A DNA stretch of 64,000 nucleotides from Rhodobacter viridis (lineage in GTDB: Bacteria > Pseudomonadota > Alphaproteobacteria > Rhodobacterales > Rhodobacteraceae), in contig NZ_QJTK01000007.1 of the NCBI RefSeq assembly GCF_003217355.1, positions 1 through 64,000 on the forward strand. The letters run 5' to 3'. The position numbers and the translations under genes are program-made. Below are positions 1 to 64,000 of the stretch, in pieces. The notes under the pieces are model-generated. The model worked only from the letters and a program-made list of their open reading frames with translations. It did no database searches and had not been told where the DNA came from. The first letter of the stretch is position 1. Each line of letters starts with the position of its first letter.

Positions 1-114
1 GCAGGCATCGGCAAATGGATCGACTTCTACAACACGCAGCGCCCCCATTCGGCGCTTGGCGGAAGGACACCGGTTGAGGCCCATCAGGGCCAAGACCTGA
101 AGGCGGCGGCTTGA
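1..114 (+). CDS. IS3-family transposase (OrfB), C-terminal part, cut by window edge
   Basis: Only the last 37 codons are present. They carry the YNTQRPHSALGGRTP motif, typical of the C-terminal end of the integrase (DDE, rve) domain of IS3-family OrfB proteins, where the sequence 'YN..RPHSSLG..TP' follows the catalytic glutamate. The reading frame is open from base 1 to the TGA at 112-114 and ends in a short alanine-rich tail. The catalytic DDE residues would be upstream of the window. Whether the copy is intact cannot be judged here. Confidence 0.8.
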   Translation, partial: AGIGKWIDFYNTQRPHSALGGRTPVEAHQGQDLKAAA

Positions 115-170
115 TCAACGGGCAAGCTTAGCAACGCCGCAAATCTGTCCGGAAAACGGGGACCACCTCA
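1..170 (+). mobile_element. Right end of an IS3-family insertion sequence
   Basis: The window opens inside the element. The last 37 codons of a transposase run to a TGA at 112-114, and about 55 bases later the element appears to end near base 170. Read on the minus strand from 170, the terminus is TGAGGTGGTCCCCGTTTTCC. It begins with TGA, as IS3-family terminal inverted repeats usually do. The left end lies outside the window, so the inverted repeat and any target duplication cannot be matched. Immediately beyond 170 is sequence from a second, unrelated transposase remnant, so this element probably inserted into or beside an older one. Confidence 0.7.
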
Positions 171-264
171 CACCATCTACTCCCGGCCGATGCGCTTCGC
201 CGTTTCCGGGGCTTGCGTGGCCCCACAGGGGCCACGGTCCCCTCCAACTCTGCGAGGCAAACGG

Positions 265-540
265 GATCGGCACAGGCTGACCAAGCCCAACCACCCGTGG
301 ACCAATGGTCAGGTCGAACGAATGAACCGCACGATCAAGGAGGCCACCGTCAAGCGCTTCCATTACGACAGCCATGACCAGCTGCGAACGCACCTCGCGG
401 ACTTCATGGCGGCCTACAACTTCGCACGAAGGCTCAAGACCCTCGGCGGTCTCACGCCTTACGAATACATCTGCAAGATCTGGACATCAGAGCCTGACAG
501 ATTCATCTTGAACCCGATCCACCAGATGCCGGGACTGAAC
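265..540 (+). pseudogene. IS481-type transposase remnant (3' part)
   Basis: In an open frame starting at 190, similarity to integrase-type transposases begins near base 265 with HRLTKPNHPWTNGQVERMNR. This includes the catalytic glutamate region (NGQVE) of IS481-like DDE transposases. The usual tail 'TPYEYICKIWTSEPDRFILNPIHQMPGLN' features are present in part and reach base 540. The N-terminal half, with the first two catalytic aspartates, is missing. The preceding 75 codons do not resemble the family. Instead of a stop, the frame runs straight into amylase-like sequence. This is a dead copy, probably truncated when the neighbouring IS3 element arrived. Confidence 0.75.
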
Positions 541-1053
541 AATATCCCCGTCTGGTTCTTTCGTGACGGGGTCGGGCATCTGCGCGAGACGGTGAGCCCC
601 GAGCTTTTCGTGGTCGCCGAGGACTGGAAACCCGATGTGGGCGCGCTGCGGGACTATCTCGACAAGGTCGACACGCAACTGGCGCTGTTTGACGTCGGGC
701 TGCACATGAAGTTTCACGAGGCTTCACGGGCGGGCGATGACTTCGACCTGCGGCAGATCTTCGACGCCAGCTTTCTGGCCGAGGTGCCAGAGCAGGCGGT
801 GACCTTCGCCGAAAACCACGACACCGCCGAAAGCCCGGGCTCGGTCACCGTGCTGACGAATGGCGATCGGGCCGAGAAATGGGTCGATCTGGGCCCCGAT
901 CGCGCCGGGGCGCGGTTTCGCGATTTTCTCGGCCACCTCGAGAGCGAGCTGGTGCTGGACGCGGCAGGCCGCTTGGCATCGCAAGCCCGCCGGTGTCGGG
1001 CTTATTGCGCATCTGCAAGCGTTCACCCTCGGCAGCGAGCCGAGTTGAAATGA
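541..1053 (+). pseudogene. Decayed cytoplasmic alpha-amylase (GH13) fragment
   Basis: From NIPVWFFRDGVGHLRE onwards the frame resembles the second half of bacterial cytoplasmic alpha-amylases (AmyA/AmyS type). It has the general-acid strand (LFVVAED in place of the usual LF.VAEYW, with the glutamate retained), the LFD...LHMKFHEASRAG stretch, and AVTFAENHDT, which corresponds to the NHDT motif around the third catalytic acid. Directly after NHDT it jumps to the C-terminal beta domain (VTVLTNGDRAEKWVDLG...RDFLGH). Compared with E. coli AmyA roughly 100 residues are missing in between, in frame. The N-terminal half is absent, and the last about 30 codons look frameshifted: the +1 frame near 975-1030 fits better. 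It is not expected to be an active enzyme. Confidence 0.75.
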
Positions 1054-1080
1054 TCCCGATCGCGCCCTATACCTTGCACA

Positions 1081-3129
1081 ATGTCCATCTCTCATACTTC
1101 CATCACACCGCGCCCGGGCCGAGGCTCTTCGGGCGCAGGCGCAGCGCCGTTCCTGCCGATGAGCCGGGCCGAAATGTCGGCTCTGGGTTGGGACGCCTGC
1201 GATATCATTCTGGTCACCGGCGACGCCTATGTCGATCACCCGAGCTTCGGCATGGCGATCATCGGCCGCCTGCTTGAATCGCAGGGCTTCCGTGTCGGGA
1301 TCCTGTCGCAGCCCGACTGGCAATCGGCCGAGCCGTTCAGGGCGCTGGGCAAGCCGCGGCTCTTCTTCGGCGTGACCGGCGGCAACATGGATTCGATGGT
1401 GAACCGCTACACCTCGGATCACAAGCTGCGCCACGACGACGCCTATACCGCCGGCGGCGAGGGCGGCAAGCGGCCCGACCGCTCCACCATCGTCTATGCG
1501 CAACGCTGCCGCGAAGCCTACAAGGACGTGCCGCTGATCCTGGGCGGGATCGAGGCCTCGCTGCGCCGCATCGCCCATTACGACTACTGGTCGGACAAGG
1601 TCCGCCGCTCGATCCTCGCCGATGCCAAGGCCGATCTGCTGCTTTACGGCAATGCCGAGCGCGCCGTGGTCGAGGTGGCGAACCGGCTGGCCGCGGGGGA
1701 AAGCCCGCGCGATCTGGCCGACATCCGGGGTGTCGCGCTGTTCCGCCCGGTGCCCGAAGGCTACACCGAACTGCCCGCCGACGATCTCGACAGCGCCGAC
1801 GAGGGGGCAAGCCGCACGGCGGGCAATACGGTGATCCGCCTGCCGTCCTTCGAGCAGGTCGAAACCGACCGAGAGGCCTACGCGCGCGCCTCGCGCGTGC
1901 TGCACCGCGAGGCCAATCCGGGCAATGCCCGCCCGCTGGTGCAACGGCACGGCGACCGCGATCTGTGGCTCAATGCGCCGCCGATTCCGCTCTCCTCCGA
2001 GGAGATGGACGCGGTCTATGACCTGCCCTATGCCCGCGCGCCGCACCCGTCCTATGGCGAGGCGAAGATCCCGGCCTGGGACATGATCAAGACCTCGGTC
2101 ACGGTGATGCGCGGCTGCTTTGGCGGTTGCACCTTCTGCTCGATCACCGAGCATGAAGGCCGGGTGATCCAGAGCCGCTCGGAAGCCTCGATCCTGCGGG
2201 AAATCGAGCATATCCGCGACAAGACCCCGGGGTTTGCGGGCGTGATTTCCGACATCGGCGGGCCGACCGCGAACATGTACCGGATGGCCTGCAAGGACCC
2301 GAAGATTCAGGCGGCCTGCCGCCTGCCGTCTTGCGTCTTCCCGGACATCTGCCCGAACCTCGACACCTCGCATGACGATCTGATCCGGCTTTATCGCAAG
2401 GTCCGCGAGGTGAAGGGGATCAAGAAGGTGATGGTGGCGTCAGGCGTGCGCTACGATCTGGCGGTGAAAAGCCCGGAATACATCAAGGAACTGGTGACCC
2501 ATCACGTCGGCGGTTACCTCAAGATCGCGCCGGAGCATACCGAGCGCGGGCCGCTTGACGTGATGATGAAGCCCGGCATCGGCACCTATGACCGGTTCAA
2601 GGAAATGTTCGACGCCGCGGCGAAACAGGCGGGCAAGAAGTATTTCCTGATCCCCTATTTCATCGCCGCCCATCCCGGCACCACCGACGAGGACATGCTG
2701 AACCTCGCGCTGTGGCTGAAGAAGAACCGCTATCGGGCCGATCAGGTGCAGACCTTCCTGCCCTCGCCGATGGCGACCTCGACGGCGATGTATCACACCG
2801 GCATCAACCCGCTGAAAGGCGTGCGGCGCGGCGCCTCGGAGCCCGTGGGCACGGTGCGGGGCGCACGGCAGCGGCGGCTGCACAAGGCCTTCCTGCGCTA
2901 TCACGACCCGGACAACTGGCCGGTTCTGCGCGAGGCGCTGAAGGACATGGGTCGGGCCGATCTGATCGGCACCGGGGTGAACCATCTGGTGCCCGGGCAT
3001 CAGCCGCCCGGAACCGGCAAGACCGTGGCGGGCAAAGCGGCGCCGAAGCGCAGCTCCTCGCGGCCGGGGCCGGGGGCGAAGACCTTCACCACCAAGGGCG
3101 TGCCGTTTCCGAAAACGCCGAAGAAATGA
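1081..3129 (+). CDS. ygiQ: YgiQ-family radical SAM protein (UPF0313)
   Basis: This 682-residue protein belongs to the YgiQ family: an N-terminal segment ([10 protein letters not shown], then [16 protein letters not shown]), a B12-binding-like region, and a radical SAM core. The [4Fe-4S] ligands are Cys346, Cys350 and Cys353 in [12 protein letters not shown], followed by the expected [11 protein letters not shown] and 'LKIAPEHTE' blocks. Length and order match the E. coli protein. The biochemical function of the family is not established. The lysine/proline-rich tail after residue about 640 is variable in relatives. The start at 1081 is the first ATG; an internal ATG at 1159 also lies before the conserved part. 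It is convergent with rsmB, only 7 bases separating the stops. Confidence 0.9.
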
Positions 3130-3136
3130 GCCGGGA

Positions 3137-4462
3137 TCAGGCCGCGTCCCCGGACGGGGCCGGGGTTGCGGCGCGTTGCAGCACGGCGGCAAAGAAGCCG
3201 TCCGTGTCGTGGCGCGCAGGCGTCAGCGACAGATAGTCGGGATGCGCCGAGCCGGTCAGCTGCGGCGCCACCTCGGCGAGCGGCACGACGGAAAAATCGG
3301 GATGCGCCGCAAGGAAGGCCGCCACCCGATCCTCGTTTTCCTCGGCAAGCAGCGAGCAGGTCGCATAGACGAGCCGCCCGCCGGGCTTCACCAGCCGCGC
3401 CGCGCTGGCCAGAATCCGGCCCTGCAGCGCTGCAAGATTGTCCACGCCCTGCTCCTGCGGCGAGCGCCAGCGCGCATCGGGGTTCCGCCGCCAGGTGCCG
3501 GTGCCGCTGCACGGCGCATCGACCAGCACGCGGTCGAAACTGGCCTTGTGACGCTTCACCCAGCGGTCGGTCTCGCTGGCCAGAAGCCGGGTCTCGGCAT
3601 TCTGCAGCCCGGCCCGGCGCGCGCGCTCGGCGCAGCGTTTCAGCCGCCCCTCGTTCACGTCGCAGGCGATGATCCGGCCCTTGTTCTGCATCTGCGCCGC
3701 GATCGCCAGCGTCTTGCCGCCTGCGCCGGCGCAGAAATCGACGACACGATCGCCGGGCCGCGCCGCCACCAGCAGCGCGACAAGCTGCGAGCCCTCGTCC
3801 TGAATCTCGATCGCGCCGTCCTTCAGCCCCGGCAGCCGTCCCAGCGACAGCCGCGCGGTGACCCGAATGCCCGAGGGCGCCACCGCCGAAGGCTCGGCCG
3901 GAAGACCGATCTCGCGCAGCGCCCGCAGCGCCGTCTCGCGCGTGGATTTGAGCGTGTTCACCCGCAGATCGAGCGGCGGCACCGTCAGCATCGCCGCCAT
4001 CTCGGTCGCGAATTCCGCGCCGAAGCGGCGCCGCAGCGCCTCGGCCGCCCAATCCGGGCATTCCAGCCGCACATCCTCGGGCATGGCGGGGCTGTCGACC
4101 GTGCCGCCATGCAGCTTGACCACCAGCGTGTGTTCCGCCTCGGTCAGGATCGTGGGCGCATATTTCGCACCGCTGAACAGCCGCTTCATCTGCTCCGGCG
4201 TGCGCCGCTCGACCAGCGTCAGAAAGGCCAGCAGCCGGTTGCGGTGGGTGTCCTTGCGCCCGTGCCGATCAAGCCACCAGCCCAGCCGGGCCTGATGGCG
4301 CAAGAGCGCATGCAGCGCGGCGATGATCTCGCCCCGGTCTTCCTCGCCGATCTGGCGGCGGGCACGAAACCAGGCGGACACGACGGCATCGGCAGGACGC
4401 GCGACGCTGTCGACTTCGGACATGAGCTCAAGGATGGCTTGCAGACGGGCAGCAGGGGTCAC
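3137..4462 (-). CDS. rsmB: 16S rRNA (cytosine-C5)-methyltransferase, RsmB/NOP family
   Basis: This 441-residue SAM-dependent rRNA m5C methyltransferase has an N-terminal helical NusB-like region (residues about 1-130). The NOP2/Sun catalytic domain follows, with QDEGSQ (221-226), SAM-binding DFCAGAGGKT (242-251), motif IV DAPCSGTG with Cys318, and motif VI ATCS with Cys369. The two cysteines are the release and nucleophile residues of the family. The target is expected to be C967-type sites of 16S rRNA, but orthologues in alphaproteobacteria are not all tested. The frame begins with GTG at 4460-4462 and a weak ribosome-binding site, so a start at the internal Met14 is also possible. Confidence 0.88.
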   Translation of the reverse strand: MTPAARLQAILELMSEVDSVARPADAVVSAWFRARRQIGEEDRGEIIAALHALLRHQARLGWWLDRHGRKDTHRNRLLAFLTLVERRTPEQMKRLFSGAKYAPTILTEAEHTLVVKLHGGTVDSPAMPEDVRLECPDWAAEALRRRFGAEFATEMAAMLTVPPLDLRVNTLKSTRETALRALREIGLPAEPSAVAPSGIRVTARLSLGRLPGLKDGAIEIQDEGSQLVALLVAARPGDRVVDFCAGAGGKTLAIAAQMQNKGRIIACDVNEGRLKRCAERARRAGLQNAETRLLASETDRWVKRHKASFDRVLVDAPCSGTGTWRRNPDARWRSPQEQGVDNLAALQGRILASAARLVKPGGRLVYATCSLLAEENEDRVAAFLAAHPDFSVVPLAEVAPQLTGSAHPDYLSLTPARHDTDGFFAAVLQRAATPAPSGDAA

Positions 4463-4686
4463 GGTCAGACGATCTGGATGAGAAGCGATGGCAGGTGCGA
4501 GAGCGATGCCCGGTCACTGTTCGCACCTGTTGGCCAGCCACCAGCGGCCTTGCAGCCGGATCGGCAACTTACCGGGTCGATCGGCGTTTGGAAACCTGCA
4601 TTCGTGACCTTGGTGATCGGGGCGGACGGTGTCCCGCCCCCGGCGCCTCGTGTCCCGCCCCCGTCGGGGCAGGAGGCCAGTCGCGC

Positions 4687-5556
4687 TTACGCCCGGGCGA
4701 GCTGACGCACCCCCGCCGCCGCATTCAGCACGATCGCCGTCAGCAAGATCGCCCCGCCAAGCAAGGTGCCTGCGCGCGCCGTCTCGCCCATCACCAGCCA
4801 GACCCAAACCGGGGCCAGCATCACCTCGACATTCGACAGAAGTGTGAGTTCGGCCGAGGGCACGACCCGGCTGCCAAGCGTGTAAAGGATCATCCCGCCC
4901 GCGAGCGTGCCCATGCCCATCAGCGCGCACCACAGCAGATCGGGCGCGGGCAGCAGCAACTCCTGTCCGGTGAAGCCCGCCATCATCGCCGCGACAAGGC
5001 TGGCAAAGATCCCGCCCAGCACCGTCGCGGGAAAGCTGTCCTCGATCCGGCGCCAGCGCAGCGCGACGGTGAAGGTCGCGAAGCCGAAAGCCGACAGCAG
5101 CGCCGCGATGTTGCCGATCATCGCCCCCGAGGCCAGCCCGTCCTGCACCATGATGAAGATGCCGACCAGCGCGACGCCGATCGCCGACCAGGTGCGGGTC
5201 GCCACCGCCTCCCGGAGGACGAGCCGCCCCAGAACCGCGGTCAGGAAAGGCGAGGCGGCAAACAGGAAAGCCGCATTCGCGATGCTGGTCGATTGAAACG
5301 CCAGAATCGCGCCGCCCATCGCCACGACAAGGCCAAGCCCGCCAATCACCCCGGCCATGCCGCCCCGGCGCAGCGCGGGGATCAGCGCCGTGCCGCGCGC
5401 CCGCAGGAACAGGATCACCACCGCCACCATCGTCGCCGAGCGCCAGAACAGGATCGGCCAGGGGCCCGGGGCGTCGATCTGACGAATGATCAGCGCCTGA
5501 AACGACCACAGCAGGCCCGCCGCAATCACCAGTGCCATGCCTGTTCCGTAACGCAT
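4687..5556 (-). CDS. EamA/DMT-family drug or metabolite exporter
   Basis: This polytopic protein of 289 residues has ten predicted membrane helices in two EamA repeats, the drug/metabolite transporter fold (RhaT/YdcZ-like superfamily). The first helix carries the typical GLLWSFQALIIR pattern. An AGAGG-like ribosome-binding site sits 6 bases before the ATG at 5556, so I prefer this start over the upstream ATG at 5583, which would add nine polar residues. It is divergent from a LysR regulator at 5648, the usual arrangement for a regulator and its exporter, so regulation by that protein is likely. The substrate is unknown. Confidence 0.85.
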   Translation of the reverse strand: MRYGTGMALVIAAGLLWSFQALIIRQIDAPGPWPILFWRSATMVAVVILFLRARGTALIPALRRGGMAGVIGGLGLVVAMGGAILAFQSTSIANAAFLFAASPFLTAVLGRLVLREAVATRTWSAIGVALVGIFIMVQDGLASGAMIGNIAALLSAFGFATFTVALRWRRIEDSFPATVLGGIFASLVAAMMAGFTGQELLLPAPDLLWCALMGMGTLAGGMILYTLGSRVVPSAELTLLSNVEVMLAPVWVWLVMGETARAGTLLGGAILLTAIVLNAAAGVRQLARA

Positions 5557-5602
5557 CTGCGGCCTCTTTCCGTTTCGCCTCATCTAGGGCTTGCGCCCAC
5601 AT

Positions 5603-5624
5603 TCAATCAAACGAATAGTATTGA
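5603..5624. promoter_or_regulatory. Possible LysR-type operator between exporter and regulator
   Basis: The 91-base divergent spacer contains TCAAT at 5603-5607 and ATTGA at 5620-5624, an inverted repeat with a 12-base AT-rich spacer. This resembles the interrupted dyads bound by LysR-family regulators (T-N11-A type, here N12). It is AT-rich against a GC-rich background. Assignment is inferred from position only. Confidence 0.35.
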
Positions 5625-5647
5625 GACCTATCCTCAGGAAATCTGAT

Positions 5648-6538
5648 ATGCCGGAACCGCTCGATCTTGCCCTTCTGCGCAGCTTCGTCGCCGTGATCGA
5701 TGGCGGCAGCGTTCTGGCCGCCGCGGCGCGGGTCGGTCGCAGCCAGTCGGCGGTCAGCATGCAGATCCAGCGGCTTGAAGACGAGGTGGGGCGACCGCTG
5801 TTTCGCCGCGACGGCCGGACCCTGCGCCCGAACCCGGCGGGCGAGGAGCTGCTGCTGCATGCGCGTCGGCTGCTGCGTCTGTCGGACGAGGCGCTCGCCA
5901 GCCTGCGCCGCCCGCAGGAGGCGGGTCTGGTGCGGCTCGGCGTGCCCGAGGATTACGCCGCCTATCTGCTGTTGCCGGTGCTGGCGCGGTTTGCCCAGCA
6001 TCACCCGCTCGTCGAGATCGAGCTGATTTGCGAGCCCTCCGCGGCGCTTTTGCGGCATCTGGAGACCGGACGGATCGATCTGGCGCTGGTCACCCGGTAT
6101 CCGCATCAGCCCTTTGCGATCTTGCGGCAGGAACGGTTCGTCTGGGCCGCGGCGCCCGATCAGGCCGCCTGGCTGCGCGATCCCCTGCCGGTGGCGCTTT
6201 TCGAGGCGGGCGACATTGCGCGGCGCTATGCGCTCGAGGCGTTGCAGGCGGTGGATCGGCGCCACCGCGTCGTCTGTTCAAGCAAGAGCCTGCACGGGCT
6301 GATCGCCGTCGCGCAGGCCGGGCTCGCGGTGGTGGGGATGGTCGAGGCCAGCATTCCCCCCGGCCTTGTGGCGCTGAGCGAGGCCGATGGCATGCCAAGC
6401 CTGCCGATGTTCGATCTGAGCCTGCTGGCCAGCCCCGGCGCCGAGGGCCATCTGACCGGGCAGCTGCATGACTTTCTGACCGCGGAATTGCGCGGGCCGG
6501 TCTCGACACCGATGCGGAGCGATGAGCCGGCGGCGTGA
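5648..6538 (+). CDS. LysR-family transcriptional regulator
   Basis: This 296-residue LysR-type regulator has an N-terminal winged helix-turn-helix (residues 1-60; LLRSFVAVIDGGSVLAAA, then RSQSAVSMQIQRLE), a linker helix, and a periplasmic-binding-protein-like effector domain from about 90. The ATG at 5648 is chosen because AGGAA lies just upstream and the protein then starts at the canonical position before the helix-turn-helix; an earlier in-frame ATG at 5591 would add 19 unrelated residues. It probably controls the divergent EamA exporter. The effector is unknown. Confidence 0.9.
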   Translation: MPEPLDLALLRSFVAVIDGGSVLAAAARVGRSQSAVSMQIQRLEDEVGRPLFRRDGRTLRPNPAGEELLLHARRLLRLSDEALASLRRPQEAGLVRLGVPEDYAAYLLLPVLARFAQHHPLVEIELICEPSAALLRHLETGRIDLALVTRYPHQPFAILRQERFVWAAAPDQAAWLRDPLPVALFEAGDIARRYALEALQAVDRRHRVVCSSKSLHGLIAVAQAGLAVVGMVEASIPPGLVALSEADGMPSLPMFDLSLLASPGAEGHLTGQLHDFLTAELRGPVSTPMRSDEPAA

Positions 6539-6620
6539 TCCTCGCGGCAGCTGGCACGAAAACCCCTCGATACGGCCGCGCGCGCCGGGTATCGTGAGGC
6601 CGCGAACGGGGAGAGACAGG

Positions 6621-7139
6621 ATGCGACTGGCATATCTGCAGGCCGAGGGCGGCGAAACGAACCGGCTGCTGGCGGAGTTTGTCGAAACCGCAACGCGGCG
6701 CGGCCTGAGGGTGATCGGCACGGTGCAGGTGAATACCGACAATCCGCGCACCGGGCGGTGCGACATGGATGTGACGGTCTTGCCGGGCGGTCCGGTGCTG
6801 CGGATTTCGCAAGATCCGGGAACGGGGTCGCGCGGCTGCCGTCTTGATCCCGCCGCGCTTGAAGAGGCCGTGGCGCGCACCGAGACGGCGCTGGCGGCGG
6901 GGGCCGATCTGATGGTCGTGAACAAGTTCGGCAAGCACGAGGCCGAGGGGCGCGGCTTTCGCGCGCTGATCGGCGAGGCGCTGGCGCAGGGTGTGCCGGT
7001 GCTGGTGGGGCTGAATGGGTTGAATGCGGCCGCTTTCGCGGATTTCGGCTCCGGGCTTGCGCAGCGGCTCGACGCCGCGCCCGAGGCGCTGCTGCGCTGG
7101 CTCGCGGCGGGCATGGAAGAGAGGCAAGCCGCTTCGTGA
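6621..7139 (+). CDS. DUF2478 family protein
   Basis: This 172-residue protein begins MRLAYLQAEGGETNRLLAEF, and the central VNKFGKHEAEGRGFRALIGEAL stretch is typical of DUF2478. The fold appears to be alpha/beta and NTPase-like (hydrophobic beta strands LMVVNKFG and VPVLVGLN), but no clear Walker A motif is present. The start at 6621 follows GAGAGACAGG. It lies 82 bases after the LysR gene, in the same direction, and could be co-transcribed. No function is established for the family. Confidence 0.7.
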   Translation: MRLAYLQAEGGETNRLLAEFVETATRRGLRVIGTVQVNTDNPRTGRCDMDVTVLPGGPVLRISQDPGTGSRGCRLDPAALEEAVARTETALAAGADLMVVNKFGKHEAEGRGFRALIGEALAQGVPVLVGLNGLNAAAFADFGSGLAQRLDAAPEALLRWLAAGMEERQAAS

Positions 7140-7247
7140 CGGCTTGGCCGCGACGGCTTGCCTTGGGGGCGAGGGGATCGGCCGCGCCGCGGATGACGCG
7201 TGTCCCATCTTGCGCGTGGCCTGGCCCCTGCTGACCGCCGGGCCGTT

Positions 7248-9350
7248 TCAGGCGCAGGGCCGGCAGGGGATGCGCAGGGTGAAGGTGCAGCCCTGACCCT
7301 CGACGCTGTCGAAGTCGAGGCCGCAGTCCGCGACATCTGCAAAGCGCTTCGCGATCGCAAGCCCGATGCCCGCGCCGCTGATCGTGCTGTTCTCGTGACC
7401 GAGCCGGTGGAAGGCCTTGAACACGCCGTCGCGGTGCTCGGCGCCGATGCCGACGCCGGTATCGATGATCCGCACCGGCACGCGGCCGTCATCCTCGGGG
7501 TCGATCTGCACCGTCACCGTGCCGCCGGGCAGGTTGTATTTCACCGCGTTCGAGACCAGCTCATCCAGGATCCGCCGCAGGATCTTGGCATCGCCCCGCA
7601 GCTCCGGCAGCGGCTGCGCGGGCGGCGGCAGATCAAGCGTCACGGCGCGTTTGGCGGCTTCCGGGCGATGCGCCTCCAGCGTCTCGGCGAGCAGGGCCGG
7701 AAGGTCCAGCGGCTCGGCCGCCAGCCGCAGATCCTGCTGCTCGATCCGGCTCAGATCGAGCACGACATCGACCAGCCGCACCAGATCCCAGCCCGCCGTC
7801 GAAATCCCGCGCACCTGCGCCAGACGTTCGCCATCAAGCCGCATTCCCTCCGATCCCTCAAGCAGATCGGCGTAACCGATGATCGCGTTCAGGGGGGTGC
7901 GCAGCTCATGGCTCATCGCCGAGAGGAAATTCGCCTTCGTCCGGTTCGCCGCGTCGATCTTGTCGCCCATCCGCACCAGATGCTCGCCCACCTTCTGCAA
8001 TTCCTCGATCGCATAGGGCGGGGCGGGGGGCAGGGTGCCGCCATCCGAAATCACCGCCATCCGATGTTCGAGATCGCCCAGGGGCTGCGCCACCCGGTCG
8101 CTCATCGTGGCGGAGCGGCGCCACAGGAAGGCAAAGAACCCTGCGTAGAAGACCAGCAGGATGCCGAGCATCCCTTTCGAAACGAAGGCAAGCTGGCTGC
8201 GCAGATCGCTTGAGGCGGCCAGAACGCTGTCTTCGCTGGCCAGAACGACAAGCGACCAGTTCGGTCCCGCCACCTTCGCCCAGGAGGCGATCATCGGCCG
8301 ACCGAGATCGATACGCCGCACGCCATGGGTCTGCATCTTCATCGCGCGGGCCAGCTCGCTCAGCATCGGTTTGCGAAAGATGTTGAATTCCGCGGGCTTG
8401 AACGTGTCCTTGAGGATCGCCTCTTCGTAGCTGTGATCCAGCAACTCGCTCAGGCCCAGATCGGTCTCGCCCTTCGGGGGCAGCGCCAGAATGGTGCCGT
8501 CGCGACCGACGAGCACGGCATAGCCGTCGCCCGGAATGCGGATGTCGAGCACGCGCTGCACGATGGTGCCGATGGTGACATCGATGCCCACCACGCCTTC
8601 AAGGCGGGCCGGGCTGTAGACGGGCGCGATCGAGGAGACCATCCAGCCGCCCCCCGCCGGATCGACATAGGCGTCGGTCCAGACCGGATTGCGTTCGGGG
8701 TCATGGGCGGCATCGGCCTCGTAGTAGAAATTGTAGCTCGGGATATCCATCTTCGGCGGATAGATTTCGAGCACGTCGAACCAGGGATAGATGCGGTTCA
8801 GGCTGTCCCAGGTGTTCAGATAGAGCTGCGCGATCAGCGGATCGCTGTCCTTGATCGAGCGCATCAGCGGATCGAGCCGCACCGTGCGCCAGACCTTGTC
8901 CATTTCCGCCTCCCCCACCGGCACGATGCCGGAATAGAAGACGGCCGAGCCGCCCGTATCGCGCAGGGTGTGAAAGGCGCCGTCGGGGCTGAGCGCGTGA
9001 TTTTCCTGTTCGGCCTCGGAGACGAGGGCCGGGGTCTGCAGGGCGCGGCCGGCCTCTCCGGCATAGATGCGCGTCATCGCCGTGATCGCGTCGAGCCGAT
9101 GCGCGATGATATTCGCCTCGCGCGAGGCGGCGTCGCGGACGGTATCGGTCGAAATCCGGGTGATGGCGGCGGCGGAGCGATCGTAGACCACCTGGCTCGT
9201 GCCCCAGTAGATCGCGACGAAGCCGAATTCGATCAGCAAAAGCGGGATCAGCGCCGCCTTGACGTAGGACCGCCAGAGCCATGCCTTGAGCGGCACGGGG
9301 TTCGTGCCGGGGCTTTTCCTGCCCACCTGTTCCGTTGCTGTTTTGGCCAT
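7248..9350 (-). CDS. Membrane sensor histidine kinase with double-Cache periplasmic domain
   Basis: The protein is 700 residues long from the ATG at 9350 (MAKTATEQ); an upstream frame extension of 18 residues lacks support. It has a first membrane helix at about 30-50, a large periplasmic region of about 340 residues with the Cache-type YIYP/GG.W.S.IAPVY...GVVGIDVT pattern, and a second helix at about 391-411. A short linker, an HisKA dimerisation domain with the phospho-acceptor in MSHELRTPLN (His481), and an HATPase domain (NAVKYN, DTGVGIG, GAGIGLAIAK) follow. No receiver or output partner lies beside it, so it is an orphan kinase. Cache domains usually bind small organic ligands. Confidence 0.88.
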   Translation of the reverse strand: MAKTATEQVGRKSPGTNPVPLKAWLWRSYVKAALIPLLLIEFGFVAIYWGTSQVVYDRSAAAITRISTDTVRDAASREANIIAHRLDAITAMTRIYAGEAGRALQTPALVSEAEQENHALSPDGAFHTLRDTGGSAVFYSGIVPVGEAEMDKVWRTVRLDPLMRSIKDSDPLIAQLYLNTWDSLNRIYPWFDVLEIYPPKMDIPSYNFYYEADAAHDPERNPVWTDAYVDPAGGGWMVSSIAPVYSPARLEGVVGIDVTIGTIVQRVLDIRIPGDGYAVLVGRDGTILALPPKGETDLGLSELLDHSYEEAILKDTFKPAEFNIFRKPMLSELARAMKMQTHGVRRIDLGRPMIASWAKVAGPNWSLVVLASEDSVLAASSDLRSQLAFVSKGMLGILLVFYAGFFAFLWRRSATMSDRVAQPLGDLEHRMAVISDGGTLPPAPPYAIEELQKVGEHLVRMGDKIDAANRTKANFLSAMSHELRTPLNAIIGYADLLEGSEGMRLDGERLAQVRGISTAGWDLVRLVDVVLDLSRIEQQDLRLAAEPLDLPALLAETLEAHRPEAAKRAVTLDLPPPAQPLPELRGDAKILRRILDELVSNAVKYNLPGGTVTVQIDPEDDGRVPVRIIDTGVGIGAEHRDGVFKAFHRLGHENSTISGAGIGLAIAKRFADVADCGLDFDSVEGQGCTFTLRIPCRPCA

Positions 9351-9453
9351 CAGGGGCGTCCCGGTTGGGTCGAGTCGCCCCGTTATAGTCCGATCTGTTT
9401 CCAAATCCCTGAACAGGCTTGCCCTGCGTCGGAATGAAGCCGTCGCAAGCTGG

Positions 9454-9482
9454 CGCCCCCCGACCGGATCGGGGGGCGTTTT
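9454..9482. terminator. Stem-loop between efeM and the histidine kinase
   Basis: A perfect 10-bp stem (9454-9463 with 9469-9478) closes a 5-base loop and is followed on the plus strand by TTTTC. It lies 12 bases beyond the stop of the leftward efe operon. It is the best candidate for separating that operon from the kinase gene, although the T-run is on the plus-strand side. Confidence 0.55.
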
Positions 9483-9494
9483 CGTTGGGCCGCG

Positions 9495-10298
9495 TCAGCT
9501 CAGGCCAAGCCGGGCGCGCAGGGTGGACAGGTCTTCGGCCAGCGTGTTGACCAGCGCCGAGAGCCGCTTGCGGTCTTCGTCGGTCAGTTTCTCGTAGCTC
9601 GCGAAGCCGTCGCCCTCGCGATATTTGCCAAGCGTGTCATAGACCTTGCCGAAATTCCCCTCGACCGAGGCGACGAAATCGCGATCCTCGACCATCGGGC
9701 CGAAGAGATCGACAATCTTCTTGGCACCGTCGAAATTGCCCTGAAAATCCCACAGGTCGGTGCGGGAATAGCGGTCTTCCTCGCCCGAGATCTTCGTCGC
9801 CGCGACCTCGTCCATCAGCACCGAGGCGCCGCCCACCACCACCGCGGGCGGGAAGGTCAGGCTGTCGATGCGCTTGGCAAGCTCGGTCACATCGGCTTCG
9901 AGCTTGTCGGCGACGGCGGTGACGTGATCGGTCTTGCCCTCGACCCAGAGCGCATATTCGAGCCGGTGAAAGCCGGTGAAGGCCGGGTCCGCTTCGGCCT
10001 TTTCGTAATCATCGGCGCGGGCGTCGATCGGCGCGTCGAGATCGGCGAAAAGCTCGGCTACCGGTTCGATCTTTTCATACGAAAGCCGGGTGGGCGCAAA
10101 CAGCGCCTTCGCCTTGTCGATCTCGCCCGCCTTCACCGCGGCGACGAAAGCCGAGGTGTCGGCCACCAGCTGTTCGGTGTTTTCCGAGACGTAAAGCTTG
10201 TAATCGGCAATCGGCGCCACAAGGTCGAGCGTCGCTTCGCCCGCGGCAAGGGGGGTGGCGAGAGCGGCCAGCGTGGCGGCAAGAGACAGCATCTTCAT
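9495..10298 (-). CDS. efeM: EfeM-like periplasmic iron-uptake protein (M75/imelysin domain only)
   Basis: This 267-residue secreted protein has a signal peptide ending about residue 19 (ATPLAAG). The rest is a single M75 (imelysin/EfeO C-terminal) helical domain with the hallmark HxxE motif at His111-Glu114 (GFHRLEYALW). M75 domains in EfeO-type proteins bind iron or copper ions. Unlike the upstream EfeO, this copy has no cupredoxin domain, so it matches the short EfeM form described beside efeOB in some proteobacteria. It is the last gene of the leftward efe cluster, 15 bases after efeB. Confidence 0.85.
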   Translation of the reverse strand: MKMLSLAATLAALATPLAAGEATLDLVAPIADYKLYVSENTEQLVADTSAFVAAVKAGEIDKAKALFAPTRLSYEKIEPVAELFADLDAPIDARADDYEKAEADPAFTGFHRLEYALWVEGKTDHVTAVADKLEADVTELAKRIDSLTFPPAVVVGGASVLMDEVAATKISGEEDRYSRTDLWDFQGNFDGAKKIVDLFGPMVEDRDFVASVEGNFGKVYDTLGKYREGDGFASYEKLTDEDRKRLSALVNTLAEDLSTLRARLGLS

Positions 10299-10313
10299 CG
10301 GGGTCGTCCTTTC

Positions 10314-11615
10314 TCAGGTCTTTTGCGGAGCGTGGCCGATGGCGTCGATCAGCTGACGGCCGAGGTAATCATCGGGTCCGGGCCCAAAGCCCGGGAGGGC
10401 GAAGAAATAGCCTCCGCCCACGGGTTTGATATATTCTTCAAGGGGTTCACCATTCAGCCGCGTCTGCGCGGCGATGAAGCCATCGGTCAGGCTGGCCTGC
10501 CAGGCGATGAACAGAAGCCCCTGATCAAGCTGGCCTGATTTCGTCACCCCGTTCGAATAGTTGAACGGGCGGCGCAGCATCAGATGCTTGATGCCCTCCG
10601 CATCGCGCGGGTTGGCGAGGCGGATATGGCTGTCGAGCGGCGTCGCCGTGCCCTCGGCGTCGGCGGCGTAATCGGGCACGTCGGCCTCGGTGCCGTGGCG
10701 CTTGTCGAGGGGGGCGCCGGTGATGCGGGTGCGGCCGAAGATGCGTTCCTGTTCCGCAAGCGGTGTGCGGTCCCAGCGTTCGACGAAATTGCGGATGAGC
10801 CGCACCGCCATATAGCTGCCGTCCTTTGCCCAAGTTGGCTCGGCGGCGTCATGCACCCAAAGCACGCGGTCCAGCAGCGCCCCGTCGGCACTGTCGGGGT
10901 TCGCCGAGCCATCGCGGAAGCCGAGGAAATTGCGCGCACTTTCGACGACGCCCGCGGGTTGCGGCGGAATCACGGGCACGTTGCCCTCCTGCTTCCAGCG
11001 CAGCACCAGCTGATCGGGCAGGTTCTTGATCAGATCGCGCAGCGCATGGATGATGGTTTCCTGCGTGTTCGCACAGATCTGGATCGCGATGTCGCCGTGG
11101 CACAGATCGGGGTTCAGCGCGTCGTTCGGAAAGCCGGTCATCCGGGTCAGCTGCACCGGGCGCAGCGCCGAAAGCCACGGATGCGCCTCAAACAGCGAGG
11201 CGCCAAGCGCCAGTGTCACCGTCAGCGCATCGGGGCGCAGCTCGGGGCCAAGGATGCCGCTGTCGGCGGGCGGCAGGGCGGGGTCAAGCTCGGGCACCTT
11301 GCCGCCGCTCGTGAGGAAGGCGATCCGCTCGGTCAGGCGGCGAAACAGTCGCTCCAGATCGGCGGGGGTGTCGACGATCACGTCGAAGGCCGCGACCAGA
11401 CCCCAGGCCGGGCGCGGCGTGACGATGCCCGCCTGAAACCGGCCGAAGGGCGCGATGCGGTCGGCGGCCGAGGTCGTGCCCGCCTGCGGCGCGGCGGTCA
11501 GCGCCGAGGCTTGCGGCGCGGTTTCCGCCCGGGCGCGCCCAAGGCTGAAGGGGCAGGCGGCAAGGCCGAGGCCAAGCCCGCCCAGAACGGCACGGCGAGA
11601 GGGGGAATGGCTCAT
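10314..11615 (-). CDS. efeB: EfeB, Tat-exported Dyp-type haem peroxidase/deferrochelatase
   Basis: The protein is 433 residues from the ATG at 11615, which puts a twin-arginine signal (SRRAVLGG) at residues 6-13. A frame extension upstream is not needed and would bury the Tat signal. It is a Dyp-type peroxidase: distal GFRDGS motif at 232-237 and the proximal haem-ligand histidine in LDSHIRLANPR (His330). In EfeUOB systems the protein acts in the periplasm, where it is proposed to oxidise Fe(II) or release iron from haem. The start lies 1 base after the efeO stop, indicating tight translational coupling. Confidence 0.92.
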   Translation of the reverse strand: MSHSPSRRAVLGGLGLGLAACPFSLGRARAETAPQASALTAAPQAGTTSAADRIAPFGRFQAGIVTPRPAWGLVAAFDVIVDTPADLERLFRRLTERIAFLTSGGKVPELDPALPPADSGILGPELRPDALTVTLALGASLFEAHPWLSALRPVQLTRMTGFPNDALNPDLCHGDIAIQICANTQETIIHALRDLIKNLPDQLVLRWKQEGNVPVIPPQPAGVVESARNFLGFRDGSANPDSADGALLDRVLWVHDAAEPTWAKDGSYMAVRLIRNFVERWDRTPLAEQERIFGRTRITGAPLDKRHGTEADVPDYAADAEGTATPLDSHIRLANPRDAEGIKHLMLRRPFNYSNGVTKSGQLDQGLLFIAWQASLTDGFIAAQTRLNGEPLEEYIKPVGGGYFFALPGFGPGPDDYLGRQLIDAIGHAPQKT

Positions 11616-11616
11616 C

Positions 11617-12753
11617 TCAGGGCTCCAGTCCAAGCGTGGCATTGATCCCGGCCAGGGCATCGGCGGCGGCAGTCAGCGCCGCGGCGGTGGCCTTGTGGTC
11701 GAGCGGAACCGCGGTCACCGCGGCATGAACGGTTTCAATGCTGACCGTGACCTTGGCCGCCTGCGCCGGATCGGCGGCACTCAGCAGCGGGTCGAGCACG
11801 GCGCGGGCACGCTCGAGCGTCTCGAGCCCGGCCGCCAGCAGCAGATGATCGTCGCCCGCATAGGGGGTCAGGCTGTTGGCCGCGGTCGCATCGGCGAGGC
11901 TGCGGGCATAGCGGGCGGCATCGGCGGCGATGCCCTCGGGCGTGCCGTCGAAGGCCTTGACGCGGGCCTGAAACTCCACCGCATCCTTGCTCAGGGCCGC
12001 CGCGACCGGGGCGAGGCCGTCCAGCGAGGATTGGGCGAAGAGCCCGTATTCAAGCCGGTGCAGGCCGGTGAACCTCGGGTCCGCCTCGCGTTTGGCAAGC
12101 CAGGCCGCTTGCGGCGCGATGCGGTTTTGCAGATCGGCCGCCTGCGGCGCCACCGTACCAAGGCTTGCCCAATCCGCCGCCGCTTGCGTCCAGGCGGTCT
12201 TCGCCGCCGCCAGATCGCCCGCGTCGATCGCCTGTTGCAGCGCCTGCGCCGCGCGGGCGAATTTCCCCGCCGCCTTCATCAGCTGCACCTTGCGCTCGGA
12301 CAGCGGCCCGATCAGCTCGCGCAGCGGCGGCGCGGCGGTCTCGGCGGCGCTTTCGGCCGTGGCCAGCACTGTCAGCTTGCCACGCGGATTGGACAGAAGC
12401 CCGCAGGTGATGTCATAGACGCCCGGTTTCAGCCGCTCGCTCAGCACCGAGGAAAACCCGGGCGCGATGTTTTCGCGCTCGGCCACCACCATCACGCCAT
12501 TCAGGATTTCCCATTCCACCGGCCGATCCGAGGCATTGCGGATCAGGAAACTTGCGGGGCCCGCCGGCACTTCGAGCGCCATCGGCTCGCAGGCGGTGGC
12601 GGTGACGGTCACCGGGATCGCCCCCGCGGTTTCGGGCTTGTTTTGCGCCGAGGCCAGCCAGAACAGCGCGACGCCGCCCAGAACCAAGAGGCCGCCCGTG
12701 CCCAGAAGCAGCGGAATGAGGCGCCCGGACGGCGCTTGCGCAGGGGTGCTCAT
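11617..12753 (-). CDS. efeO: EfeO, membrane-anchored cupredoxin-M75 iron-binding protein
   Basis: This 378-residue protein has an N-terminal membrane anchor (residues 12-34). A cupredoxin-like domain follows (about 45-130; Cys55 in ACEPM and Cys117 in ITCGLL), then an M75 domain with the HxxE motif His232-Glu235 (GLHRLEYGLF). Domain order is that of EfeO, which is thought to capture iron in the periplasm and hand it to EfeU. The gene is the second of four in the leftward operon, 4 bases after efeU and 1 base before efeB. Confidence 0.9.
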   Translation of the reverse strand: MSTPAQAPSGRLIPLLLGTGGLLVLGGVALFWLASAQNKPETAGAIPVTVTATACEPMALEVPAGPASFLIRNASDRPVEWEILNGVMVVAERENIAPGFSSVLSERLKPGVYDITCGLLSNPRGKLTVLATAESAAETAAPPLRELIGPLSERKVQLMKAAGKFARAAQALQQAIDAGDLAAAKTAWTQAAADWASLGTVAPQAADLQNRIAPQAAWLAKREADPRFTGLHRLEYGLFAQSSLDGLAPVAAALSKDAVEFQARVKAFDGTPEGIAADAARYARSLADATAANSLTPYAGDDHLLLAAGLETLERARAVLDPLLSAADPAQAAKVTVSIETVHAAVTAVPLDHKATAAALTAAADALAGINATLGLEP

Positions 12754-12757
12754 CGGA

Positions 12758-13588
12758 TCAGGCCTTTTGCGGAAGAAGGGCAGGGGCGGGACGCAGGAAC
12801 AAGGGCAGCGTCACGGCAAGGAAAGCGGCCCAGAGGCCCACTTCGCCCACCGTCGGGCTGTCGTGATAGCCAAAGAGCGCCGAGAGCACGGTGCCAAGGA
12901 TCGAGGCGTTGGGCAGCACATGGCTCAGATCCCAGGCGGGGATTTGCAGCGCGTTCCAGAGCCCGGCCTCATGCAGGCTGCGCAGCGCGCCCGAGAGCAG
13001 CCCGGCGGCGACGAACAGGATGAAGAGCCCCGAGACGCGGAAGAACCGGCGCAGGTCGAGCCGCATCCCGCCCGAATAGATCCCGAAGCCGAGCACGACC
13101 GAAATCGCGATGCCCGCCAGCGCCGCAAGGGGGGCGGCCGGGCCGGGGCTTTGTTCGAAGATCGCGAGCAGGAAGAAGACCGATTCGAGCCCCTCGCGGG
13201 CGACGGCAAAGAAGGACATCGCGATCAGCGCCCAGATCGTGCCCTGTCCGGGCGCGGTGTCGAAGGCGGCGTCGATGCCCCGTTCGAGCGTCGCCCGGAT
13301 CGAGCGCGCGGCGGCGCGCATCCAGAACACCATCCAGACGAGGACACCGACCGCGATCAGGGCGACGGCAGCCTCGAACCCCTCCTGGGTCTTTTGCGGA
13401 AAGCCCGCGTGCAGGAATTGCAACCCCGCGCCGACAAATAGCGACAGCGCAACGGCAAACAGGACACCGACCCAGATCGCGCCAATCCAGGCGCCCCGGC
13501 CGGTCCGGCGCAGGTAAGCGGCGATGATGACGACGACAAGGGCGGCTTCGAGCCCTTCGCGCAACATGATCAGAAGCGGGGCAAGCAT
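12758..13588 (-). CDS. efeU: EfeU, FTR1-family iron permease
   Basis: This 276-residue inner-membrane protein has seven predicted helices and the two REGLE motifs that define the FTR1/EfeU iron permeases, at residues 10-14 and 131-135. The glutamates form the iron pathway. It is the first gene of the operon efeU-efeO-efeB-efeM. An AAGGA ribosome-binding site lies ahead of the ATG at 13588. A -35/-10 pair and a 14-bp palindrome are found 28-67 bases upstream, so iron- or metal-dependent repression is likely. Confidence 0.93.
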   Translation of the reverse strand: MLAPLLIMLREGLEAALVVVIIAAYLRRTGRGAWIGAIWVGVLFAVALSLFVGAGLQFLHAGFPQKTQEGFEAAVALIAVGVLVWMVFWMRAAARSIRATLERGIDAAFDTAPGQGTIWALIAMSFFAVAREGLESVFFLLAIFEQSPGPAAPLAALAGIAISVVLGFGIYSGGMRLDLRRFFRVSGLFILFVAAGLLSGALRSLHEAGLWNALQIPAWDLSHVLPNASILGTVLSALFGYHDSPTVGEVGLWAAFLAVTLPLFLRPAPALLPQKA

Positions 13589-13615
13589 GGCATGTCCTAT
13601 CCTTATTCATTTTGT

Positions 13616-13655
13616 CGGATATTCATGCCGATTAAAATAGTCAAGATATATCTTG
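13616..13655 (-). promoter_or_regulatory. efe operon promoter with palindromic operator over the -35
   Basis: On the minus strand TTGACT (13644-13639) and TATCCG (13621-13616) are 17 bases apart. A perfect 14-bp palindrome CAAGATATATCTTG at 13642-13655 overlaps the -35. A second, imperfect dyad (TCGG at 13615-13618, CCGA at 13628-13631) covers the spacer/-10. The region is strikingly AT-rich. The regulator is not identified: the palindrome does not match the Irr or RirA consensus sequences I can recall. Confidence 0.55.
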
Positions 13656-13746
13656 TCGAGCTTTGCCGGTTTGACCCCGCGACGGCGGCCCCGGGGCTTG
13701 ATCCCTGCACGCGGACAGGGAATGCTGCCGAAAACGGGAGGAACCG

Positions 13747-14892
13747 ATGCGCATCCTGCGATCCCTTGGGCCAGCGGTGCCGTGCGCCGGTCTGCGCGAG
13801 GCCCTGCGGGCCGGATTCGGTGTCTTTGCCGCGCTGGCGGTGCTCAGCCTGTTCCCGCTGCTTCCGCCGCAGGGGCTGCGGCTTGGCTATCTGCTGGTGC
13901 CGCCCTTCGGGGCGACGGCGCTGCTGCTTTTGGCGGTTCCCTCCAGTCCGCTGGCGCAGCCCTGGTCGGCGCTGGTCGGCAACATGCTGGCGGCGCTGAT
14001 CGGCGTTGCCGCCACGCATGTGCCGATCGATCCCGGCCTGCGCGTCGCGGGGGCGGTGGGGCTGGCGGTGGTCGTGATGATTCTGGCCCGCGCCGTGCAT
14101 CCACCCGCGGGGGCGGTGGCGATGATGACGGCGCTGCGTCCCGATGCGGTGGCGCAGCTTGATTTCTGGTTCGTGCTGATGCCGGTCGGGCTTGGCACAC
14201 TGGCGCTGGTGGCGCTCGCTGCGGGCTATGCGCGGTTGACCGGGCGGCACTATCCGTTCCGGCAGTTCGAGGCCCCGAACCCGCATCGCACCGCCGATGC
14301 CGCGCCCCCTGAGCGGCTGGGCCTGACCGAGGACGAGCTGACCGAGATCCTGACCCGGACCCGGCAATCGCTCAACCTCGGGGTCGAGGATCTGGCCCGG
14401 CTCGTTGGCGCGGCGGAATTGCAGGCGGCGACGCATCGCACCGGGCCGATGACCGCGGCCGAGATCATGTCGCGCGATCTGATCACCGTGCGCCCCGAAA
14501 CGCCGCTGACCGAGGTGGCGGCGCTGTTTCAGCGTCATCGTTTCACCTCGCTGCCGGTCGTGGGGGCCGAGGGGCGGTTTCTGGGGGTGATCTTCCAGAT
14601 CCATCTGATCTTGCGCGCGCGCGAGGATGCGCTGCGCCTTGATCGCGGCTTTGCAGCGGCGGCCCGGCGGCTTTTTGATCCGAAGGGGGCGCCCAAGGTT
14701 TCTGCCGCGGATATCATGGCGGTGGCGATCCCGCGCGTGACGCCGCAAACGCCGATCGCGGCGCTCTTGCCGATGATGGCTGATGGCCGGATCGATGCGG
14801 TTCCGGTGCTGCAGGGGCAGGAGATCACCGGCATCGTCACCCGCACCGATCTGATCGCGGCTCTGGCCCGACGGGCCGTGCGTGACAGTTAA
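13747..14892 (+). CDS. HPP-family membrane protein with tandem CBS domains
   Basis: The protein has 381 residues. The N-terminal part (about 15-165) has four hydrophobic helices and the family signature RAVHPPAGA. The C-terminal part carries two CBS domains (about 235-290 and 315-375; AEIMSRDLITVRPETPL and ADIMAVAIPRVTPQTP), which usually bind adenosine nucleotides. HPP proteins have been linked to nitrite transport in cyanobacteria and plastids, but this does not fix the substrate here. GGAGG precedes the ATG at 13747. It diverges from the efe operon and shares its upstream region. Confidence 0.88.
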   Translation: MRILRSLGPAVPCAGLREALRAGFGVFAALAVLSLFPLLPPQGLRLGYLLVPPFGATALLLLAVPSSPLAQPWSALVGNMLAALIGVAATHVPIDPGLRVAGAVGLAVVVMILARAVHPPAGAVAMMTALRPDAVAQLDFWFVLMPVGLGTLALVALAAGYARLTGRHYPFRQFEAPNPHRTADAAPPERLGLTEDELTEILTRTRQSLNLGVEDLARLVGAAELQAATHRTGPMTAAEIMSRDLITVRPETPLTEVAALFQRHRFTSLPVVGAEGRFLGVIFQIHLILRAREDALRLDRGFAAAARRLFDPKGAPKVSAADIMAVAIPRVTPQTPIAALLPMMADGRIDAVPVLQGQEITGIVTRTDLIAALARRAVRDS

Positions 14893-14914
14893 GGGGGGGC
14901 AGCGTCACAAAAGC

Positions 14915-14935
14915 CAAAAGCCGCTTGAAGCGGCT
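14915..14935 (-). terminator. Terminator of tRNA-Glu
   Basis: On the minus strand a 7-bp perfect stem (AGCCGCT/AGCGGCT, 14919-14935) with a TCA loop is followed by TTTTGGCTTTTG. It lies about 27 bases beyond the tRNA 3' end, as expected for an intrinsic terminator. Confidence 0.75.
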
Positions 14936-14961
14936 GTCTCGTCACATCTTGTGGAGAATTT

Positions 14962-15036
14962 TGGCAGTCCGTAGGGGAGTCGAACCCCTCTTCCCAGGTT
15001 GAAAACCTGGTGTCCTAACCGATAGACGAACGGACC
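14962..15036 (-). tRNA. tRNA-Glu (anticodon TTC)
   Basis: The minus strand folds into a complete cloverleaf: acceptor GGTCCGT paired with ACGGACT (with a G1-U72 pair, which is normal for this tRNA in alphaproteobacteria), D arm with GGTTAGGAC, anticodon stem CCAGG/CCTGG around the loop TTTTCAA giving anticodon TTC, and T arm AGGGG-TTCGACT-CCCCT. The CCA end is encoded (14964-14962). An intrinsic terminator follows. Confidence 0.97.
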
Positions 15037-15194
15037 ACCTTTTCGCTTTGTCAGCTGTGCTGCGCGGCGTGAGGGGTGTTTAGGCCAGGCGCAGGTGACT
15101 CGCAAGAGGGTTTTTGCAGTTTTTCCAAACTTTCTTCGCGATCCCTGAGAAAACCTTAAAAATAACAGGAAAACAGGGCCTTGGGGCGGGCGGG

Positions 15195-16937
15195 TCAGGC
15201 GCGCGCGGCATCATCAAGGCGCAATTGCACCTTGGATCGGCCGCCCCAGCTGTCGAGTTCGAGCTTGCCTGCCAGATGGAACCGCCCCGCTCCGCCCGCC
15301 GAAAGCGCGGGTCCAAGCGGGCCGTCGAAGGCGCCAAAGGCAATCGCGTCGAGCTTTGCGCCAAGCCCGTCGCCGAAGCTCAGACGCAGGTGGTTTTCAC
15401 CGATCCGGCGGCTGTTCAGAATCGCCATCGCGGCAAAGGCAAAGCGCGGCGAGGGGGCCGCCTGACCATAAGGACCGGCGCGGTCGAGATCCTCCATCAG
15501 TGCGGGCGTCGCCGCGCCGGGCATCAGAAGGCCGTCGAGCCGCAGATCGGCCGGGCCGCCCGCGCCTGCGCCCTGCCGGGCGAGCAACTCGGCGAGCCGG
15601 GCCATCGCAGCGTCAAGCTGATCCTCGGCCACGGTCAGACCTGCCGCCATCCGGTGCCCGCCGCCCTTGATCAGCAATCCCTCGGCCGCGACCCGTTGCA
15701 CCGCCGCGCCCAGATCGACGCCCGCGACCGAGCGGGCCGAGCCCTTGCCGATGCCGCCCTCGAGCCCGATCACCACGGCGGGGCGGTTCGTCGCCTCCTT
15801 GAGCCGCGCGGCAACGATGCCGACGACGCCCGGATGCCAGCCCTCGCCCGCGGCCCAGACGAGCGGGCCATCAAGCCCCCGGGCCTCGGCCTGCGCCAGC
15901 GCGGCGTCGCGGACCCGGTTCTCGATCTCGCGGCGCTCGGTGTTCAGCCGGTCGAGCCGCTCGGCCAGAGCCGCGGCCTCGGTCGGGTTGTCGGTGGACA
16001 AGAGCCGCGCCCCCAGATCGGCGGCGCCGATCCGGCCCCCCGCATTGACCCGCGGCCCGAGCAGAAAGCCCAGATGATAGGCGGTCGGCGCCTTGTCGAG
16101 CCGCGCCACGTCGGACAGCGCCATCAGCCCCGGCCGCTCGCGCCGGGCCATGACCTTCAGGCCCTGCCGCACCAGCGCCCGGTTGACGCCCAGGAGCGGC
16201 GCCACATCGGCCACGGTGGCCAGCGCGACGAGATCGAGCATGGCCATCAGATCGGGGCCCTTGACGCCCTCGGCCCGCAGCTGCCGGTTCGCCTCCACGA
16301 GCATCAGGAACACCACCGAGGCGGCACAAAGATGACCCAGATCGCCCGGCTCGTCCTGCCGGTTCGGGTTCACGCAGGCCGTGGCGGGGGGCAGGGTCTC
16401 GCCGCCCAGATGGTGGTCGAGAATGACCACATCGGCAGGCGCGGCGGCCGCGACGGGCTCGTGGCTGAGCGTGCCGCAATCGACGCAGACGATCAGCCCG
16501 TGCTCGCGCCCGAGCGCCTGCATCGCGGGGACGTTCGGACCATAGCCCTCGTCGATGCGGTCGGGAATGTAGAGCGTGGGCACATGGTTGAAGGCGCGCA
16601 GCCAGCAGATCAGCAGCGCCGCCGAAGAGCCGCCATCGACGTCATAATCGGCAAAGATCGCGATCTTTTCGCGGCTCTTCACCGCCCGCAAAAACCGCAC
16701 GGCGGCCTTTTCCATGTCCTTCAGCCGATGCGGATCGGGCAGCAGATCGCGCAGGGTCGGTTCCAGAAACCCCGCCGCCTCCTCGGGTGTCACGCCGCGC
16801 GCCACCAGAACGCGGGCCAAAGGCAAGGGCAGGCGGGTCGCTTGTGCCATCGCCTCGGCCAGACGATCGGCCTCGAGGCTGGGGCCGACCCAGCGCCGCC
16901 CGGTCAGCGACGTATCGACATCGAGAAAGCTGTTCAT
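15195..16937 (-). CDS. recJ: RecJ, single-stranded-DNA-specific 5'-3' exonuclease
   Basis: The 580-residue protein has the DHH-family phosphoesterase motifs: FADYDVDG (97-102), VDCG (152-154) and LDHH (173-176). The DHHA1 domain follows with the GGGHRMAAG-type motif (LLIKGGGHRMAAGLT), and a C-terminal OB-fold region. Length and order agree with RecJ, which resects DNA in RecF recombination and mismatch repair. The ATG at 16937 is followed by MNSFLDV and the usual 'RRWVGP' start. No other repair gene is adjacent. Confidence 0.95.
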   Translation of the reverse strand: MNSFLDVDTSLTGRRWVGPSLEADRLAEAMAQATRLPLPLARVLVARGVTPEEAAGFLEPTLRDLLPDPHRLKDMEKAAVRFLRAVKSREKIAIFADYDVDGGSSAALLICWLRAFNHVPTLYIPDRIDEGYGPNVPAMQALGREHGLIVCVDCGTLSHEPVAAAAPADVVILDHHLGGETLPPATACVNPNRQDEPGDLGHLCAASVVFLMLVEANRQLRAEGVKGPDLMAMLDLVALATVADVAPLLGVNRALVRQGLKVMARRERPGLMALSDVARLDKAPTAYHLGFLLGPRVNAGGRIGAADLGARLLSTDNPTEAAALAERLDRLNTERREIENRVRDAALAQAEARGLDGPLVWAAGEGWHPGVVGIVAARLKEATNRPAVVIGLEGGIGKGSARSVAGVDLGAAVQRVAAEGLLIKGGGHRMAAGLTVAEDQLDAAMARLAELLARQGAGAGGPADLRLDGLLMPGAATPALMEDLDRAGPYGQAAPSPRFAFAAMAILNSRRIGENHLRLSFGDGLGAKLDAIAFGAFDGPLGPALSAGGAGRFHLAGKLELDSWGGRSKVQLRLDDAARA

Positions 16938-17012
16938 GGTTCGGGTCTAGCGAAAAAACGAAACGCCCGCCAGTGGCGGGCGGTGCTGCGCCGTTCCGGG
17001 GAACCGCGCCTG

Positions 17013-17063
17013 CTTTTCCTTGGCAAAATACGCGCAGGGGGTGCGGGGGGCGGCAGCCCCCCG
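17013..17063. repeat. Rhodobacter-type palindromic intergenic repeat, copy A
   Basis: Between recJ and glpX: a segment TTTTCCTTGGCAAAATACGC followed by a G-rich hairpin (GGGGGGC at 17045-17051, GCCCCCC at 17056-17062). The same two-part layout, a 'TTTC/ATCTTGNCA-AATA' box plus a G6C/GC6 hairpin, recurs at 29589-29661 and 33006-33064. Confidence 0.6.
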
Positions 17064-17073
17064 TTGATTTGCC

Positions 17074-18039
17074 TCAGCGGATCGGGTTGCGATAGATCAC
17101 CCGGCGCACCGAACCGGTTTTCGACCGCATCAGGATCGTTTCGGTCTCGATGAATTTCGGGTTGCGCTTCACCCCGTGCAGGATCGAGCCGTTCGTCACG
17201 CCGGTCGCGGCAAAGATCACGTCGGCGCGGACCATGTCGTCGCGCGCATAGATCTTGTCGAGATCGGTGATCCCGGCCTTTTTCGCCCGGCCGCGCTCGT
17301 CATCGTTGCGGAACAAGAGCTTGCCCCACATCTGACCACCCATGCATTTGAGCGCCGAGGCCGCCAGAACGCCCTCCGGCGCGCCACCCGAGCCCATGTA
17401 GATGTCGATGCCGGTCACGTCGGGTTCGGCACAGTGGATGATGCCCGCGACGTCGCCATCGGTGATCAGCCGGATCGAGGCACCGGTCGCGCGGACCTCG
17501 GCGATCAGGTCCTCGTGGCGCGGACGCTCAAGGATGCAGCAGGTGATGTCATGGGCCTCGCAGCCCTTCGCCTTGGCCAGCGCATGGATGCGCTCCGACG
17601 GCGTCATGTCGAGGCTGACCACGTCCTTTTCGAACCCCGGCCCGATGGCGAGTTTTTCCATGTAGACGTCGGGCGCGTGCAGGAGCGTGCCGCGCGGCGC
17701 CATCGCGATCACGGTCAGCGCGTTCGGCATGTCCTTCGCCGTCAGCGTCGTGCCTTCAAGCGGATCAAGCGCGATATCCACCGCCGGGCCTTCGCCGGTG
17801 CCGACTTCTTCGCCGATGTAAAGCATCGGGGCCTCGTCCCGCTCGCCCTCGCCGATCACCACGACGCCGCGGATGTCGAGGATGTTGAGCTGCTCGCGCA
17901 TCGCGTTCACGGCGGCCTGGTCAGCGGCCTTTTCATCGCCGTGCCCGATCAGCCGGGCCGAAGCATGGGCGGCGGCTTCCGAGACGCGCGCAAGGCCGAG
18001 CGACAGCAGGCGATCGTTGAAATCGGTGGGGGTGGTCAT
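17074..18039 (-). CDS. glpX: Class II fructose-1,6-bisphosphatase (GlpX type)
   Basis: This 321-residue protein has the GlpX signatures: VVIGEGERDEAPMLYIGE (metal-binding acidic cluster), DPLEGTTLTAKD (lithium-sensitive phosphatase motif) and VYMEKLAIGPG. It hydrolyses fructose-1,6-bisphosphate in gluconeogenesis, and in autotrophic Rhodobacter could also serve the Calvin cycle, though cbb operons normally carry their own enzyme. AGGA precedes the ATG at 18039. It lies downstream of hom in the same direction. Confidence 0.95.
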   Translation of the reverse strand: MTTPTDFNDRLLSLGLARVSEAAAHASARLIGHGDEKAADQAAVNAMREQLNILDIRGVVVIGEGERDEAPMLYIGEEVGTGEGPAVDIALDPLEGTTLTAKDMPNALTVIAMAPRGTLLHAPDVYMEKLAIGPGFEKDVVSLDMTPSERIHALAKAKGCEAHDITCCILERPRHEDLIAEVRATGASIRLITDGDVAGIIHCAEPDVTGIDIYMGSGGAPEGVLAASALKCMGGQMWGKLLFRNDDERGRAKKAGITDLDKIYARDDMVRADVIFAATGVTNGSILHGVKRNPKFIETETILMRSKTGSVRRVIYRNPIR

Positions 18040-18201
18040 GGCATGTCCTGTGCGTTTGGATTGCGCCAGCTAGGCCAGAGGCGCGCCGTTTTGACAAGTC
18101 TGACAGCGCTAACGATCTGAAACTGCGTTCAATCTGTCGAGAGCCGCAGCGGATCACCGCCCGGGTTGGTGCGCAGATGCACCGGACTTGGGCGGCTTGG
18201 G

Positions 18202-19500
18202 TCAGACTTCCTCAATCCGGAGCGCCACCGGGGCGCCCGTCACGACGCCGGTGGCGGGAAGACCCGCGATGGCCACGTCGATCGCGTCGCGGGTGGTCTT
18301 GTGGGTGACGATCAGCACCGGGGCCGAGGTGTCCTCGTGGCCGTATTGGCGCATGCGCGAGATCGAGACGCCCGCCTCGCCCAGCACGGCGGCGACCTTG
18401 GCCAGCGCGCCGGGTTTGTCGAGCAGGTGCAGGCGCAGGTAATAGGGCGCGGGGGCCGAAACGACGGCGGGGATCGGATCGGCAAGGCTCGCGGCCGGTT
18501 GCCCGAAGGTCGGCAGGCGCAGCCCGCGCGCGATGTCGAGCACATCACCCATCACCGCCGAAGCCGTCGGGCCTTCGCCCGCGCCCGCGCCGCGCAGCAC
18601 GATCTGGCCGACCGAGTCGCCCTCGATCACCACCATGTTGGTGCCGCCCTGCAATTGGCCAAGCGGCGAGGACGAGGGCACGAGGCAGGGCATCATGCGT
18701 TGCTCGAGCCCGCGGCCGGTCATCTGCGCCACGCCCAGAAGCTTGATCTTGTAGCCCATGTCACCGGCGCGACGGATATCGTCAATCGAGATGCAGCCGA
18801 TCCCTTCCAGCACGACATTGGCGAAGCTGACCTTGGTGCCAAAGGCGATGGCGGCAAGGATCGAGAGCTTGTGGCCCGCGTCGATGCCGCCCACGTCAAG
18901 CTGCGGGTCGGCCTCCAGATAGCCCAGTTGCCGGGCTTCCTCGAACACCGTGTCATAGGGCAGGCCCGCGGTTTCCATCCGGGTCAGGATGTAGTTGCAG
19001 GTGCCGTTCATCACGCCCATGACGCGGCGGATCTGGTTGCCCGCGAGCCCTTCGGTCAGGGCCTTGATCACCGGGATGCCTCCGGCCACGGCGGCTTCGA
19101 AACGGATCACCCGGCCGAGCCCCTCGGCGAGTTCCGCCAAGGCCTGACCGTGATGCGCCAGCAGCGCCTTGTTCGCGGTGACGACATCTTTGCCCGCCTT
19201 CAGCGCGGCTTCAGTCGCGTCCTTGGCCGGGCCTTCGTGGCCGCCCATCACCTCGACGAGCACGTCGACATCGTCGCGCAGCGCCAGCGCCACCGGGTCG
19301 GTCTCCCAGGCATAATTCGACAGGTCCGCATCGCGGTTCTTCGTGCGGTCACGCGCCGAGACGGCGGTGATCACCACCGGGCGCCCGGTGCGGGCGGCCA
19401 GAAGATCGGCGTGCCGCTGCACGATTTTCACCACGCCAATGCCGACGGTGCCAAGCCCCGCAATGCCGAGACGGAGCGGTTGGGCGGCGGCGGCGGTCAT
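18202..19500 (-). CDS. hom: Homoserine dehydrogenase
   Basis: This 432-residue enzyme reduces aspartate semialdehyde to homoserine, the branch to threonine and methionine. It shows the N-terminal NAD(P)-binding GIAGLGTVGIGVV (residues 12-24) and the catalytic domain with the signature around EAAVAGGIPVI. A C-terminal ACT regulatory domain (about 350-432; YYLRLHLLDKPGALAKVA) usually gives threonine feedback. GAGG lies 5 bases before the ATG at 19500. It is probably transcribed with glpX, 162 bases downstream. Confidence 0.96.
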   Translation of the reverse strand: MTAAAAQPLRLGIAGLGTVGIGVVKIVQRHADLLAARTGRPVVITAVSARDRTKNRDADLSNYAWETDPVALALRDDVDVLVEVMGGHEGPAKDATEAALKAGKDVVTANKALLAHHGQALAELAEGLGRVIRFEAAVAGGIPVIKALTEGLAGNQIRRVMGVMNGTCNYILTRMETAGLPYDTVFEEARQLGYLEADPQLDVGGIDAGHKLSILAAIAFGTKVSFANVVLEGIGCISIDDIRRAGDMGYKIKLLGVAQMTGRGLEQRMMPCLVPSSSPLGQLQGGTNMVVIEGDSVGQIVLRGAGAGEGPTASAVMGDVLDIARGLRLPTFGQPAASLADPIPAVVSAPAPYYLRLHLLDKPGALAKVAAVLGEAGVSISRMRQYGHEDTSAPVLIVTHKTTRDAIDVAIAGLPATGVVTGAPVALRIEEV

Positions 19501-19576
19501 GGGAACCTCATGCTGTTGGCGATCAGATGCGCCCTGTTAGCCTTTCGCGCGCCGCAAAGCAACGCGCGGCGTGTCG

Positions 19577-19774
19577 TTACGGGGTGGCGGATCGCAGCGC
19601 CGCGGCGCGGGCGCGCAGCGCATCGGCGCGCGCTTCAAGCCCCGGCGCGGGCGAGGGCGAGAGCGGTTCCTCGACCAGAAGGGTGTCGGTCGGCATCAGC
19701 TTCGGGAAATCCGCGCCGGAGGCGGCCGAACAGGCGGCAAGGGCAAGCGGCAATAGCAGGGCAGGGCGCAGCAT
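19577..19774 (-). CDS. Small secreted lipoprotein, unknown function
   Basis: The 65-residue protein has a lipoprotein signal: a hydrophobic stretch and LALAAC lipobox with Cys15. The mature part is short and proline- and alanine-rich, ending in an arginine/alanine helix. No family is recognised. It lies upstream of hom in the same direction with a 76-base gap. The ATG at 19774 is the only start that gives the lipobox; the longer frame upstream has no signal. Confidence 0.6.
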   Translation of the reverse strand: MLRPALLLPLALAACSAASGADFPKLMPTDTLLVEEPLSPSPAPGLEARADALRARAAALRSATP

Positions 19775-19870
19775 GGGGGCTCCGGGTGGCTTGGCCGCAG
19801 CATAAAGGGCCCCGTCGCCCGCCGCCAGAGCCGGTTTGATATTGAACGCGCGTTCAGATATCTTGCGCGG

Positions 19871-20458
19871 ATGGCACGCAAGACAGGGTCCCATTCCGAA
19901 ATCACCGGCCCGCGCATCCGCGCCGAGGCCAGCCGTCTGTTTGCGCGGCACGGCTTTGCCGCCGTCTCGATGCGGCAGATCGCGGCGGCGGTGGGTGTGC
20001 AGGCGGGGGCGCTTTATCTGTACACCCCCGACAAGGAGGCGCTGCTCTTCGATCTGCTGAAGGCGCATATGGACGAGCTGCTCGCCGCCTGGGCCGAAGA
20101 GCCGCGCGGGGCGGGGGCGCTTGCCACGCTCGAAACTTTCGTGCGCTTTCACATCCGCCACAACCTGCCCCGCGCCGAGGCGGTGTTCCTGAGCTACATG
20201 GAACTGCGCAACCTCTCGCCCGAGAACTTCGCGGTGATCGAGGCGCTGCGCAAAGCCTATGAGACCGAGCTGGAAACGATCCTGCGGGCGGGTCAGGCCG
20301 AGGGGGTCTTTGCCCTGCCGGATACGAAACTGGCGACGATGGCGATCATCGCGATGCTGACCGGGGTGAACACCTGGTTCCGCGAAGGCGGGCGGCTGAG
20401 CCGCGAGACCGTCGAGACGATCTATTGGGACATGGTGCGCAAGGCGGTCGGCGCCTGA
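19871..20458 (+). CDS. TetR/AcrR-family transcriptional regulator
   Basis: The protein has 195 residues. The N-terminal helix-turn-helix (about 12-58) reads IRAEASRLFARHGFAAVSMRQIAAAVGVQAGALYLY in outline, with the tyrosine pair typical of TetR proteins. The C-terminal ligand/dimer domain is of TetR_C type. It diverges from the small lipoprotein and hom genes and is convergent with a Tad-like gene whose stop is 3 bases away. Its target and ligand are unknown. Confidence 0.88.
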   Translation: MARKTGSHSEITGPRIRAEASRLFARHGFAAVSMRQIAAAVGVQAGALYLYTPDKEALLFDLLKAHMDELLAAWAEEPRGAGALATLETFVRFHIRHNLPRAEAVFLSYMELRNLSPENFAVIEALRKAYETELETILRAGQAEGVFALPDTKLATMAIIAMLTGVNTWFREGGRLSRETVETIYWDMVRKAVGA

Positions 20459-20460
20459 GC

Positions 20461-21090
20461 CTATTTCGCGTCATCCCAGACCGTGCGCGGCCCGCGCGGA
20501 CGGGTGACGACGAAGTTCGAAAAGCGCAGCCTCTCGCTCAGCCCCATCGTGGTGAAGGCGGTGCTGCCGCCGGTGCGGAAGGCGCGGTCGCCGATGCCGA
20601 AGATCGGGTAATAGCGCATCGAGGTCTCGACGATCACCGCCATGTCGCCCGCCGCCATCACCGGAATGCGGTCGGCATCAAGGTTGATCGTGGCCTGGGT
20701 GTGCTTGTGAATGCCGTTCGATTCCGCCGTCGAATAGGAGCTGACCAGCGAGAAGATCTTGGTCGTGCCGTCGCAATTGTCGGTGTTCGAGACCGCCGAG
20801 CAGGAGACCAATGTCACCCGCATCCAGGTGTAATTGCTGTTCGGCACGTGGGTGATGAAGTCGAACACCTTCTTCAGGCCGGTGACATAGGTCGGGCCGA
20901 TGGCGTTCTGCTCTCGCGAGATCAGATCGCCCACCGCATAGCTGGCCTGCGACGCCAGCAGACGCGTGCGGAAGGCGTCGGAGATCTGGAAGGCGACGGC
21001 GAGCCAGCCCAGCAGCAGCAGCGAGGCATAGATCCCCTCGATCGGGATCGAGCCGGTTTCATTGCGCCAGAATTTGCGGAGCATCTTCAT
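20461..21090 (-). CDS. TadE/TadF-like pilus-associated pseudopilin protein
   Basis: This 209-residue protein has a short basic N-terminus, then NETGSIPIEGIYASLLLLGW: a charged/glycine boundary followed by one hydrophobic helix, as in TadE/TadF and other Flp pilus minor components. The rest is predicted extracytoplasmic, with two cysteines near 100 (SCSAVSNTDNC). It is the third gene of a leftward set whose first member is a VWA-type TadG, 9 bases after the preceding gene. Confidence 0.7.
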   Translation of the reverse strand: MKMLRKFWRNETGSIPIEGIYASLLLLGWLAVAFQISDAFRTRLLASQASYAVGDLISREQNAIGPTYVTGLKKVFDFITHVPNSNYTWMRVTLVSCSAVSNTDNCDGTTKIFSLVSSYSTAESNGIHKHTQATINLDADRIPVMAAGDMAVIVETSMRYYPIFGIGDRAFRTGGSTAFTTMGLSERLRFSNFVVTRPRGPRTVWDDAK

Positions 21091-21099
21091 CGCTGCACA

Positions 21100-21636
21100 C
21101 TATGGTTCGTTGACGAAGGCGGTGATCGAGACCAGCGCGACCTGTCCGCCAGCATCGCGTCGCAGCGCCATCGCGAAGGGGTCGGCCCGCATCATCGTGT
21201 CGATCTTCAGGCAGGCGCGCAGCATCATCAGCTGGTTGGTGCCGCCGCGCAGGATCTGCGGCGACAGGGCCACGGCACTCGAGGAATCGGTGCACACCAG
21301 ACCCGAGCTGTTGGTGGAGGTCCAGGTCGTGGTGTCGATCGGGAATACCTCGACCGCCAGCCGGTCCATGCAATTGCTGATGAAGGCGATGTTCTTGCAG
21401 ATCGACCGCTTGAGCACGTCGTGGCTGGGCAGGGGTTCGATGCCGAGCCGCAGGATCCGGGTCGAAAGGTCGACGCCGCGGTCGAACAAGGTCTGCTTGA
21501 TGATCAGCACGCTCATGTCGACCGAGGCCACCATGATCATGATGAAGAGCGGCAGCCACATCACCGCGGGGATGGTGACCGCCCCCTCTTCCGAGCGGGC
21601 GCGTCGCCACAGCCGTCTGCGCAGGCGCGAGAGCAT
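21100..21636 (-). CDS. TadE-like pilus assembly protein
   Basis: This 178-residue protein begins with an arginine-rich segment and EEGAVTIPAVMWLPLFIMIMV, the glutamate-plus-hydrophobic-helix pattern of TadE-family pseudopilins (cleaved by the TadV prepilin peptidase in characterised Tad systems). The mature part has four cysteines (KNIAF...CMD, VCTD, ACLK). It is the middle gene of the three-gene set, 10 bases from each neighbour. No TadA ATPase, TadB/C or flp pilin gene is in the window. Confidence 0.72.
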   Translation of the reverse strand: MLSRLRRRLWRRARSEEGAVTIPAVMWLPLFIMIMVASVDMSVLIIKQTLFDRGVDLSTRILRLGIEPLPSHDVLKRSICKNIAFISNCMDRLAVEVFPIDTTTWTSTNSSGLVCTDSSSAVALSPQILRGGTNQLMMLRACLKIDTMMRADPFAMALRRDAGGQVALVSITAFVNEP

Positions 21637-21646
21637 GCCGATCCCC

Positions 21647-23356
21647 TCAGTTCGTCAGACGCAGGGCGTTGATGGCCTCGGCGATCGAGGCGAAGGCGTC
21701 GGAGACGTTCGCCCCGGCCACGTCATAGGCATAGGTATCTGCGGTCGCACAGTTGCGCAGGATGTTGACCCCGTTCGTCGGCGCATCGACCGCAACGGTG
21801 AAGATGATGACGCCGCGGCTGCTGTTCTTGGCGGTTGTGCACAGGGCCGACAGATCGCTGTCCTTCTGCGCGAACTCGGACTGGATCGCCATCTGCGCAT
21901 AGAGCGCTTCCTTGGTGTTGGCGGCGTTGTAGCTTTTCAGCGGCGGCGTCAGGAACACCTTGATCACATATTGCAGCGTCAGGTTCTTGCTCCAGATCGT
22001 CGGCCAGGTGATTTGATACTTCGTTCCCGCGGGCAGGCTGGACAGCCAGGTGCTGTCGCGCATCCGGAAGTAGGGCGCCGAGCCCTTCGCGGGCAGGTAG
22101 TAGTAAAGCTGGTCCCAGTCGCCGGTCAGATAGCCGTTCGAGTCGGTCGAAAAGGCGGTGGCGTTTTTCATCGAGATGAAGCCGGAGTTGCCGGTGCGGT
22201 AGTCGGCCTTGGTCGAATAGCTCCGGGTGTTCTGACCGTCGGTCATCAGCACGAGCACTTTCAGCGCGGTCTCGTCGATGTCCTTGGTGCCGTCGTCATA
22301 GTCGAGCGGGCGGCCCCGGATGACATTGCTGGCATCGCCATTGGTGATCAGCGTGTTCAGCGCCGGACGCGCGGCCGGATCGAGCAGCGCCAGACCCCAG
22401 CGGGCGCCCATGTCGATGGCCGTGTCCCCCTTGGCGGTCAGACCTTCGATCTTGTTCATGATCGTCGTCTTGTCCGTGGCGAAGGCCAGAACCGAGGTGG
22501 CGGCCCTTTCCTCGCAGTTGAGGTTCGTCACGTTGGTGTTCAGGTTCCACGTCCCCTGACCCAGCGCATTCTGGCCCCAGTAGTCGAAGCTGTCGCCATA
22601 CATCGTGCGCGTCAGCGTCGTCGACGGCGAGACGGCAAGGCTGTTGGTCGGCAGCGTGGTCAGGTCGGCGCAGGTGTTCTGGGTGTGGTCGGTGCTGAGC
22701 GTGAAGGCCCGGGAGGTCTTGTCCCCCAGGATGACTTGCTGGTTGTAGGGTACGACCGAGATCGAGAGGCGGCCGGCGGGAGCGCTGGCGGGCTGGACCT
22801 TCTCGAACATGCTGGTGACGAAGTTCTTCGCCGCCGTCTTCAGCAACGCGATCCGGGTGGAGGAGCTGACCGTGTCGTTCATCGAGCCCGAGACGTCGAG
22901 CACAAGCGAGATTTCGACGTTGCCGATCGCCTCGAGCGCCTGGCTGTTGCCGTTCGCCGTCAGGTAGTCGATCCCGGTGAAGGGCTTGAAGATCGTCGGC
23001 ATCTTGTCCTTGGCGACGATCGTCACCCGGCGCCACTCGTGGAAGTTGCCTTCCTCGACGACGGGATCGATGTCGAGATAATCGAGCCCGGCTTTCTTCA
23101 GGTAATCGTCCACGACGAAGGTGGGGTCGAGATCTTGCGAGAGCGAGGCCGCGGCCAGCGCGGCCCGGTCGAGCGTGTTCTGGATCACGGCGCGGCGTTC
23201 CTCGACCCGGACGAGGTCGATGGCGACGCCGGTGCAGACGAGCATCAGGATGAAGATTTGCAACGACAGGATGATCAGTGCGCCATCCTCGTTGCGAACC
23301 AAACGGCGCAGCAACCCGCTGTTCCGATCCTTCCCGTCTCGACTGCTCAATTTCAT
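21647..23356 (-). CDS. TadG-like protein with von Willebrand factor A domain
   Basis: The 569-residue protein (ATG at 23356; the 21-residue extension upstream is arginine-rich and unlikely) has one N-terminal membrane helix (about 26-47) after RNEDGALII, the TadE/G-like start. A large VWA domain has the MIDAS motif DVSGSMN at 154-160 and a later LMTDGQN. TadG proteins are extracytoplasmic parts of tight-adherence (Flp) pili and bind metal through the MIDAS site. First gene of the leftward trio. Confidence 0.85.
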   Translation of the reverse strand: MKLSSRDGKDRNSGLLRRLVRNEDGALIILSLQIFILMLVCTGVAIDLVRVEERRAVIQNTLDRAALAAASLSQDLDPTFVVDDYLKKAGLDYLDIDPVVEEGNFHEWRRVTIVAKDKMPTIFKPFTGIDYLTANGNSQALEAIGNVEISLVLDVSGSMNDTVSSSTRIALLKTAAKNFVTSMFEKVQPASAPAGRLSISVVPYNQQVILGDKTSRAFTLSTDHTQNTCADLTTLPTNSLAVSPSTTLTRTMYGDSFDYWGQNALGQGTWNLNTNVTNLNCEERAATSVLAFATDKTTIMNKIEGLTAKGDTAIDMGARWGLALLDPAARPALNTLITNGDASNVIRGRPLDYDDGTKDIDETALKVLVLMTDGQNTRSYSTKADYRTGNSGFISMKNATAFSTDSNGYLTGDWDQLYYYLPAKGSAPYFRMRDSTWLSSLPAGTKYQITWPTIWSKNLTLQYVIKVFLTPPLKSYNAANTKEALYAQMAIQSEFAQKDSDLSALCTTAKNSSRGVIIFTVAVDAPTNGVNILRNCATADTYAYDVAGANVSDAFASIAEAINALRLTN

Positions 23357-23656
23357 CACGCTTCTCCGATCCCGCGTGCGACCCACCCCTGACTCGCGCG
23401 CCGGTAGACAGTGTTCCATCCCCCTTATCTCGCCGGATCGGGGCGGAAATGTGGCGCATGCAAGGCGCAGGCCGTTGATTATGCAGGGATTGGCAACGGT
23501 TTGGCGGGGGTTGTCGCTGCGGTTTCCGCGATCCAGACAATGCGTGACATGAATTCTCGTTTTTCGGCGACGATTAGAGGGATGTTAATCTTTACGCCGT
23601 ATCGATTCGCCTTTGGGCCTCTCGACACTGACGCTCCGAATCCCGATATAGGTGCC
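23357..23656. other. Intergenic region between tadG and dnaG
   Basis: This 300-base divergent spacer must hold promoters for both directions. It is AT-richer near 23540-23620 (ATTCTCGTTTTTCGG, GTTAATCTTTACG), where the dnaG promoter probably lies. GANTC sites occur at about 23390 (GACTC) and 23605 (GATTC). I see no reliable small gene, terminator or operator. Confidence 0.4.
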
Positions 23657-25657
23657 ATGTCCCTTCCGCCCGGATTCCTTGACGAGTTGCGCAACCGCCT
23701 GCCGCTGTCGCAGGTGGTCGGGCGCAAGGTGATCTGGGATCAGCGCAAGTCGAACCGCGCCAAGGGCGACTTCTGGGCGCCCTGTCCGTTCCATCACGAA
23801 AAGTCGGCCTCGTTTCACGTCGATGACCGCAAGGGCTTCTATTACTGCTTCGGCTGTCACGCCAAGGGCGATGCCGTCGGCTTCGTGAAGGAAACGGAAA
23901 ACGTCGGCTTCATGGAGGCGGTCGAGATCCTGGCGCGCGAAGCGGGCATGGTGATGCCCGCCCGCGATCCGCAGGCGGCGCAAAAGGCGGACCGGCGCAC
24001 CGAACTCGTGCGGGTGATGGAAGAGGCGGTGAAATGGTTCCGCCTGCAACTGAGCACGCAGGCGGGGGCGGGCGCGCGCGATTATCTGGCACGGCGACGG
24101 CTGGCCCCGGCGGCGCTTGAACGCTTCGAGATCGGCTTCGCCCCCGACAGTCGACAGGCGCTGTTTCAGGCGCTGACGGGCAGGGGCATTGCCCCCGATC
24201 TGATCGTCGATGCGGGGCTGTGTATCCGGCCCGAGGATGGCGGCACCCCCTATGACCGCTTCCGCGGCCGGATCATCTTTCCCATTCGCGACGCGCGCGG
24301 CCGGGCGATCAGCTTGGGCGGGCGGGCGATGGACCCGAATGCCCGGGCGAAATACCTCAACGGCCCGGAGACCGAGCTTTTCGACAAGGGCCGCAATCTC
24401 TACAACCTTGGCCCCGCGCGCGAGGCTTGCGGCAAGGGCAAGCCGCTGATCGTCGCCGAGGGCTATGTCGACGTGATCGCGCTGGTCGAGGCGGGCTTCA
24501 CCGGCGCCGTCGCCCCCCTTGGCACGGCGATCACCGAAGACCAGCTGAAACTGATGTGGCGCATCGCGGACGAGCCGATCATCGCACTCGATGGCGACGC
24601 GGCCGGGCTGCGGGCCGGGCTGCGGCTCGTCGATCTGGCCCTGCCGCTGCTGGAAGCGGGCAAGGCGCTGCGCTTTGCCATCCTGCCCGGCGGGCAGGAC
24701 CCGGACGAGCTGATCAAGGCCGAGGGCCGCGACGCGATGGAGCGGGTTCTGGCGGGCGCCAAGCCGATGGTCGATCTGCTTTGGAGCCGCGAGACCGAGG
24801 GCAAGGTCTTCGACAGCCCCGAACGCAAGGCCGCGCTCGACAAGACCCTGCGCGAGGCGCTGAAGAAGATCGCCGATCCCTCGATCCGCGCCCATTACGG
24901 CGAAGACATCAAGCGCCTGCGTGACGATCTGTTCGGCCTGTCGCGTGGCGGGCAGGCGCCGCGCTGGACGATGCCGCGCAGTGATGGGCCGCGCAGTGAG
25001 GGGCCGCGCAGTGAGGGGCCGAACAGTTTCAGGCCCCGCAGCCCGGGCACGGGTCCGCGCGGCGCAAAGCCGCCCGCGCTGCCGCTTTCCGCCACAAGGG
25101 CCTCGCTTCTGGCCTCGGCGGGCAGCGAGGCGGTGGCTGAACAGCTGCGCGAGACGATGATCATGGCGATCCTGTGCGCCCATCCCGCGCTGGTGGCCGA
25201 ATTCGAAACCCAGATCGAGCGGTTGCGCCTGTCCGGGCCGGGTTTCTCGACGCTGCGCGACACGATGCTGATGCAGGCACACCAGCCTCCCGAGGCTCTC
25301 GCGGAAGCTTTGGCGCGGGAAAACCCGGAGGTGCTTGAAACGCTGATGTCGCATCCCCATGTGCGCTCGGCCCCTCCGGTGCTGCGCCGCGACGACGGTG
25401 ACTTTGCCCGCATGTGTCTGGCAGAGGAACTGGCCAAGTTGCAGGCGGCGCGGGCGGTGCGGGCAGAAACCGAAGAAGCCGTGGAAGCGCTCGAAGGCCT
25501 GGCCGACGAGGGCGTGACATGGCGGATCAGCCAAGCGACGAAAGCCTTTCATCGTGCCGGAAAGTCAAAACTCGAAGACACGGGCGACCTGGGCGAGGAC
25601 CGGGCCGCCATGTCGGATTTCCTGCAGTCTTTGCTCGACAAGCACGGCGGCGGATGA
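23657..25657 (+). CDS. dnaG: DNA primase DnaG
   Basis: This 666-residue primase synthesises replication primers. It has an N-terminal CHC2 zinc finger with Cys43, His46, Cys64 and Cys67, and a TOPRIM catalytic core with EGYVDVIAL and DGDAAG motifs. A C-terminal helicase-binding region follows. The ATG at 23657 places the zinc finger at the normal position; the frame is open for 246 bases upstream without family similarity. A repeated PRSEG linker lies near residues 440-460, just before the C-terminal domain. rpoD follows, an old macromolecular-synthesis arrangement. Confidence 0.96.
   Translation: MSLPPGFLDELRNRLPLSQVVGRKVIWDQRKSNRAKGDFWAPCPFHHEKSASFHVDDRKGFYYCFGCHAKGDAVGFVKETENVGFMEAVEILAREAGMVMPARDPQAAQKADRRTELVRVMEEAVKWFRLQLSTQAGAGARDYLARRRLAPAALERFEIGFAPDSRQALFQALTGRGIAPDLIVDAGLCIRPEDGGTPYDRFRGRIIFPIRDARGRAISLGGRAMDPNARAKYLNGPETELFDKGRNLYNLGPAREACGKGKPLIVAEGYVDVIALVEAGFTGAVAPLGTAITEDQLKLMWRIADEPIIALDGDAAGLRAGLRLVDLALPLLEAGKALRFAILPGGQDPDELIKAEGRDAMERVLAGAKPMVDLLWSRETEGKVFDSPERKAALDKTLREALKKIADPSIRAHYGEDIKRLRDDLFGLSRGGQAPRWTMPRSDGPRSEGPRSEGPNSFRPRSPGTGPRGAKPPALPLSATRASLLASAGSEAVAEQLRETMIMAILCAHPALVAEFETQIERLRLSGPGFSTLRDTMLMQAHQPPEALAEALARENPEVLETLMSHPHVRSAPPVLRRDDGDFARMCLAEELAKLQAARAVRAETEEAVEALEGLADEGVTWRISQATKAFHRAGKSKLEDTGDLGEDRAAMSDFLQSLLDKHGGG
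24974..25018 (+). repeat. Tandem 15-base repeat inside dnaG (PRSEG linker)
   Basis: Three consecutive 15-base units (24974-24988, 24989-25003, 25004-25018) of the form CCGCGCAGTGAGGGG, the first with one changed base, encode PRSDG-PRSEG-PRSEG. They continue into degenerate PNSFR-PRSPG. This lies in the flexible linker between core and helicase-binding domain and may vary in number between strains. Confidence 0.8.
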
Positions 25658-25670
25658 GAATTTTCTCAGC

Positions 25671-25730
25671 TGATTCGCCCCTGTGATTCGTTGCCGTGAT
25701 TCGATAAAACGGCCAGAACCGATTCGACTC
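25671..25730. promoter_or_regulatory. GANTC cluster in the dnaG-rpoD spacer
   Basis: Five GANTC sites lie within 60 bases: GATTC at 25672, 25684, 25698 and 25721, and GACTC at 25726. The first three sit in repeats of TGATTCG spaced 12 and 14 bases apart. GANTC is the target of the CcrM adenine methylase of alphaproteobacteria. The cluster is in the 5' region of rpoD, where its promoter must be. Confidence 0.5.
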
Positions 25731-25781
25731 GCTGTGCGCCAGCCCGTGCGCAGCCCCGATGCAGCCCGACGAGGAGCGCCC

Positions 25782-27803
<2,022 letters not shown>

Positions 27804-27824
27804 GCGAGCCCATGGACGATCTCC

Positions 27825-27853
27825 AAAATGCGCCCCGCGGGGCGCATTTTTTT
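27825..27853 (+). terminator. rpoD terminator
   Basis: A perfect 26-base palindrome (27825-27850, arms AAAATGCGCCCCG) ends in TTTT and continues with TTT, giving seven T residues. It lies 21 bases after the rpoD stop. Confidence 0.9.
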
Positions 27854-27980
27854 GACGCAGCGTCATTCAAGTAAAAGTTGAAAATGTGCATTTCACTCTG
27901 CTTTTTTCAGGACCTGTCAACTGCCCCTTAAGACTCTCGGTGCAAGACTTTAGTCGGTGGGAAGAGATGGAGGGCGCAAG

Positions 27981-28826
27981 ATGACCATGTTCCGTGATAC
28001 GTTCGCCGACGTGTTCCATTTCGACGATCGCATGGCCACGACGGGCCAACACCTGCGGCGCACGGACGAGTTTCTCGATCTGGCGCAGGGGTTCTACGGC
28101 GAGACCGTCTTGCAGACCTCGCGCGGGTTGCGTCGTGTGTCGAGCATCCTCGAAGGCGAGGCGATGCGGACCTTCGCCGGCGGCCTGGCCACGGTGATGA
28201 CGATCGAGCGCTTCCCGGTCTCGCGGCTGCGCCATCCGATGCCGCATCGGTTCTGGCCGCTCAGCCTGCCTGCAGGTCTGTTCGGCAACACCCGCAACCG
28301 CTTCATCGCGCCCGAGCAATGCGTGCTTCTGCAAAGCGATCTGGCGGCCAAGGAACTGGGCAAGGGCCTGCTTCTGGTGCCGGCCAAGGTGCTGGGCCTG
28401 ATGCCGCAGGTGATCACGGTGAACCCCGGCCCGAAGGCGGTGCTCTATCGCTTCCGCTTCGAGCGTCCCGAGCTTGTGGTGACCGATCGTGGTGCGGTGA
28501 TGCTGTGCGATATCGGCTCGATGTTCGACGATTGGGCCGACCTCGATCCGAATGACACGCTGGCGCATATGCCCGATGTCGCGACGCTGCCCTTCGATGT
28601 GGCGGTGGATCTGATCCGCCGGGAAATCGAGTTCGATGGCGGGTTGGAGGCGCATTTTGCCAAGCATCTCGCCCGCATGGAGGCGATCCGCAAGGCGAGC
28701 TGCGCGCAGGAGTTGGAGATGGCGAACCGGCCGTGCCCGACCACCTGCCACCTCGGCACGACGGCCGATGCGGTGCCCGTGCTCAAGGACAAGCGCAAAT
28801 GCTTGACGACGAAAGTCCCGGCCTGA
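27981..28826 (+). CDS. Hint (hedgehog/intein)-like domain protein, degenerate
   Basis: The protein has 281 residues from the ATG at 27981. The part from about 50 to 190 follows the Hint_2 layout seen in many Rhodobacteraceae proteins: a 'pVRI...LG..R-dL-SP-H' segment, here LPAGLFGNTRNRFIAPEQCVLL, then LLVPAKVLG, then a 'V-Y-h---eRHE-v-a-G' segment, here AVLYRFRFERPELVVTDRGAVMLCD. The catalytic N-terminal cysteine and the histidine of self-processing domains are not evident, and the protein has no long fused partner. It is probably a non-cleaving or diverged member. Its function is unknown. Confidence 0.5.
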   Translation: MTMFRDTFADVFHFDDRMATTGQHLRRTDEFLDLAQGFYGETVLQTSRGLRRVSSILEGEAMRTFAGGLATVMTIERFPVSRLRHPMPHRFWPLSLPAGLFGNTRNRFIAPEQCVLLQSDLAAKELGKGLLLVPAKVLGLMPQVITVNPGPKAVLYRFRFERPELVVTDRGAVMLCDIGSMFDDWADLDPNDTLAHMPDVATLPFDVAVDLIRREIEFDGGLEAHFAKHLARMEAIRKASCAQELEMANRPCPTTCHLGTTADAVPVLKDKRKCLTTKVPA

Positions 28827-28837
28827 GCCTGCCGTGA

Positions 28838-29551
28838 TCAGCGCTTGAACCGGTCCGCCAACTTTTCCAGCGCGGACCGGGTGTCTTCCTTGGGCTCGGG
28901 CGTGGTCTTCGCGCTGGGAGCCGGGGCTGGGGCCGAAGCTGGGGCCGGGGCTTCCGCCGGTCTGGTTCCGGTCGAGGACCGCGGCGGCGCCGTGCGCAGC
29001 GCAACGGCATTGAGGAACTTCGCCCCGTCGCCCGCCGCGAGCGCTGCCGCCCCGTCGGAAATCCCGCGCATCAGATCGTCCAGCCAGACCGCCTCGGCCT
29101 TGGCGAAATCCGACAGCACATAGCCCGCCACCCGGTCCTTGTCGCCCGGATGCCCGATGCCGAGGCGCACCCGCGCATAGGCCTCGCCCATGTGCTGATG
29201 GATCGAGCGCAGCCCGTTGTGGCCCGCATGACCGCCGCCCTGCTTCAGCCGCAGTTTGCCGGGGGCAAGGTCCAGCTCATCGTGAAAGACGGTGATCGCC
29301 TCGACCGGGACCTTGTAGAAATCCGCCGCCGCCCGCACCGATTGCCCCGAAAGGTTCATGAAGGTCTCGGGTTTGAGGAGGATCACCCGGGTCGAGCCGA
29401 ACCGACCCTCGGCAACAAAGCCCTGAAACGCCTTCTTCCACGGCGCGAAGCCATGATCGGCGGCGATGCGATCGACCGCCATGAAGCCGATGTTGTGCCG
29501 GTTCGCGGCATATTTCGCCCCCGGATTGCCAAGGCCGACCCAAAGCTGCAT
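28838..29551 (-). CDS. pth: Peptidyl-tRNA hydrolase
   Basis: This 237-residue enzyme releases peptides from stalled peptidyl-tRNA. It has family features: LWVGLGNPG at the N-terminus, catalytic His19 in NRHNIGF, FHDELDL and [13 protein letters not shown]. The catalytic domain ends at about residue 185. A proline/alanine-rich tail of about 50 residues follows, ending [11 protein letters not shown]; tails of this kind are seen in some alphaproteobacterial Pth. AGGAGAG precedes the ATG at 29551. It lies downstream of rplY in the same direction, a common pairing. Confidence 0.95.
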
Positions 29552-29588
29552 CGCGACTCTCCTGTGGCGCGTCCCGGCCCGAGCGGGC

Positions 29589-29661
29589 GGGGGCCAGCCC
29601 CCGCACCCCCGAGGTATTTATGGCAAGATGAATGGGTGTTTCATCTTGCCATAAGTACCTC
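29589..29661. repeat. Palindromic intergenic repeat, copy B
   Basis: This has two parts. A G-rich hairpin (GGGGGC 29589-29594, GCCCCC 29597-29602) is followed by CACCCCCGAGGTATTTATGG. Then a 21-base inverted repeat pairs 29611-29631 with 29641-29661, with one mismatch and a 9-base loop; its arms contain TGGCAAGATGA and TCATCTTGCCA. It lies between rplY and pth and is related to copies at 17013 and 33006. Confidence 0.75.
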
Positions 29662-29679
29662 CGCCGGAGGCTTAAAGTG

Positions 29680-29705
29680 AAACGCCGGGCAGATGCCCGG
29701 CGTTT
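29680..29705 (-). terminator. rplY terminator
   Basis: Arms AAACGCCGGGC and GCCCGGCGTTT (11 bp, perfect) enclose a 4-base loop, 21 bases beyond the stop of the leftward rplY gene. On the minus strand the stem ends in TTT. Confidence 0.8.
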
Positions 29706-29726
29706 CCCGTTTCCTTGCGGAAAGGA

Positions 29727-30326
29727 TTACTCTTCGGCGTGATCGGCCGAGACGAGACCCGAGGGCGCCGCGATGTTGGCAACGACGAAGTTGCGGTCGA
29801 TCGTGGGCTTGCAGCCTTCCGGCAGCGGGATGTCGTTGATGTGGATCACGTCACCGATGTTGCGGCCGGTCAGGTCGACGGTGATGTGGTCCGGAATGTC
29901 CCCGGCGAGCACTTCGAGTTCGACTTCCGGACGCACGATGGTCAGGGTGCCGCCACGCTTCAGGCCAGGGCTGGCTTCGGCGTTGTCGAAGTTCACGTGG
30001 ATGAACAGGTTGATGCGCGAGGCGCGGTGGGTGCGCAAGAAGTCGATGTGGGTCGGCAGATCCTTCACCACGTCCTTCTGCACGCCGCGGCAGATCACGC
30101 GGACGTCGTCCTGCCCGTCGATGTGCAGGTTGAACAGCGTCGACATGAACCGGCCCTTGCGCAGGCGGGTCAGCAGCTTGTTGTAGTCGAGGTTGATGGC
30201 CAGCGGCTCTTTGCCGTCGCCATAAACGATCCCGGGAACCTTGCCCTCACGACGTGCTGCGCGAGCGGCCCCCTTGCCCGTCCCCGTGCGCACCTCGGCT
30301 ACGAGAGTTTCGATCTCTTTCGCCAT
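29727..30326 (-). CDS. rplY: Ribosomal protein bL25 (Ctc form)
   Basis: This 199-residue protein is of the long L25/Ctc form: an N-terminal L25 domain ([21 protein letters not shown]) that binds 5S rRNA and a C-terminal TL5-type beta domain ([24 protein letters not shown]). The ATG at 30326 (MAKEIETLV) fits the family start. The frame upstream is open for 16 codons but unrelated. pth lies downstream. Confidence 0.95.
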
Positions 30327-30567
30327 TTGGTATCTCCAATGCAAATTGAGGCCCCCTCCAAGGGTGGGGCCCATGAAGGGGGGGAGATAGAGGGGAAGCC
30401 CCCGCTTGTCCAGCAGATTCGCGCCCAGATTCGCGCCTTGTTTTGCAGGGTTTCATCACGCTTTGGTAACAGCCCCGGCGAAACCGTGCCGATGTCCGCG
30501 CCCCGGGGAGTGGGCGCGGGTCGCAGGCTGTGTTACGCGTCTCCAAAGCGCTTTGAAGGGGGCAGGC

Positions 30568-31719
30568 ATGGCATTGCTGCAAGTGGCGCGGGTGAGCCGC
30601 GCGACGGGGTTGGGGCTTTGTGCCCTCGGGGTATTCTGGGGCGCTTTCGCGGCGCAGATGCCGGAATTCAAGGCGCGGGCCGGGGTCGAGGACGGGCTGT
30701 TCGGCGTGCTGCTGCTCGGCTCCGCCGTGGGGGGCATGGCCGCGATGGCGCTGGCGCCGCAGGTCGGGCGCTGGCTTGGCCTGCGCATCCTGCCGCTGAC
30801 CGGGGCGTTTCTGGCCTTTGCCGCGCTGATGCCGCTGCTGATCCATTCGGGTCCGGCGCTGGCGCTGGCGCTCGTCGTCATGGGCGTCGCGATGTCGAGC
30901 CTCGATCTGGCCGCGAATGTGCGGATCTCCGAACTCGAACATGACACCGGCCTGCCGCTGATGAACTGGAACCATGCGCTCTTCTCGGCGGGGTTTGCGG
31001 TCTCGGCCCTGCTTGCCGGAATGGCGCGGCGGGCGGGCTTTGCGCCCGAGGCGGTGCAGCCGGTGCTGGGGCTGGTTCTGGTCGCAATGGCCGCCGCGAT
31101 GATCGAGGCGCGGCGGGCGCATGCCTCCGCCGAGGAGGCCGAGGCGAAAGCGGCCGCCCGCACGCCCTGGGCGGCGGCGCTGGCGGCGGCGGCGATCCTG
31201 TTCGCGGCTTTCGTCGCCGAGAATGCGACCGAGACCTGGTCGGCGCTGCATATCGAGCGCAATTTGGGCGGGGCTCCGGGCGAGGGCGCCTTCGGCCCGG
31301 CGATGCTGGGTCTGACGATGGCGGCGGGACGGTTTGGCGGGCAACTGCTCGCCGCCCGTCTGGGCGAGGCGCGTCTTGTGGCGCTTTCCGCCGTGCTGGG
31401 CTGCCTTGGCGCGCTGGTGACCGCGGTTGCCCCGGTGCAGGCGCTCGCCGTTCTGGGCATCGGCATGATCGGCATGGGCGTCGCGGTCGTCGTGCCCTCG
31501 GCCAATTCGCTTCTGGGGCAGCGGGTGGCCCCGGCCGAGCGGGCGCTCGCGATCTCGCGCTCGTGGATGATCGGCTTCACCGGCTTTTTCATCGGCCCGG
31601 TGGTGATGGGCGCCTTGGCGCAGGCCTTTGGTCTGCGCGCGGCCTTTGTCGCGGTGGCGCTGGTGATGGCCTCGATCCTGCCCGGCCTCTGGGCGCTGAA
31701 GCGGATCAGGCGCGCCTGA
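30568..31719 (+). CDS. Major facilitator superfamily transporter
   Basis: This 383-residue protein has 12 predicted membrane helices and MFS_1 architecture (ALGVFWGAFAAQMPEFKARAG in helix 1; sequence resembles YbjJ-type sugar/drug carriers). The ATG at 30568 follows GAAGGGGGCAGG and begins directly before the first helix. The frame is open earlier, but that part is basic and unsupported. It diverges from rplY. The substrate is unknown. Confidence 0.85.
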   Translation: MALLQVARVSRATGLGLCALGVFWGAFAAQMPEFKARAGVEDGLFGVLLLGSAVGGMAAMALAPQVGRWLGLRILPLTGAFLAFAALMPLLIHSGPALALALVVMGVAMSSLDLAANVRISELEHDTGLPLMNWNHALFSAGFAVSALLAGMARRAGFAPEAVQPVLGLVLVAMAAAMIEARRAHASAEEAEAKAAARTPWAAALAAAAILFAAFVAENATETWSALHIERNLGGAPGEGAFGPAMLGLTMAAGRFGGQLLAARLGEARLVALSAVLGCLGALVTAVAPVQALAVLGIGMIGMGVAVVVPSANSLLGQRVAPAERALAISRSWMIGFTGFFIGPVVMGALAQAFGLRAAFVAVALVMASILPGLWALKRIRRA

Positions 31720-31755
31720 GGGGATGACGGCCCGGGGTGTCCCGGGCCCGCCTGC

Positions 31756-32919
31756 TCAGCGGTAAGTGGTGAAGAAGCCCTCGGGCACCAGCAGGTTGTC
31801 GCGGCCGAGATCCTGCACCCGCTTCTCGCCACACAGCGCCATCGAGATGTCCAGCTCCTTGCGCATCACCTCAAGCGCCTTGGTCACCCCCGCCTCGCCC
31901 ATCGCGCCGAGGCCATGCACATAGGCGCGGCCGATCATCGTGCCCGTTGCCCCCAGCGCCAGCGCCTTCAGGATGTCCTGACCCGAGCGGATGCCGCTGT
32001 CGAGCCAGACCTCGGTCTTGTCCCCAACCGCCTGCACGATCTCGGGCAGCATGCGGATGGAACTGAGCGCGCCATCCAGCTGCCGCCCGCCGTGGTTTGA
32101 CACGATGATCGCATCGGCGCCGAAATCGGCGGCGGCGCGGGCGTCCTCGGCATCCAGAATGCCTTTCAGGATGAACTTGCCGCCCCATTGATCGCGGATC
32201 CGGGCAATCTTTGTCCAGTCGAGACAGGGGTCGAACTGCTCCGAGGTCCAGCTCATCAGCGAGGCCGCATCGCCGACGCCCTTGGCATGGCCGACGATAT
32301 TGCCAAAGAAGCGGCGCGGCGTGGCCAGCATCTCGCGGCCCCAGGTCAGCTTCGTCGCCATGTCGATCAGGTTCGCCGGCGTCAGCTTCGGCGGCGCGGT
32401 CAGGCCGTTCTTCAGATCCTTGTGTCGCTGGCCCAGAATTTGCAGATCGAGCGTCAGCACCAGCGCCGAGCAGCGCGCCTTCTTCGCCCGCTCGATGATC
32501 GCATCGACGAAGTCTTCATCGCGCATCACGTAAAGCTGGAACCAGAACGGATCGGGGGACTGGGCCGCCACATCCTCGATCGAACAGATCGACATTGTCG
32601 ACAGCGTGAAGGGCACGCCGAATTTCGCCGCTGCCCGCGCCGCCTTGATCTCGCCATCCGCCCGCTGCATGCCCAAAAGCCCGACCGGCGCCAAAGCCAC
32701 CGGCATCGCGACCGGCTGGCCCGCCATCGTGCTCGCGGTCGAACGGCCGGACATGTCCACCGCCACCTTCTGCCGCAACCGGATCTGCGCGAAATCCGTG
32801 GTGTTCTCGCGGAAGGTCTGCTCGGTATAAGAGCCGCTTTCGCAGTAATCGTAGAACATCTTCGGCGTGCGTTTCCGGTGCAACGCCTTCAGATCGTCGA
32901 TGCAGGTGATGACGGTCAC
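31756..32919 (-). CDS. lldD: FMN-dependent L-lactate dehydrogenase / alpha-hydroxy-acid dehydrogenase
   Basis: The protein has 387 residues and belongs to the FMN alpha-hydroxy-acid oxidase family: an N-terminal substrate-lid helix, the FMN phosphate-binding LDSGIRSG and GRAYVHGLGA segments, and the active site SNHGGRQLDG with catalytic His276. It probably oxidises L-lactate to pyruvate at the membrane. The GTG at 32919 is chosen because GGAGGAGGG lies just upstream. The ATG at 32943 would place that ribosome-binding site inside the gene. Half-sites of GntR type lie upstream. Confidence 0.85.
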   Translation of the reverse strand: MTVITCIDDLKALHRKRTPKMFYDYCESGSYTEQTFRENTTDFAQIRLRQKVAVDMSGRSTASTMAGQPVAMPVALAPVGLLGMQRADGEIKAARAAAKFGVPFTLSTMSICSIEDVAAQSPDPFWFQLYVMRDEDFVDAIIERAKKARCSALVLTLDLQILGQRHKDLKNGLTAPPKLTPANLIDMATKLTWGREMLATPRRFFGNIVGHAKGVGDAASLMSWTSEQFDPCLDWTKIARIRDQWGGKFILKGILDAEDARAAADFGADAIIVSNHGGRQLDGALSSIRMLPEIVQAVGDKTEVWLDSGIRSGQDILKALALGATGTMIGRAYVHGLGAMGEAGVTKALEVMRKELDISMALCGEKRVQDLGRDNLLVPEGFFTTYR

Positions 32920-32932
32920 GGGTCCCTCCTCC

Positions 32933-32985
32933 CAACTGGTCAAGTGAACTTACCAATTCTTGCGAGGATTGCAAGCAACTGGTCA
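32933..32985. promoter_or_regulatory. Possible GntR/LldR-type operators upstream of lldD
   Basis: Two identical CAACTGGTCA segments lie at 32933-32942 and 32976-32985. The first forms a dyad with ACCAATT at 32952-32958 (AACTGGT...ACCAATT). TGGT/ACCA half-sites are typical of FadR-subfamily GntR regulators such as LldR and PdhR, which often control lactate dehydrogenase genes. The spacing is wider than the classical TGGTnnnACCA. No regulator gene is adjacent. Confidence 0.4.
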
Positions 32986-33005
32986 GGTCGCGCCAAAGGC
33001 CGCCT

Positions 33006-33064
33006 GTTTCATCTTGTCCCAAATATCTCGGGGGGAGTCCGAAGGACGGGGGGCAGCGCCCCCC
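33006..33064. repeat. Palindromic intergenic repeat, copy C
   Basis: GTTTCATCTTGTCCCAAATA (from about 33006) is followed by CTCGGGGGGAGTCCGAAGGA and a G-rich hairpin (GGGGGGC 33048-33054, GCCCCCC 33058-33064). The order of the parts matches copy A, and the ATCTTG..A.AAATA box matches one arm of copy B. It lies between trpA and lldD. Confidence 0.65.
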
Positions 33065-33067
33065 TCC

Positions 33068-33118
33068 GCACGGGCAGGATGGGCGCACGGGCAGGATGGG
33101 CGCACGGGCAGGATGGGC
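33068..33118. repeat. Three tandem 17-base repeats at the trpA 3' end
   Basis: The 17-base unit GCACGGGCAGGATGGGC is repeated exactly three times (33068-33084, 33085-33101, 33102-33118), immediately before the trpA stop codon (complement of 33121-33123). It is not coding. Copy number is likely to vary among strains. Confidence 0.9.
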
Positions 33119-33120
33119 GC

Positions 33121-33912
33121 TCAGGCCGAATGCGCGCCCGCGGCCAGCGCCGCGACGGTGGCCAGAACCTCGGCCGGGCTCTTTCCCGCGCCGATCTCCT
33201 TGACGATGGCCGAGCCGACGACGCAGCCATCGGCGACGGCGGCAATCGACTGCGCCGCCTCGGGGGTCGAGATGCCGAACCCGACGATCAGCGGCAGATC
33301 GGTTGCCGCCTTGATCCGCGCCACTTCCGGCGCGACATCGGCCACCTGCGCGGCCTGCGAGCCGGTGATGCCGGTCACCGAGACGTAATAGACGAAGCCA
33401 GAGGTGTTCTGCAGCACCTTCGGCAGGCGCTTGTCATCGGTCGTCGGCGTCGCGAGGCGAATGAAGTTGATCCCCGCCTCTGCCGCCGGAAGGCACAGCT
33501 CGGCGTCTTCCTCGGGCGGCAGATCGACGACGATCAGCCCGTCGATGCCCGCGGCCTTCGCATCGGCCAGAAACCGGGCGACGCCGCGATTGTAGATCGG
33601 GTTGTAGTAGCCCATCATCACGATCGGCGTGGTGTCGTCGGTCTTGCGGAACTCGGCCACCATGTCGAGGGTCTTCTGCAGCGTCTGCCCGCCATCGAGG
33701 GCGCGTTGCCCCGCCAGCTGGATCGTCGTGCCATCGGCCATCGGATCGGTGAAGGGCAGGCCCAGCTCGATGATGTCGACGCCCGCCGCGGGCATGCCTT
33801 TCAGGATCTCGGCCGAGGTCGCCAGATCCGGGTCCCCCGCCATGATATAGGCGACGAAGGCTTTCTTGCCCTCGGCCTTCAGGGCGGCGAATTTGGCGTC
33901 GATGCGAGTCAT
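33121..33912 (-). CDS. trpA: Tryptophan synthase alpha subunit
   Basis: The 263-residue enzyme is a TIM barrel that cleaves indole-3-glycerol phosphate. Catalytic Glu49 ([11 protein letters not shown]) and Asp60 (MADG) are at their standard positions, and the phosphate-binding GFGIS segment is near 230. AAGGGGACCACC precedes the ATG at 33912. The partner trpB is not in the window. Confidence 0.97.
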
Positions 33913-34039
33913 GGTGGTCCCCTTCGAATGTCCGTGCGGGTTTGCGGGAAGCAGCGCAGAAAATCAATGGCGAAAGGGCCGCGGCTTGCTTTGCGCCCCA
34001 TCCCCGCGTAAGAGGCGCGCAATCATCAAGGAGAGTGAC

Positions 34040-35137
34040 ATGGGCTTTCGCATGGGGATCGTGGGCTTGCCGAACGTCGGCAAATCGACGCTGTTCAACG
34101 CGCTGACGAAAACCGCCGCGGCGCAGGCGGCGAACTTCCCCTTCTGCACCATCGAGCCGAATGTCGGCGAGGTGGCCGTGCCCGATCCGCGCCTTGACAA
34201 GCTGGCCGAGATTGCCGGGTCGAAACAGATCATCCCGACGCGGATGACCTTTGTCGATATCGCGGGCCTCGTGAAGGGCGCCTCGAAGGGCGAGGGGCTC
34301 GGCAACCAGTTTCTGGCCAACATCCGCGAGACCGACGCCATCGCCCATGTGCTGCGCTGTTTCGAAGACGGCGACGTGACCCATGTCGAGGGCCGCGTCG
34401 ATCCCTTGGCCGATGCCGAGACGATCGAGACCGAGCTGATGATTGCCGATCTCGAAAGCCTGGAAAAGCGGCTGAACAACATCGCGCGCAAGATCAATGC
34501 GGGCGACAAGCAGGCCAAGGAAGATGCGCGGCTGATGCTGGCCGCGAAAGAGGCGCTCGAGGCGGGCCGCCCGGCGCGCACGGTCAAGGTCGCGGACGAT
34601 GACCGCAAGGCCTGGGGGATGCTGCAACTGCTGACGGCAAAACCCGTGCTTTACGTCTGCAACGTCGAGGAAGAGAACGCCGCCAAGGGCAATGCGCAAT
34701 CCGAGCGCGTCGCCGAGATGGCGCGGGCCAGCGGCGCTGCCGCGGTGGTGATTTCGGCGAAGATCGAGGAAGAGATTTCCCAGCTCGCCCCCGACGAGGC
34801 GACGATGTTCCTCGAGGAACTCGGCCTGCACGAGGCGGGGCTGGACCGTCTGATCCGCGCCGGTCACGACCTTCTCGGCCTGCAGACCTATTTCACCGTC
34901 GGCCCGAAAGAGGCCCGCGCCTGGACGATCCGCAAGGGCACGCTGGCCCCCGCCGCCGCGGGCGTGATCCACGGCGATTTCGAGCGCGGCTTCATCCGTT
35001 CGGAAACCGTGGCTTACGACGATTACGTCCAATATCGCGGCGAGAGCGGCGCGAAAGAGGCGGGCAAGTTCCGCGTCGAGGGCAAGACCTACGAAGTGCA
35101 AGACGGCGACGTGCTGCACTTCCTGTTCAACGCGTAA
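34040..35137 (+). CDS. ychF: Ribosome-binding ATPase YchF (OLA1 family)
   Basis: This 365-residue P-loop protein has G1 GLPNVGKST (9-17), G3 [20 protein letters not shown], a coiled-coil insert and a C-terminal TGS domain. YchF binds ribosomes and hydrolyses ATP because its G4 motif differs from GTPases. AAGGAGAG lies 7 bases before the ATG at 34040. The frame is open upstream to 33866, but that portion overlaps the trpA start and is unrelated. A strong terminator follows. Confidence 0.96.
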
Positions 35138-35157
35138 ACACAGTTAAACACTTGAAA

Positions 35158-35190
35158 AACGCCGCCCCGGTGATCCGGGGCGGCGTTTTC
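35158..35190. terminator. Bidirectional terminator between ychF and the PepSY gene
   Basis: A 13-bp perfect stem (35158-35170 with 35175-35187, AACGCCGCCCCGG) with loop TGAT is followed by TTC on the plus strand and preceded by AAAA (TTTT on the minus strand). It sits exactly between two convergent genes, so it probably serves both. Confidence 0.85.
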
Positions 35191-35191
35191 G

Positions 35192-36610
35192 TTACGAGAG
35201 CACCCGTTTCAGCGCCGGGACATGGCGCAGCACCAGCGCGTCGAGCAGCAGAACCGCCACGATGACAGCCCCTCCCAGCGGGAAGGCGAGCGCCACGAGG
35301 GCCGCGACGACAAGGCCGCCTTTCCACAGCGGCGCCTCTGGCACGCGCGGCGGGGCGGCCAGACGACCGGCGCCGGTGGGGCGGCGTTTCCACCACAGCA
35401 CCACGCCCGCAATCGTGCTCAGCGCCAAGGTCGCGCAGATCGCCAGATTGAGCGCGACGCTCCACAACCCCAGCTGCCCCTCGTGCAGCGCGATCCCCAC
35501 CGCCATCATCTTGCCCATCAGCGGGTAATCGTCATAGCGCACATCGGCCAGAATCCTGCCGGTGTATTGGTCGATATGCACGGTGCGGTCCGTGGTCGGG
35601 TTCGGGCTGTCATAGCTTTGGGAATCGCGCGACAGCGTCCAGACCCCGGTCTTGTCGGCGGGCGCCGAGACCTGCACCCGCGCGTCAAAGCCAAGCGCCC
35701 GGGCGCCCGCCATCACCGTCTCGAAGGTGACCGGCGTGCCCATCGGCAGAAGTTGCACCCCCGCCTGCGAACCCGACGCGGGCAGCGGCGTCAGTTCCAG
35801 CACCCACGGCACCTCTTCCTGCGCGGTGTGGTTCATCGCGGCATGGGTTGCATCGGACAGCGGCACCGCATCCCATTTCGCGGCCGGAAAGCTCGACCAG
35901 GGTTGCACGATCTTGCCGCCCCAGACGCCGGTCCAGCTCATGCCGGTGAGCAGGAAGAAGCCGAGGAAGAGCGCGGCCCAGACGCCCGAACTCAGGTGCA
36001 GCGATTTCCAGAAGCTGCGGCCTTTTGCGGCCAGATCCGGCACCAGCACCGCGCGCCAGCTTTTGCCGCCCCGCGGCCAGGCGAGGTAAAGCCCGCTCGT
36101 CAGCATCATCACCCCAAGGCTTGCGGCGATTTCCACCAGCGTATCGCCCGGGCCGCCATTGCCACCCCAGAGCAATTCGCCATGCAGGTTGGTCAGCCAT
36201 TCGTTCCAGGTGCCGGTCTCGGTCCGGTCCGCCAGAACGGCCGCGGAATAGGGATCGACGGCCAGCATCCGCGCCGTCTCGCCCTCCTGCACCCGCACGA
36301 TCGCCGGGGTCTCGGCATCGCGCGGCGCAATGTATTTGTCGGCATGGCTGCCCGGATGCGCCGCCTCGGCGGCGGCGATCTGCGCGCTGACGCTTTGCGC
36401 CTGTGCCGTGGGGGTGACGGCGATCCGGTCGCCATATTCCGAGTCGATGGCGGTGAACCACACCATCAGCGCGCCGGTGACGGCAAGCATCAGCAGGAAG
36501 GGCACGACGTAAAGCCCGGCATAGAAATGCCAGCGCCATGCGGTGAAGTAAAAGCTGTTCAGGCGCGACGGCGCCTCGGAGGGCGTGGCCCCCGGCGTGA
36601 AAACGGTCAT
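35192..36610 (-). CDS. PepSY-associated transmembrane protein
   Basis: This 472-residue protein has an N-terminal FYFTAWRWHFYAGLYVVPFL helix and three further membrane helices, with two large periplasmic PepSY-type regions (about 60-130 and 250-340). Proteins of this family are commonly encoded with TonB-dependent siderophore receptors and may act as ferric-siderophore reductases or in metal export. Downstream of the DUF2946-like gene in the same direction, 30 bases apart, so they are likely co-transcribed. No TonB receptor is in the window. Confidence 0.82.
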   Translation of the reverse strand: MTVFTPGATPSEAPSRLNSFYFTAWRWHFYAGLYVVPFLLMLAVTGALMVWFTAIDSEYGDRIAVTPTAQAQSVSAQIAAAEAAHPGSHADKYIAPRDAETPAIVRVQEGETARMLAVDPYSAAVLADRTETGTWNEWLTNLHGELLWGGNGGPGDTLVEIAASLGVMMLTSGLYLAWPRGGKSWRAVLVPDLAAKGRSFWKSLHLSSGVWAALFLGFFLLTGMSWTGVWGGKIVQPWSSFPAAKWDAVPLSDATHAAMNHTAQEEVPWVLELTPLPASGSQAGVQLLPMGTPVTFETVMAGARALGFDARVQVSAPADKTGVWTLSRDSQSYDSPNPTTDRTVHIDQYTGRILADVRYDDYPLMGKMMAVGIALHEGQLGLWSVALNLAICATLALSTIAGVVLWWKRRPTGAGRLAAPPRVPEAPLWKGGLVVAALVALAFPLGGAVIVAVLLLDALVLRHVPALKRVLS

Positions 36611-36640
36611 GATTTTTCCTTTGATTGACGTGAGATCGGG

Positions 36641-37039
36641 TCAGATCACGGCAATCGCAGGGGGGCCGGTTGCGGGCGGAAGGCCCGTCACCTGACCATC
36701 GCGCAGGGCGGTGGGCGGGGGGGCGAAGCTCGGAGCGAGCAGAGAGCCAACTGGCGCGGGGGCGACTTCGGGGCGGCCCGCATCGGTGGCAAAGGCATGC
36801 AGCGCGCCCCATTTGCAGCGCGGATCGCGGTCCTCGGGCAGTGGCACGACAGGCTTGCCCGATGCGGCATCAAGCACGATGACGACTGGCCCGTGCCCCG
36901 AGCACAGCACCAGTTCCGCCGCGCCGCTGAGCCCGCGCGTCGGCATCACCGAGGCCGGAAGACCCGCGGCAAGGATCAAAACCACCAGCATCGCCCAAGA
37001 GGCGAGCCCGCGCAGCCCTATCCTTGCCATCGTCTTCAT
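36641..37039 (-). CDS. DUF2946-like small secreted protein
   Basis: This 132-residue protein has an N-terminal hydrophobic signal/anchor (LASWAMLVVLILAAGLPAS), then a stretch LVLCSGHGPVVIVLDAASG and one further cysteine (DPRCKWG). The pattern 'LC.GHG....LD..G...C..' is like DUF2946 proteins, which often occur beside TonB receptors and PepSY proteins and have been linked to copper or iron. Its function is unproven. It is the first gene of the PepSY pair. Confidence 0.6.
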   Translation of the reverse strand: MKTMARIGLRGLASWAMLVVLILAAGLPASVMPTRGLSGAAELVLCSGHGPVVIVLDAASGKPVVPLPEDRDPRCKWGALHAFATDAGRPEVAPAPVGSLLAPSFAPPPTALRDGQVTGLPPATGPPAIAVI

Positions 37040-37102
37040 GCCGCCGCAGTAAAGGTGAATTTCCGCTGCGTCAATAAAGCGAAATGCGGGGTGGGGCGCA
37101 GA

Positions 37103-38467
37103 TCAGGCGCGCAGGTCTTCGCAGTCTTTCAGCGCCGCGCTGGCGGGATCAAGCGCCAGCACTGCCCGGGCTTCGGCCAAAAGCCGGTCCGCTTCGGCCT
37201 GATCGCCGCGGATCAGCGCCACCCGCGCAAGGCCGGTCAGGCTTTCCGCCCAGCGGTAATCGGCGTGATCGCGACGACCACAGGCCAGCGCGGTCTCGAA
37301 GGCCTGTTGCGCCCGCGCGGCGCCGTCGCTTGCGGGCAGCGCCCGGGCCAGCGCCAGCGCCGTCAGGCCGAGATTGTGCTGCAACCGCGCCCGCTCGGCC
37401 GGGGTCTCAAGCCCGGCCAGAACCGCATCCGCGGCCTCGAACTCCTCGATCGCGGTCCTCAGCGGCGTCGCATCGCCGGTCACCTCGGCCAGATGCCGCC
37501 GGGCGAGCGCCAGCGTCGCCACCGCCGAGGCCCAGTCGGCCGGGTGGTCTTCCTGCTTCAGCGCTTCAAGAACGGCGTCCAGATCCGCGATTGCGGTTTC
37601 GATCAGCGCGGCATCGCCCGTCATCCGGCCCAAAGCCGCGCGCACATTCGCCCGTGCCGCGGTGCTGTTTGCCCATTCGAGCGGCGAGCCCTGGGAATTG
37701 AACACCTCAAGCACCGCCGAATAGGCCTTGATCGCCTTTTTCAGCATCGCGGCATCGCGGTGGCGCAGGCCGATCAGCTCGTGGATGCCGCCCAGATTGT
37801 GCTGCGAAAAGGCCCAGTTTTCCGGCTGTTTCGTCCGCGCGACGGCCTTGGCGGCGGCGGTGAAGAGCTCGGCCGCAAGGTCGAGGTGTTTGCGCCCGGG
37901 GCGGAACTGGCCGATGATCTGATGGCAATTGCCAAGGCTCGTCTGCGCCTGACCGAGTTCGCCGCCCTTGGCGCGCTTGTAAAGCGCCTTGGCGAGTTCC
38001 AGCGCCAAGAGCATGTCGAAGGGATCGCCCGCCTTCTCCCCGGCTGCCAGCTTTTCATAAAGCAGATCGACGGTCGCCCGGAACACCCCGCCCGCGGGGG
38101 CGGCGGCCTTGAGCCGCTCGATCTGCCGTGCGGCGGCCTGTTCGGGGGCGTTGCAGATCCGGTCCTGTCGCGCTGCGGCGGCCAAAAGCGGCTCCTCCGT
38201 CGCGCCGTCCAGAAGGGCGGCGGCCGCGGCACGGTCTCCGGCGGCGTTCAGCGCCGCAACCTGACGCAGGGTTTCGTTTTCACCCGCCAGCGCGGCGGTT
38301 TCGGCAGCCGCCGCCAGCGCCGCGCGCAGCCCGTTCAGCGCCAGTTCCGGGTCGGGAAACCGCCCGGTGGCAAACTCCTGCGCGAGCGCCTGCACCAGCG
38401 GCAGGGGGGCGTCGGTCGCGCCCAGACGGCGGATCAGATCGGCGGTGACAGGGTCTTCGGCGGGCAT
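37103..38467 (-). CDS. Tetratricopeptide-repeat-like protein
   Basis: This 454-residue alpha-helical protein is rich in alanine. Degenerate TPR-type helix pairs run from about residue 150 to the end (for example GNCHQIIGQFRPGRKHLDLAAEL, NLGGIHELIGLRHRDAAM, NLGLTALALARALPAS). There is no signal peptide or catalytic domain. Such scaffolds mediate protein-protein contact. No partner is evident from the neighbours. Orientation matches the following glyoxalase gene, but they are 99 bases apart. Confidence 0.65.
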   Translation of the reverse strand: MPAEDPVTADLIRRLGATDAPLPLVQALAQEFATGRFPDPELALNGLRAALAAAAETAALAGENETLRQVAALNAAGDRAAAAALLDGATEEPLLAAAARQDRICNAPEQAAARQIERLKAAAPAGGVFRATVDLLYEKLAAGEKAGDPFDMLLALELAKALYKRAKGGELGQAQTSLGNCHQIIGQFRPGRKHLDLAAELFTAAAKAVARTKQPENWAFSQHNLGGIHELIGLRHRDAAMLKKAIKAYSAVLEVFNSQGSPLEWANSTAARANVRAALGRMTGDAALIETAIADLDAVLEALKQEDHPADWASAVATLALARRHLAEVTGDATPLRTAIEEFEAADAVLAGLETPAERARLQHNLGLTALALARALPASDGAARAQQAFETALACGRRDHADYRWAESLTGLARVALIRGDQAEADRLLAEARAVLALDPASAALKDCEDLRA

Positions 38468-38566
38468 GGCATCCTCGGTCTTGCGCGGGTCTGGCCCCGC
38501 CGTCCCGATCTAGCCGAAGTTGCCGCAGAGCGAAACGCCCCGCGGCTGGGTGATAATCGCGCAGGT

Positions 38567-38995
38567 TTACCAATGCCCGATGTTGGGCATAGAAATCCAC
38601 GGCTCGGCGGGCGGCAGGGCCTCTCCGATCTGCAGGAGTTCCACCGAGGCATTGTCGGGGCTGCGCACGAAGGCCATGCGGCCATCGCGCGGCGGGCGGT
38701 TGATCGTCACGCCGTTCGCCTGCAGATGCGCGCAGAGGTCGTAGATATTCTCGACCCCATAGGCGAGATGGCCGAAATGGCGGCTGTCCGACGGCAGGGC
38801 GGCATCGCCATCCCAGTTGAAGGTCAGCTCGACCGGGGTGTCTTCCTGCCCCGGCGCGGCCATGAAGACGAGCGTGAAGCGGCCCTGTTCATTCTCGATC
38901 CGACGGGTTTCGCGCAGGCCCAGAAGCGCAAAGAAATCCATCGTGCACTGCAAATCGAGCACGCGCAGCATGGTGTGAAGATAGCGTATCTGCAT
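38567..38995 (-). CDS. gloA: Lactoylglutathione lyase (glyoxalase I)
   Basis: This 142-residue protein is a vicinal-oxygen-chelate enzyme converting the methylglyoxal-glutathione hemithioacetal to S-lactoylglutathione. It begins MQIRYLHTMLRVLDL, matching GloA, with a metal-ligand His (YLHTM), a Glu (TPVELTFNWD), a second His (HFGHLAYGVENI) and a Glu (NASVELLQI). The ATG at 38995 is preceded by GGAGACCTCC. An upstream frame extension of 12 residues has no support. Confidence 0.9.
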   Translation of the reverse strand: MQIRYLHTMLRVLDLQCTMDFFALLGLRETRRIENEQGRFTLVFMAAPGQEDTPVELTFNWDGDAALPSDSRHFGHLAYGVENIYDLCAHLQANGVTINRPPRDGRMAFVRSPDNASVELLQIGEALPPAEPWISMPNIGHW

Positions 38996-39052
38996 GGGAG
39001 GTCTCCGTATTTCGCGCGAACGATAGCGCAATCATCGGCGGGCACAAGCGCC

Positions 39053-40483
39053 TCAGAAGGTCGAGCGCCAGCCCACCGCGACCGCAACCTCGGACCGGCT
39101 GAAGCGCGAGACGTTGCTGTCGACCTTCAGCGCCTGCAGCTTCACCTCGGGGGCGAAGGCCGCGATGCCGAGTTTCGGCACCGTCATTCCCAGCTCGGCA
39201 AAGATCGCGTCATCTTGCCGCCCGCCTTCGGGATGCATGAAGAGGACCATGTAATCGGGGTAGACCGTGGTCGAGACCCCGGCCGCAAGGTTCAAGGCCA
39301 GCGGGCCAAGCTGCGCCTTGGGCTGAAAGCTGGCGCTGCCCGCCACCGACCAGTAGCGCGATTGCGACGAGGGGCTGAGCAGGGTGCTGGCCGACAGACC
39401 GACGCCCCAGGTGCCTTTGGCGGTGGCCCCGCGCAGGCCGAAATCCAGCTCCTGCCGCCGGTCGATCCGTGCCATGTCGACCCAGTCGCGGCGCTCGTAG
39501 GCGGCGCCGAAATTCAGCTGCAGCTGCGGGCTCAGCGTCTTGCTGCCCGCCAGATCCAGCCCCTGCCAGTCATAGGCGGGCAGGCCGCCCTGCCACAGAC
39601 GCCCGGCCTCGAGCTGCCCGGTGACGACGAACCCGGAGCCGAAGTTGCGGCTGTGCTGCAGATTGGCAGCCAGCGAGGCGGTCGAATAGTCGGAGTTGCG
39701 GATCTCGACCGGGGCAGGGGGCGTGCCGCTGCCCCAATAAATCGGCGTCACCATCGGACGGCCGTAGAAATCGACAAGCCGCGTGTAACCGCTCAGCCCG
39801 ACGCGGGTCTGCGATGTCGCATCTTGCGCAACCCGCAGGCTGGCACTGGCATCGGCCGTGCCCACGACCCCGCCCAAGGCCATCGCATCGTCGCTGAGCC
39901 AGCCCACCGTGTCATAGCCGTCGATCACGTTGGTGCGGTCATCCGCGCCGCCATTGACGTTGTTCGAGGGCCGCACCCCCAGCTTCAGGTTGAAGGCGAG
40001 CGGATTGAGCGCGCCGAGACGGCGGAAATCCCGCACGCCAACGGCCCGCGCCCGGTCGTCGGGGGCATATTGGATCGTCTGACGCGCCCAGAACGCCGCC
40101 GCGCCAAAGCGCTTTTCGGCCAGAGCCGCCTGCCCGGCGACGCGGGCCGCCTCGTAATGCTGGCGCGGCGACTGCGCGGTGAAAAAGCTGCGCCGCGCCG
40201 CCTTTCGGGCGGTGGCGGTGTTGCCCTCGGCCAGCGACAGCCGGGCGAAGATGTAATGGCCAAGCGGGTTCTTCGGATCGCGGTGCAAAAGCTCGGCGGC
40301 CAGAGCCGCCGCCTCGGGCGCCCGTCCCGAGGCCACCGCCTGCACCGCCGCCGTGCCCAGTTGCTCGGCGGTTGCTTCGGCCACCGGAATGCGGCGCGGG
40401 GTCTCGGCGGGGGCCGGAGCCGCCGCCGCAAGGCCCAGCACCAAAGCCGCCGCCAGCCGCCGCAGCGCCTCAGGGGGCCACAT
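39053..40483 (-). CDS. Slam-like outer-membrane protein (TPR plus DUF560 barrel), surface lipoprotein exporter
   Basis: This protein of about 476 residues has a signal peptide (cleavage after APAPA). An N-terminal helical region with TPR-like repeats (about 35-155) follows, then a C-terminal beta-barrel that starts around NPLAFNLKLGVRPSNNVNG. That block recalls the Slam barrel start 'P..FN......SNN.N.A'. The protein ends in VGWRSTF with a terminal phenylalanine, the signal for outer-membrane insertion. The preceding gene encodes a TbpB-like lipoprotein, and the reading frames overlap, as expected for a Slam exporter and its client. I use ATG 40483; GTG 40489 is also possible. Confidence 0.75.
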   Translation of the reverse strand: MWPPEALRRLAAALVLGLAAAAPAPAETPRRIPVAEATAEQLGTAAVQAVASGRAPEAAALAAELLHRDPKNPLGHYIFARLSLAEGNTATARKAARRSFFTAQSPRQHYEAARVAGQAALAEKRFGAAAFWARQTIQYAPDDRARAVGVRDFRRLGALNPLAFNLKLGVRPSNNVNGGADDRTNVIDGYDTVGWLSDDAMALGGVVGTADASASLRVAQDATSQTRVGLSGYTRLVDFYGRPMVTPIYWGSGTPPAPVEIRNSDYSTASLAANLQHSRNFGSGFVVTGQLEAGRLWQGGLPAYDWQGLDLAGSKTLSPQLQLNFGAAYERRDWVDMARIDRRQELDFGLRGATAKGTWGVGLSASTLLSPSSQSRYWSVAGSASFQPKAQLGPLALNLAAGVSTTVYPDYMVLFMHPEGGRQDDAIFAELGMTVPKLGIAAFAPEVKLQALKVDSNVSRFSRSEVAVAVGWRSTF

Positions 40484-41411
40484 TGTCACAGATCGGCAAC
40501 GTGTTGCTCGGGCCGCATTGCGTCAGCACGAAGACGCCGTGTTCCTGCTCGTTTTCCCAGTTCGGGTTGAACTCGGTCAGGTGCACGACGCCCGCCACCG
40601 AATTCGCCCCCTCGCCGCCGAAGATGCCGCCATATGTGCCGATCACGGTTTGGTCCGCATATTCCGCCGCGCCGCTGAAGGTGCCGGCTCTCGTATCGGG
40701 ATCGTCAGTCGGGTCGATCGAGGTGGGGACCAAAATCACATCGACCAGTGCCGTGTGCGTATCGACAAGCTCGCGGTTCGAGATCGATCCCCGCACCGTG
40801 TTGTCGGTAAAGTTGGTGTCGAGGAAGATATCCCCTGTCACCCTGCTTGGCTGCGCGGGGATGACGCTGCCGGACACGGATCCGGACACCGGCAGCGCAA
40901 CGTCATCCGGCCCGCCGTCGCGCGGCGCGTTCACGTTCGTCACCGCGGCATAGCTGCCCGCGTAATGCACCGTTCCGTCGGCGCTATTGGTCTTCGGCGC
41001 ATCGAAGCCGCCCGCACGGTCGTAGCTGCCGCCCGCGTAATAGACGTTCGAAACCCCGCCATCGCCCACGGTCACCGCCTGCACCGAACCATCCGTGGAA
41101 ATCGCACCGAGCGCCACATAAAGCCGATCGAGCGGCGTTTCCTGCGTCCTGTAGGCGGAATACCCGGGCACATCGAGCCGGGTGTCGCGCTCATATGTCA
41201 CCTCTGCCGGATGTCCGTCGCCGCCTTCGATGTTCACCTTCATCGTTTCGCCGTCAAAGCTGACCGATTTCAGGTTTTTGGCGAGCTCCGGCGGAATGCT
41301 TGAGGTGTCGCCGCCGCCGCCGCCGTTGTTCCCACCCGAAGAGATGATGGCCGGTCCGCTGCACGCGCCAATCGCAAGGAGTGCCGCAAGCGGCCAAACC
41401 CGTCTGATCAT
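40470..41411 (-). CDS. TbpB-like surface lipoprotein, probable Slam client
   Basis: This 313-residue lipoprotein has a lipobox ending at Cys17 (LLAIGAC), then a glycine-rich flexible tether (SSGGNNGGGGG), then a beta-rich region. The C-terminal part carries GTFSGAAEYADQTVIGTYGG and FGGEGANSVAGVV, similar to the beta-barrel lobe of transferrin-binding-protein-B-like lipoproteins (where G.F.G..A.EV.G.. is repeated). Two cysteines near the C-terminus (CGPSNTLPIC) may form a disulfide. First gene of a two-gene unit with the Slam-like exporter; stop and start overlap. Ligand unknown. Confidence 0.72.
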   Translation of the reverse strand: MIRRVWPLAALLAIGACSGPAIISSGGNNGGGGGDTSSIPPELAKNLKSVSFDGETMKVNIEGGDGHPAEVTYERDTRLDVPGYSAYRTQETPLDRLYVALGAISTDGSVQAVTVGDGGVSNVYYAGGSYDRAGGFDAPKTNSADGTVHYAGSYAAVTNVNAPRDGGPDDVALPVSGSVSGSVIPAQPSRVTGDIFLDTNFTDNTVRGSISNRELVDTHTALVDVILVPTSIDPTDDPDTRAGTFSGAAEYADQTVIGTYGGIFGGEGANSVAGVVHLTEFNPNWENEQEHGVFVLTQCGPSNTLPICDNVAP

Positions 41412-41616
41412 TATTTTGTCTTTCGTTGACTGCTCGTTGGCCCAAAGTTGACGAAAAATCGCAAAAAAGTCAATTTGCAACGGCCCCGTCGCCCCCGCCT
41501 CGGCCAAGCGTGCCCCGGCTGCGACAGTGCTTTCGCCCGCCCCACCGTATCTCGCGGTTTCGGCGGCTGTCTTTGCCAGATATAGTCGCGCCGATTCTAT
41601 GCCCCGGAGGCCCCCC

Positions 41617-42531
41617 ATGTCGCTTACCCCAGACCAGCTTGCCGAGATCGACGCCCAGCGGGCCAGCAGCCAGACCACGCTGCGGTCCACCTCGGAGGGC
41701 ATGGAGGCGCGGCTCTACAAGGCCCATCCGGTGCTCGACCACGGGCTGATCCGGGTCATCGACTACATGGGCGACGATGCCGCGATCTGTCAGGCGGCGC
41801 GGGTCAGCTACGGCCGCGGCACCAAGGCGGTCTCCGACGACCGCGGCCTGATCCGCTATCTGATGCGGCACTGGCACTCGACCCCCTTCGAGATGTGCGA
41901 GGTCAAGTTCCACGTCAAGCTGCCGATCTTCGTCGCCCGGCAGTGGATCCGCCACCGCACCGCGAATGTGAACGAATATTCCGCGCGCTATTCGGTGATG
42001 GACCGCGAATTCTACATCCCCGCGCCCGAGCATCTGGCGGCGCAATCGACGGTGAACAACCAGGGCCGCGGTCAGGTTCTGGAAGGCGCCGAGGCGGCCC
42101 GGGTGCTCGACCTTCTGCGCGAAGATGCGATGCGCGCCTATGACCATTACGAGGACATGCTGACGCCCGATGCCGAGGCGGGCAAGCTGGGTCTGGCGCG
42201 GGAGCTGGCGCGGATGAACCTGCCCGCGAACGTCTACACGCAATGGTACTGGAAGATCGACCTGCACAATCTCTTCCACTTCCTGCGCCTGCGCGCCGAC
42301 GTGCATGCGCAATACGAGATCCGCATCTATGCCCAGATCATGTGCGACATCGTGAAGGACTGGGTGCCGCAAGCCTACGCGGCCTTCGAGGATTATCGTC
42401 TGGGCGCGGTGAGTGTGTCCGCGACGGCGAAAGAGGTGCTCAAGCGCCGTCTGGCGGGCGAAGTGGTGACCGCGGAGACCTCCGGCATGAGCAAGGGCGA
42501 GTGGCGGGAGTTTGTGGAGGAGTGGGGGTGA
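41617..42531 (+). CDS. thyX: Flavin-dependent thymidylate synthase ThyX
   Basis: This 304-residue enzyme makes dTMP from dUMP using FAD, NADPH and methylenetetrahydrofolate. It carries the ThyX signature [14 protein letters not shown] at residues 112-125 (arginines and Ser122 of the RHR...S.RY motif), plus the C-terminal [18 protein letters not shown] substrate-binding block. CCGGAGG precedes the ATG at 41617. The frame is open upstream to 41527, but that part lacks similarity. Its stop overlaps the start of the following AT-rich gene (GTGA), so the two are coupled. Confidence 0.96.
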
Positions 42532-43412
42532 CGGAGTACCCTCCCGAGGAGGTTTTGAAGTCTTTCGAAAAGCACGAACGAGCGGCCATCAAAGCTGGAC
42601 TTCTTCCGAGGGAACGCTCCGCTCATGTTATTCCTAAAGTGTGTAAAGATTTTGGCGTTCAATATGTAATATCTCCATGGCAAAAGCCTCACCCTCTTAT
42701 ATCTCACTTGGAGAGTCTATATTCTAAAATTCTTCGGCAAGCTGATCGAGGTGCCGGTGCCATATTTACGGGCGTTGCCTGCCATCTCGACAGCTTCTTT
42801 CCTGTAATTTTTCCGATAGCATATGGGACTTGCAGGCTGGATGTTCGAGATTGTATCGAAATTAATGATGAGCAGTGGTCCAGGTTGAAGTGCTTCCCTG
42901 AAGAGCACGACGAATTCATGTTTCAGGTCTGCGACGTTTTTGACATCGGCGCAAGCTTGGGATGTTATGACGATTTCTCCATGCCTGATGGTTATGCTGG
43001 AGATTTGTTTCGCCTGTCTTGCCAATATATGGAGGCCGCGGTTGCTGCGGCGATTGGAAACTTTCGCCTAAAAGGTGCGGTCCAGTCTGCTATTGTGGCG
43101 GCGGAACTTAGTGTTAAGTCTGCGGCAGTCGTGGTTTCAGATTTGAATGAAACTCAGTTGCGGGAGGAAATCGGGCACAGGATTTCGGATGCGAAGAAAT
43201 TTATTTGTACTGATCCTCGTTATGATTGGTCGGCGCTGGCTGCCCAAATCAAGAACATGCCCGAACTTGTCAGGAATAGATATGATCCCCAAAGTTTTTC
43301 AAGAACTGAGGCAAGGAAGGTCATTATTTCGGCGCAGCGGGTAATTGCGCTGAATGCTGCCTCGTATTCCGGGGCAACCTCACGAAATAAGTTCTATGTC
43401 CCTACTCGATAA
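42528..43412 (+). CDS. Unknown protein with HEPN-like C-terminal domain, AT-rich
   Basis: The protein has 294 residues, starting with GTG at 42528 inside the thyX stop (GTGA overlap). Codon use and base composition differ from everything else here: the segment 42661-42720 has 23 G/C of 60. Residues 1-150 match nothing I know. From about 165 on it is helical with the order seen in HEPN domains: [30 protein letters not shown], then [10 protein letters not shown], which contains an R-x4-H motif (Arg212, His217), and [18 protein letters not shown] near the end. HEPN proteins are often RNases or partners in toxin and defence systems. Probably acquired; function uncertain. Confidence 0.55.
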
Positions 43413-43493
43413 GAGCCTTTCGAAGGTTCTCGTGCTTCTGCATTTTTTCTCCGGTCGCACATGGGCAGTTTGTTTCGCCAGATGCTTTGCATC

Positions 43494-43532
43494 GGGCAGC
43501 GCCCGACCCGCCCCCACGGGCGGGCGCTGCCC
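43494..43532. repeat. GC-rich inverted repeat upstream of moaD
   Basis: GGGCAGCGCCCG (43494-43505) and CGGGCGCTGCCC (43521-43532) form a 12-bp perfect stem, with a further short hairpin CCCGCCCC/ACGGGCGGG inside the loop. It is followed by CCCCC rather than T residues, so it is more likely an intergenic repeat or structured leader than an intrinsic terminator. Confidence 0.5.
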
Positions 43533-43593
43533 CCCCCGTTGCCTCTCCCCCCCGGCCTCGCTAGGGTCACCCCGAACCACCACCGGGGGACAC

Positions 43594-43842
43594 ATGCTCG
43601 ACATCGTCTATTTCGCCTGGGTGCGCGAGCGCATCGGCCTGCCGCGCGAGCGGGTCGAGACCTCGGCCGCCACCGTCCTTGATCTCGTGACCGAACTGCG
43701 CGCCCGCGAGCCGCGCTATGAGGCGGCCTTTGCCGATACCTCGGCGCTGCGGGTGGCGCTCGATCAGCAGCTGGCCGGGTTCGATGCGCCCTTGGCAGGC
43801 GTGCGCGAGGTCGCGTTCTTTCCGCCGATGACAGGGGGCTGA
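43594..43842 (+). CDS. moaD: Molybdopterin synthase small subunit MoaD
   Basis: The 82-residue ubiquitin-fold protein begins MLDIVYFAWVRERIG and ends in FFPPMTGG, with the C-terminal double glycine that is thiocarboxylated to donate sulfur in molybdopterin synthesis. It lies 1 base before moaE, forming a two-gene unit just upstream of the molybdenum formate dehydrogenase operon. Length is normal. Confidence 0.94.
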   Translation: MLDIVYFAWVRERIGLPRERVETSAATVLDLVTELRAREPRYEAAFADTSALRVALDQQLAGFDAPLAGVREVAFFPPMTGG

Positions 43843-43843
43843 G

Positions 43844-44290
43844 ATGCCGGTTCGGGTGCAGGACGCCGGTTTCGACTTTGGCGCCGAGATGTCGGCCTTT
43901 TCCGAAAACCGCGAAAACGTCGGCGCGGTCGTGGGCTTTCTGGGCCTTGTGCGCGACGATACCGGAACGCTTGAGGCGCTGGAGATCGAGCATTACCCCG
44001 GCATGTGCGAAAGCGCGATTGCCGCGATGGTCGAGGAGGCGCGGGCGCGCTGGGATCTGGCCGATGCGCTGGTCATTCACCGGCACGGGCGGCTTGCGGT
44101 CGGCGCGCAGATCATGATGGTCGCCACCGCCGCGCGGCACCGGGTGGCGGCCTTCGAGGCGGCGGAATTCCTGATGGATTATCTGAAATCCCGCGCGCCA
44201 TTCTGGAAGAAGGAAGTGAGCCGTGACGGTGACAGTTGGGTCGCCGCCAAGGACGCCGACGAAGACGCGCTGAGCCGCTGGCAGGGCTGA
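43844..44290 (+). CDS. moaE: Molybdopterin synthase catalytic subunit MoaE
   Basis: This 148-residue protein is the catalytic partner of MoaD, inserting two sulfurs into precursor Z. The family blocks are all present: GAVVGFLGLVRDD, IEHYPGMCESAI, HRHGRLAVG and FLMDYLKSRAPFWKKE with the catalytic lysines. The ATG at 43844 overlaps the end of moaD by spacing of one base. The product would feed the molybdenum cofactor needed by the formate dehydrogenase encoded next. Confidence 0.95.
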   Translation: MPVRVQDAGFDFGAEMSAFSENRENVGAVVGFLGLVRDDTGTLEALEIEHYPGMCESAIAAMVEEARARWDLADALVIHRHGRLAVGAQIMMVATAARHRVAAFEAAEFLMDYLKSRAPFWKKEVSRDGDSWVAAKDADEDALSRWQG

Positions 44291-44373
44291 TCCTTCGCAA
44301 AACCGCCATCACCTGTCGGAAACCGCATTGCCTTGTGTGTCCCTTCGTCGCAGGCTGGGTGCGGGAGGACGAC

Positions 44374-44826
44374 ATGACCGACACCGCGCGCCTGCGCGCC
44401 ATTCTTGCGGCCCATCGCGGCCGGGAGGGGGCGCTTTTGCCGATCCTGCATGATGTGCAGGAGGCTTTCGGCTTCATTCCCGATGACAGTTACGCCCCGA
44501 TTGCCGCCGATCTGGGGCTGACGCGGGCCGAGGTGGCGGGGGTCGTCGGCTTCTACCACGATTTCCGCAAGGCGCCCGCGGGGCGGCATGTGATCAAGCT
44601 CTGCCGGGCCGAGGCCTGTCAGGCGATGGGATCTGACGCGGTGCAGGCGCGGTTGGAAAGCGCGCTGGGGCTGCGGCTGGGCGACTCGTCGTCGGCGGTG
44701 ACGCTCGAAGCCGTCTATTGTCTGGGCCTCTGCGCCTGTGCGCCCGCGGCGATGGTGAATGATCGGCTGATCGGGCGGCTCGATGCGGCCGCGGTAGACG
44801 GGATCGTGGCGGAGGTGGGCGCATGA
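44374..44826 (+). CDS. fdsG: FdsG, gamma subunit of NAD-dependent formate dehydrogenase
   Basis: This 150-residue protein resembles NuoE of complex I. It holds a [2Fe-2S] cluster through Cys77 and Cys82 (LCRAEACQAMG) and Cys116 and Cys120 (YCLGLCACAPA). It transfers electrons between the FdsB flavin site and the iron-sulfur chain of FdsA. GGGAGGA lies 7 bases before the ATG at 44374. Its stop overlaps the fdsB start by four bases (ATGA). Confidence 0.95.
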   Translation: MTDTARLRAILAAHRGREGALLPILHDVQEAFGFIPDDSYAPIAADLGLTRAEVAGVVGFYHDFRKAPAGRHVIKLCRAEACQAMGSDAVQARLESALGLRLGDSSSAVTLEAVYCLGLCACAPAAMVNDRLIGRLDAAAVDGIVAEVGA

Positions 44827-46325
44827 AGATCTGGCTGCCCTGTGATGCGGCCGCGAAAGCCTGTGGCGCCGAAGCGGTTCTGGCCGTGCTGAAGCTTGAG
44901 GCGGACAAGCGTGGGGTGACGCTTGAGATCGCCCGCAACGGCTCGCGCGGGATGATCTGGCTCGAGCCGCTTCTGGAACTTGAAACCCCCGAAGGCCGGA
45001 TCGGCTTTGGCCCGATGACGCCCGCCGATGTGGCGGGCCTGTTCGATGCACCCGAAAGCCATCCGAAAGCCGTGGGTCTGGTCGAGGAAATCCCGTTCTT
45101 CAAGCGCCAGACGCGGCTGACCTTTGCCCGCTGCGGCCGGATCGAGCCGCTGTCGCTGGCGCAATTCGCCGCGACCGAAGGCTGGGCCGGGCTGCGCAAG
45201 GCGCTGAAGATGACCCCGGCCGAGGTGGTCGAGGAAGTCCTTGCCTCGGGCCTGCGCGGCCGCGGTGGCGCGGGCTTTCCGACCGGCATCAAATGGCGCA
45301 CCGTCGCCGCGGCGCAGGCCGATCAGAAATACATCGTCTGCAACGTCGACGAGGGGGACAGCGGGTCCTTTGCCGACCGGATGCTGATCGAGGGCGACCC
45401 CTTCTGTCTGGTCGAGGGCATGGCGATTGCCGGTCACGCGGTCGGCGCCACGCGCGGCTATGTCTACATCCGCTCGGAATACCCCGACGCGATCGCGGTG
45501 ATGCGCGAAGCCATCGCGATGGCGAAACCGTTCCTTGCGGAAGCCGGGTTCGAGATGGAGGTCCGCGTCGGCGCGGGCGCCTATGTCTGTGGCGAGGAAA
45601 CCTCGCTTCTGAATTCGCTTGAAGGCAAGCGCGGCACGGTGCGCACGAAACCGCCGCTGCCGGCGCTGAAGGGGCTGTTCGGCAAGCCGACCGTAGTCAA
45701 CAACCTGCTGTCGCTCGCCGCCGTGCCGTGGATTCTGGCGCATGGGGCGAAGGCCTATGAAAGCTTCGGCATGGACCGCTCGCGCGGCACGATCCCGTTG
45801 CAGATCGGCGGCAATGTGAAACGCGGCGGGCTGTTCGAGACCGGCTTCGGCATCACGCTGGGCGAGCTGGTCGAAGACATCTGCGGCGGCACCGCCACCG
45901 GCCGCCCGGTCAAGGCGGTGCAGGTGGGCGGGCCCTTGGGCGCCTATCACCCGGTTTCCGACTACCATCTGCCGTTCTGCTACGAGCAATTCGCGGGGCA
46001 GGGCGGGCTGGTCGGGCACGCGGGGCTTGTCGTGCATGACGAGACGGCCGACATGCTGAAACTCGCCCGGTTTGCCATGGAGTTCTGCGCGATTGAGAGC
46101 TGCGGCACCTGCACGCCCTGCCGCATCGGCGCGGTCCGCGGGGTCGAGGTGATCGACCGCATTGCCGCGGGCGATGCTTCGGCGATGCCGCTCCTTGATG
46201 ACCTGTGCCAGACGATGAAACTCGGCTCGCTTTGCGCCTTGGGGGGCTTCACCCCCTATCCGGTGCAAAGCGCGATCCGCCATTTCCCTGCCGACTTCCC
46301 CACGCTGCGCGAGGCCGCCGAATGA
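44823..46325 (+). CDS. fdsB: FdsB, FMN/NAD-binding beta subunit of formate dehydrogenase
   Basis: This 500-residue protein resembles NuoF, with an N-terminal NuoE/thioredoxin-like extension (about 1-110). It has GLRGRGGAGFPTGIKW (NAD/FMN site), CNVDEGDSGSFADR, EETSLLNSLEGKRG, and a C-terminal [4Fe-4S] motif ESCGTCTPCRIG. It is the diaphorase that reduces NAD+ with electrons from formate. Overlaps fdsG and fdsA by four bases each, showing translational coupling. Confidence 0.96.
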   Translation: MKIWLPCDAAAKACGAEAVLAVLKLEADKRGVTLEIARNGSRGMIWLEPLLELETPEGRIGFGPMTPADVAGLFDAPESHPKAVGLVEEIPFFKRQTRLTFARCGRIEPLSLAQFAATEGWAGLRKALKMTPAEVVEEVLASGLRGRGGAGFPTGIKWRTVAAAQADQKYIVCNVDEGDSGSFADRMLIEGDPFCLVEGMAIAGHAVGATRGYVYIRSEYPDAIAVMREAIAMAKPFLAEAGFEMEVRVGAGAYVCGEETSLLNSLEGKRGTVRTKPPLPALKGLFGKPTVVNNLLSLAAVPWILAHGAKAYESFGMDRSRGTIPLQIGGNVKRGGLFETGFGITLGELVEDICGGTATGRPVKAVQVGGPLGAYHPVSDYHLPFCYEQFAGQGGLVGHAGLVVHDETADMLKLARFAMEFCAIESCGTCTPCRIGAVRGVEVIDRIAAGDASAMPLLDDLCQTMKLGSLCALGGFTPYPVQSAIRHFPADFPTLREAAE

Positions 46326-49198
46326 AAGACCTGATCATTCCCCCGCTCGACTGGACGAAGGACATGGGTACGCCGAAACGCGACGGCGCGCCGGTGCACC
46401 TGACCATCGACGGCGTTGAAATCACTGTGCCCGCGGGCACCTCGGTGATGCGCGCGGCGGCTGAGGCCGGGATTTCCATTCCCAAGCTCTGCGCCACTGA
46501 CAGTGTGGAGCCGGTCGGCTCCTGTCGGCTCTGCATGGTGGAAATCGAGGGGATGAAGGGCACGCCGACCTCTTGCACCACCCCGGTTGCGCCCGGCATG
46601 CGGGTGCATACGCAGACGCAGCAACTACAGAAACTGCGCCGCGGCGTGATGGAGCTTTACATCTCGGACCACCCGCTCGACTGCCTGACCTGCGCGGCGA
46701 ATGGCGATTGCGAGTTGCAGGATATGGCGGGCGCAGTGGGTCTGCGCGAAGTGCGCTACGAAGCGAAGGACACTCACTTTGCGCGGCGTGATGCGACGGG
46801 GCCGAACCCGCGCTATAGTCCGAAAGACGTTTCGAACCCCTATTTCAGCTACGATCCGGCGAAATGTATCGTCTGCATGCGCTGTGTGCGCGCCTGCGAG
46901 GAAGTGCAGGGCACCTTCGCGTTGACGGTGATGGGGCGCGGCTTTGATGCCCGGATTTCGCCCGCAGCCCCCGACTTCCTGTCCTCGGATTGCGTCTCCT
47001 GTGGCGCCTGCGTGCAGGCCTGCCCGACCGCGACGCTGGTGGAAAAATCGGTCGAAAAGATCGGCACGCCGGAACGGAAAGTCGTCACCACCTGCGCCTA
47101 TTGCGGGGTGGGCTGCAGCTTCGAGGCGCATATGCTGGGCGATCAGCTCGTCCGCATGGTGCCCTGGAAGGGCGGCGAGGCGAACCGGGGCCACAGCTGC
47201 GTCAAGGGCCGCTTTGCTTACGGCTATGCGACGCACAAGGACCGGATCCTGAAGCCGATGATCCGCGAGAAGATCAGCGATCCGTGGCGCGAGGTGAACT
47301 GGACCGAGGCGCTCGATTTCACCGCCACCCGGCTGCGGGCGCTGCGGGCCGAGCATGGGGCGGATGCCTTGGGCGTCATCACCTCGTCGCGCTGCACGAA
47401 CGAGGAAACGTACCTCGTGCAAAAGCTCGCCCGCGCGGTGTTCGGCACCAACAACACCGACACCTGCGCGCGGGTCTGCCATTCGCCCACGGGCTACGGG
47501 CTGAAACAGACCTTCGGCACCTCGGCCGGGACGCAGAATTTCGACTCGGTCGAACAGACCGATCTGGCGCTGGTCATTGGCGCGAACCCGACCGACGGGC
47601 ATCCGGTTTTCGCCTCGCGGCTGCGCAAGCGGCTCCGGGCCGGGGCGAAGCTGATCGTCGTCGATCCGCGCCGGATCGACCTTCTCGACACCGCGCATCG
47701 CGGCGAGGCCTGGCATCTGCAACTGAAGCCCGGCACCAACGTCGCGGTGATGACCGCGATGGCGCATGTGATCGTGACCGAGCAGCTTTACGACAGCCAC
47801 TTCATCGAAGGGCGCTGCGACTGGGATGAATGGGCGGATTATGCCGAATTCGTCGCGAATCCGGATTATGCCCCCGAGGCGGTCGAAAGCCTGACCGGCG
47901 TTCCGGCCGAAACCCTGCGCGCGGCGGCCCGGGCCTATGCGGCGGCGCCGAATGCCTCGATCTATTATGGCCTTGGCGTGACCGAACATTCGCAGGGCTC
48001 GACCACCGTCATCGCGATTGCGAACCTCGCGATGATGACCGGCAATATCGGGCGTCCGGGCGTTGGCGTGAACCCGCTGCGGGGCCAGAACAACGTGCAG
48101 GGCAGCTGCGACATGGGCAGCTTCCCGCATGAATTCCCGGGCTATCGGCATGTGTCCGACGATGCGACGCGGGGCCTGTTCGAACGGACCTGGGGCGTCA
48201 CCCTGTCCTCGGAACCGGGGCTGCGCATCCCGAACATGCTCGATGCCGCGGTCGAGGGCCGGTTCAAAGCGCTTTATGTTCAGGGCGAGGACATCCTGCA
48301 ATCGGACCCCGATACGCGGCATGTCTCGGCGGGCCTCGCGGCGATGGATCTGGTCATCGTGCATGATCTTTTTCTGAACGAGACCGCGAATTACGCCCAT
48401 GTCTTCCTGCCGGGCTCGACCTTCCTTGAAAAGGACGGCACCTTCACCAACGCCGAACGCCGCATCAACCGGGTGCGCAAGGTGATGGCGCCGAAGGCGG
48501 GCTTTGCCGATTGGGAAGTGACGCAGCTTCTGGCGAATGCGCTGGGGGCGGGCTGGCACTACAGCCATCCGTCGGAAATCATGGCGGAAATCGCCGCGAC
48601 GACGCCGGGCTTTGCCTCTGTCACCTATGACATGCTCGACGCCCGGGGCTCGGTGCAATGGCCGTGCAACGACAAGGCGCCCGAAGGCTCGCCGATCATG
48701 CATGTCGACGGTTTCGTGCGAGGGCGCGGCCGGTTCATCCGCACGGCTTACCTGCCGACCGACGAAAAGACCGGGCCGCGCTTCCCGCTTCTGCTGACGA
48801 CGGGGCGGATTCTGAGCCAATACAACGTCGGCGCGCAGACGCGGCGGACGGAAAACGTGGTCTGGCATGACGAGGATCGGCTGGAAATCCACCCGACCGA
48901 CGCCGAGACGCGGGGCATCCGCGAGGGTGATTGGGTGCGGCTCGCCTCGCGCGCCGGGGAAACGACGCTGCGGGCGACGGTGACGGATCGGGTCTCGCCC
49001 GGGGTCGTCTACACCACCTTCCACCACCCCGACACTCAGGCGAACGTCGTCACCACCGACAATTCCGACTGGGCGACGAACTGCCCGGAATACAAGGTGA
49101 CGGCGGTGCAGGTGGCGGCGTCGAACGGGCCGTCCGAGTGGCAGCAGGATTATGCGGCGCAGGCGGCGGCCGCGCGGCGGATCGAGGCGGCCGAATGA
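46322..49198 (+). CDS. fdsA: FdsA, molybdenum catalytic subunit of formate dehydrogenase
   Basis: This 958-residue soluble catalytic subunit oxidises formate to CO2. The N-terminus carries a NuoG-like [2Fe-2S] site (CRLCMVEIEG), a His/Cys cluster (HPLDCLTCAANGDCELQD), two ferredoxin clusters (CIVCMRCVRACEE and CVSCGACVQACP) and the near-active-site cluster CAYCGVGC. The bis-MGD domain has the molybdenum ligand Cys386 (ARVCHSP), His387 and Arg587 (NPLRGQNN), at exactly the positions reported for the R. capsulatus enzyme. It shares 4-base overlaps with fdsB and fdsC. Confidence 0.98.
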   Translation: MKDLIIPPLDWTKDMGTPKRDGAPVHLTIDGVEITVPAGTSVMRAAAEAGISIPKLCATDSVEPVGSCRLCMVEIEGMKGTPTSCTTPVAPGMRVHTQTQQLQKLRRGVMELYISDHPLDCLTCAANGDCELQDMAGAVGLREVRYEAKDTHFARRDATGPNPRYSPKDVSNPYFSYDPAKCIVCMRCVRACEEVQGTFALTVMGRGFDARISPAAPDFLSSDCVSCGACVQACPTATLVEKSVEKIGTPERKVVTTCAYCGVGCSFEAHMLGDQLVRMVPWKGGEANRGHSCVKGRFAYGYATHKDRILKPMIREKISDPWREVNWTEALDFTATRLRALRAEHGADALGVITSSRCTNEETYLVQKLARAVFGTNNTDTCARVCHSPTGYGLKQTFGTSAGTQNFDSVEQTDLALVIGANPTDGHPVFASRLRKRLRAGAKLIVVDPRRIDLLDTAHRGEAWHLQLKPGTNVAVMTAMAHVIVTEQLYDSHFIEGRCDWDEWADYAEFVANPDYAPEAVESLTGVPAETLRAAARAYAAAPNASIYYGLGVTEHSQGSTTVIAIANLAMMTGNIGRPGVGVNPLRGQNNVQGSCDMGSFPHEFPGYRHVSDDATRGLFERTWGVTLSSEPGLRIPNMLDAAVEGRFKALYVQGEDILQSDPDTRHVSAGLAAMDLVIVHDLFLNETANYAHVFLPGSTFLEKDGTFTNAERRINRVRKVMAPKAGFADWEVTQLLANALGAGWHYSHPSEIMAEIAATTPGFASVTYDMLDARGSVQWPCNDKAPEGSPIMHVDGFVRGRGRFIRTAYLPTDEKTGPRFPLLLTTGRILSQYNVGAQTRRTENVVWHDEDRLEIHPTDAETRGIREGDWVRLASRAGETTLRATVTDRVSPGVVYTTFHHPDTQANVVTTDNSDWATNCPEYKVTAVQVAASNGPSEWQQDYAAQAAAARRIEAAE

Positions 49199-49980
49199 GC
49201 TTGCCCGCCGGGGCCGTCACGGTCAGCCTGCCCGGCGGGGGCCGGGCGGTTCTGGCCGAGGAAGTGCCGGTGGCGCTGGTCTTTGAGGGGGTGACGCAGG
49301 CGGTCATGATGGCCTCGCCCGTGGACCTCGAGGATTTCCTGCTGGGCTTTGCGCTGACCGAAGGGATGATTGCCGCGCCCGCGGATCTGTTGCGCGCTGA
49401 GGTGGTGCACCAGCCGCAGGGGATCGAGGTGCGGGGATGGCTGGCGGCCCCGGCGGGGCAGAGGTTTGCCGCGCGGCGTCGGGCGATGGCGGGTCCGGTC
49501 GGCTGTGGTCTGTGCGGCATCGACAGCCTTGCGGCTGTTTTGCGCCCGCTGCCGCGGGCGCCCCGGGGCGGGGGCGCCAAGCTGGCGCTTGGCGCCCCCG
49601 CCGCCTTGGCCGACGCGGCCCTGCACGCCTTGCGGGCCGGGCAGGTTCTGCAGGATGCGGTCCGGGCGGCGCATGCGGCGGGGTTTTGGGATGGCACGCG
49701 GCTTTGGGCGCTGCGCGAGGATGTCGGGCGGCACAATGCGCTCGACAAGCTGGCGGGGGCTTTGGCCGCAGCGGCGGTTGATGTCGGCGCGGGGGCGGTG
49801 GTGATGACCTCGCGCCTCTCGGTCGATCTGGTGCAGAAGGCGGCGATGATCGGCGCGCGGGTGCTGATCGCGCCCTCGGCGCCGACGGCTTTGGCGGTGT
49901 CCGAGGCGCAGGCCGCGGGCATCACGGTGATTGCACGAGGGCCCGAGGGGGCCACGGTTTACACGCAGACGGGGGAGTGA
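49195..49980 (+). CDS. fdsC: FdsC, FdhD-family sulfurtransferase/chaperone for formate dehydrogenase
   Basis: This 261-residue protein belongs to the FdhD family. Its cysteine pair lies in GCGLCG (Cys104, Cys107), and the nucleotide-binding-like block LREDVGRHNALDKLAG and VVMTSRLSVDLVQKAA are present. FdsC of R. capsulatus binds bis-MGD and helps deliver the sulfurated cofactor to FdsA. ATG 49195 overlaps the fdsA stop (ATGA), and the stop overlaps the fdsD start. Confidence 0.95.
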   Translation: MSLPAGAVTVSLPGGGRAVLAEEVPVALVFEGVTQAVMMASPVDLEDFLLGFALTEGMIAAPADLLRAEVVHQPQGIEVRGWLAAPAGQRFAARRRAMAGPVGCGLCGIDSLAAVLRPLPRAPRGGGAKLALGAPAALADAALHALRAGQVLQDAVRAAHAAGFWDGTRLWALREDVGRHNALDKLAGALAAAAVDVGAGAVVMTSRLSVDLVQKAAMIGARVLIAPSAPTALAVSEAQAAGITVIARGPEGATVYTQTGE

Positions 49981-50195
49981 TGAGCGAAGACAAGATCATC
50001 AGGATGGCGAACCAGATCGCCGCGTTTTTCGCCGTGCAGCCGGGCGACCGCGTGACGCCGGTTGCCGCGCATATTTCGGAAAACTGGTCCGCGCCGATGC
50101 GGGCGGCACTGTTGTCCCATGTCGCGGCGCAGACGCCCGGCCTTGATCCGTTGGTGATCGACGCCGCGCCGAAGATCCGGCCGGTCAACATGTGA
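49980..50195 (+). CDS. fdsD: FdsD, delta subunit of formate dehydrogenase
   Basis: This 71-residue protein (MSEDKIIRMANQIAAFF...) is the small FdsD/FdhD-delta accessory subunit found at the end of fdsGBACD operons. It is reported to help hold the complex together. The start is either ATG at 49980, sharing one base with the fdsC stop, or GTG at 49977. Last gene of the operon. Confidence 0.9.
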   Translation: MSEDKIIRMANQIAAFFAVQPGDRVTPVAAHISENWSAPMRAALLSHVAAQTPGLDPLVIDAAPKIRPVNM

Positions 50196-50286
50196 GTCTG
50201 CGGCGCGAGAGTGAGCGTCAAAATGCAACCTTGAGGATTTCAAGATAAAGCGTATCCTTCCGCCGGTTGTTCTGATCGGAGGGGAC

Positions 50287-50670
50287 ATGCCCGAATTTTC
50301 ATTCTGGAGCGGCGCAGTGGCCGCACGGGCGGTTGCGGGGTCTGTGCAGATCCAGGCCCTGCATGGGGCGATCATGGTCTATCGCGCGCATGGGGCCGAA
50401 GGCATGGACGCCGCGGGTCGGCGCATGGATCTGGATGCGATCGATGCGGCCTTTGCTGCGCTGACGCTGCGCGATCGCGCGGATATCAACGATCTCGAAA
50501 CGACCTTGCGCGGGGAAGTCGCCGCCGAACGCAGGCAGCTTGCCAACCCGGCGGCGGTCCTGACGTCTCGGCCGATGTGCTGTGCCGCCGTCACCGCCGT
50601 GCCCGCGGAGGCGGCCGGACCCGCCGCATCTGGCGCCGATGCGGCGCTCGAAACGCTCGCTGAGTCGTGA
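50287..50670 (+). CDS. Small protein of unknown function
   Basis: This 127-residue protein has an excellent ribosome-binding site (GGAGGGGAC) before the ATG at 50287, which supports it as a real gene. It is not clearly secreted. The middle is helical (LDAIDAAFAALTLRDRADINDLETTL), and the C-terminal third is alanine-rich with a CC pair. I recognise no family. It lies 91 bases after fdsD, in the same direction, and is convergent with a tetR gene. Confidence 0.55.
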   Translation: MPEFSFWSGAVAARAVAGSVQIQALHGAIMVYRAHGAEGMDAAGRRMDLDAIDAAFAALTLRDRADINDLETTLRGEVAAERRQLANPAAVLTSRPMCCAAVTAVPAEAAGPAASGADAALETLAES

Positions 50671-50707
50671 CGCGGACTGTCTGCGGCCAACGGGTCTGAG
50701 CCCCGGC

Positions 50708-51319
50708 TCAGCCCCGCGCGAGCTGCATCGCGCCTGCGGTCATCGTTTCGACCAGCGCCGCCACCTCGGCGCGCAGGCTTGCCATCGGCAAGCCGACGAA
50801 ACGGCCCTGAAGCGCCAGATGCACCACGCCATGCGCCGCGGCAAAGGTGGTGCGGGCGCGCAGCAACAGCGCCTCGCTCCCGAGATCGGGGCGCAATTGC
50901 GCCAGATGCGGCACGATCACCTCGAGCAGGACCGCGTGTTCCTGCTTGTGCCAGTCGGGAAATTCGCGCCCCTCGGGCAGGCGATGCTCGAAAAGCGAGA
51001 GCCAGAGCGGCCGGTTCTCGAGCGCGAAATCGGTGTAGCGCGCCGCCAGTGCCTGCAGTGCAGCCTGCGGGCCGGACGCCCCGGCCACGGCCTCGGTCAG
51101 CGCGCGTCCCAGATCTTGCAACGTCGCCGAATTGACCAGCACCACCAGCATGTCGAGATCCTCGACCGCGGTGTAAAGCGCGCCAAGCGCACAGCCCGCC
51201 CGCGCCGTCACCGCCCGCGCCTTCAGCCCGGCCAGCCCATGCTCAAGGATCTCGGCCCGCGCGGCGGCGATCAGGCGGGCCTTCAGATCGGCTTTCTTCT
51301 CGTCGCGATTGTTTCCCAT
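50708..51319 (-). CDS. TetR-family repressor of the pspA-like operon
   Basis: This 203-residue TetR regulator has the helix-turn-helix at about 10-58 (LKARLIAAARAEILEHGLAG, ARAVTARAGCALGALYTA) and a WHG-type C-terminal domain (RYTDFALENRPLWLSLFEHR). The ATG at 51319 is preferred because the next upstream ATG (51346) falls inside an operator palindrome. It diverges from a pspA-like gene. Three near-identical palindromes lie between the genes, so it probably represses both itself and the envelope genes. Ligand unknown. Confidence 0.88.
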   Translation of the reverse strand: MGNNRDEKKADLKARLIAAARAEILEHGLAGLKARAVTARAGCALGALYTAVEDLDMLVVLVNSATLQDLGRALTEAVAGASGPQAALQALAARYTDFALENRPLWLSLFEHRLPEGREFPDWHKQEHAVLLEVIVPHLAQLRPDLGSEALLLRARTTFAAAHGVVHLALQGRFVGLPMASLRAEVAALVETMTAGAMQLARG

Positions 51320-51339
51320 TCGGCACCCGATTGTTGATA

Positions 51340-51409
51340 TGAACATTGTTCAGAAATATCTTGAACGCCGTTCACGACTCTGCCATACAGTCTTCATGAA
51401 CAACGTTCA
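51340..51409. promoter_or_regulatory. Three TGAAC-N3-GTTCA operators and pspA promoter
   Basis: Palindromes TGAACATTGTTCA (51340-51352), TGAACGCCGTTCA (51362-51374) and TGAACAACGTTCA (51397-51409) all fit TGAAC-N3-GTTCA. A candidate promoter TTGAAC (51361-51366) and CATACA (51384-51389), 17 bases apart, has the second palindrome on its -35 and the third after its -10. This is a classic repressor layout for the adjacent TetR protein. Confidence 0.75.
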
Positions 51410-51426
51410 TAGCGAGGAGACGGAAG

Positions 51427-52104
51427 ATGTTCAAGATGATCACCACCCTGATCCGGGCCCGCAGCGCCGATGTGGTCGAGGGGTTCAGCGATGCGAATGC
51501 GCTGACGATCCTGCGACAGCAGCTGCGCGATGCGGCCGACGGGCTTGAAGGGGCGAAACGCGCCGTGGCCGTTGTCATGGCCTATGGCGAGCGCGAGAAG
51601 GGGGCGGCGGCGCGGATCGCCGCGCAGATCGCCGATCTGGAAGCCCGGGCGCTTGCGGCGCTGGGGAAGGGGCGCGAGGATCTGGCGGCCGAGGCGGCGC
51701 AGGCGATTGCCGAGCTTGAGGCCGAGGCCGCCGCGACCGCCCGCGCCATCAGCCATTACGACGCCGAGACCCGCCGTCTGCGCGAGACCGTCAGCCTTGC
51801 CGAGCAGCGGCTGAAAGCGCTGCAACGGGGCAAGCAGATCGCCGACGCGGCCGAGCGCACCCAGAAGCTGCGCGGCACGCTGCCCGATGGCGTCACCGCT
51901 TCGCTGGCCGAGGCCGAGGCGACTCTCTCCCGGCTGCAATCGCGGCAAGACCATGCCGAAGCGGTCGAGATCGCGATGACCGAACTCTGCATCGGCACCA
52001 CGACCGAGACCACCCTGTCCCGGCTGGCCGCCGCGGGCTGCGGTGCCGCCCTTCGCCCCGAGGCCGCGCAGGTGCTCGCCCGGCTGCGCGAAAAAGCGCT
52101 CTGA
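51427..52104 (+). CDS. PspA/IM30-family protein
   Basis: This 225-residue protein is almost entirely coiled-coil from residue about 25 to 175 and begins MFKMITTLIRARSADVVEGF, like PspA N-terminal amphipathic helices. ALTILRQQLRDAADGLEGAK and ALQRGKQIADAAERTQKLRG are typical of the family. PspA-type proteins bind and stabilise stressed inner membranes. Here it is under a TetR regulator, not sigma-54/PspF. First gene of an operon with the YiaA-like and DUF4105 genes. AGGAGACGGAAG precedes the ATG. Confidence 0.85.
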   Translation: MFKMITTLIRARSADVVEGFSDANALTILRQQLRDAADGLEGAKRAVAVVMAYGEREKGAAARIAAQIADLEARALAALGKGREDLAAEAAQAIAELEAEAAATARAISHYDAETRRLRETVSLAEQRLKALQRGKQIADAAERTQKLRGTLPDGVTASLAEAEATLSRLQSRQDHAEAVEIAMTELCIGTTTETTLSRLAAAGCGAALRPEAAQVLARLREKAL

Positions 52105-52146
52105 CCCCTTGTCCCTGACACCGAATTTCAACACAGGACCACAATC

Positions 52147-52425
52147 ATGACCAGCTATGCCCCGAAAGTCTCGAACGCCTGGAACCTTTTCACCTATGTC
52201 ATGTTCGCCATCGCCGCGGTGATGATGGCGGGGGGCATCTGGTCGCTGGAAGCGAGCTTTTCCGCCAAGGGATATTATGCGATGTCGGCGCTGATGCTCG
52301 TCTACACGACCGCCGCGCTGTCGAAGGCGCTGCGCGACAAGGAAGAAGCCGAGCGGATCTACAACAAGCTGGAAGATGCCCGCACCGAACGCCTGCTGGC
52401 CGAAGCTTCGGGCAAGAGCGTGTAA
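52147..52425 (+). CDS. YiaA/YiaB-family inner membrane protein
   Basis: This 92-residue protein has two membrane helices (about 13-32 and 42-62) with the YiaAB pattern (NAWNLFTYVMFAIAAVMMAGGIW, then KGYYAMSALMLVYT.. and KALRDKEE). A short helical cytoplasmic tail follows. YiaA and YiaB have no established function, but the family often accompanies membrane-stress genes. 42 bases after the pspA-like gene, in the same direction. Confidence 0.85.
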   Translation: MTSYAPKVSNAWNLFTYVMFAIAAVMMAGGIWSLEASFSAKGYYAMSALMLVYTTAALSKALRDKEEAERIYNKLEDARTERLLAEASGKSV

Positions 52426-52445
52426 GAGACGGTTGTGCAAGTGAG

Positions 52446-52465
52446 GGGCGGGGGCCTCCCCGCCC
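52446..52465. other. Perfect GC hairpin in the yiaA-DUF4105 gap
   Basis: GGGCGGGG (52446-52453), loop GCCT, CCCCGCCC (52458-52465). No T-run follows, so it may be an RNA-stability or translational element inside the operon rather than a terminator. It lies 20 bases before the next gene. Confidence 0.45.
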
Positions 52466-52484
52466 GACCCCGAGGGAGGGACAG

Positions 52485-53462
52485 ATGATCCGTGTGGTTC
52501 ACATCCTTGGCCATCTGGCCGTGGTCGTGCTGATCCTTGCCGCCGCGGCCTGGACGGCGACGGCGGTCTGGCTGCAGCTTTCGGGCCTTGTGCGTCTGAT
52601 CGCGCTGGGGCTGCTGACGGTGGTGACGCTCGCCGTGCTTGGCCTGTGGGTCACCGACCATCGGGGCCTTGCGATGACGCTGGCGGCGCTCGCGGCGGTG
52701 ACGGTGGGCGGCTGGTATCACACGATCGTTCCGCTTCAGGACCGCGACTGGGCGATCGACGTCTCGCGCGGTGTGACGGCGCGGGTCGAGGGCGAGCGGG
52801 TGAGCCTGTCGAACATCCGCGATTTCGCCTGGACCTCCGAGACCGAGGCCACGCCGCGCTGGATTTCCGAAGAGTATGACCTGCGCCAGCTCGACAGCCT
52901 CGACATGTTCACCTCGATCTGGTCGAGCCCCGATATCGCGCATCTGCTGGTCAGCTTCGGCTTTTCCAGCGGTCAGCATGTCGTCTTCTCGGTCGAGATC
53001 CGCCGCGAAAAGGGCGAGGAATTCAACGAGATCGGCGGCTTCTTCCGGCAGTTCGAGCAGGTGCTGATCGCCGCGACCGAAGACGACATCGTCAAGCTGC
53101 GCACGACTTACCGCAAGGAACAGGTGCGGCTTTATCCGGTGCATCTGACGCCCGAGCAGATCCGGGTGATGTTCCTGTCCTACATCGAGCTGGCGCAGTC
53201 GCTGGAGGCCGAGCCGCGGTTTTACAACACGCTGACCTCGAATTGCACGACGACGGTGTGGAAGCTCGCGCGCAGCCTGAAGCCCGATCTGCCGATCGAC
53301 CGGCGGCTGGTGCTGTCGGGCCGTCTGCCCGATTACCTGACCGATCTGGGCGTGATCTCTGCCGCCCCGGCGGCCGAGCGCGATGCCGCCGCGCTGGTCA
53401 CCCCGCTCGGGCAGCGTTACGACGGCACGAAACCCTTCTCGGATCTGATCCGCGGCAAATGA
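52485..53462 (+). CDS. DUF4105 (Lnb N-terminal-like) membrane protein
   Basis: This 325-residue protein has two to three N-terminal membrane helices (about 7-30, 33-52, 60-78) and a periplasmic DUF4105 domain. The domain carries a conserved aspartate/serine segment (FAWTSE, LVSFGF), and the late NTLTSNCTTTVWKLA block holds the cysteine expected for its papain-like relatives. DUF4105 members are predicted transglutaminase-like or thiol acyltransferases. GGGAGGGAC precedes the ATG. Third gene of the TetR-controlled operon. Confidence 0.8.
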   Translation: MIRVVHILGHLAVVVLILAAAAWTATAVWLQLSGLVRLIALGLLTVVTLAVLGLWVTDHRGLAMTLAALAAVTVGGWYHTIVPLQDRDWAIDVSRGVTARVEGERVSLSNIRDFAWTSETEATPRWISEEYDLRQLDSLDMFTSIWSSPDIAHLLVSFGFSSGQHVVFSVEIRREKGEEFNEIGGFFRQFEQVLIAATEDDIVKLRTTYRKEQVRLYPVHLTPEQIRVMFLSYIELAQSLEAEPRFYNTLTSNCTTTVWKLARSLKPDLPIDRRLVLSGRLPDYLTDLGVISAAPAAERDAAALVTPLGQRYDGTKPFSDLIRGK

Positions 53463-53469
53463 CGGGCGG

Positions 53470-54831
53470 TCAGAACGCCCCTTTCTCTTCGCGAAACGAC
53501 TCCGCCCGGTAACGGCTGATCTGCACATCCTCGGCCCAGTAGTCCGGGGCAAAGCCCGCCTTGCGCTTGAGCGCGCGCAGGAACTCGCCCGGATCGGGCA
53601 GGGCGTCCCAGACCATCGGCAGAAAGGTGCCGCGCTGGCCGCGACTGCTGAAGATCAGCCCGTCACGGCCGGGGGTGATCGCGGCCAAAGCCTCGGCCTC
53701 GCTGCCAAAGGTCAGCGGCGCGGCGCGGGTCAGCACGGCGATCTTGATCTGCAGCCCGGGCAGGTCCGCGGCCGTGACCGGGGCGAAACGCGGGTCACTC
53801 AGCCCGGCCTTTTGCGCATTCTCGATCACATCCTCCATCAGCGGCCGATGCGCGAGGAGCGAGCCGATGCAGCCGCGCAACCGCCCCGCCTGCGTCAGCG
53901 TGACGAAGGATGCGCCCAGCCCCTGCAGCGCGGGCGCGAAAGAGGCCGCCGCAATCGCGGGCGGCTTGCCGCTGCGCAGCCGGATTTCCAGCGCCTGCCG
54001 CGCGCTGCGCAGAAGCGTCGCGCGGTACGGCGCGGCAAGGATGTCGTCGTCGAGCCCGTAAAAGGCCCAGGCGCCGTAGCCGACGACGCGGGAAAGATCG
54101 CCGCTGACTGCGCCCGAATTGCCCATGCCGAGTCGCAGCGCCCGGCTGGCCTGCCCGGCCTCTGCGGTCAGCCAGCCCGCGACGGCTCTCGCCCCGCAGG
54201 CATGGGCGCCGGTCAGCCCGCCCGCCTCGCCCCGCTCGATCAGCGCGGCGGTGCTGGCGTCTTTCGTACGCGCCTCGGGATCGGTCAGGAAATGGCTGAG
54301 ATCGGAGGAGAGCACGACCAGAACCCCCGGCCCGGCCAGCGCATCAAGGATCACCGCCACAGTCTCGGTCGCGACGGCGCCGATCACCAGCGGCGCGATG
54401 GGTACGCCCGGAAAGCGGCGGGCCAGAAAGGGCAGCTGCGTCTCGATCCCGTGTTCACTGTCGTGCGCGGCGTCGTCCTCATGCGCAAGCCCTTCTGCGG
54501 CCAGCCTTTCCAGCCGCTCGCGATTGATCGGCAACAGCCCGAGCCCGGTGTCGAAAGCCGCATCCGACGGATAGGCCACCCCCGCGAAGGCGTGCCGGTG
54601 CGAGGGCGAGAGCACGACCACAAGTTCGGGCCGCACGGGCATCGCCGCAAGCGCCATCCCGGTGAAGCGGCCGGAATAGGCATAGCCCGCATGGGCCGAA
54701 ATCACCGCGCGCGGCAGGGCCCCGGTCAGCGGCGGACAGGCGGCCAGCCCCTGATCCACCGCGGCCGCGAGCGCGTCAGGGTCTGCCGGAAAGAACGAGC
54801 CCGCAAAGCGCAGCGATCTGATCTTCGTCAT
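53470..54831 (-). CDS. MEMO-AMMECR1 fusion protein (AmmeMemoRadiSam system)
   Basis: The 453-residue protein joins two domains. Residues 1-260 are a MEMO domain with conserved His47 (HAGYAYSG), His78 (SPSHRHAF), His127 (EHGIETQLPFL), His180 (SSDLSHF) and Cys212 (HACG), the dioxygenase-like metal-site pattern. Residues 265-453 are an AMMECR1 domain with its signature LRGCIGS (Cys321). The fusion is the partner of a divergent radical SAM gene 59 bases away. The three-component set is known only as the AmmeMemoRadiSam system; no reaction is established. The ATG at 54831 is preferred; the open frame upstream is basic and unsupported. Confidence 0.92.
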   Translation of the reverse strand: MTKIRSLRFAGSFFPADPDALAAAVDQGLAACPPLTGALPRAVISAHAGYAYSGRFTGMALAAMPVRPELVVVLSPSHRHAFAGVAYPSDAAFDTGLGLLPINRERLERLAAEGLAHEDDAAHDSEHGIETQLPFLARRFPGVPIAPLVIGAVATETVAVILDALAGPGVLVVLSSDLSHFLTDPEARTKDASTAALIERGEAGGLTGAHACGARAVAGWLTAEAGQASRALRLGMGNSGAVSGDLSRVVGYGAWAFYGLDDDILAAPYRATLLRSARQALEIRLRSGKPPAIAAASFAPALQGLGASFVTLTQAGRLRGCIGSLLAHRPLMEDVIENAQKAGLSDPRFAPVTAADLPGLQIKIAVLTRAAPLTFGSEAEALAAITPGRDGLIFSSRGQRGTFLPMVWDALPDPGEFLRALKRKAGFAPDYWAEDVQISRYRAESFREEKGAF

Positions 54832-54890
54832 CTTCCCCTCCGCCTTTTCGCGAAGTTTGACTTGCGGGCGCGGATTTGGCCAGATGGGGC

Positions 54891-55967
54891 ATGAGCCGCG
54901 CCGCCGCCACCGCCCGCTATTGGCGCGCCGATCCCGACCGGGACCGGCTGATCTGCGAATTGTGCCCACGCTTTTGCGCCCTTGGGCCGGATCAGCGCGG
55001 GATGTGTTTCGTGCGCAAGCGCGCGGGCGGCCAGATCGTTCTCGACACCTGGGACCGGTCGTCGGGCTTCTGTCTCGATCCGATCGAAAAGAAGCCGCTC
55101 AACCATTTCCTGCCCGGCACCTCGGTCCTGTCGTTCGGCACGGCGGGCTGCAACCTCGCCTGCAAGTTTTGCCAAAACCACGACATCTCGAAAAGCCGCG
55201 AGACGGCGCGGCTGTCGCAGGTGGCGACGGCCGAGAGCATCGCGAATGCCGCGCGCACTGCCGGGGCGGCGTCGATCGCCTTCACCTACAACGACCCGGT
55301 GATCTTTGCCGAATATGCGCTGGAGGTGGCCGAGGCCGCCCATGCGAAGGGCGTGAAGACGGTCGCGGTGACGGCGGGCTACATCTGCCCCGAACCGCGG
55401 GCTGAGTTCTTTGCCGGGATGGATGCGGCGAATATCGATCTGAAGGCCTTCTCGGAGGACTTCTACTGGAAGCTCACCGGCGCGCATCTGGCCCCGGTGC
55501 TGGAGACGATCGAATATGCGGTGAAGGAAACCCGCTGCTGGGTGGAGCTGACGACGCTGCTGATCCCCGGGCAGAATGACTCCGAGGCCGAGATCGCGTC
55601 GCTGTCCGACTGGGTGCTCGACCGGCTCGGCCCCGACGTGCCGCTGCATTTTTCCGCCTTCCACCCGGCCTTCCGCATGCCCGATCTGCCGCCGACCCCG
55701 CCCGAGACGTTGTTTCGGGCGCGTGACAGGGCGAGGGCCGCGGGGCTGCATCACGTCTATGTCGGCAACGTCCATGCGAAACCGGCGCAATCGAGCTATT
55801 GTGCGGGCTGCGGTGCGCTGGTGATCGGGCGGGACTGGTATCGGCTTTCGGACTGGCATCTGACCGCGGACGGACATTGCCAAAGCTGCGGTGCGGCTTT
55901 CGCCGGGGTGATCGACGGCCCGCCCGGGGACTGGGGACCGAAGCGGCAGCCGGTGCGGATCGTGTGA
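54891..55967 (+). CDS. AmmeMemoRadiSam system radical SAM enzyme
   Basis: This 358-residue radical SAM enzyme is related to the PflA-like activases. The [4Fe-4S] ligands are Cys87, Cys91 and Cys94 (GCNLACKFCQNHDIS). An N-terminal cysteine block (Cys22, Cys25, Cys29, Cys39; CELCPRFC) and a C-terminal zinc-ribbon-like pair (YCAGCG, HCQSCG) suggest further metal sites. It diverges from the MEMO-AMMECR1 gene. The ATG at 54891 is used; an in-frame TTG at 54876 is also open. Its substrate, presumably a protein or small molecule, is unknown. Confidence 0.92.
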   Translation: MSRAAATARYWRADPDRDRLICELCPRFCALGPDQRGMCFVRKRAGGQIVLDTWDRSSGFCLDPIEKKPLNHFLPGTSVLSFGTAGCNLACKFCQNHDISKSRETARLSQVATAESIANAARTAGAASIAFTYNDPVIFAEYALEVAEAAHAKGVKTVAVTAGYICPEPRAEFFAGMDAANIDLKAFSEDFYWKLTGAHLAPVLETIEYAVKETRCWVELTTLLIPGQNDSEAEIASLSDWVLDRLGPDVPLHFSAFHPAFRMPDLPPTPPETLFRARDRARAAGLHHVYVGNVHAKPAQSSYCAGCGALVIGRDWYRLSDWHLTADGHCQSCGAAFAGVIDGPPGDWGPKRQPVRIV

Positions 55968-55988
55968 GGGCAGTTCGGGCGGAAAAGG

Positions 55989-56008
55989 AAAGGCCGAGGG
56001 CCTTTGGG
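55989..56008 (+). terminator. Weak stem-loop after the radical SAM gene
   Basis: AAAGGCC (55989-55995), loop GAG, GGCCTTT (55999-56005), perfect 7-bp stem with T residues at its 3' side, 22 bases after the stop. Confidence 0.45.
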
Positions 56009-56071
56009 CCCCCGGCGGTCAGGGGGCAGATGTCGCGCATGACCGAGGCAATGGCCTCGGCCAATCACGCC

Positions 56072-56893
56072 CTATCGAAGCTTCTTGCGCATCCGCCCCC
56101 CGGGCAGCGTTTCCGGCGCGGGGGCGCTTGGGTCGTGCATCGCCCGGACCCGCGTCTCGGCCGAGCGGATCAGATCGGGAATCAGATCCGCCTCGGGCAG
56201 GTTCTTCCAGTATTTCTGTGGCATATGCGATTTCATCGCCTTCACCATCAGCCGCGCCGGGTTGAAGATCGAGGCGAAATAGACTCGCCACAGCTCCTCG
56301 GCCGCGTCCTTCGGCGGCGGCTGGCGGGCCTCGGTTTCCTCGATCCGCATCTCGCCCGCCTCGCAACGCGCGGTGAGCGTGGGGGTGGCGATGAGCCAGT
56401 CCATGTCGCCGAACCGGCGCGCGAAAAACGGCGCGGCGGCTTCAAGAACGGGATGGTCCGGCTCGAACCAGGCGGCAAAGGCGCGCCGATTGGCCCCGGG
56501 GGGCGACACCTCGCGAAAGCGCACGAAGCCATGCATCTTGTGGATTTCGCGCCCGACCGCCTTTTGCTGATCGAGAAGCCGTCGCATCAGCGGGTCCGAC
56601 CGGTCTCCCCAGCGGACCTCCCGCTTTGACAGCCGCAGCACCAGCGCATGGGCGCGCGAAAACCGCTCGGGGTCGGAATGCAACAGCGCCATCTCGATTC
56701 CGTCCACCGCCTCGAGCGAAAGCATCAGCGGCGTCGCGACACCGGGCGCCGGGGCTGCGGTTGCGAACAGATCGGGGGCGGCCGCGCCCACCGACCAGAT
56801 CACCGCCTGCGGATCGATACCCGCGGCGGCGAGCTTGCGCACCTGCTGCCGCCAGGCGGCCACAGTGCCGATGCGGGGCAGGGTGATCTGCAT
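56072..56893 (-). CDS. DUF4130-domain, putative DNA-metabolism protein (TIGR03915 type)
   Basis: This 273-residue protein has the DUF4130 region from about 85 on (VLRLSKREVRWGDRSDPLMRRL, KMHGFVRFREVS, AAWFEPDHPVLEAAAPFFARRF). It is of the type always encoded with a radical SAM protein and sometimes fused to a UdgX-like uracil-DNA-binding domain. No such fusion is present here. The ATG at 56893 overlaps the stop of the upstream radical SAM gene (TGATG), so the two are translationally coupled. Role inferred from association: DNA repair or modification. Confidence 0.85.
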   Translation of the reverse strand: MQITLPRIGTVAAWRQQVRKLAAAGIDPQAVIWSVGAAAPDLFATAAPAPGVATPLMLSLEAVDGIEMALLHSDPERFSRAHALVLRLSKREVRWGDRSDPLMRRLLDQQKAVGREIHKMHGFVRFREVSPPGANRRAFAAWFEPDHPVLEAAAPFFARRFGDMDWLIATPTLTARCEAGEMRIEETEARQPPPKDAAEELWRVYFASIFNPARLMVKAMKSHMPQKYWKNLPEADLIPDLIRSAETRVRAMHDPSAPAPETLPGGRMRKKLR

Positions 56894-58122
56894 CAAAAGA
56901 GGCTCAGCTGTTCCGGTGCCGGGGCGAAGCGCGCGCGCAGGTTCGCGTCATCGGGCAGGGCGCGGGGCGACCAGCCGGGCAGGGTGATGAAGGGCTCGGC
57001 ATGTTTCAGGACGCAGCCGATGGCGAGCAGGTCTTCGTAGCGCAGGGTGCGGTGACGCCGCGCCTTCAGGATGCGCTCGACACTGCGCGGCCCGATGCCG
57101 GGGATGCGCAACAACATCTCTCGGGGCGCGCGGTTCACATCGACCGGAAAGAGCGCCCGATGCGCCAAGGCCCAGGCCAGTTTCGGGTCGATCTGCAGAT
57201 CGAGCATGCCGGTCGGCGGGGCAATCTCGGTCGCATCAAACCCGTAGTTCCGCATCAGCCAATCGGCCTGATAAAGCCGGTGTTCGCGCACCAGAGGCGG
57301 CTGGATCAAGGGCAGCATCCGCGACGCATCGGGGATCGGCGAGAACGCCGAGTAATAGACCCGGCGCAGCGCGAAGCGATTGTAAAGATGCGAGGATTTC
57401 CGCAGGATCTCGCCATCCGTCGCGGGATCGGCGCCGACGATCATCTGCGTCGATTGCCCGGCGGGGGCAAAGCGCGGCGCCCGCGTGCCGCGCGCGGTGC
57501 GATCCTTCGCAGCCTCGCCGCGCGCCTTCACCTCGGCCATCGCGCCGTGGATCGTCTGCACCGATTTCTCCGGCGCGAGCTGCGTCAGCGCGGTTTCCGT
57601 CGGCAGTTCGACATTGATCGACAGCCGGTCGGCCCATTTTCCCGCCTCGGCGATCAGCTCGGGTGCGGCATCGGGGATGGTCTTCAGATGGATATAGCCG
57701 CGGAAATGCTCGCGCTCGCGCAGGGTGCGGGCGACGCGGACCATTTCCGACATCGTGTCATCGGGCGAGCGGATGATGCCCGAGGACAGGAACAGCCCCT
57801 CGATATAGTTGCGGCGGTAGAATTCAAGCGTCAGGCTGACGACCTCTTCGACGCTGAACCGCGCCCGTTCGACCCGGCTCGAGACCCGGTTGATGCAATA
57901 GGCGCAGTCGTAGATGCAGAAATTCGTCAGCAGCACTTTCAGCAGCGAGATGCAGCGGCCATCGGGCGCCCAGGCGTGGCAGATGCCCGCGCCGGTGGTC
58001 GAGCCGATCCCCTTGCCATCGCGCGAGCCGCGCCGTTCGCCGCCCGACGACGCGCAGGAGGCGTCATATTTCGCGGCGTCGGCCAGAATCGACAGTTTCT
58101 CGGGCAGGGTGCGTTGAACCAT
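56893..58122 (-). CDS. Putative DNA modification/repair radical SAM protein with HhH motif and clamp-binding tail
   Basis: This 409-residue radical SAM protein has cluster ligands Cys69, Cys73 and Cys76 (NFCIYDCAYCINR). The rest of the barrel follows, then a helix-hairpin-helix DNA-binding motif (LRIPGIGPRSVERILKAR, about 345-362). Its last five residues are QLSLF (405-409), which matches the bacterial beta sliding clamp binding motif. An SOS box lies two bases before its ATG. The first gene of a two-gene unit with a DUF4130 protein. Substrate unknown. Confidence 0.88.
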   Translation of the reverse strand: MVQRTLPEKLSILADAAKYDASCASSGGERRGSRDGKGIGSTTGAGICHAWAPDGRCISLLKVLLTNFCIYDCAYCINRVSSRVERARFSVEEVVSLTLEFYRRNYIEGLFLSSGIIRSPDDTMSEMVRVARTLREREHFRGYIHLKTIPDAAPELIAEAGKWADRLSINVELPTETALTQLAPEKSVQTIHGAMAEVKARGEAAKDRTARGTRAPRFAPAGQSTQMIVGADPATDGEILRKSSHLYNRFALRRVYYSAFSPIPDASRMLPLIQPPLVREHRLYQADWLMRNYGFDATEIAPPTGMLDLQIDPKLAWALAHRALFPVDVNRAPREMLLRIPGIGPRSVERILKARRHRTLRYEDLLAIGCVLKHAEPFITLPGWSPRALPDDANLRARFAPAPEQLSLF

Positions 58123-58124
58123 GT

Positions 58125-58139
58125 GTTCACACTATGTTC
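58125..58139. promoter_or_regulatory. LexA (SOS) box, GTTC-N7-GTTC
   Basis: GTTC (58125-58128), seven bases ACACTAT, GTTC (58136-58139): an exact match to the direct-repeat LexA box of Rhodobacter and other alphaproteobacteria. It ends 2 bases from the start codon of the radical SAM gene, so LexA would block its expression until DNA damage. Confidence 0.85.
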
Positions 58140-58158
58140 ACGTTCGCCCGAAATCAAG

Positions 58159-58752
58159 TCAGGTCATCCGGGCCAGATCCGCGATGTTGCGCGCCCCCAT
58201 CTTGGCCAGCACGCGCGAGCGATGCACCTCGACCGTGCGCATGGCGATACCGAGCCGGTCGGCGATCTGCTTGTTCATCAGCCCTTCCAGCATCAGCGCC
58301 ATCACCTCGGCCTCGCGCGCGGAAAGGCTCGCCCGCCGCGCCGCCACAGCCTCGCGGGCCTGGGCCTCGGCCAGACGGCCCTCATGCGCCGCGATCGCGG
58401 CCAGCGCGATATCGACGATATGATTGTCGTTGAAGGGTTTTTCGACGAAATCGAAGGCCCCGGATTTCAGCGACTGCACGGCCAGCGGCACATCGGCATG
58501 GCCAGTCAGAAAGATCACCGGCGGCACCAGCCCTTCGGGGCGGGCCTGCAACGCATCCAGAAGCTGTGGCCCCGACATCCCCTCCATCCGCACATCGAGA
58601 ATCAGACAGCCGCAATCGGCCAGCGGCCATTCCGCCAGCAGATCCTCGCCCGAGGCCCAGGTCCGGGTCGCGATCCCGCGCGAGGCAAAGAGAAACCCCA
58701 GACTGTCGCGCAGGCTTTCCTCGTCATCGACGATGTGGACGGTGAAACTCAT
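58159..58752 (-). CDS. dctR: DctR, response regulator for C4-dicarboxylate transport
   Basis: This 197-residue regulator of the FixJ type has an N-terminal receiver with acidic Asp10/Asp11, phospho-acceptor Asp53 (LILDVRMEGMSG) and Lys105. The C-terminal LuxR/GerE helix-turn-helix follows (about 142-190; SAREAEVMALMLEGLMNKQIA). In R. capsulatus DctR activates dctPQM in response to DctS. Its ATG overlaps the dctS stop by four bases. Confidence 0.96.
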   Translation of the reverse strand: MSFTVHIVDDEESLRDSLGFLFASRGIATRTWASGEDLLAEWPLADCGCLILDVRMEGMSGPQLLDALQARPEGLVPPVIFLTGHADVPLAVQSLKSGAFDFVEKPFNDNHIVDIALAAIAAHEGRLAEAQAREAVAARRASLSAREAEVMALMLEGLMNKQIADRLGIAMRTVEVHRSRVLAKMGARNIADLARMT

Positions 58753-60719
58753 GCCGGGGCCCCCTCCTGCGGGACGGGCAGGGTGACGGTGAAGATGGTG
58801 CCGCCGCCCGCGCGGGGGCCGTGCGACAGGCTGCCGTGATGCAGCTCGAGGATCGAGCGGCAGATGTTCAGCCCCATCCCCATGCCCTCGGATTTGGTCG
58901 AGGTGAAGGGGTCGAACAGGCTCGCGGCCACGGCGTCGGAAATGCCCGGGCCGCGGTCCATCACCTCGATCGTGACGCTGGCCCCGGCGCGGGCGACGCG
59001 CACAGTCAGGTCGTAGCCGGTGCGGGGGCCTTCGGCCATCGCCTCGATGCCGTTGCGGATCAGATTGACCAGAACCTGCTCGATCAGGATGCGGTCGGCC
59101 TGCACCTCGGGCAGGCGGCCTTCGATCAGCGAGGCCAGTTTCACCCGATGCTCGCGCGCGGCGGGGGCGGTGATCGACAGCGCCTCCGCCAGCACCTCGG
59201 AGAGATCGAGGGGCGCGAGCTGCGGCGTGCGTTTCTTCACGAAATCCTGCACCCGGCGGATGACCAGCCCGGCGCGCCGCGCCTGCGCGCCCATCTTCTC
59301 AAAGGCTTGCCGCAGCATCCCCAGGTTTGGCTCGGGCTGATCGAACAGGTTCAGCCCCCCGGCGGCATAAGAGGCGATGGCGGCCAGCGGCTGATTGAGT
59401 TCATGCGCCAGCGTCGAGGCCATCTCGCCCAAGGTCACCAGCCGCCCGGTGCGGGCGAGGCTTTCGTCCTGCGCGCGGGCCAGCCGTGCCGCCTGTTTCG
59501 CCTGCGTGATGTCGATCACCGAGCCCATCCAGCCGCGATGCTTGCCGCCCGCGTCGATCAGCGGCGCCTCATAGACCTGCACCTCGATTTCCGAGCCATC
59601 CGAGCGGCGGAACCGGGTCTCGAAGGCCTGCGGCACCGGCTGACCTTCGATCAGCTGGCGCTGCCGGGCGAGGGTTTCTTCCAGAATGTCGGGCGCCCAA
59701 TAGGGCATCGGCTGGGCGCGACCGACCAGCTCCTCGGCGCTCAGGCCCACCAGTTTGCAAAAGGCGCCATTCACGTAAAGGATGCGGCCCGAAAGATCCT
59801 TGGCCCGCATCCCCACGGTCAGGCTTTCCTCCATCGCGCGGCGAAAGGCCATCTCGGCGCGCAGACGCTCTTCGGCGCTGCGGCGGCGGACGGCGTTGCG
59901 ATGCAGCACGGCAAGCGCCAGCACCGCAAAGACCGAGAGCGCCCCGATCGCCGCCAGCAGCGCCGTGCTGCCAAAGGCATCGGGTGCGTCATAGGCCATG
60001 ATTTCGAGCGTCGTTCCGGCGAGCGGCGGATCGAAGCTGATGCCGTGGCGCGGCGCGGCTTCGGCCACCGCGCGACGGGCACGTTCGGCCAGAACGCCCG
60101 AGGTGTCGGAGATCCGCACCCCATATTGCTCGGCGATCCACCACGGCAGATGACGTTCGAGCATCATCGGCAGCGACACCGTGGCGACCACCACGCCGCC
60201 CGAAGACGAGACCCGTTCGGCCATCGTCACCAGACCGTTGCGCACTGGCCCATAGACCGGCCGCGTGGGCAGGGCACCCGAGGCAAGCACCTGTTTCGCC
60301 AAGGCTTCCTCTGCCTGCCCCGCCCCCTCCGGCACGGCGGCGACTAGGTGGCCCGTCGCATCATACCAACGCAGGCCCAGTGTCTCGGGATTGGCGGTCA
60401 GATGCAGCCGGGCGCGGGCGGAAAGTGCCTCCTGCGGCGTCCCGGCACTGGCATCGAGCGCCAGCCGCACCAGCAGATCCTCGTCCACCGACATCTGAAA
60501 GCGCAGGGTTTGTTCGACCCAAAGCGCATCGGTGGCCAGTTTCGCCCGGGCACGTGCGGCATCGGATTGCGCCACGACATAGAGAAGCGCCCCCACCAGC
60601 ATCACCAGCGCGACGATGGCAACAAGCGGGATCAGCGCCAGCACATCCGGCTTGCGCGCGCCAAGCAGGCCCGGAACGGTCCAGACCTCGGCGCCCGCAG
60701 GGGCAGAACCGCTGTGCAA
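58749..60719 (-). CDS. dctS: DctS, sensor histidine kinase for C4-dicarboxylates
   Basis: The frame gives 656 residues with two membrane helices (about 28-50 and 252-272). A periplasmic sensor domain lies between them, then a PAS domain (about 295-405), HisKA with His439 (TLAHELNQPLAAI), and an HATPase domain (NLIRNGIEAM, DRGPGISD, GMGMGLNI). The frame starts with TTG at 60719; no in-frame ATG lies between the promoter region and this codon, so the start is uncertain. It pairs with DctR. Confidence 0.93.
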   Translation of the reverse strand: MHSGSAPAGAEVWTVPGLLGARKPDVLALIPLVAIVALVMLVGALLYVVAQSDAARARAKLATDALWVEQTLRFQMSVDEDLLVRLALDASAGTPQEALSARARLHLTANPETLGLRWYDATGHLVAAVPEGAGQAEEALAKQVLASGALPTRPVYGPVRNGLVTMAERVSSSGGVVVATVSLPMMLERHLPWWIAEQYGVRISDTSGVLAERARRAVAEAAPRHGISFDPPLAGTTLEIMAYDAPDAFGSTALLAAIGALSVFAVLALAVLHRNAVRRRSAEERLRAEMAFRRAMEESLTVGMRAKDLSGRILYVNGAFCKLVGLSAEELVGRAQPMPYWAPDILEETLARQRQLIEGQPVPQAFETRFRRSDGSEIEVQVYEAPLIDAGGKHRGWMGSVIDITQAKQAARLARAQDESLARTGRLVTLGEMASTLAHELNQPLAAIASYAAGGLNLFDQPEPNLGMLRQAFEKMGAQARRAGLVIRRVQDFVKKRTPQLAPLDLSEVLAEALSITAPAAREHRVKLASLIEGRLPEVQADRILIEQVLVNLIRNGIEAMAEGPRTGYDLTVRVARAGASVTIEVMDRGPGISDAVAASLFDPFTSTKSEGMGMGLNICRSILELHHGSLSHGPRAGGGTIFTVTLPVPQEGAPA

Positions 60720-60772
60720 GCGCTTTGAAATGGCACATCCCTCCCTTTGGTTTGGTCATAACATGTCTTCCG

Positions 60773-60815
60773 ATTGCGGAAAGCCGCAATAGCGTTGCGC
60801 AAGGATCTTGCGCAA
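60773..60815. promoter_or_regulatory. Two inverted repeats in the dctS-dctP intergenic region
   Basis: ATTGCGG-AAAG-CCGCAAT (60773-60790) is a perfect 7-bp dyad. TTGCGCAAG-GAT-CTTGCGCAA (60795-60815) is a perfect 9-bp dyad. They lie 47-89 bases before the dctP ATG, between divergent regulator and transporter genes. They are the most likely DctR binding sites or part of the dctP promoter. Both share TTGCG half-sites. Confidence 0.6.
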
Positions 60816-60861
60816 GAAGGCCGCGGCCCGCCGTGGAGAGCGGGAACCGGAGGAGAATCAC

Positions 60862-61863
60862 ATGTTGACCCGTCGCATCCTTGGCGCCCTTGTCGGCGCC
60901 ACCGCCCTCAGCCTTGCGCTGTCCGTCCCGGCCCTTGCCGAGCCGATCGTGATCAAGTTCAGCCATGTCGTCGCCCCCGACACGCCCAAGGGCAAGGGCG
61001 CCGCGAAGTTCGAGGAACTGGCCGAGAAATACACCAACGGCGCGGTGGACGTGGAGGTTTACCCCAACAGCCAGCTCTACAAGGACAAGGAAGAACTTGA
61101 AGCGCTGCAACTCGGGGCCGTGCAGATGCTCGCCCCGTCGCTGGCGAAATTCGGGCCCCTTGGCGTGCAGGATTTCGAGGTCTTCGATCTGCCCTACATC
61201 TTCAAGGACTACGAAGCGCTGCACAAGGTGACCCAGGGCGAAGCGGGCAAGATGCTGCTGTCGAAACTGGAAGCCAAGGGCATCACCGGGCTGGCCTTCT
61301 GGGACAACGGTTTCAAGATCATGTCGGCGAACAGCCCGCTCAACACCCCCGATGATTTTCTGGGTCTGAAGATGCGCATCCAGTCCTCGAAAGTGCTCGA
61401 GGCCGAGATGAACGCGCTTGGCGCCGTGCCGCAGGTGATGGCTTTCAGCGAAGTCTATCAGGCGCTGCAGACGGGCGTTGTCGACGGGACCGAAAACCCG
61501 CCCTCGAACATGTTCACGCAGAAGATGAACGAGGTGCAGAAGCACGCCACCGTCTCGAACCACGGATACCTTGGCTATGCGGTGATCGTGAACAAGCAGT
61601 TCTGGGACGGGCTGCCGGCCGATGTGCGCACGGGGCTTGAAAAGGCGATGGCGGAATCGACCGATTACGCGAACGGCATCGCCCGCGAGGAAAACGAAAA
61701 GGCTCTGGCCGCGATGAAGGCCGCGGGCACGACCGAGTTCCACGAGCTGACCGCCGAAGAGCGCGCAGCCTGGGAGGAAGCTCTGGCCCCGGTGGCCGAC
61801 GAGATGGCAGACCGGATCGGCGCCGAGACCATCGCCGCGGTGAAAGCCGCCACCGCCGAGTAA
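60862..61863 (+). CDS. dctP: DctP, periplasmic C4-dicarboxylate-binding protein
   Basis: This 333-residue TRAP-T solute receptor has a signal peptide cut after ALA26 (SVPALA-EPIV). The conserved Arg of the TRAP family is in the GLKMRIQSSKV segment and binds a substrate carboxylate; VVDGTENPPSN follows. It binds malate, succinate and fumarate. GGAGGAGAATCAC precedes the ATG at 60862. First gene of dctPQM, regulated by DctS/DctR. Confidence 0.97.
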   Translation: MLTRRILGALVGATALSLALSVPALAEPIVIKFSHVVAPDTPKGKGAAKFEELAEKYTNGAVDVEVYPNSQLYKDKEELEALQLGAVQMLAPSLAKFGPLGVQDFEVFDLPYIFKDYEALHKVTQGEAGKMLLSKLEAKGITGLAFWDNGFKIMSANSPLNTPDDFLGLKMRIQSSKVLEAEMNALGAVPQVMAFSEVYQALQTGVVDGTENPPSNMFTQKMNEVQKHATVSNHGYLGYAVIVNKQFWDGLPADVRTGLEKAMAESTDYANGIAREENEKALAAMKAAGTTEFHELTAEERAAWEEALAPVADEMADRIGAETIAAVKAATAE

Positions 61864-61870
61864 GACCCTC

Positions 61871-61899
61871 GGGCGGCTCCGATCGGGGCCGCCCTTTTT
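61871..61899 (+). terminator. Stem-loop with T-run between dctP and dctQ
   Basis: GGGCGGCTCC (61871-61880), loop GATC, GGGGCCGCCC (61885-61894), one T-G pair, followed by TTTTT. It begins 8 bases after the dctP stop inside the operon. It probably causes partial termination, so that DctP is made in excess over the membrane subunits, or stabilises the dctP mRNA 3' end. Confidence 0.75.
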
Positions 61900-61924
61900 C
61901 CTTTCCTGCCAGACGGGGGCCGCC

Positions 61925-62608
61925 ATGCTGCGCATCCTCGACCGGGCCGAAGAGGTGCTGATCGCCGCGCTCATCGCGACGGCGACGGTGCTGATCTTTG
62001 TCTCGGTCACCCATCGTTTCACCCTTGGCTTCGTCGCCGATGGCGTTGGCTTCTTTCGCAGCCACGGCATGGCCGGGGCCGCTGCCACGACGAAAAGCGT
62101 TTACATGACGCTGCGCGGCATCAACCTCGTCTGGGCGCAGGAGCTGTGCATCATCCTTTTCGTCTGGATGGCGAAGTTCGGCGCGGCTTACGGCGTGCGC
62201 ACCGGCATCCATGTCGGCATCGACGTGCTGATCAACCGCCTTGCCGCGCCGCAACGCCGTTTCTTCATCCTGCTCGGCCTTGGGGCAGGGGCGCTCTTCA
62301 CCGGCATCATCGCGACGCTCGGCGCGAATTTCGTGCATCACATGTACAATGCCTCCTCGACCTCGCCCGATCTCGAGCTGCCGATGTGGCTCGTCTATCT
62401 GGCGATCCCGATGGGCTCGTCGCTGATGTGCTTCCGCTTCCTGCAGGTGGCGTATTCCTTTGCCCGCACCGGCGAGCTGCCGCACCATGACCATGGCCAT
62501 GTCGATGGTGTCGACACCGAGGACGAGGGCATCGACGCCGAGGGTGACGTGATCCTGCACTCGCCGCTGACGCCGCGCGACCTTGTCGAAAAACCGAAGG
62601 ACAACTGA
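61925..62608 (+). CDS. dctQ: DctQ, small membrane subunit of the TRAP transporter
   Basis: This 227-residue protein has four membrane helices and the DctQ family layout (LDRAEEVLIAALIATATVL, WAQELCIILFVWMAKFGAAYGVR, GIHVGIDVLI). A charged histidine/aspartate-rich C-terminal tail (HHDHGHVDGVD) follows. It links the receptor DctP to the channel DctM. The stop precedes the dctM ATG by 1 base. Confidence 0.96.
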   Translation: MLRILDRAEEVLIAALIATATVLIFVSVTHRFTLGFVADGVGFFRSHGMAGAAATTKSVYMTLRGINLVWAQELCIILFVWMAKFGAAYGVRTGIHVGIDVLINRLAAPQRRFFILLGLGAGALFTGIIATLGANFVHHMYNASSTSPDLELPMWLVYLAIPMGSSLMCFRFLQVAYSFARTGELPHHDHGHVDGVDTEDEGIDAEGDVILHSPLTPRDLVEKPKDN

Positions 62609-62609
62609 C

Positions 62610-63932
62610 ATGAGCGCCCTTATCATCTTTGGTCTGCTCATCGCCCTGATGCTCACCGGCATGCCGATTTCGATCTCGCTTGGCCTGACGGTGCTGACGT
62701 TCCTCTTCACCATGACCGAGGTGCCGATCGACACGGTGGCGCTGAAGCTGTTCACCGGCATCGAGAAATTCGAGATCATGGCGATCCCGTTCTTCATCCT
62801 TGCGGGGAACTTCCTGACCCATGGCGGGGTCGCCAAGCGGATGATCAACTTCGCCACCGCGATGGTGGGCCACTGGCACGGCGGGCTGGGGCTCGCGGGC
62901 GTCATCGCCTGCGCGCTCTTCGCCGCTGTCTCGGGCTCGTCGCCCGCCACCGTCGTCGCCATCGGCTCGGTGATCCTGCCCGCGATGGTCAATCAGGGCT
63001 TTCCGAAGCAATTCGGCGCGGGGGTGATCACCACCTCGGGCGCGCTGGGCATCCTCATTCCGCCCTCGATCGTGATGGTGATGTATGCCGTTGCCACCTC
63101 GGGGATGGTGGTGACGGGGCCGAATGGCGAAGCCGTCTCCTCGGCCTCGGTGGGGCAGCTTTTCATGGCGGGCGTCGTGCCCGGTCTGATGCTCGCCGGC
63201 TTCCTCGCCTTCACCACCTGGAACCGGGCGCGCAAGTTCGGCTATCCGCGGCTTGAAAAGGCGAGCCTCGGCCAGCGCTTCGCCGCCTTTCGCGAGGCCT
63301 TCTGGGGTCTGATGCTGATCGTTGTCGTCATCGGCGGGATCTATGCGGGCATCTTCACGCCGACCGAGGCCGCCGCGATGAGCGCCGTCTATGCCTTCGT
63401 GATCTCGGTCTTCGTCTACAAGGACCTGACCCTGCGCGACGTGCCGCGGGTGTTGCTCTCGTCCGCCAACATGTCGGCGATGCTGCTTTACATCATCACC
63501 AACGCGGTGCTGTTCAGCTTCCTGATGGCGCATGAGGGCATCCCGCAGGCGCTGGGCGAGTGGATGGTCAACGCGGGCCTCTCGTGGTGGATGTTCCTGA
63601 TCATCGTGAACGTGCTTCTGCTCGCGGCGGGCAACTTCATGGAGCCCTCCTCGATCGTGCTGATCATGGCGCCGATCCTGTTTCCGGTCGCGGTGCGGCT
63701 CGGCATCGACCCGGTGCATTTCGGCATCATGATCGTGGTGAACATGGAAGTCGGCATGTGCCACCCGCCGGTGGGGCTGAACCTGTATGTCGCCTCGGGC
63801 ATCACGAAAATGGGCATCACCGAACTGACCGTGGCGGTCTGGCCCTGGCTGCTGACGATGCTCGTCTTCCTCGTGCTGGTGACCTATGTCCCCACGATCA
63901 GCCTCTTCCTGCCGCATCTGCTTGGCATGTAA
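62610..63932 (+). CDS. dctM: DctM, large membrane subunit of the TRAP transporter
   Basis: This 440-residue transporter of the ion-transporter superfamily has about 12 membrane helices and the signatures GMPISISLG, FAAVSGSSPATVVAIGSVILPAM (hairpin) and GILIPPSIVMVMYAVA. It forms the Na+-driven dicarboxylate pathway. The ATG at 62610 follows dctQ by 1 base. The frame upstream of it belongs to the end of dctQ. Confidence 0.97.
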   Translation: MSALIIFGLLIALMLTGMPISISLGLTVLTFLFTMTEVPIDTVALKLFTGIEKFEIMAIPFFILAGNFLTHGGVAKRMINFATAMVGHWHGGLGLAGVIACALFAAVSGSSPATVVAIGSVILPAMVNQGFPKQFGAGVITTSGALGILIPPSIVMVMYAVATSGMVVTGPNGEAVSSASVGQLFMAGVVPGLMLAGFLAFTTWNRARKFGYPRLEKASLGQRFAAFREAFWGLMLIVVVIGGIYAGIFTPTEAAAMSAVYAFVISVFVYKDLTLRDVPRVLLSSANMSAMLLYIITNAVLFSFLMAHEGIPQALGEWMVNAGLSWWMFLIIVNVLLLAAGNFMEPSSIVLIMAPILFPVAVRLGIDPVHFGIMIVVNMEVGMCHPPVGLNLYVASGITKMGITELTVAVWPWLLTMLVFLVLVTYVPTISLFLPHLLGM

Positions 63933-63938
63933 GTTTCG

Positions 63939-63970
63939 CGCAGGGCCGGGGTTTCCCGGCCCTGCGACTT
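63939..63970 (+). terminator. dctPQM terminator
   Basis: CGCAGGGCCGGG (63939-63950), loop GTTT, CCCGGCCCTGCG (63955-63966): 12-bp perfect stem, followed by ACTTT. It begins 6 bases after the dctM stop. Confidence 0.75.
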
Positions 63971-64000
63971 TCCGGGCCTTGGGCGCCCTTGGCTGCCCGC

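Follow-up and report, generated by a model that had tools for sequence, protein, structure and literature searches.

A probable damage-induced pair of DNA-repair enzymes with a replication-clamp docking tag in Rhodobacter viridis

Which reaction could be performed by a radical SAM protein and a DUF4130 protein that are encoded by two overlapping genes behind a LexA box in Rhodobacter viridis? We analysed a stretch of 64,000 nt (the window) that contains both genes, and we propose that the two neighbours probably form a DNA-repair enzyme pair that is induced by damage and carries a docking tag for the replication clamp. The coordinates and sequence features given for the pair in a first-pass annotation were confirmed, its interpretation was borne out in part, and the one-base overlap of the two ORFs was seen. 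The features of the pair are as follows:

55993 to 56016, minus strand: hairpin resembling an intrinsic terminator, after the pair; weak, with one found versus 1.4 expected from shuffles
56072 to 56893, minus strand: DUF4130 ORF (TIGR03915), 273 aa, without a UdgX domain
56893 to 58122, minus strand: radical SAM ORF (TIGR03916), 409 aa, C-terminus APAPEQLSLF
56896 to 56910, minus strand: QLSLF, a pentapeptide of the clamp-binding type at the radical SAM C-terminus (consensus from PMC9690074 and PMC13254535)
residues 69 to 76 of the radical SAM protein: cluster motif CxxxCxxC, present as CIYDCAYC
about residues 325 to 360 of the radical SAM protein: helix-hairpin-helix (HhH)-like region
58125 to 58139, minus strand: LexA operator GAACATAGTGTGAAC, GTTC-N7-GTTC on the plus strand, wrapping a −10-like element
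58129 to 58157, minus strand: promoter-like TTGATT-17-TAGTGT, 0.01 expected by chance

The radical SAM gene comes first and the DUF4130 partner second; the stop codon TGA (56895-56893) of the former shares one base with the ATG of the latter, forming the string TGATG. With 582.3 bits, the radical SAM protein is a member of TIGR03916 (rSAM_link_UDG; curated cut-off 343.5). It has the CxxxCxxC motif as well as the radical SAM barrel that characterize the superfamily, and it matches Pfam Radical_SAM with 34.5 bits. The partner is a member of TIGR03915 (182 bits, cut-off 112.25) and of PF13566 (128.1 bits, cut-off 27). The DHH phosphoesterases RecJ/Cdc45 were also considered for the DUF4130 protein, and the DHH motif is absent from its translation. 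The first-pass annotation had treated the DUF4130 gene as coupled with the radical SAM gene, and this association is kept among the relatives.

The family, its SOS control and a predicted role in repair or mutagenesis are already in print in passages of three papers, a point that was absent from the first-pass annotation. DUF4130 is described there as a “predicted mutagenesis-related enzyme” that “might modify thymines” (PMC3765255), COG1573-COG4277 as a predicted SOS-regulated excision-repair operon in Bacteroidetes, with citations of work on Verrucomicrobia and Caulobacter (PMC8565304), and CAC3343-CAC3344 as part of the predicted LexA regulon of Clostridium acetobutylicum (PMC3828012). This reported TIGR03916-TIGR03915 pair (COG4277 radical SAM plus DUF4130, which PMC8565304 places together with a UDG in an operon predicted to be under SOS control) has the same families, gene order and LexA control as the window pair. 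In contrast, the window DUF4130 protein is devoid of a UdgX domain, which is usual in the family sample, and a clamp tail is not mentioned in the published passages. Passages of further papers report a gene of this name that is up-regulated by desiccation in Acinetobacter (PMC13130816) and LexA-linked “radical SAM” genes, matched by name only (PMC9380542 and PMC7739468), or, in the part available, only list the gene (PMC9611098). The present analysis adds four points: a clamp-type tail that is conserved, an operator embedded in the promoter, three further cysteines, and the lack of UdgX in this genus.

SOS control had been proposed from an exact GTTC-N7-GTTC box two bases from the start codon. 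The box, GTTCACACTATGTTC at 58125-58139, is present as stated and ends 2 nt before the radical SAM ATG (58122). Its bare presence means little, because the window has 2 matches to GTTC-N7-GTTC versus 1.38 expected, and the whole genome has 86 versus 97 for the reversed pattern. The second exact match in the window is found at 38333-38347 (plus strand). As the first-pass annotation had advised, relatives were examined for the SOS box and the clamp-type tail, and both are kept. We used 80 relatives from genome_contigs, identified as alphaproteobacteria by their titles; nearly all sequences compared belong to Pseudomonadota. In 77 of the 80 relatives, the 125 nt examined around the start contain the box; the remainder of these loci predicts 0.26, and the reversed pattern occurs there in 2 of 80. 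The other three (L064, L068 and L103, the last a metagenome bin) have the box with one mismatch each, as read by eye, and all 26 further loci of the class (L145-L170) contain it.

CTGT-N8-ACAG is the LexA box of the E. coli type. Among the 29 non-alpha proteobacterial relatives (L171-L199), none has the GTTC-N7-GTTC box, 19 have CTGT-N8-ACAG upstream (0.11 expected) and 24 have CTG-N10-CAG (1.66 expected). Five of the 29 have a LexA box of neither kind, which counts against the proposed role of the pair. In the host genome, two GTTC-N7-GTTC boxes follow the lexA match at 29-54 nt from its end, and another follows the recA match at about 106 nt. Together, the GTTC boxes of the alphaproteobacterial relatives, the E. 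coli-type boxes of the others and the boxes at the host lexA and recA indicate that control of the pair appears to follow the host’s own LexA type; GTTC-N7-GTTC is named the alphaproteobacterial LexA motif in a passage of PMC8565304. The pair thus has what a member of the LexA regulon should have, a host-type operator at the promoter that is kept in relatives. SOS control is supported by this conservation, with induction itself predicted from sequence.

In an alignment of 74 of the 80 relatives on the box, TTG are the most frequent bases from 18 to 16 nt upstream of it (51-65% per base), and six of the seven spacer positions have T-A-T-A-A-T as their most frequent letters (43-92% per letter). 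These base frequencies, together with TTGATT-17-TAGTGT in the window, suggest that the operator wraps the −10 element. The transcript is predicted to start at or next to the ATG and to be leaderless, which would explain why the box is only 2 nt away from the start codon. A strict consensus promoter scan found no promoter at the locus, and this is counted against our interpretation.

The C-terminal QLSLF pentapeptide is present as reported in the first-pass annotation, and it has the form Q-phi-x-[LM]-[FL] in a free tail that typifies clamp binders. Passages of two papers give QL(S/D)LF at the C-terminus for bacterial clamp binders (PMC9690074) and a revised consensus of Q-phi-x-[LM]-[FL] or a six-residue form (PMC13254535). 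The published consensus fits the tails of 65 of the 80 alphaproteobacterial relatives, 18 of the 26 further loci, 9 of the 29 non-alpha relatives and all eight sequences compared from the genus, the window included. For comparison, it fits 5 of 1711 control ends, which are those of stop-to-stop frames and not of curated genes, and it occurs elsewhere in the same 80 proteins with 6 matches in 34,209 residues. The tails outside the strict published consensus (15/80, 8/26 and 20/29) count against the reading of the pair as clamp-docked; near-form misses are QMSLF, QLQLI, QMALW and QLGFGF. Two patterns were written post hoc, after the tails had been seen, whereas the consensus of PMC13254535 was not. 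The wider one, which allows M, G, I, F and W, fits 80/80, 26/26, 29/29 and 8/8 tails, versus 14 of 1711 controls, and the intermediate one fits 80/80, 20/26 and 21/29, versus 0 of 1109 control frames. Of eight more distant records, four have a tail of the wider pattern and four do not, with L209 perhaps a broken frame. The last nine residues of the predicted structure have a mean pLDDT of 55, as expected for a free tail. Binding of the clamp via QLSLF is a prediction from the conserved tail; no report of a clamp motif in the TIGR03916 family was found among the matches listed from one open-access literature collection. A conserved clamp-type tail combined with a LexA box of the host’s type makes a replication-coupled role in DNA repair likely.

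Three cysteines at residues 23, 48 and 57, N-terminal to CxxxCxxC, are near-invariant in an alignment of 145 non-independent rows (L144 and L174 represent the same gene). This suggests that they may bind an auxiliary, second Fe-S cluster. The helix-hairpin-helix motif claimed in the first-pass annotation stands as a pattern, with P341, G342 and G344 invariant in alignment A2, but not as a Pfam domain: the HhH scores are under the Pfam gathering scores (HHH_3, 20.6 bits versus 27), and this is counted against DNA reading by this region. In profile comparisons, ComEA and RuvA chains match it at E 0.03-0.16. Alignment A2 comprised 67 of the 80 relatives plus the window at <90% mutual identity, L052 having been removed by hand with its frame start out of register; A1 combined the window with 73 of the 80 partners from genome_contigs at <85%.

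The known radical SAM enzymes LipA, HydE and BioB share 12-18% identity with the window protein and act on other substrates, and the HhH-like C-terminus and the clamp-type tail set the window protein apart from them. Spore photoproduct lyase (SplB) uses a cysteine after the cluster motif, which has no counterpart among the columns that are conserved in 97% of the rows of the 145-row alignment. Six NCBIfam families match the window proteins at E 0.1, and SplB is not one of them, in a library that may have no SplB model; nor does SplB occur among the 50 structure matches listed for the radical SAM protein. The likeness to SplB would be one of function, as a radical SAM enzyme that acts on DNA lesions and is SOS-regulated in several species, according to a passage of PMC8565304.

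The fusion to UdgX in most alphaproteobacterial relatives was also absent from the first-pass annotation. In 74 of the 80, the DUF4130 protein continues into a domain with GE[QA]PG (motif A), and in 63 of these 74 the R-loop pattern KRR.H, or a near variant of it, is present as well, in line with the GEQPG and KRR[ILMV]H-type motifs of the UdgX family. NCBI-annotated plasmid records name the fused domain a UdgX family uracil-DNA binding protein. Motif A is found in 23 of the 26 partners from L145-L170 and in 10 of the 29 from L171-L199. Neither GEQPG nor KRR.H occurs in the 273-aa window partner, and the window genome has no TIGR03914 match over 189.95 (best 124.6 bits). Its only UDG match is family 4-like, lies elsewhere and has GEAPG without the R-loop. 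No UdgX remnant better than E 0.26 was found in the window, and the one at E 0.26 is far from the pair.

Among 149 genomes of the family, the radical SAM gene is present in 27 (26 over the cut-off plus G147, in two pieces). DUF4130 is over the cut-off in the same 27 and UdgX in 26 of them, the sole exception being the window genome. Further UdgX-free family members outside this sample are L040, L046, L053, L150 and L153. DUF4130 occurs in 8 of 18 genomes from the genus, and all eight partners lack the UdgX motifs. The pair is dispensable, as the 27 of 149 and 8 of 18 genomes illustrate, and this counts against the proposed role.

In a tree of 142 radical SAM proteins (FastTree only), the window falls into a seven-member genus clade with support 100; this clade is nested in a larger one of 13 rows (support 99), in which the remaining six have a partner fused to UdgX. 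The state switches between fused and alone 15 times, at least 10 of them forced by well-supported branches; the count may be slightly high, because L160 and L197 were scored as UdgX-free although their frames have 475 and 451 aa. These two partners are devoid of motif A and possibly contain a diverged or broken UdgX domain. The repeated switches, while the radical SAM-DUF4130 core persists and most members retain the box and the tail, mark UdgX as a detachable module. The dN/dS values of the core without UdgX are 0.04-0.12 and 0.15-0.22 (six genus pairs each), indicating that it is under purifying selection without UdgX.

According to PMC10359453 (in part), UdgX excises uracil and then forms a covalent bond with the abasic site, and little is said to be known of its physiological role. 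The covalent trapping, together with motif A in 74 of the 80 alphaproteobacterial partners and UdgX in 26 of the 27 family genomes with the pair, would fit an alternative in which the pair processes abasic sites or adducts left by UdgX or, here, by the family 4-like UDG that the window genome keeps, the radical acting on the deoxyribose or on the protein-DNA bond. The at least 10 switches on the FastTree tree while the core persists, and motif A in just 10 of the 29 non-alpha partners, argue that the core works without UdgX, and we regard this alternative as unlikely.

SOS control and clamp docking are also common to mutagenic polymerases. The pair could thus serve mutagenesis or editing instead of repair, altering a base during the SOS response and so changing coding or helping bypass, as the proposal for DUF4130 in PMC3765255 would have it. 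No polymerase or mutasome gene is present among the seven neighbouring proteins scanned, and we judge this alternative to be rather improbable. The neighbours of the pair are:

53470 to 54969, minus strand: fused B-A protein (TIGR04336 plus TIGR04335) of an AmmeMemoRadiSam system adjoining the pair
54876 to 55967, plus strand: radical SAM enzyme of the same system (TIGR04337, 569.5 bits)
58159 to 60719, minus strand, and 60808 to 63932, plus strand: two-component regulators next to a DctP/DctM TRAP transporter

The two AmmeMemoRadiSam ORFs are divergent and overlap at their starts as listed, and the LexA box falls in the 36 nt that separate the response regulator gene from the pair. No functional link of the pair to the scanned neighbours (two-component pair, TRAP transporter and AmmeMemoRadiSam) is apparent. 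The same window also contains recJ (15210-16823, minus strand). A non-DNA substrate, in which case a radical SAM enzyme induced by SOS would modify RNA, nucleotides or a protein and merely ride the clamp, would suit the many nearest solved folds among the matches listed whose substrates are lipoyl carriers, cofactors, nucleotides or RNA, but the HhH-like region, the clamp-type tail and the DNA glycosylase fused in most alphaproteobacterial relatives make it very improbable.

Plasmid carriage may help to explain the patchy spread of the radical SAM gene: it is present in 158 plasmid records, including 58 from Phaeobacter, 15 from Paracoccus and 11 from Azospirillum. In a record named Acinetobacter phage (L204, CAKLQH020000003.1), the pair adjoins glyS/glyQ and looks chromosomal, and the enzyme ends with QLSLGF. 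A DUF4130-like frame in G117 (L200, G117:C4:516000-521000) has 53.3 bits, below the cut-off, and no radical SAM partner in the stretch; it is counted against our proposal.

Radical-based DNA repair at the clamp, with chemistry and clamp binding as predictions, is the best reading of the locus, and we consider it rather likely that the pair is a two-gene SOS operon for a clamp-docked, radical-based enzyme that processes DNA lesions. Family membership, operator, tail, conserved cysteines, partner link and absence of UdgX are read from the sequences, and from them we infer DNA as the substrate and the chemistry. LexA on the −10 element would block a probably leaderless transcript until DNA damage relieves the block. 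The radical SAM subunit would then dock on the beta clamp through QLSLF and read DNA with its HhH-like region, and a 5′-deoxyadenosyl radical would alter the lesion, probably aided by a further Fe-S cluster that cysteines 23, 48 and 57 would bind. DUF4130 would be the standing partner that presents or binds DNA, and the fused UdgX of most alphaproteobacterial relatives would add uracil or abasic-site capture. The window genus does without UdgX, so the core chemistry should not need it.

A more specific version, in which a clamp-tethered, SOS-induced radical SAM enzyme with a second, N-terminal cluster on three cysteines acts on damaged DNA by a new radical reaction and UdgX is a swappable module that marks the site, is tentative. 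The radical SAM gene is widespread, being over the cut-off in 84 of the 398 proteobacterial genomes sampled (about a fifth), yet no description of its reaction was found among the matches listed from one open-access literature collection. The docking tag and the frequent partner UdgX, which is missing here, make the chemistry of the pair testable, and the UdgX-free version in the window’s genus offers a simple form for finding the core reaction. The link to UdgX matters because the physiological role of this protein is stated to be largely unknown (PMC10359453, in part); if true, the clamp-tethered, two-cluster reading with a swappable UdgX would provide UdgX with a physiological partner.
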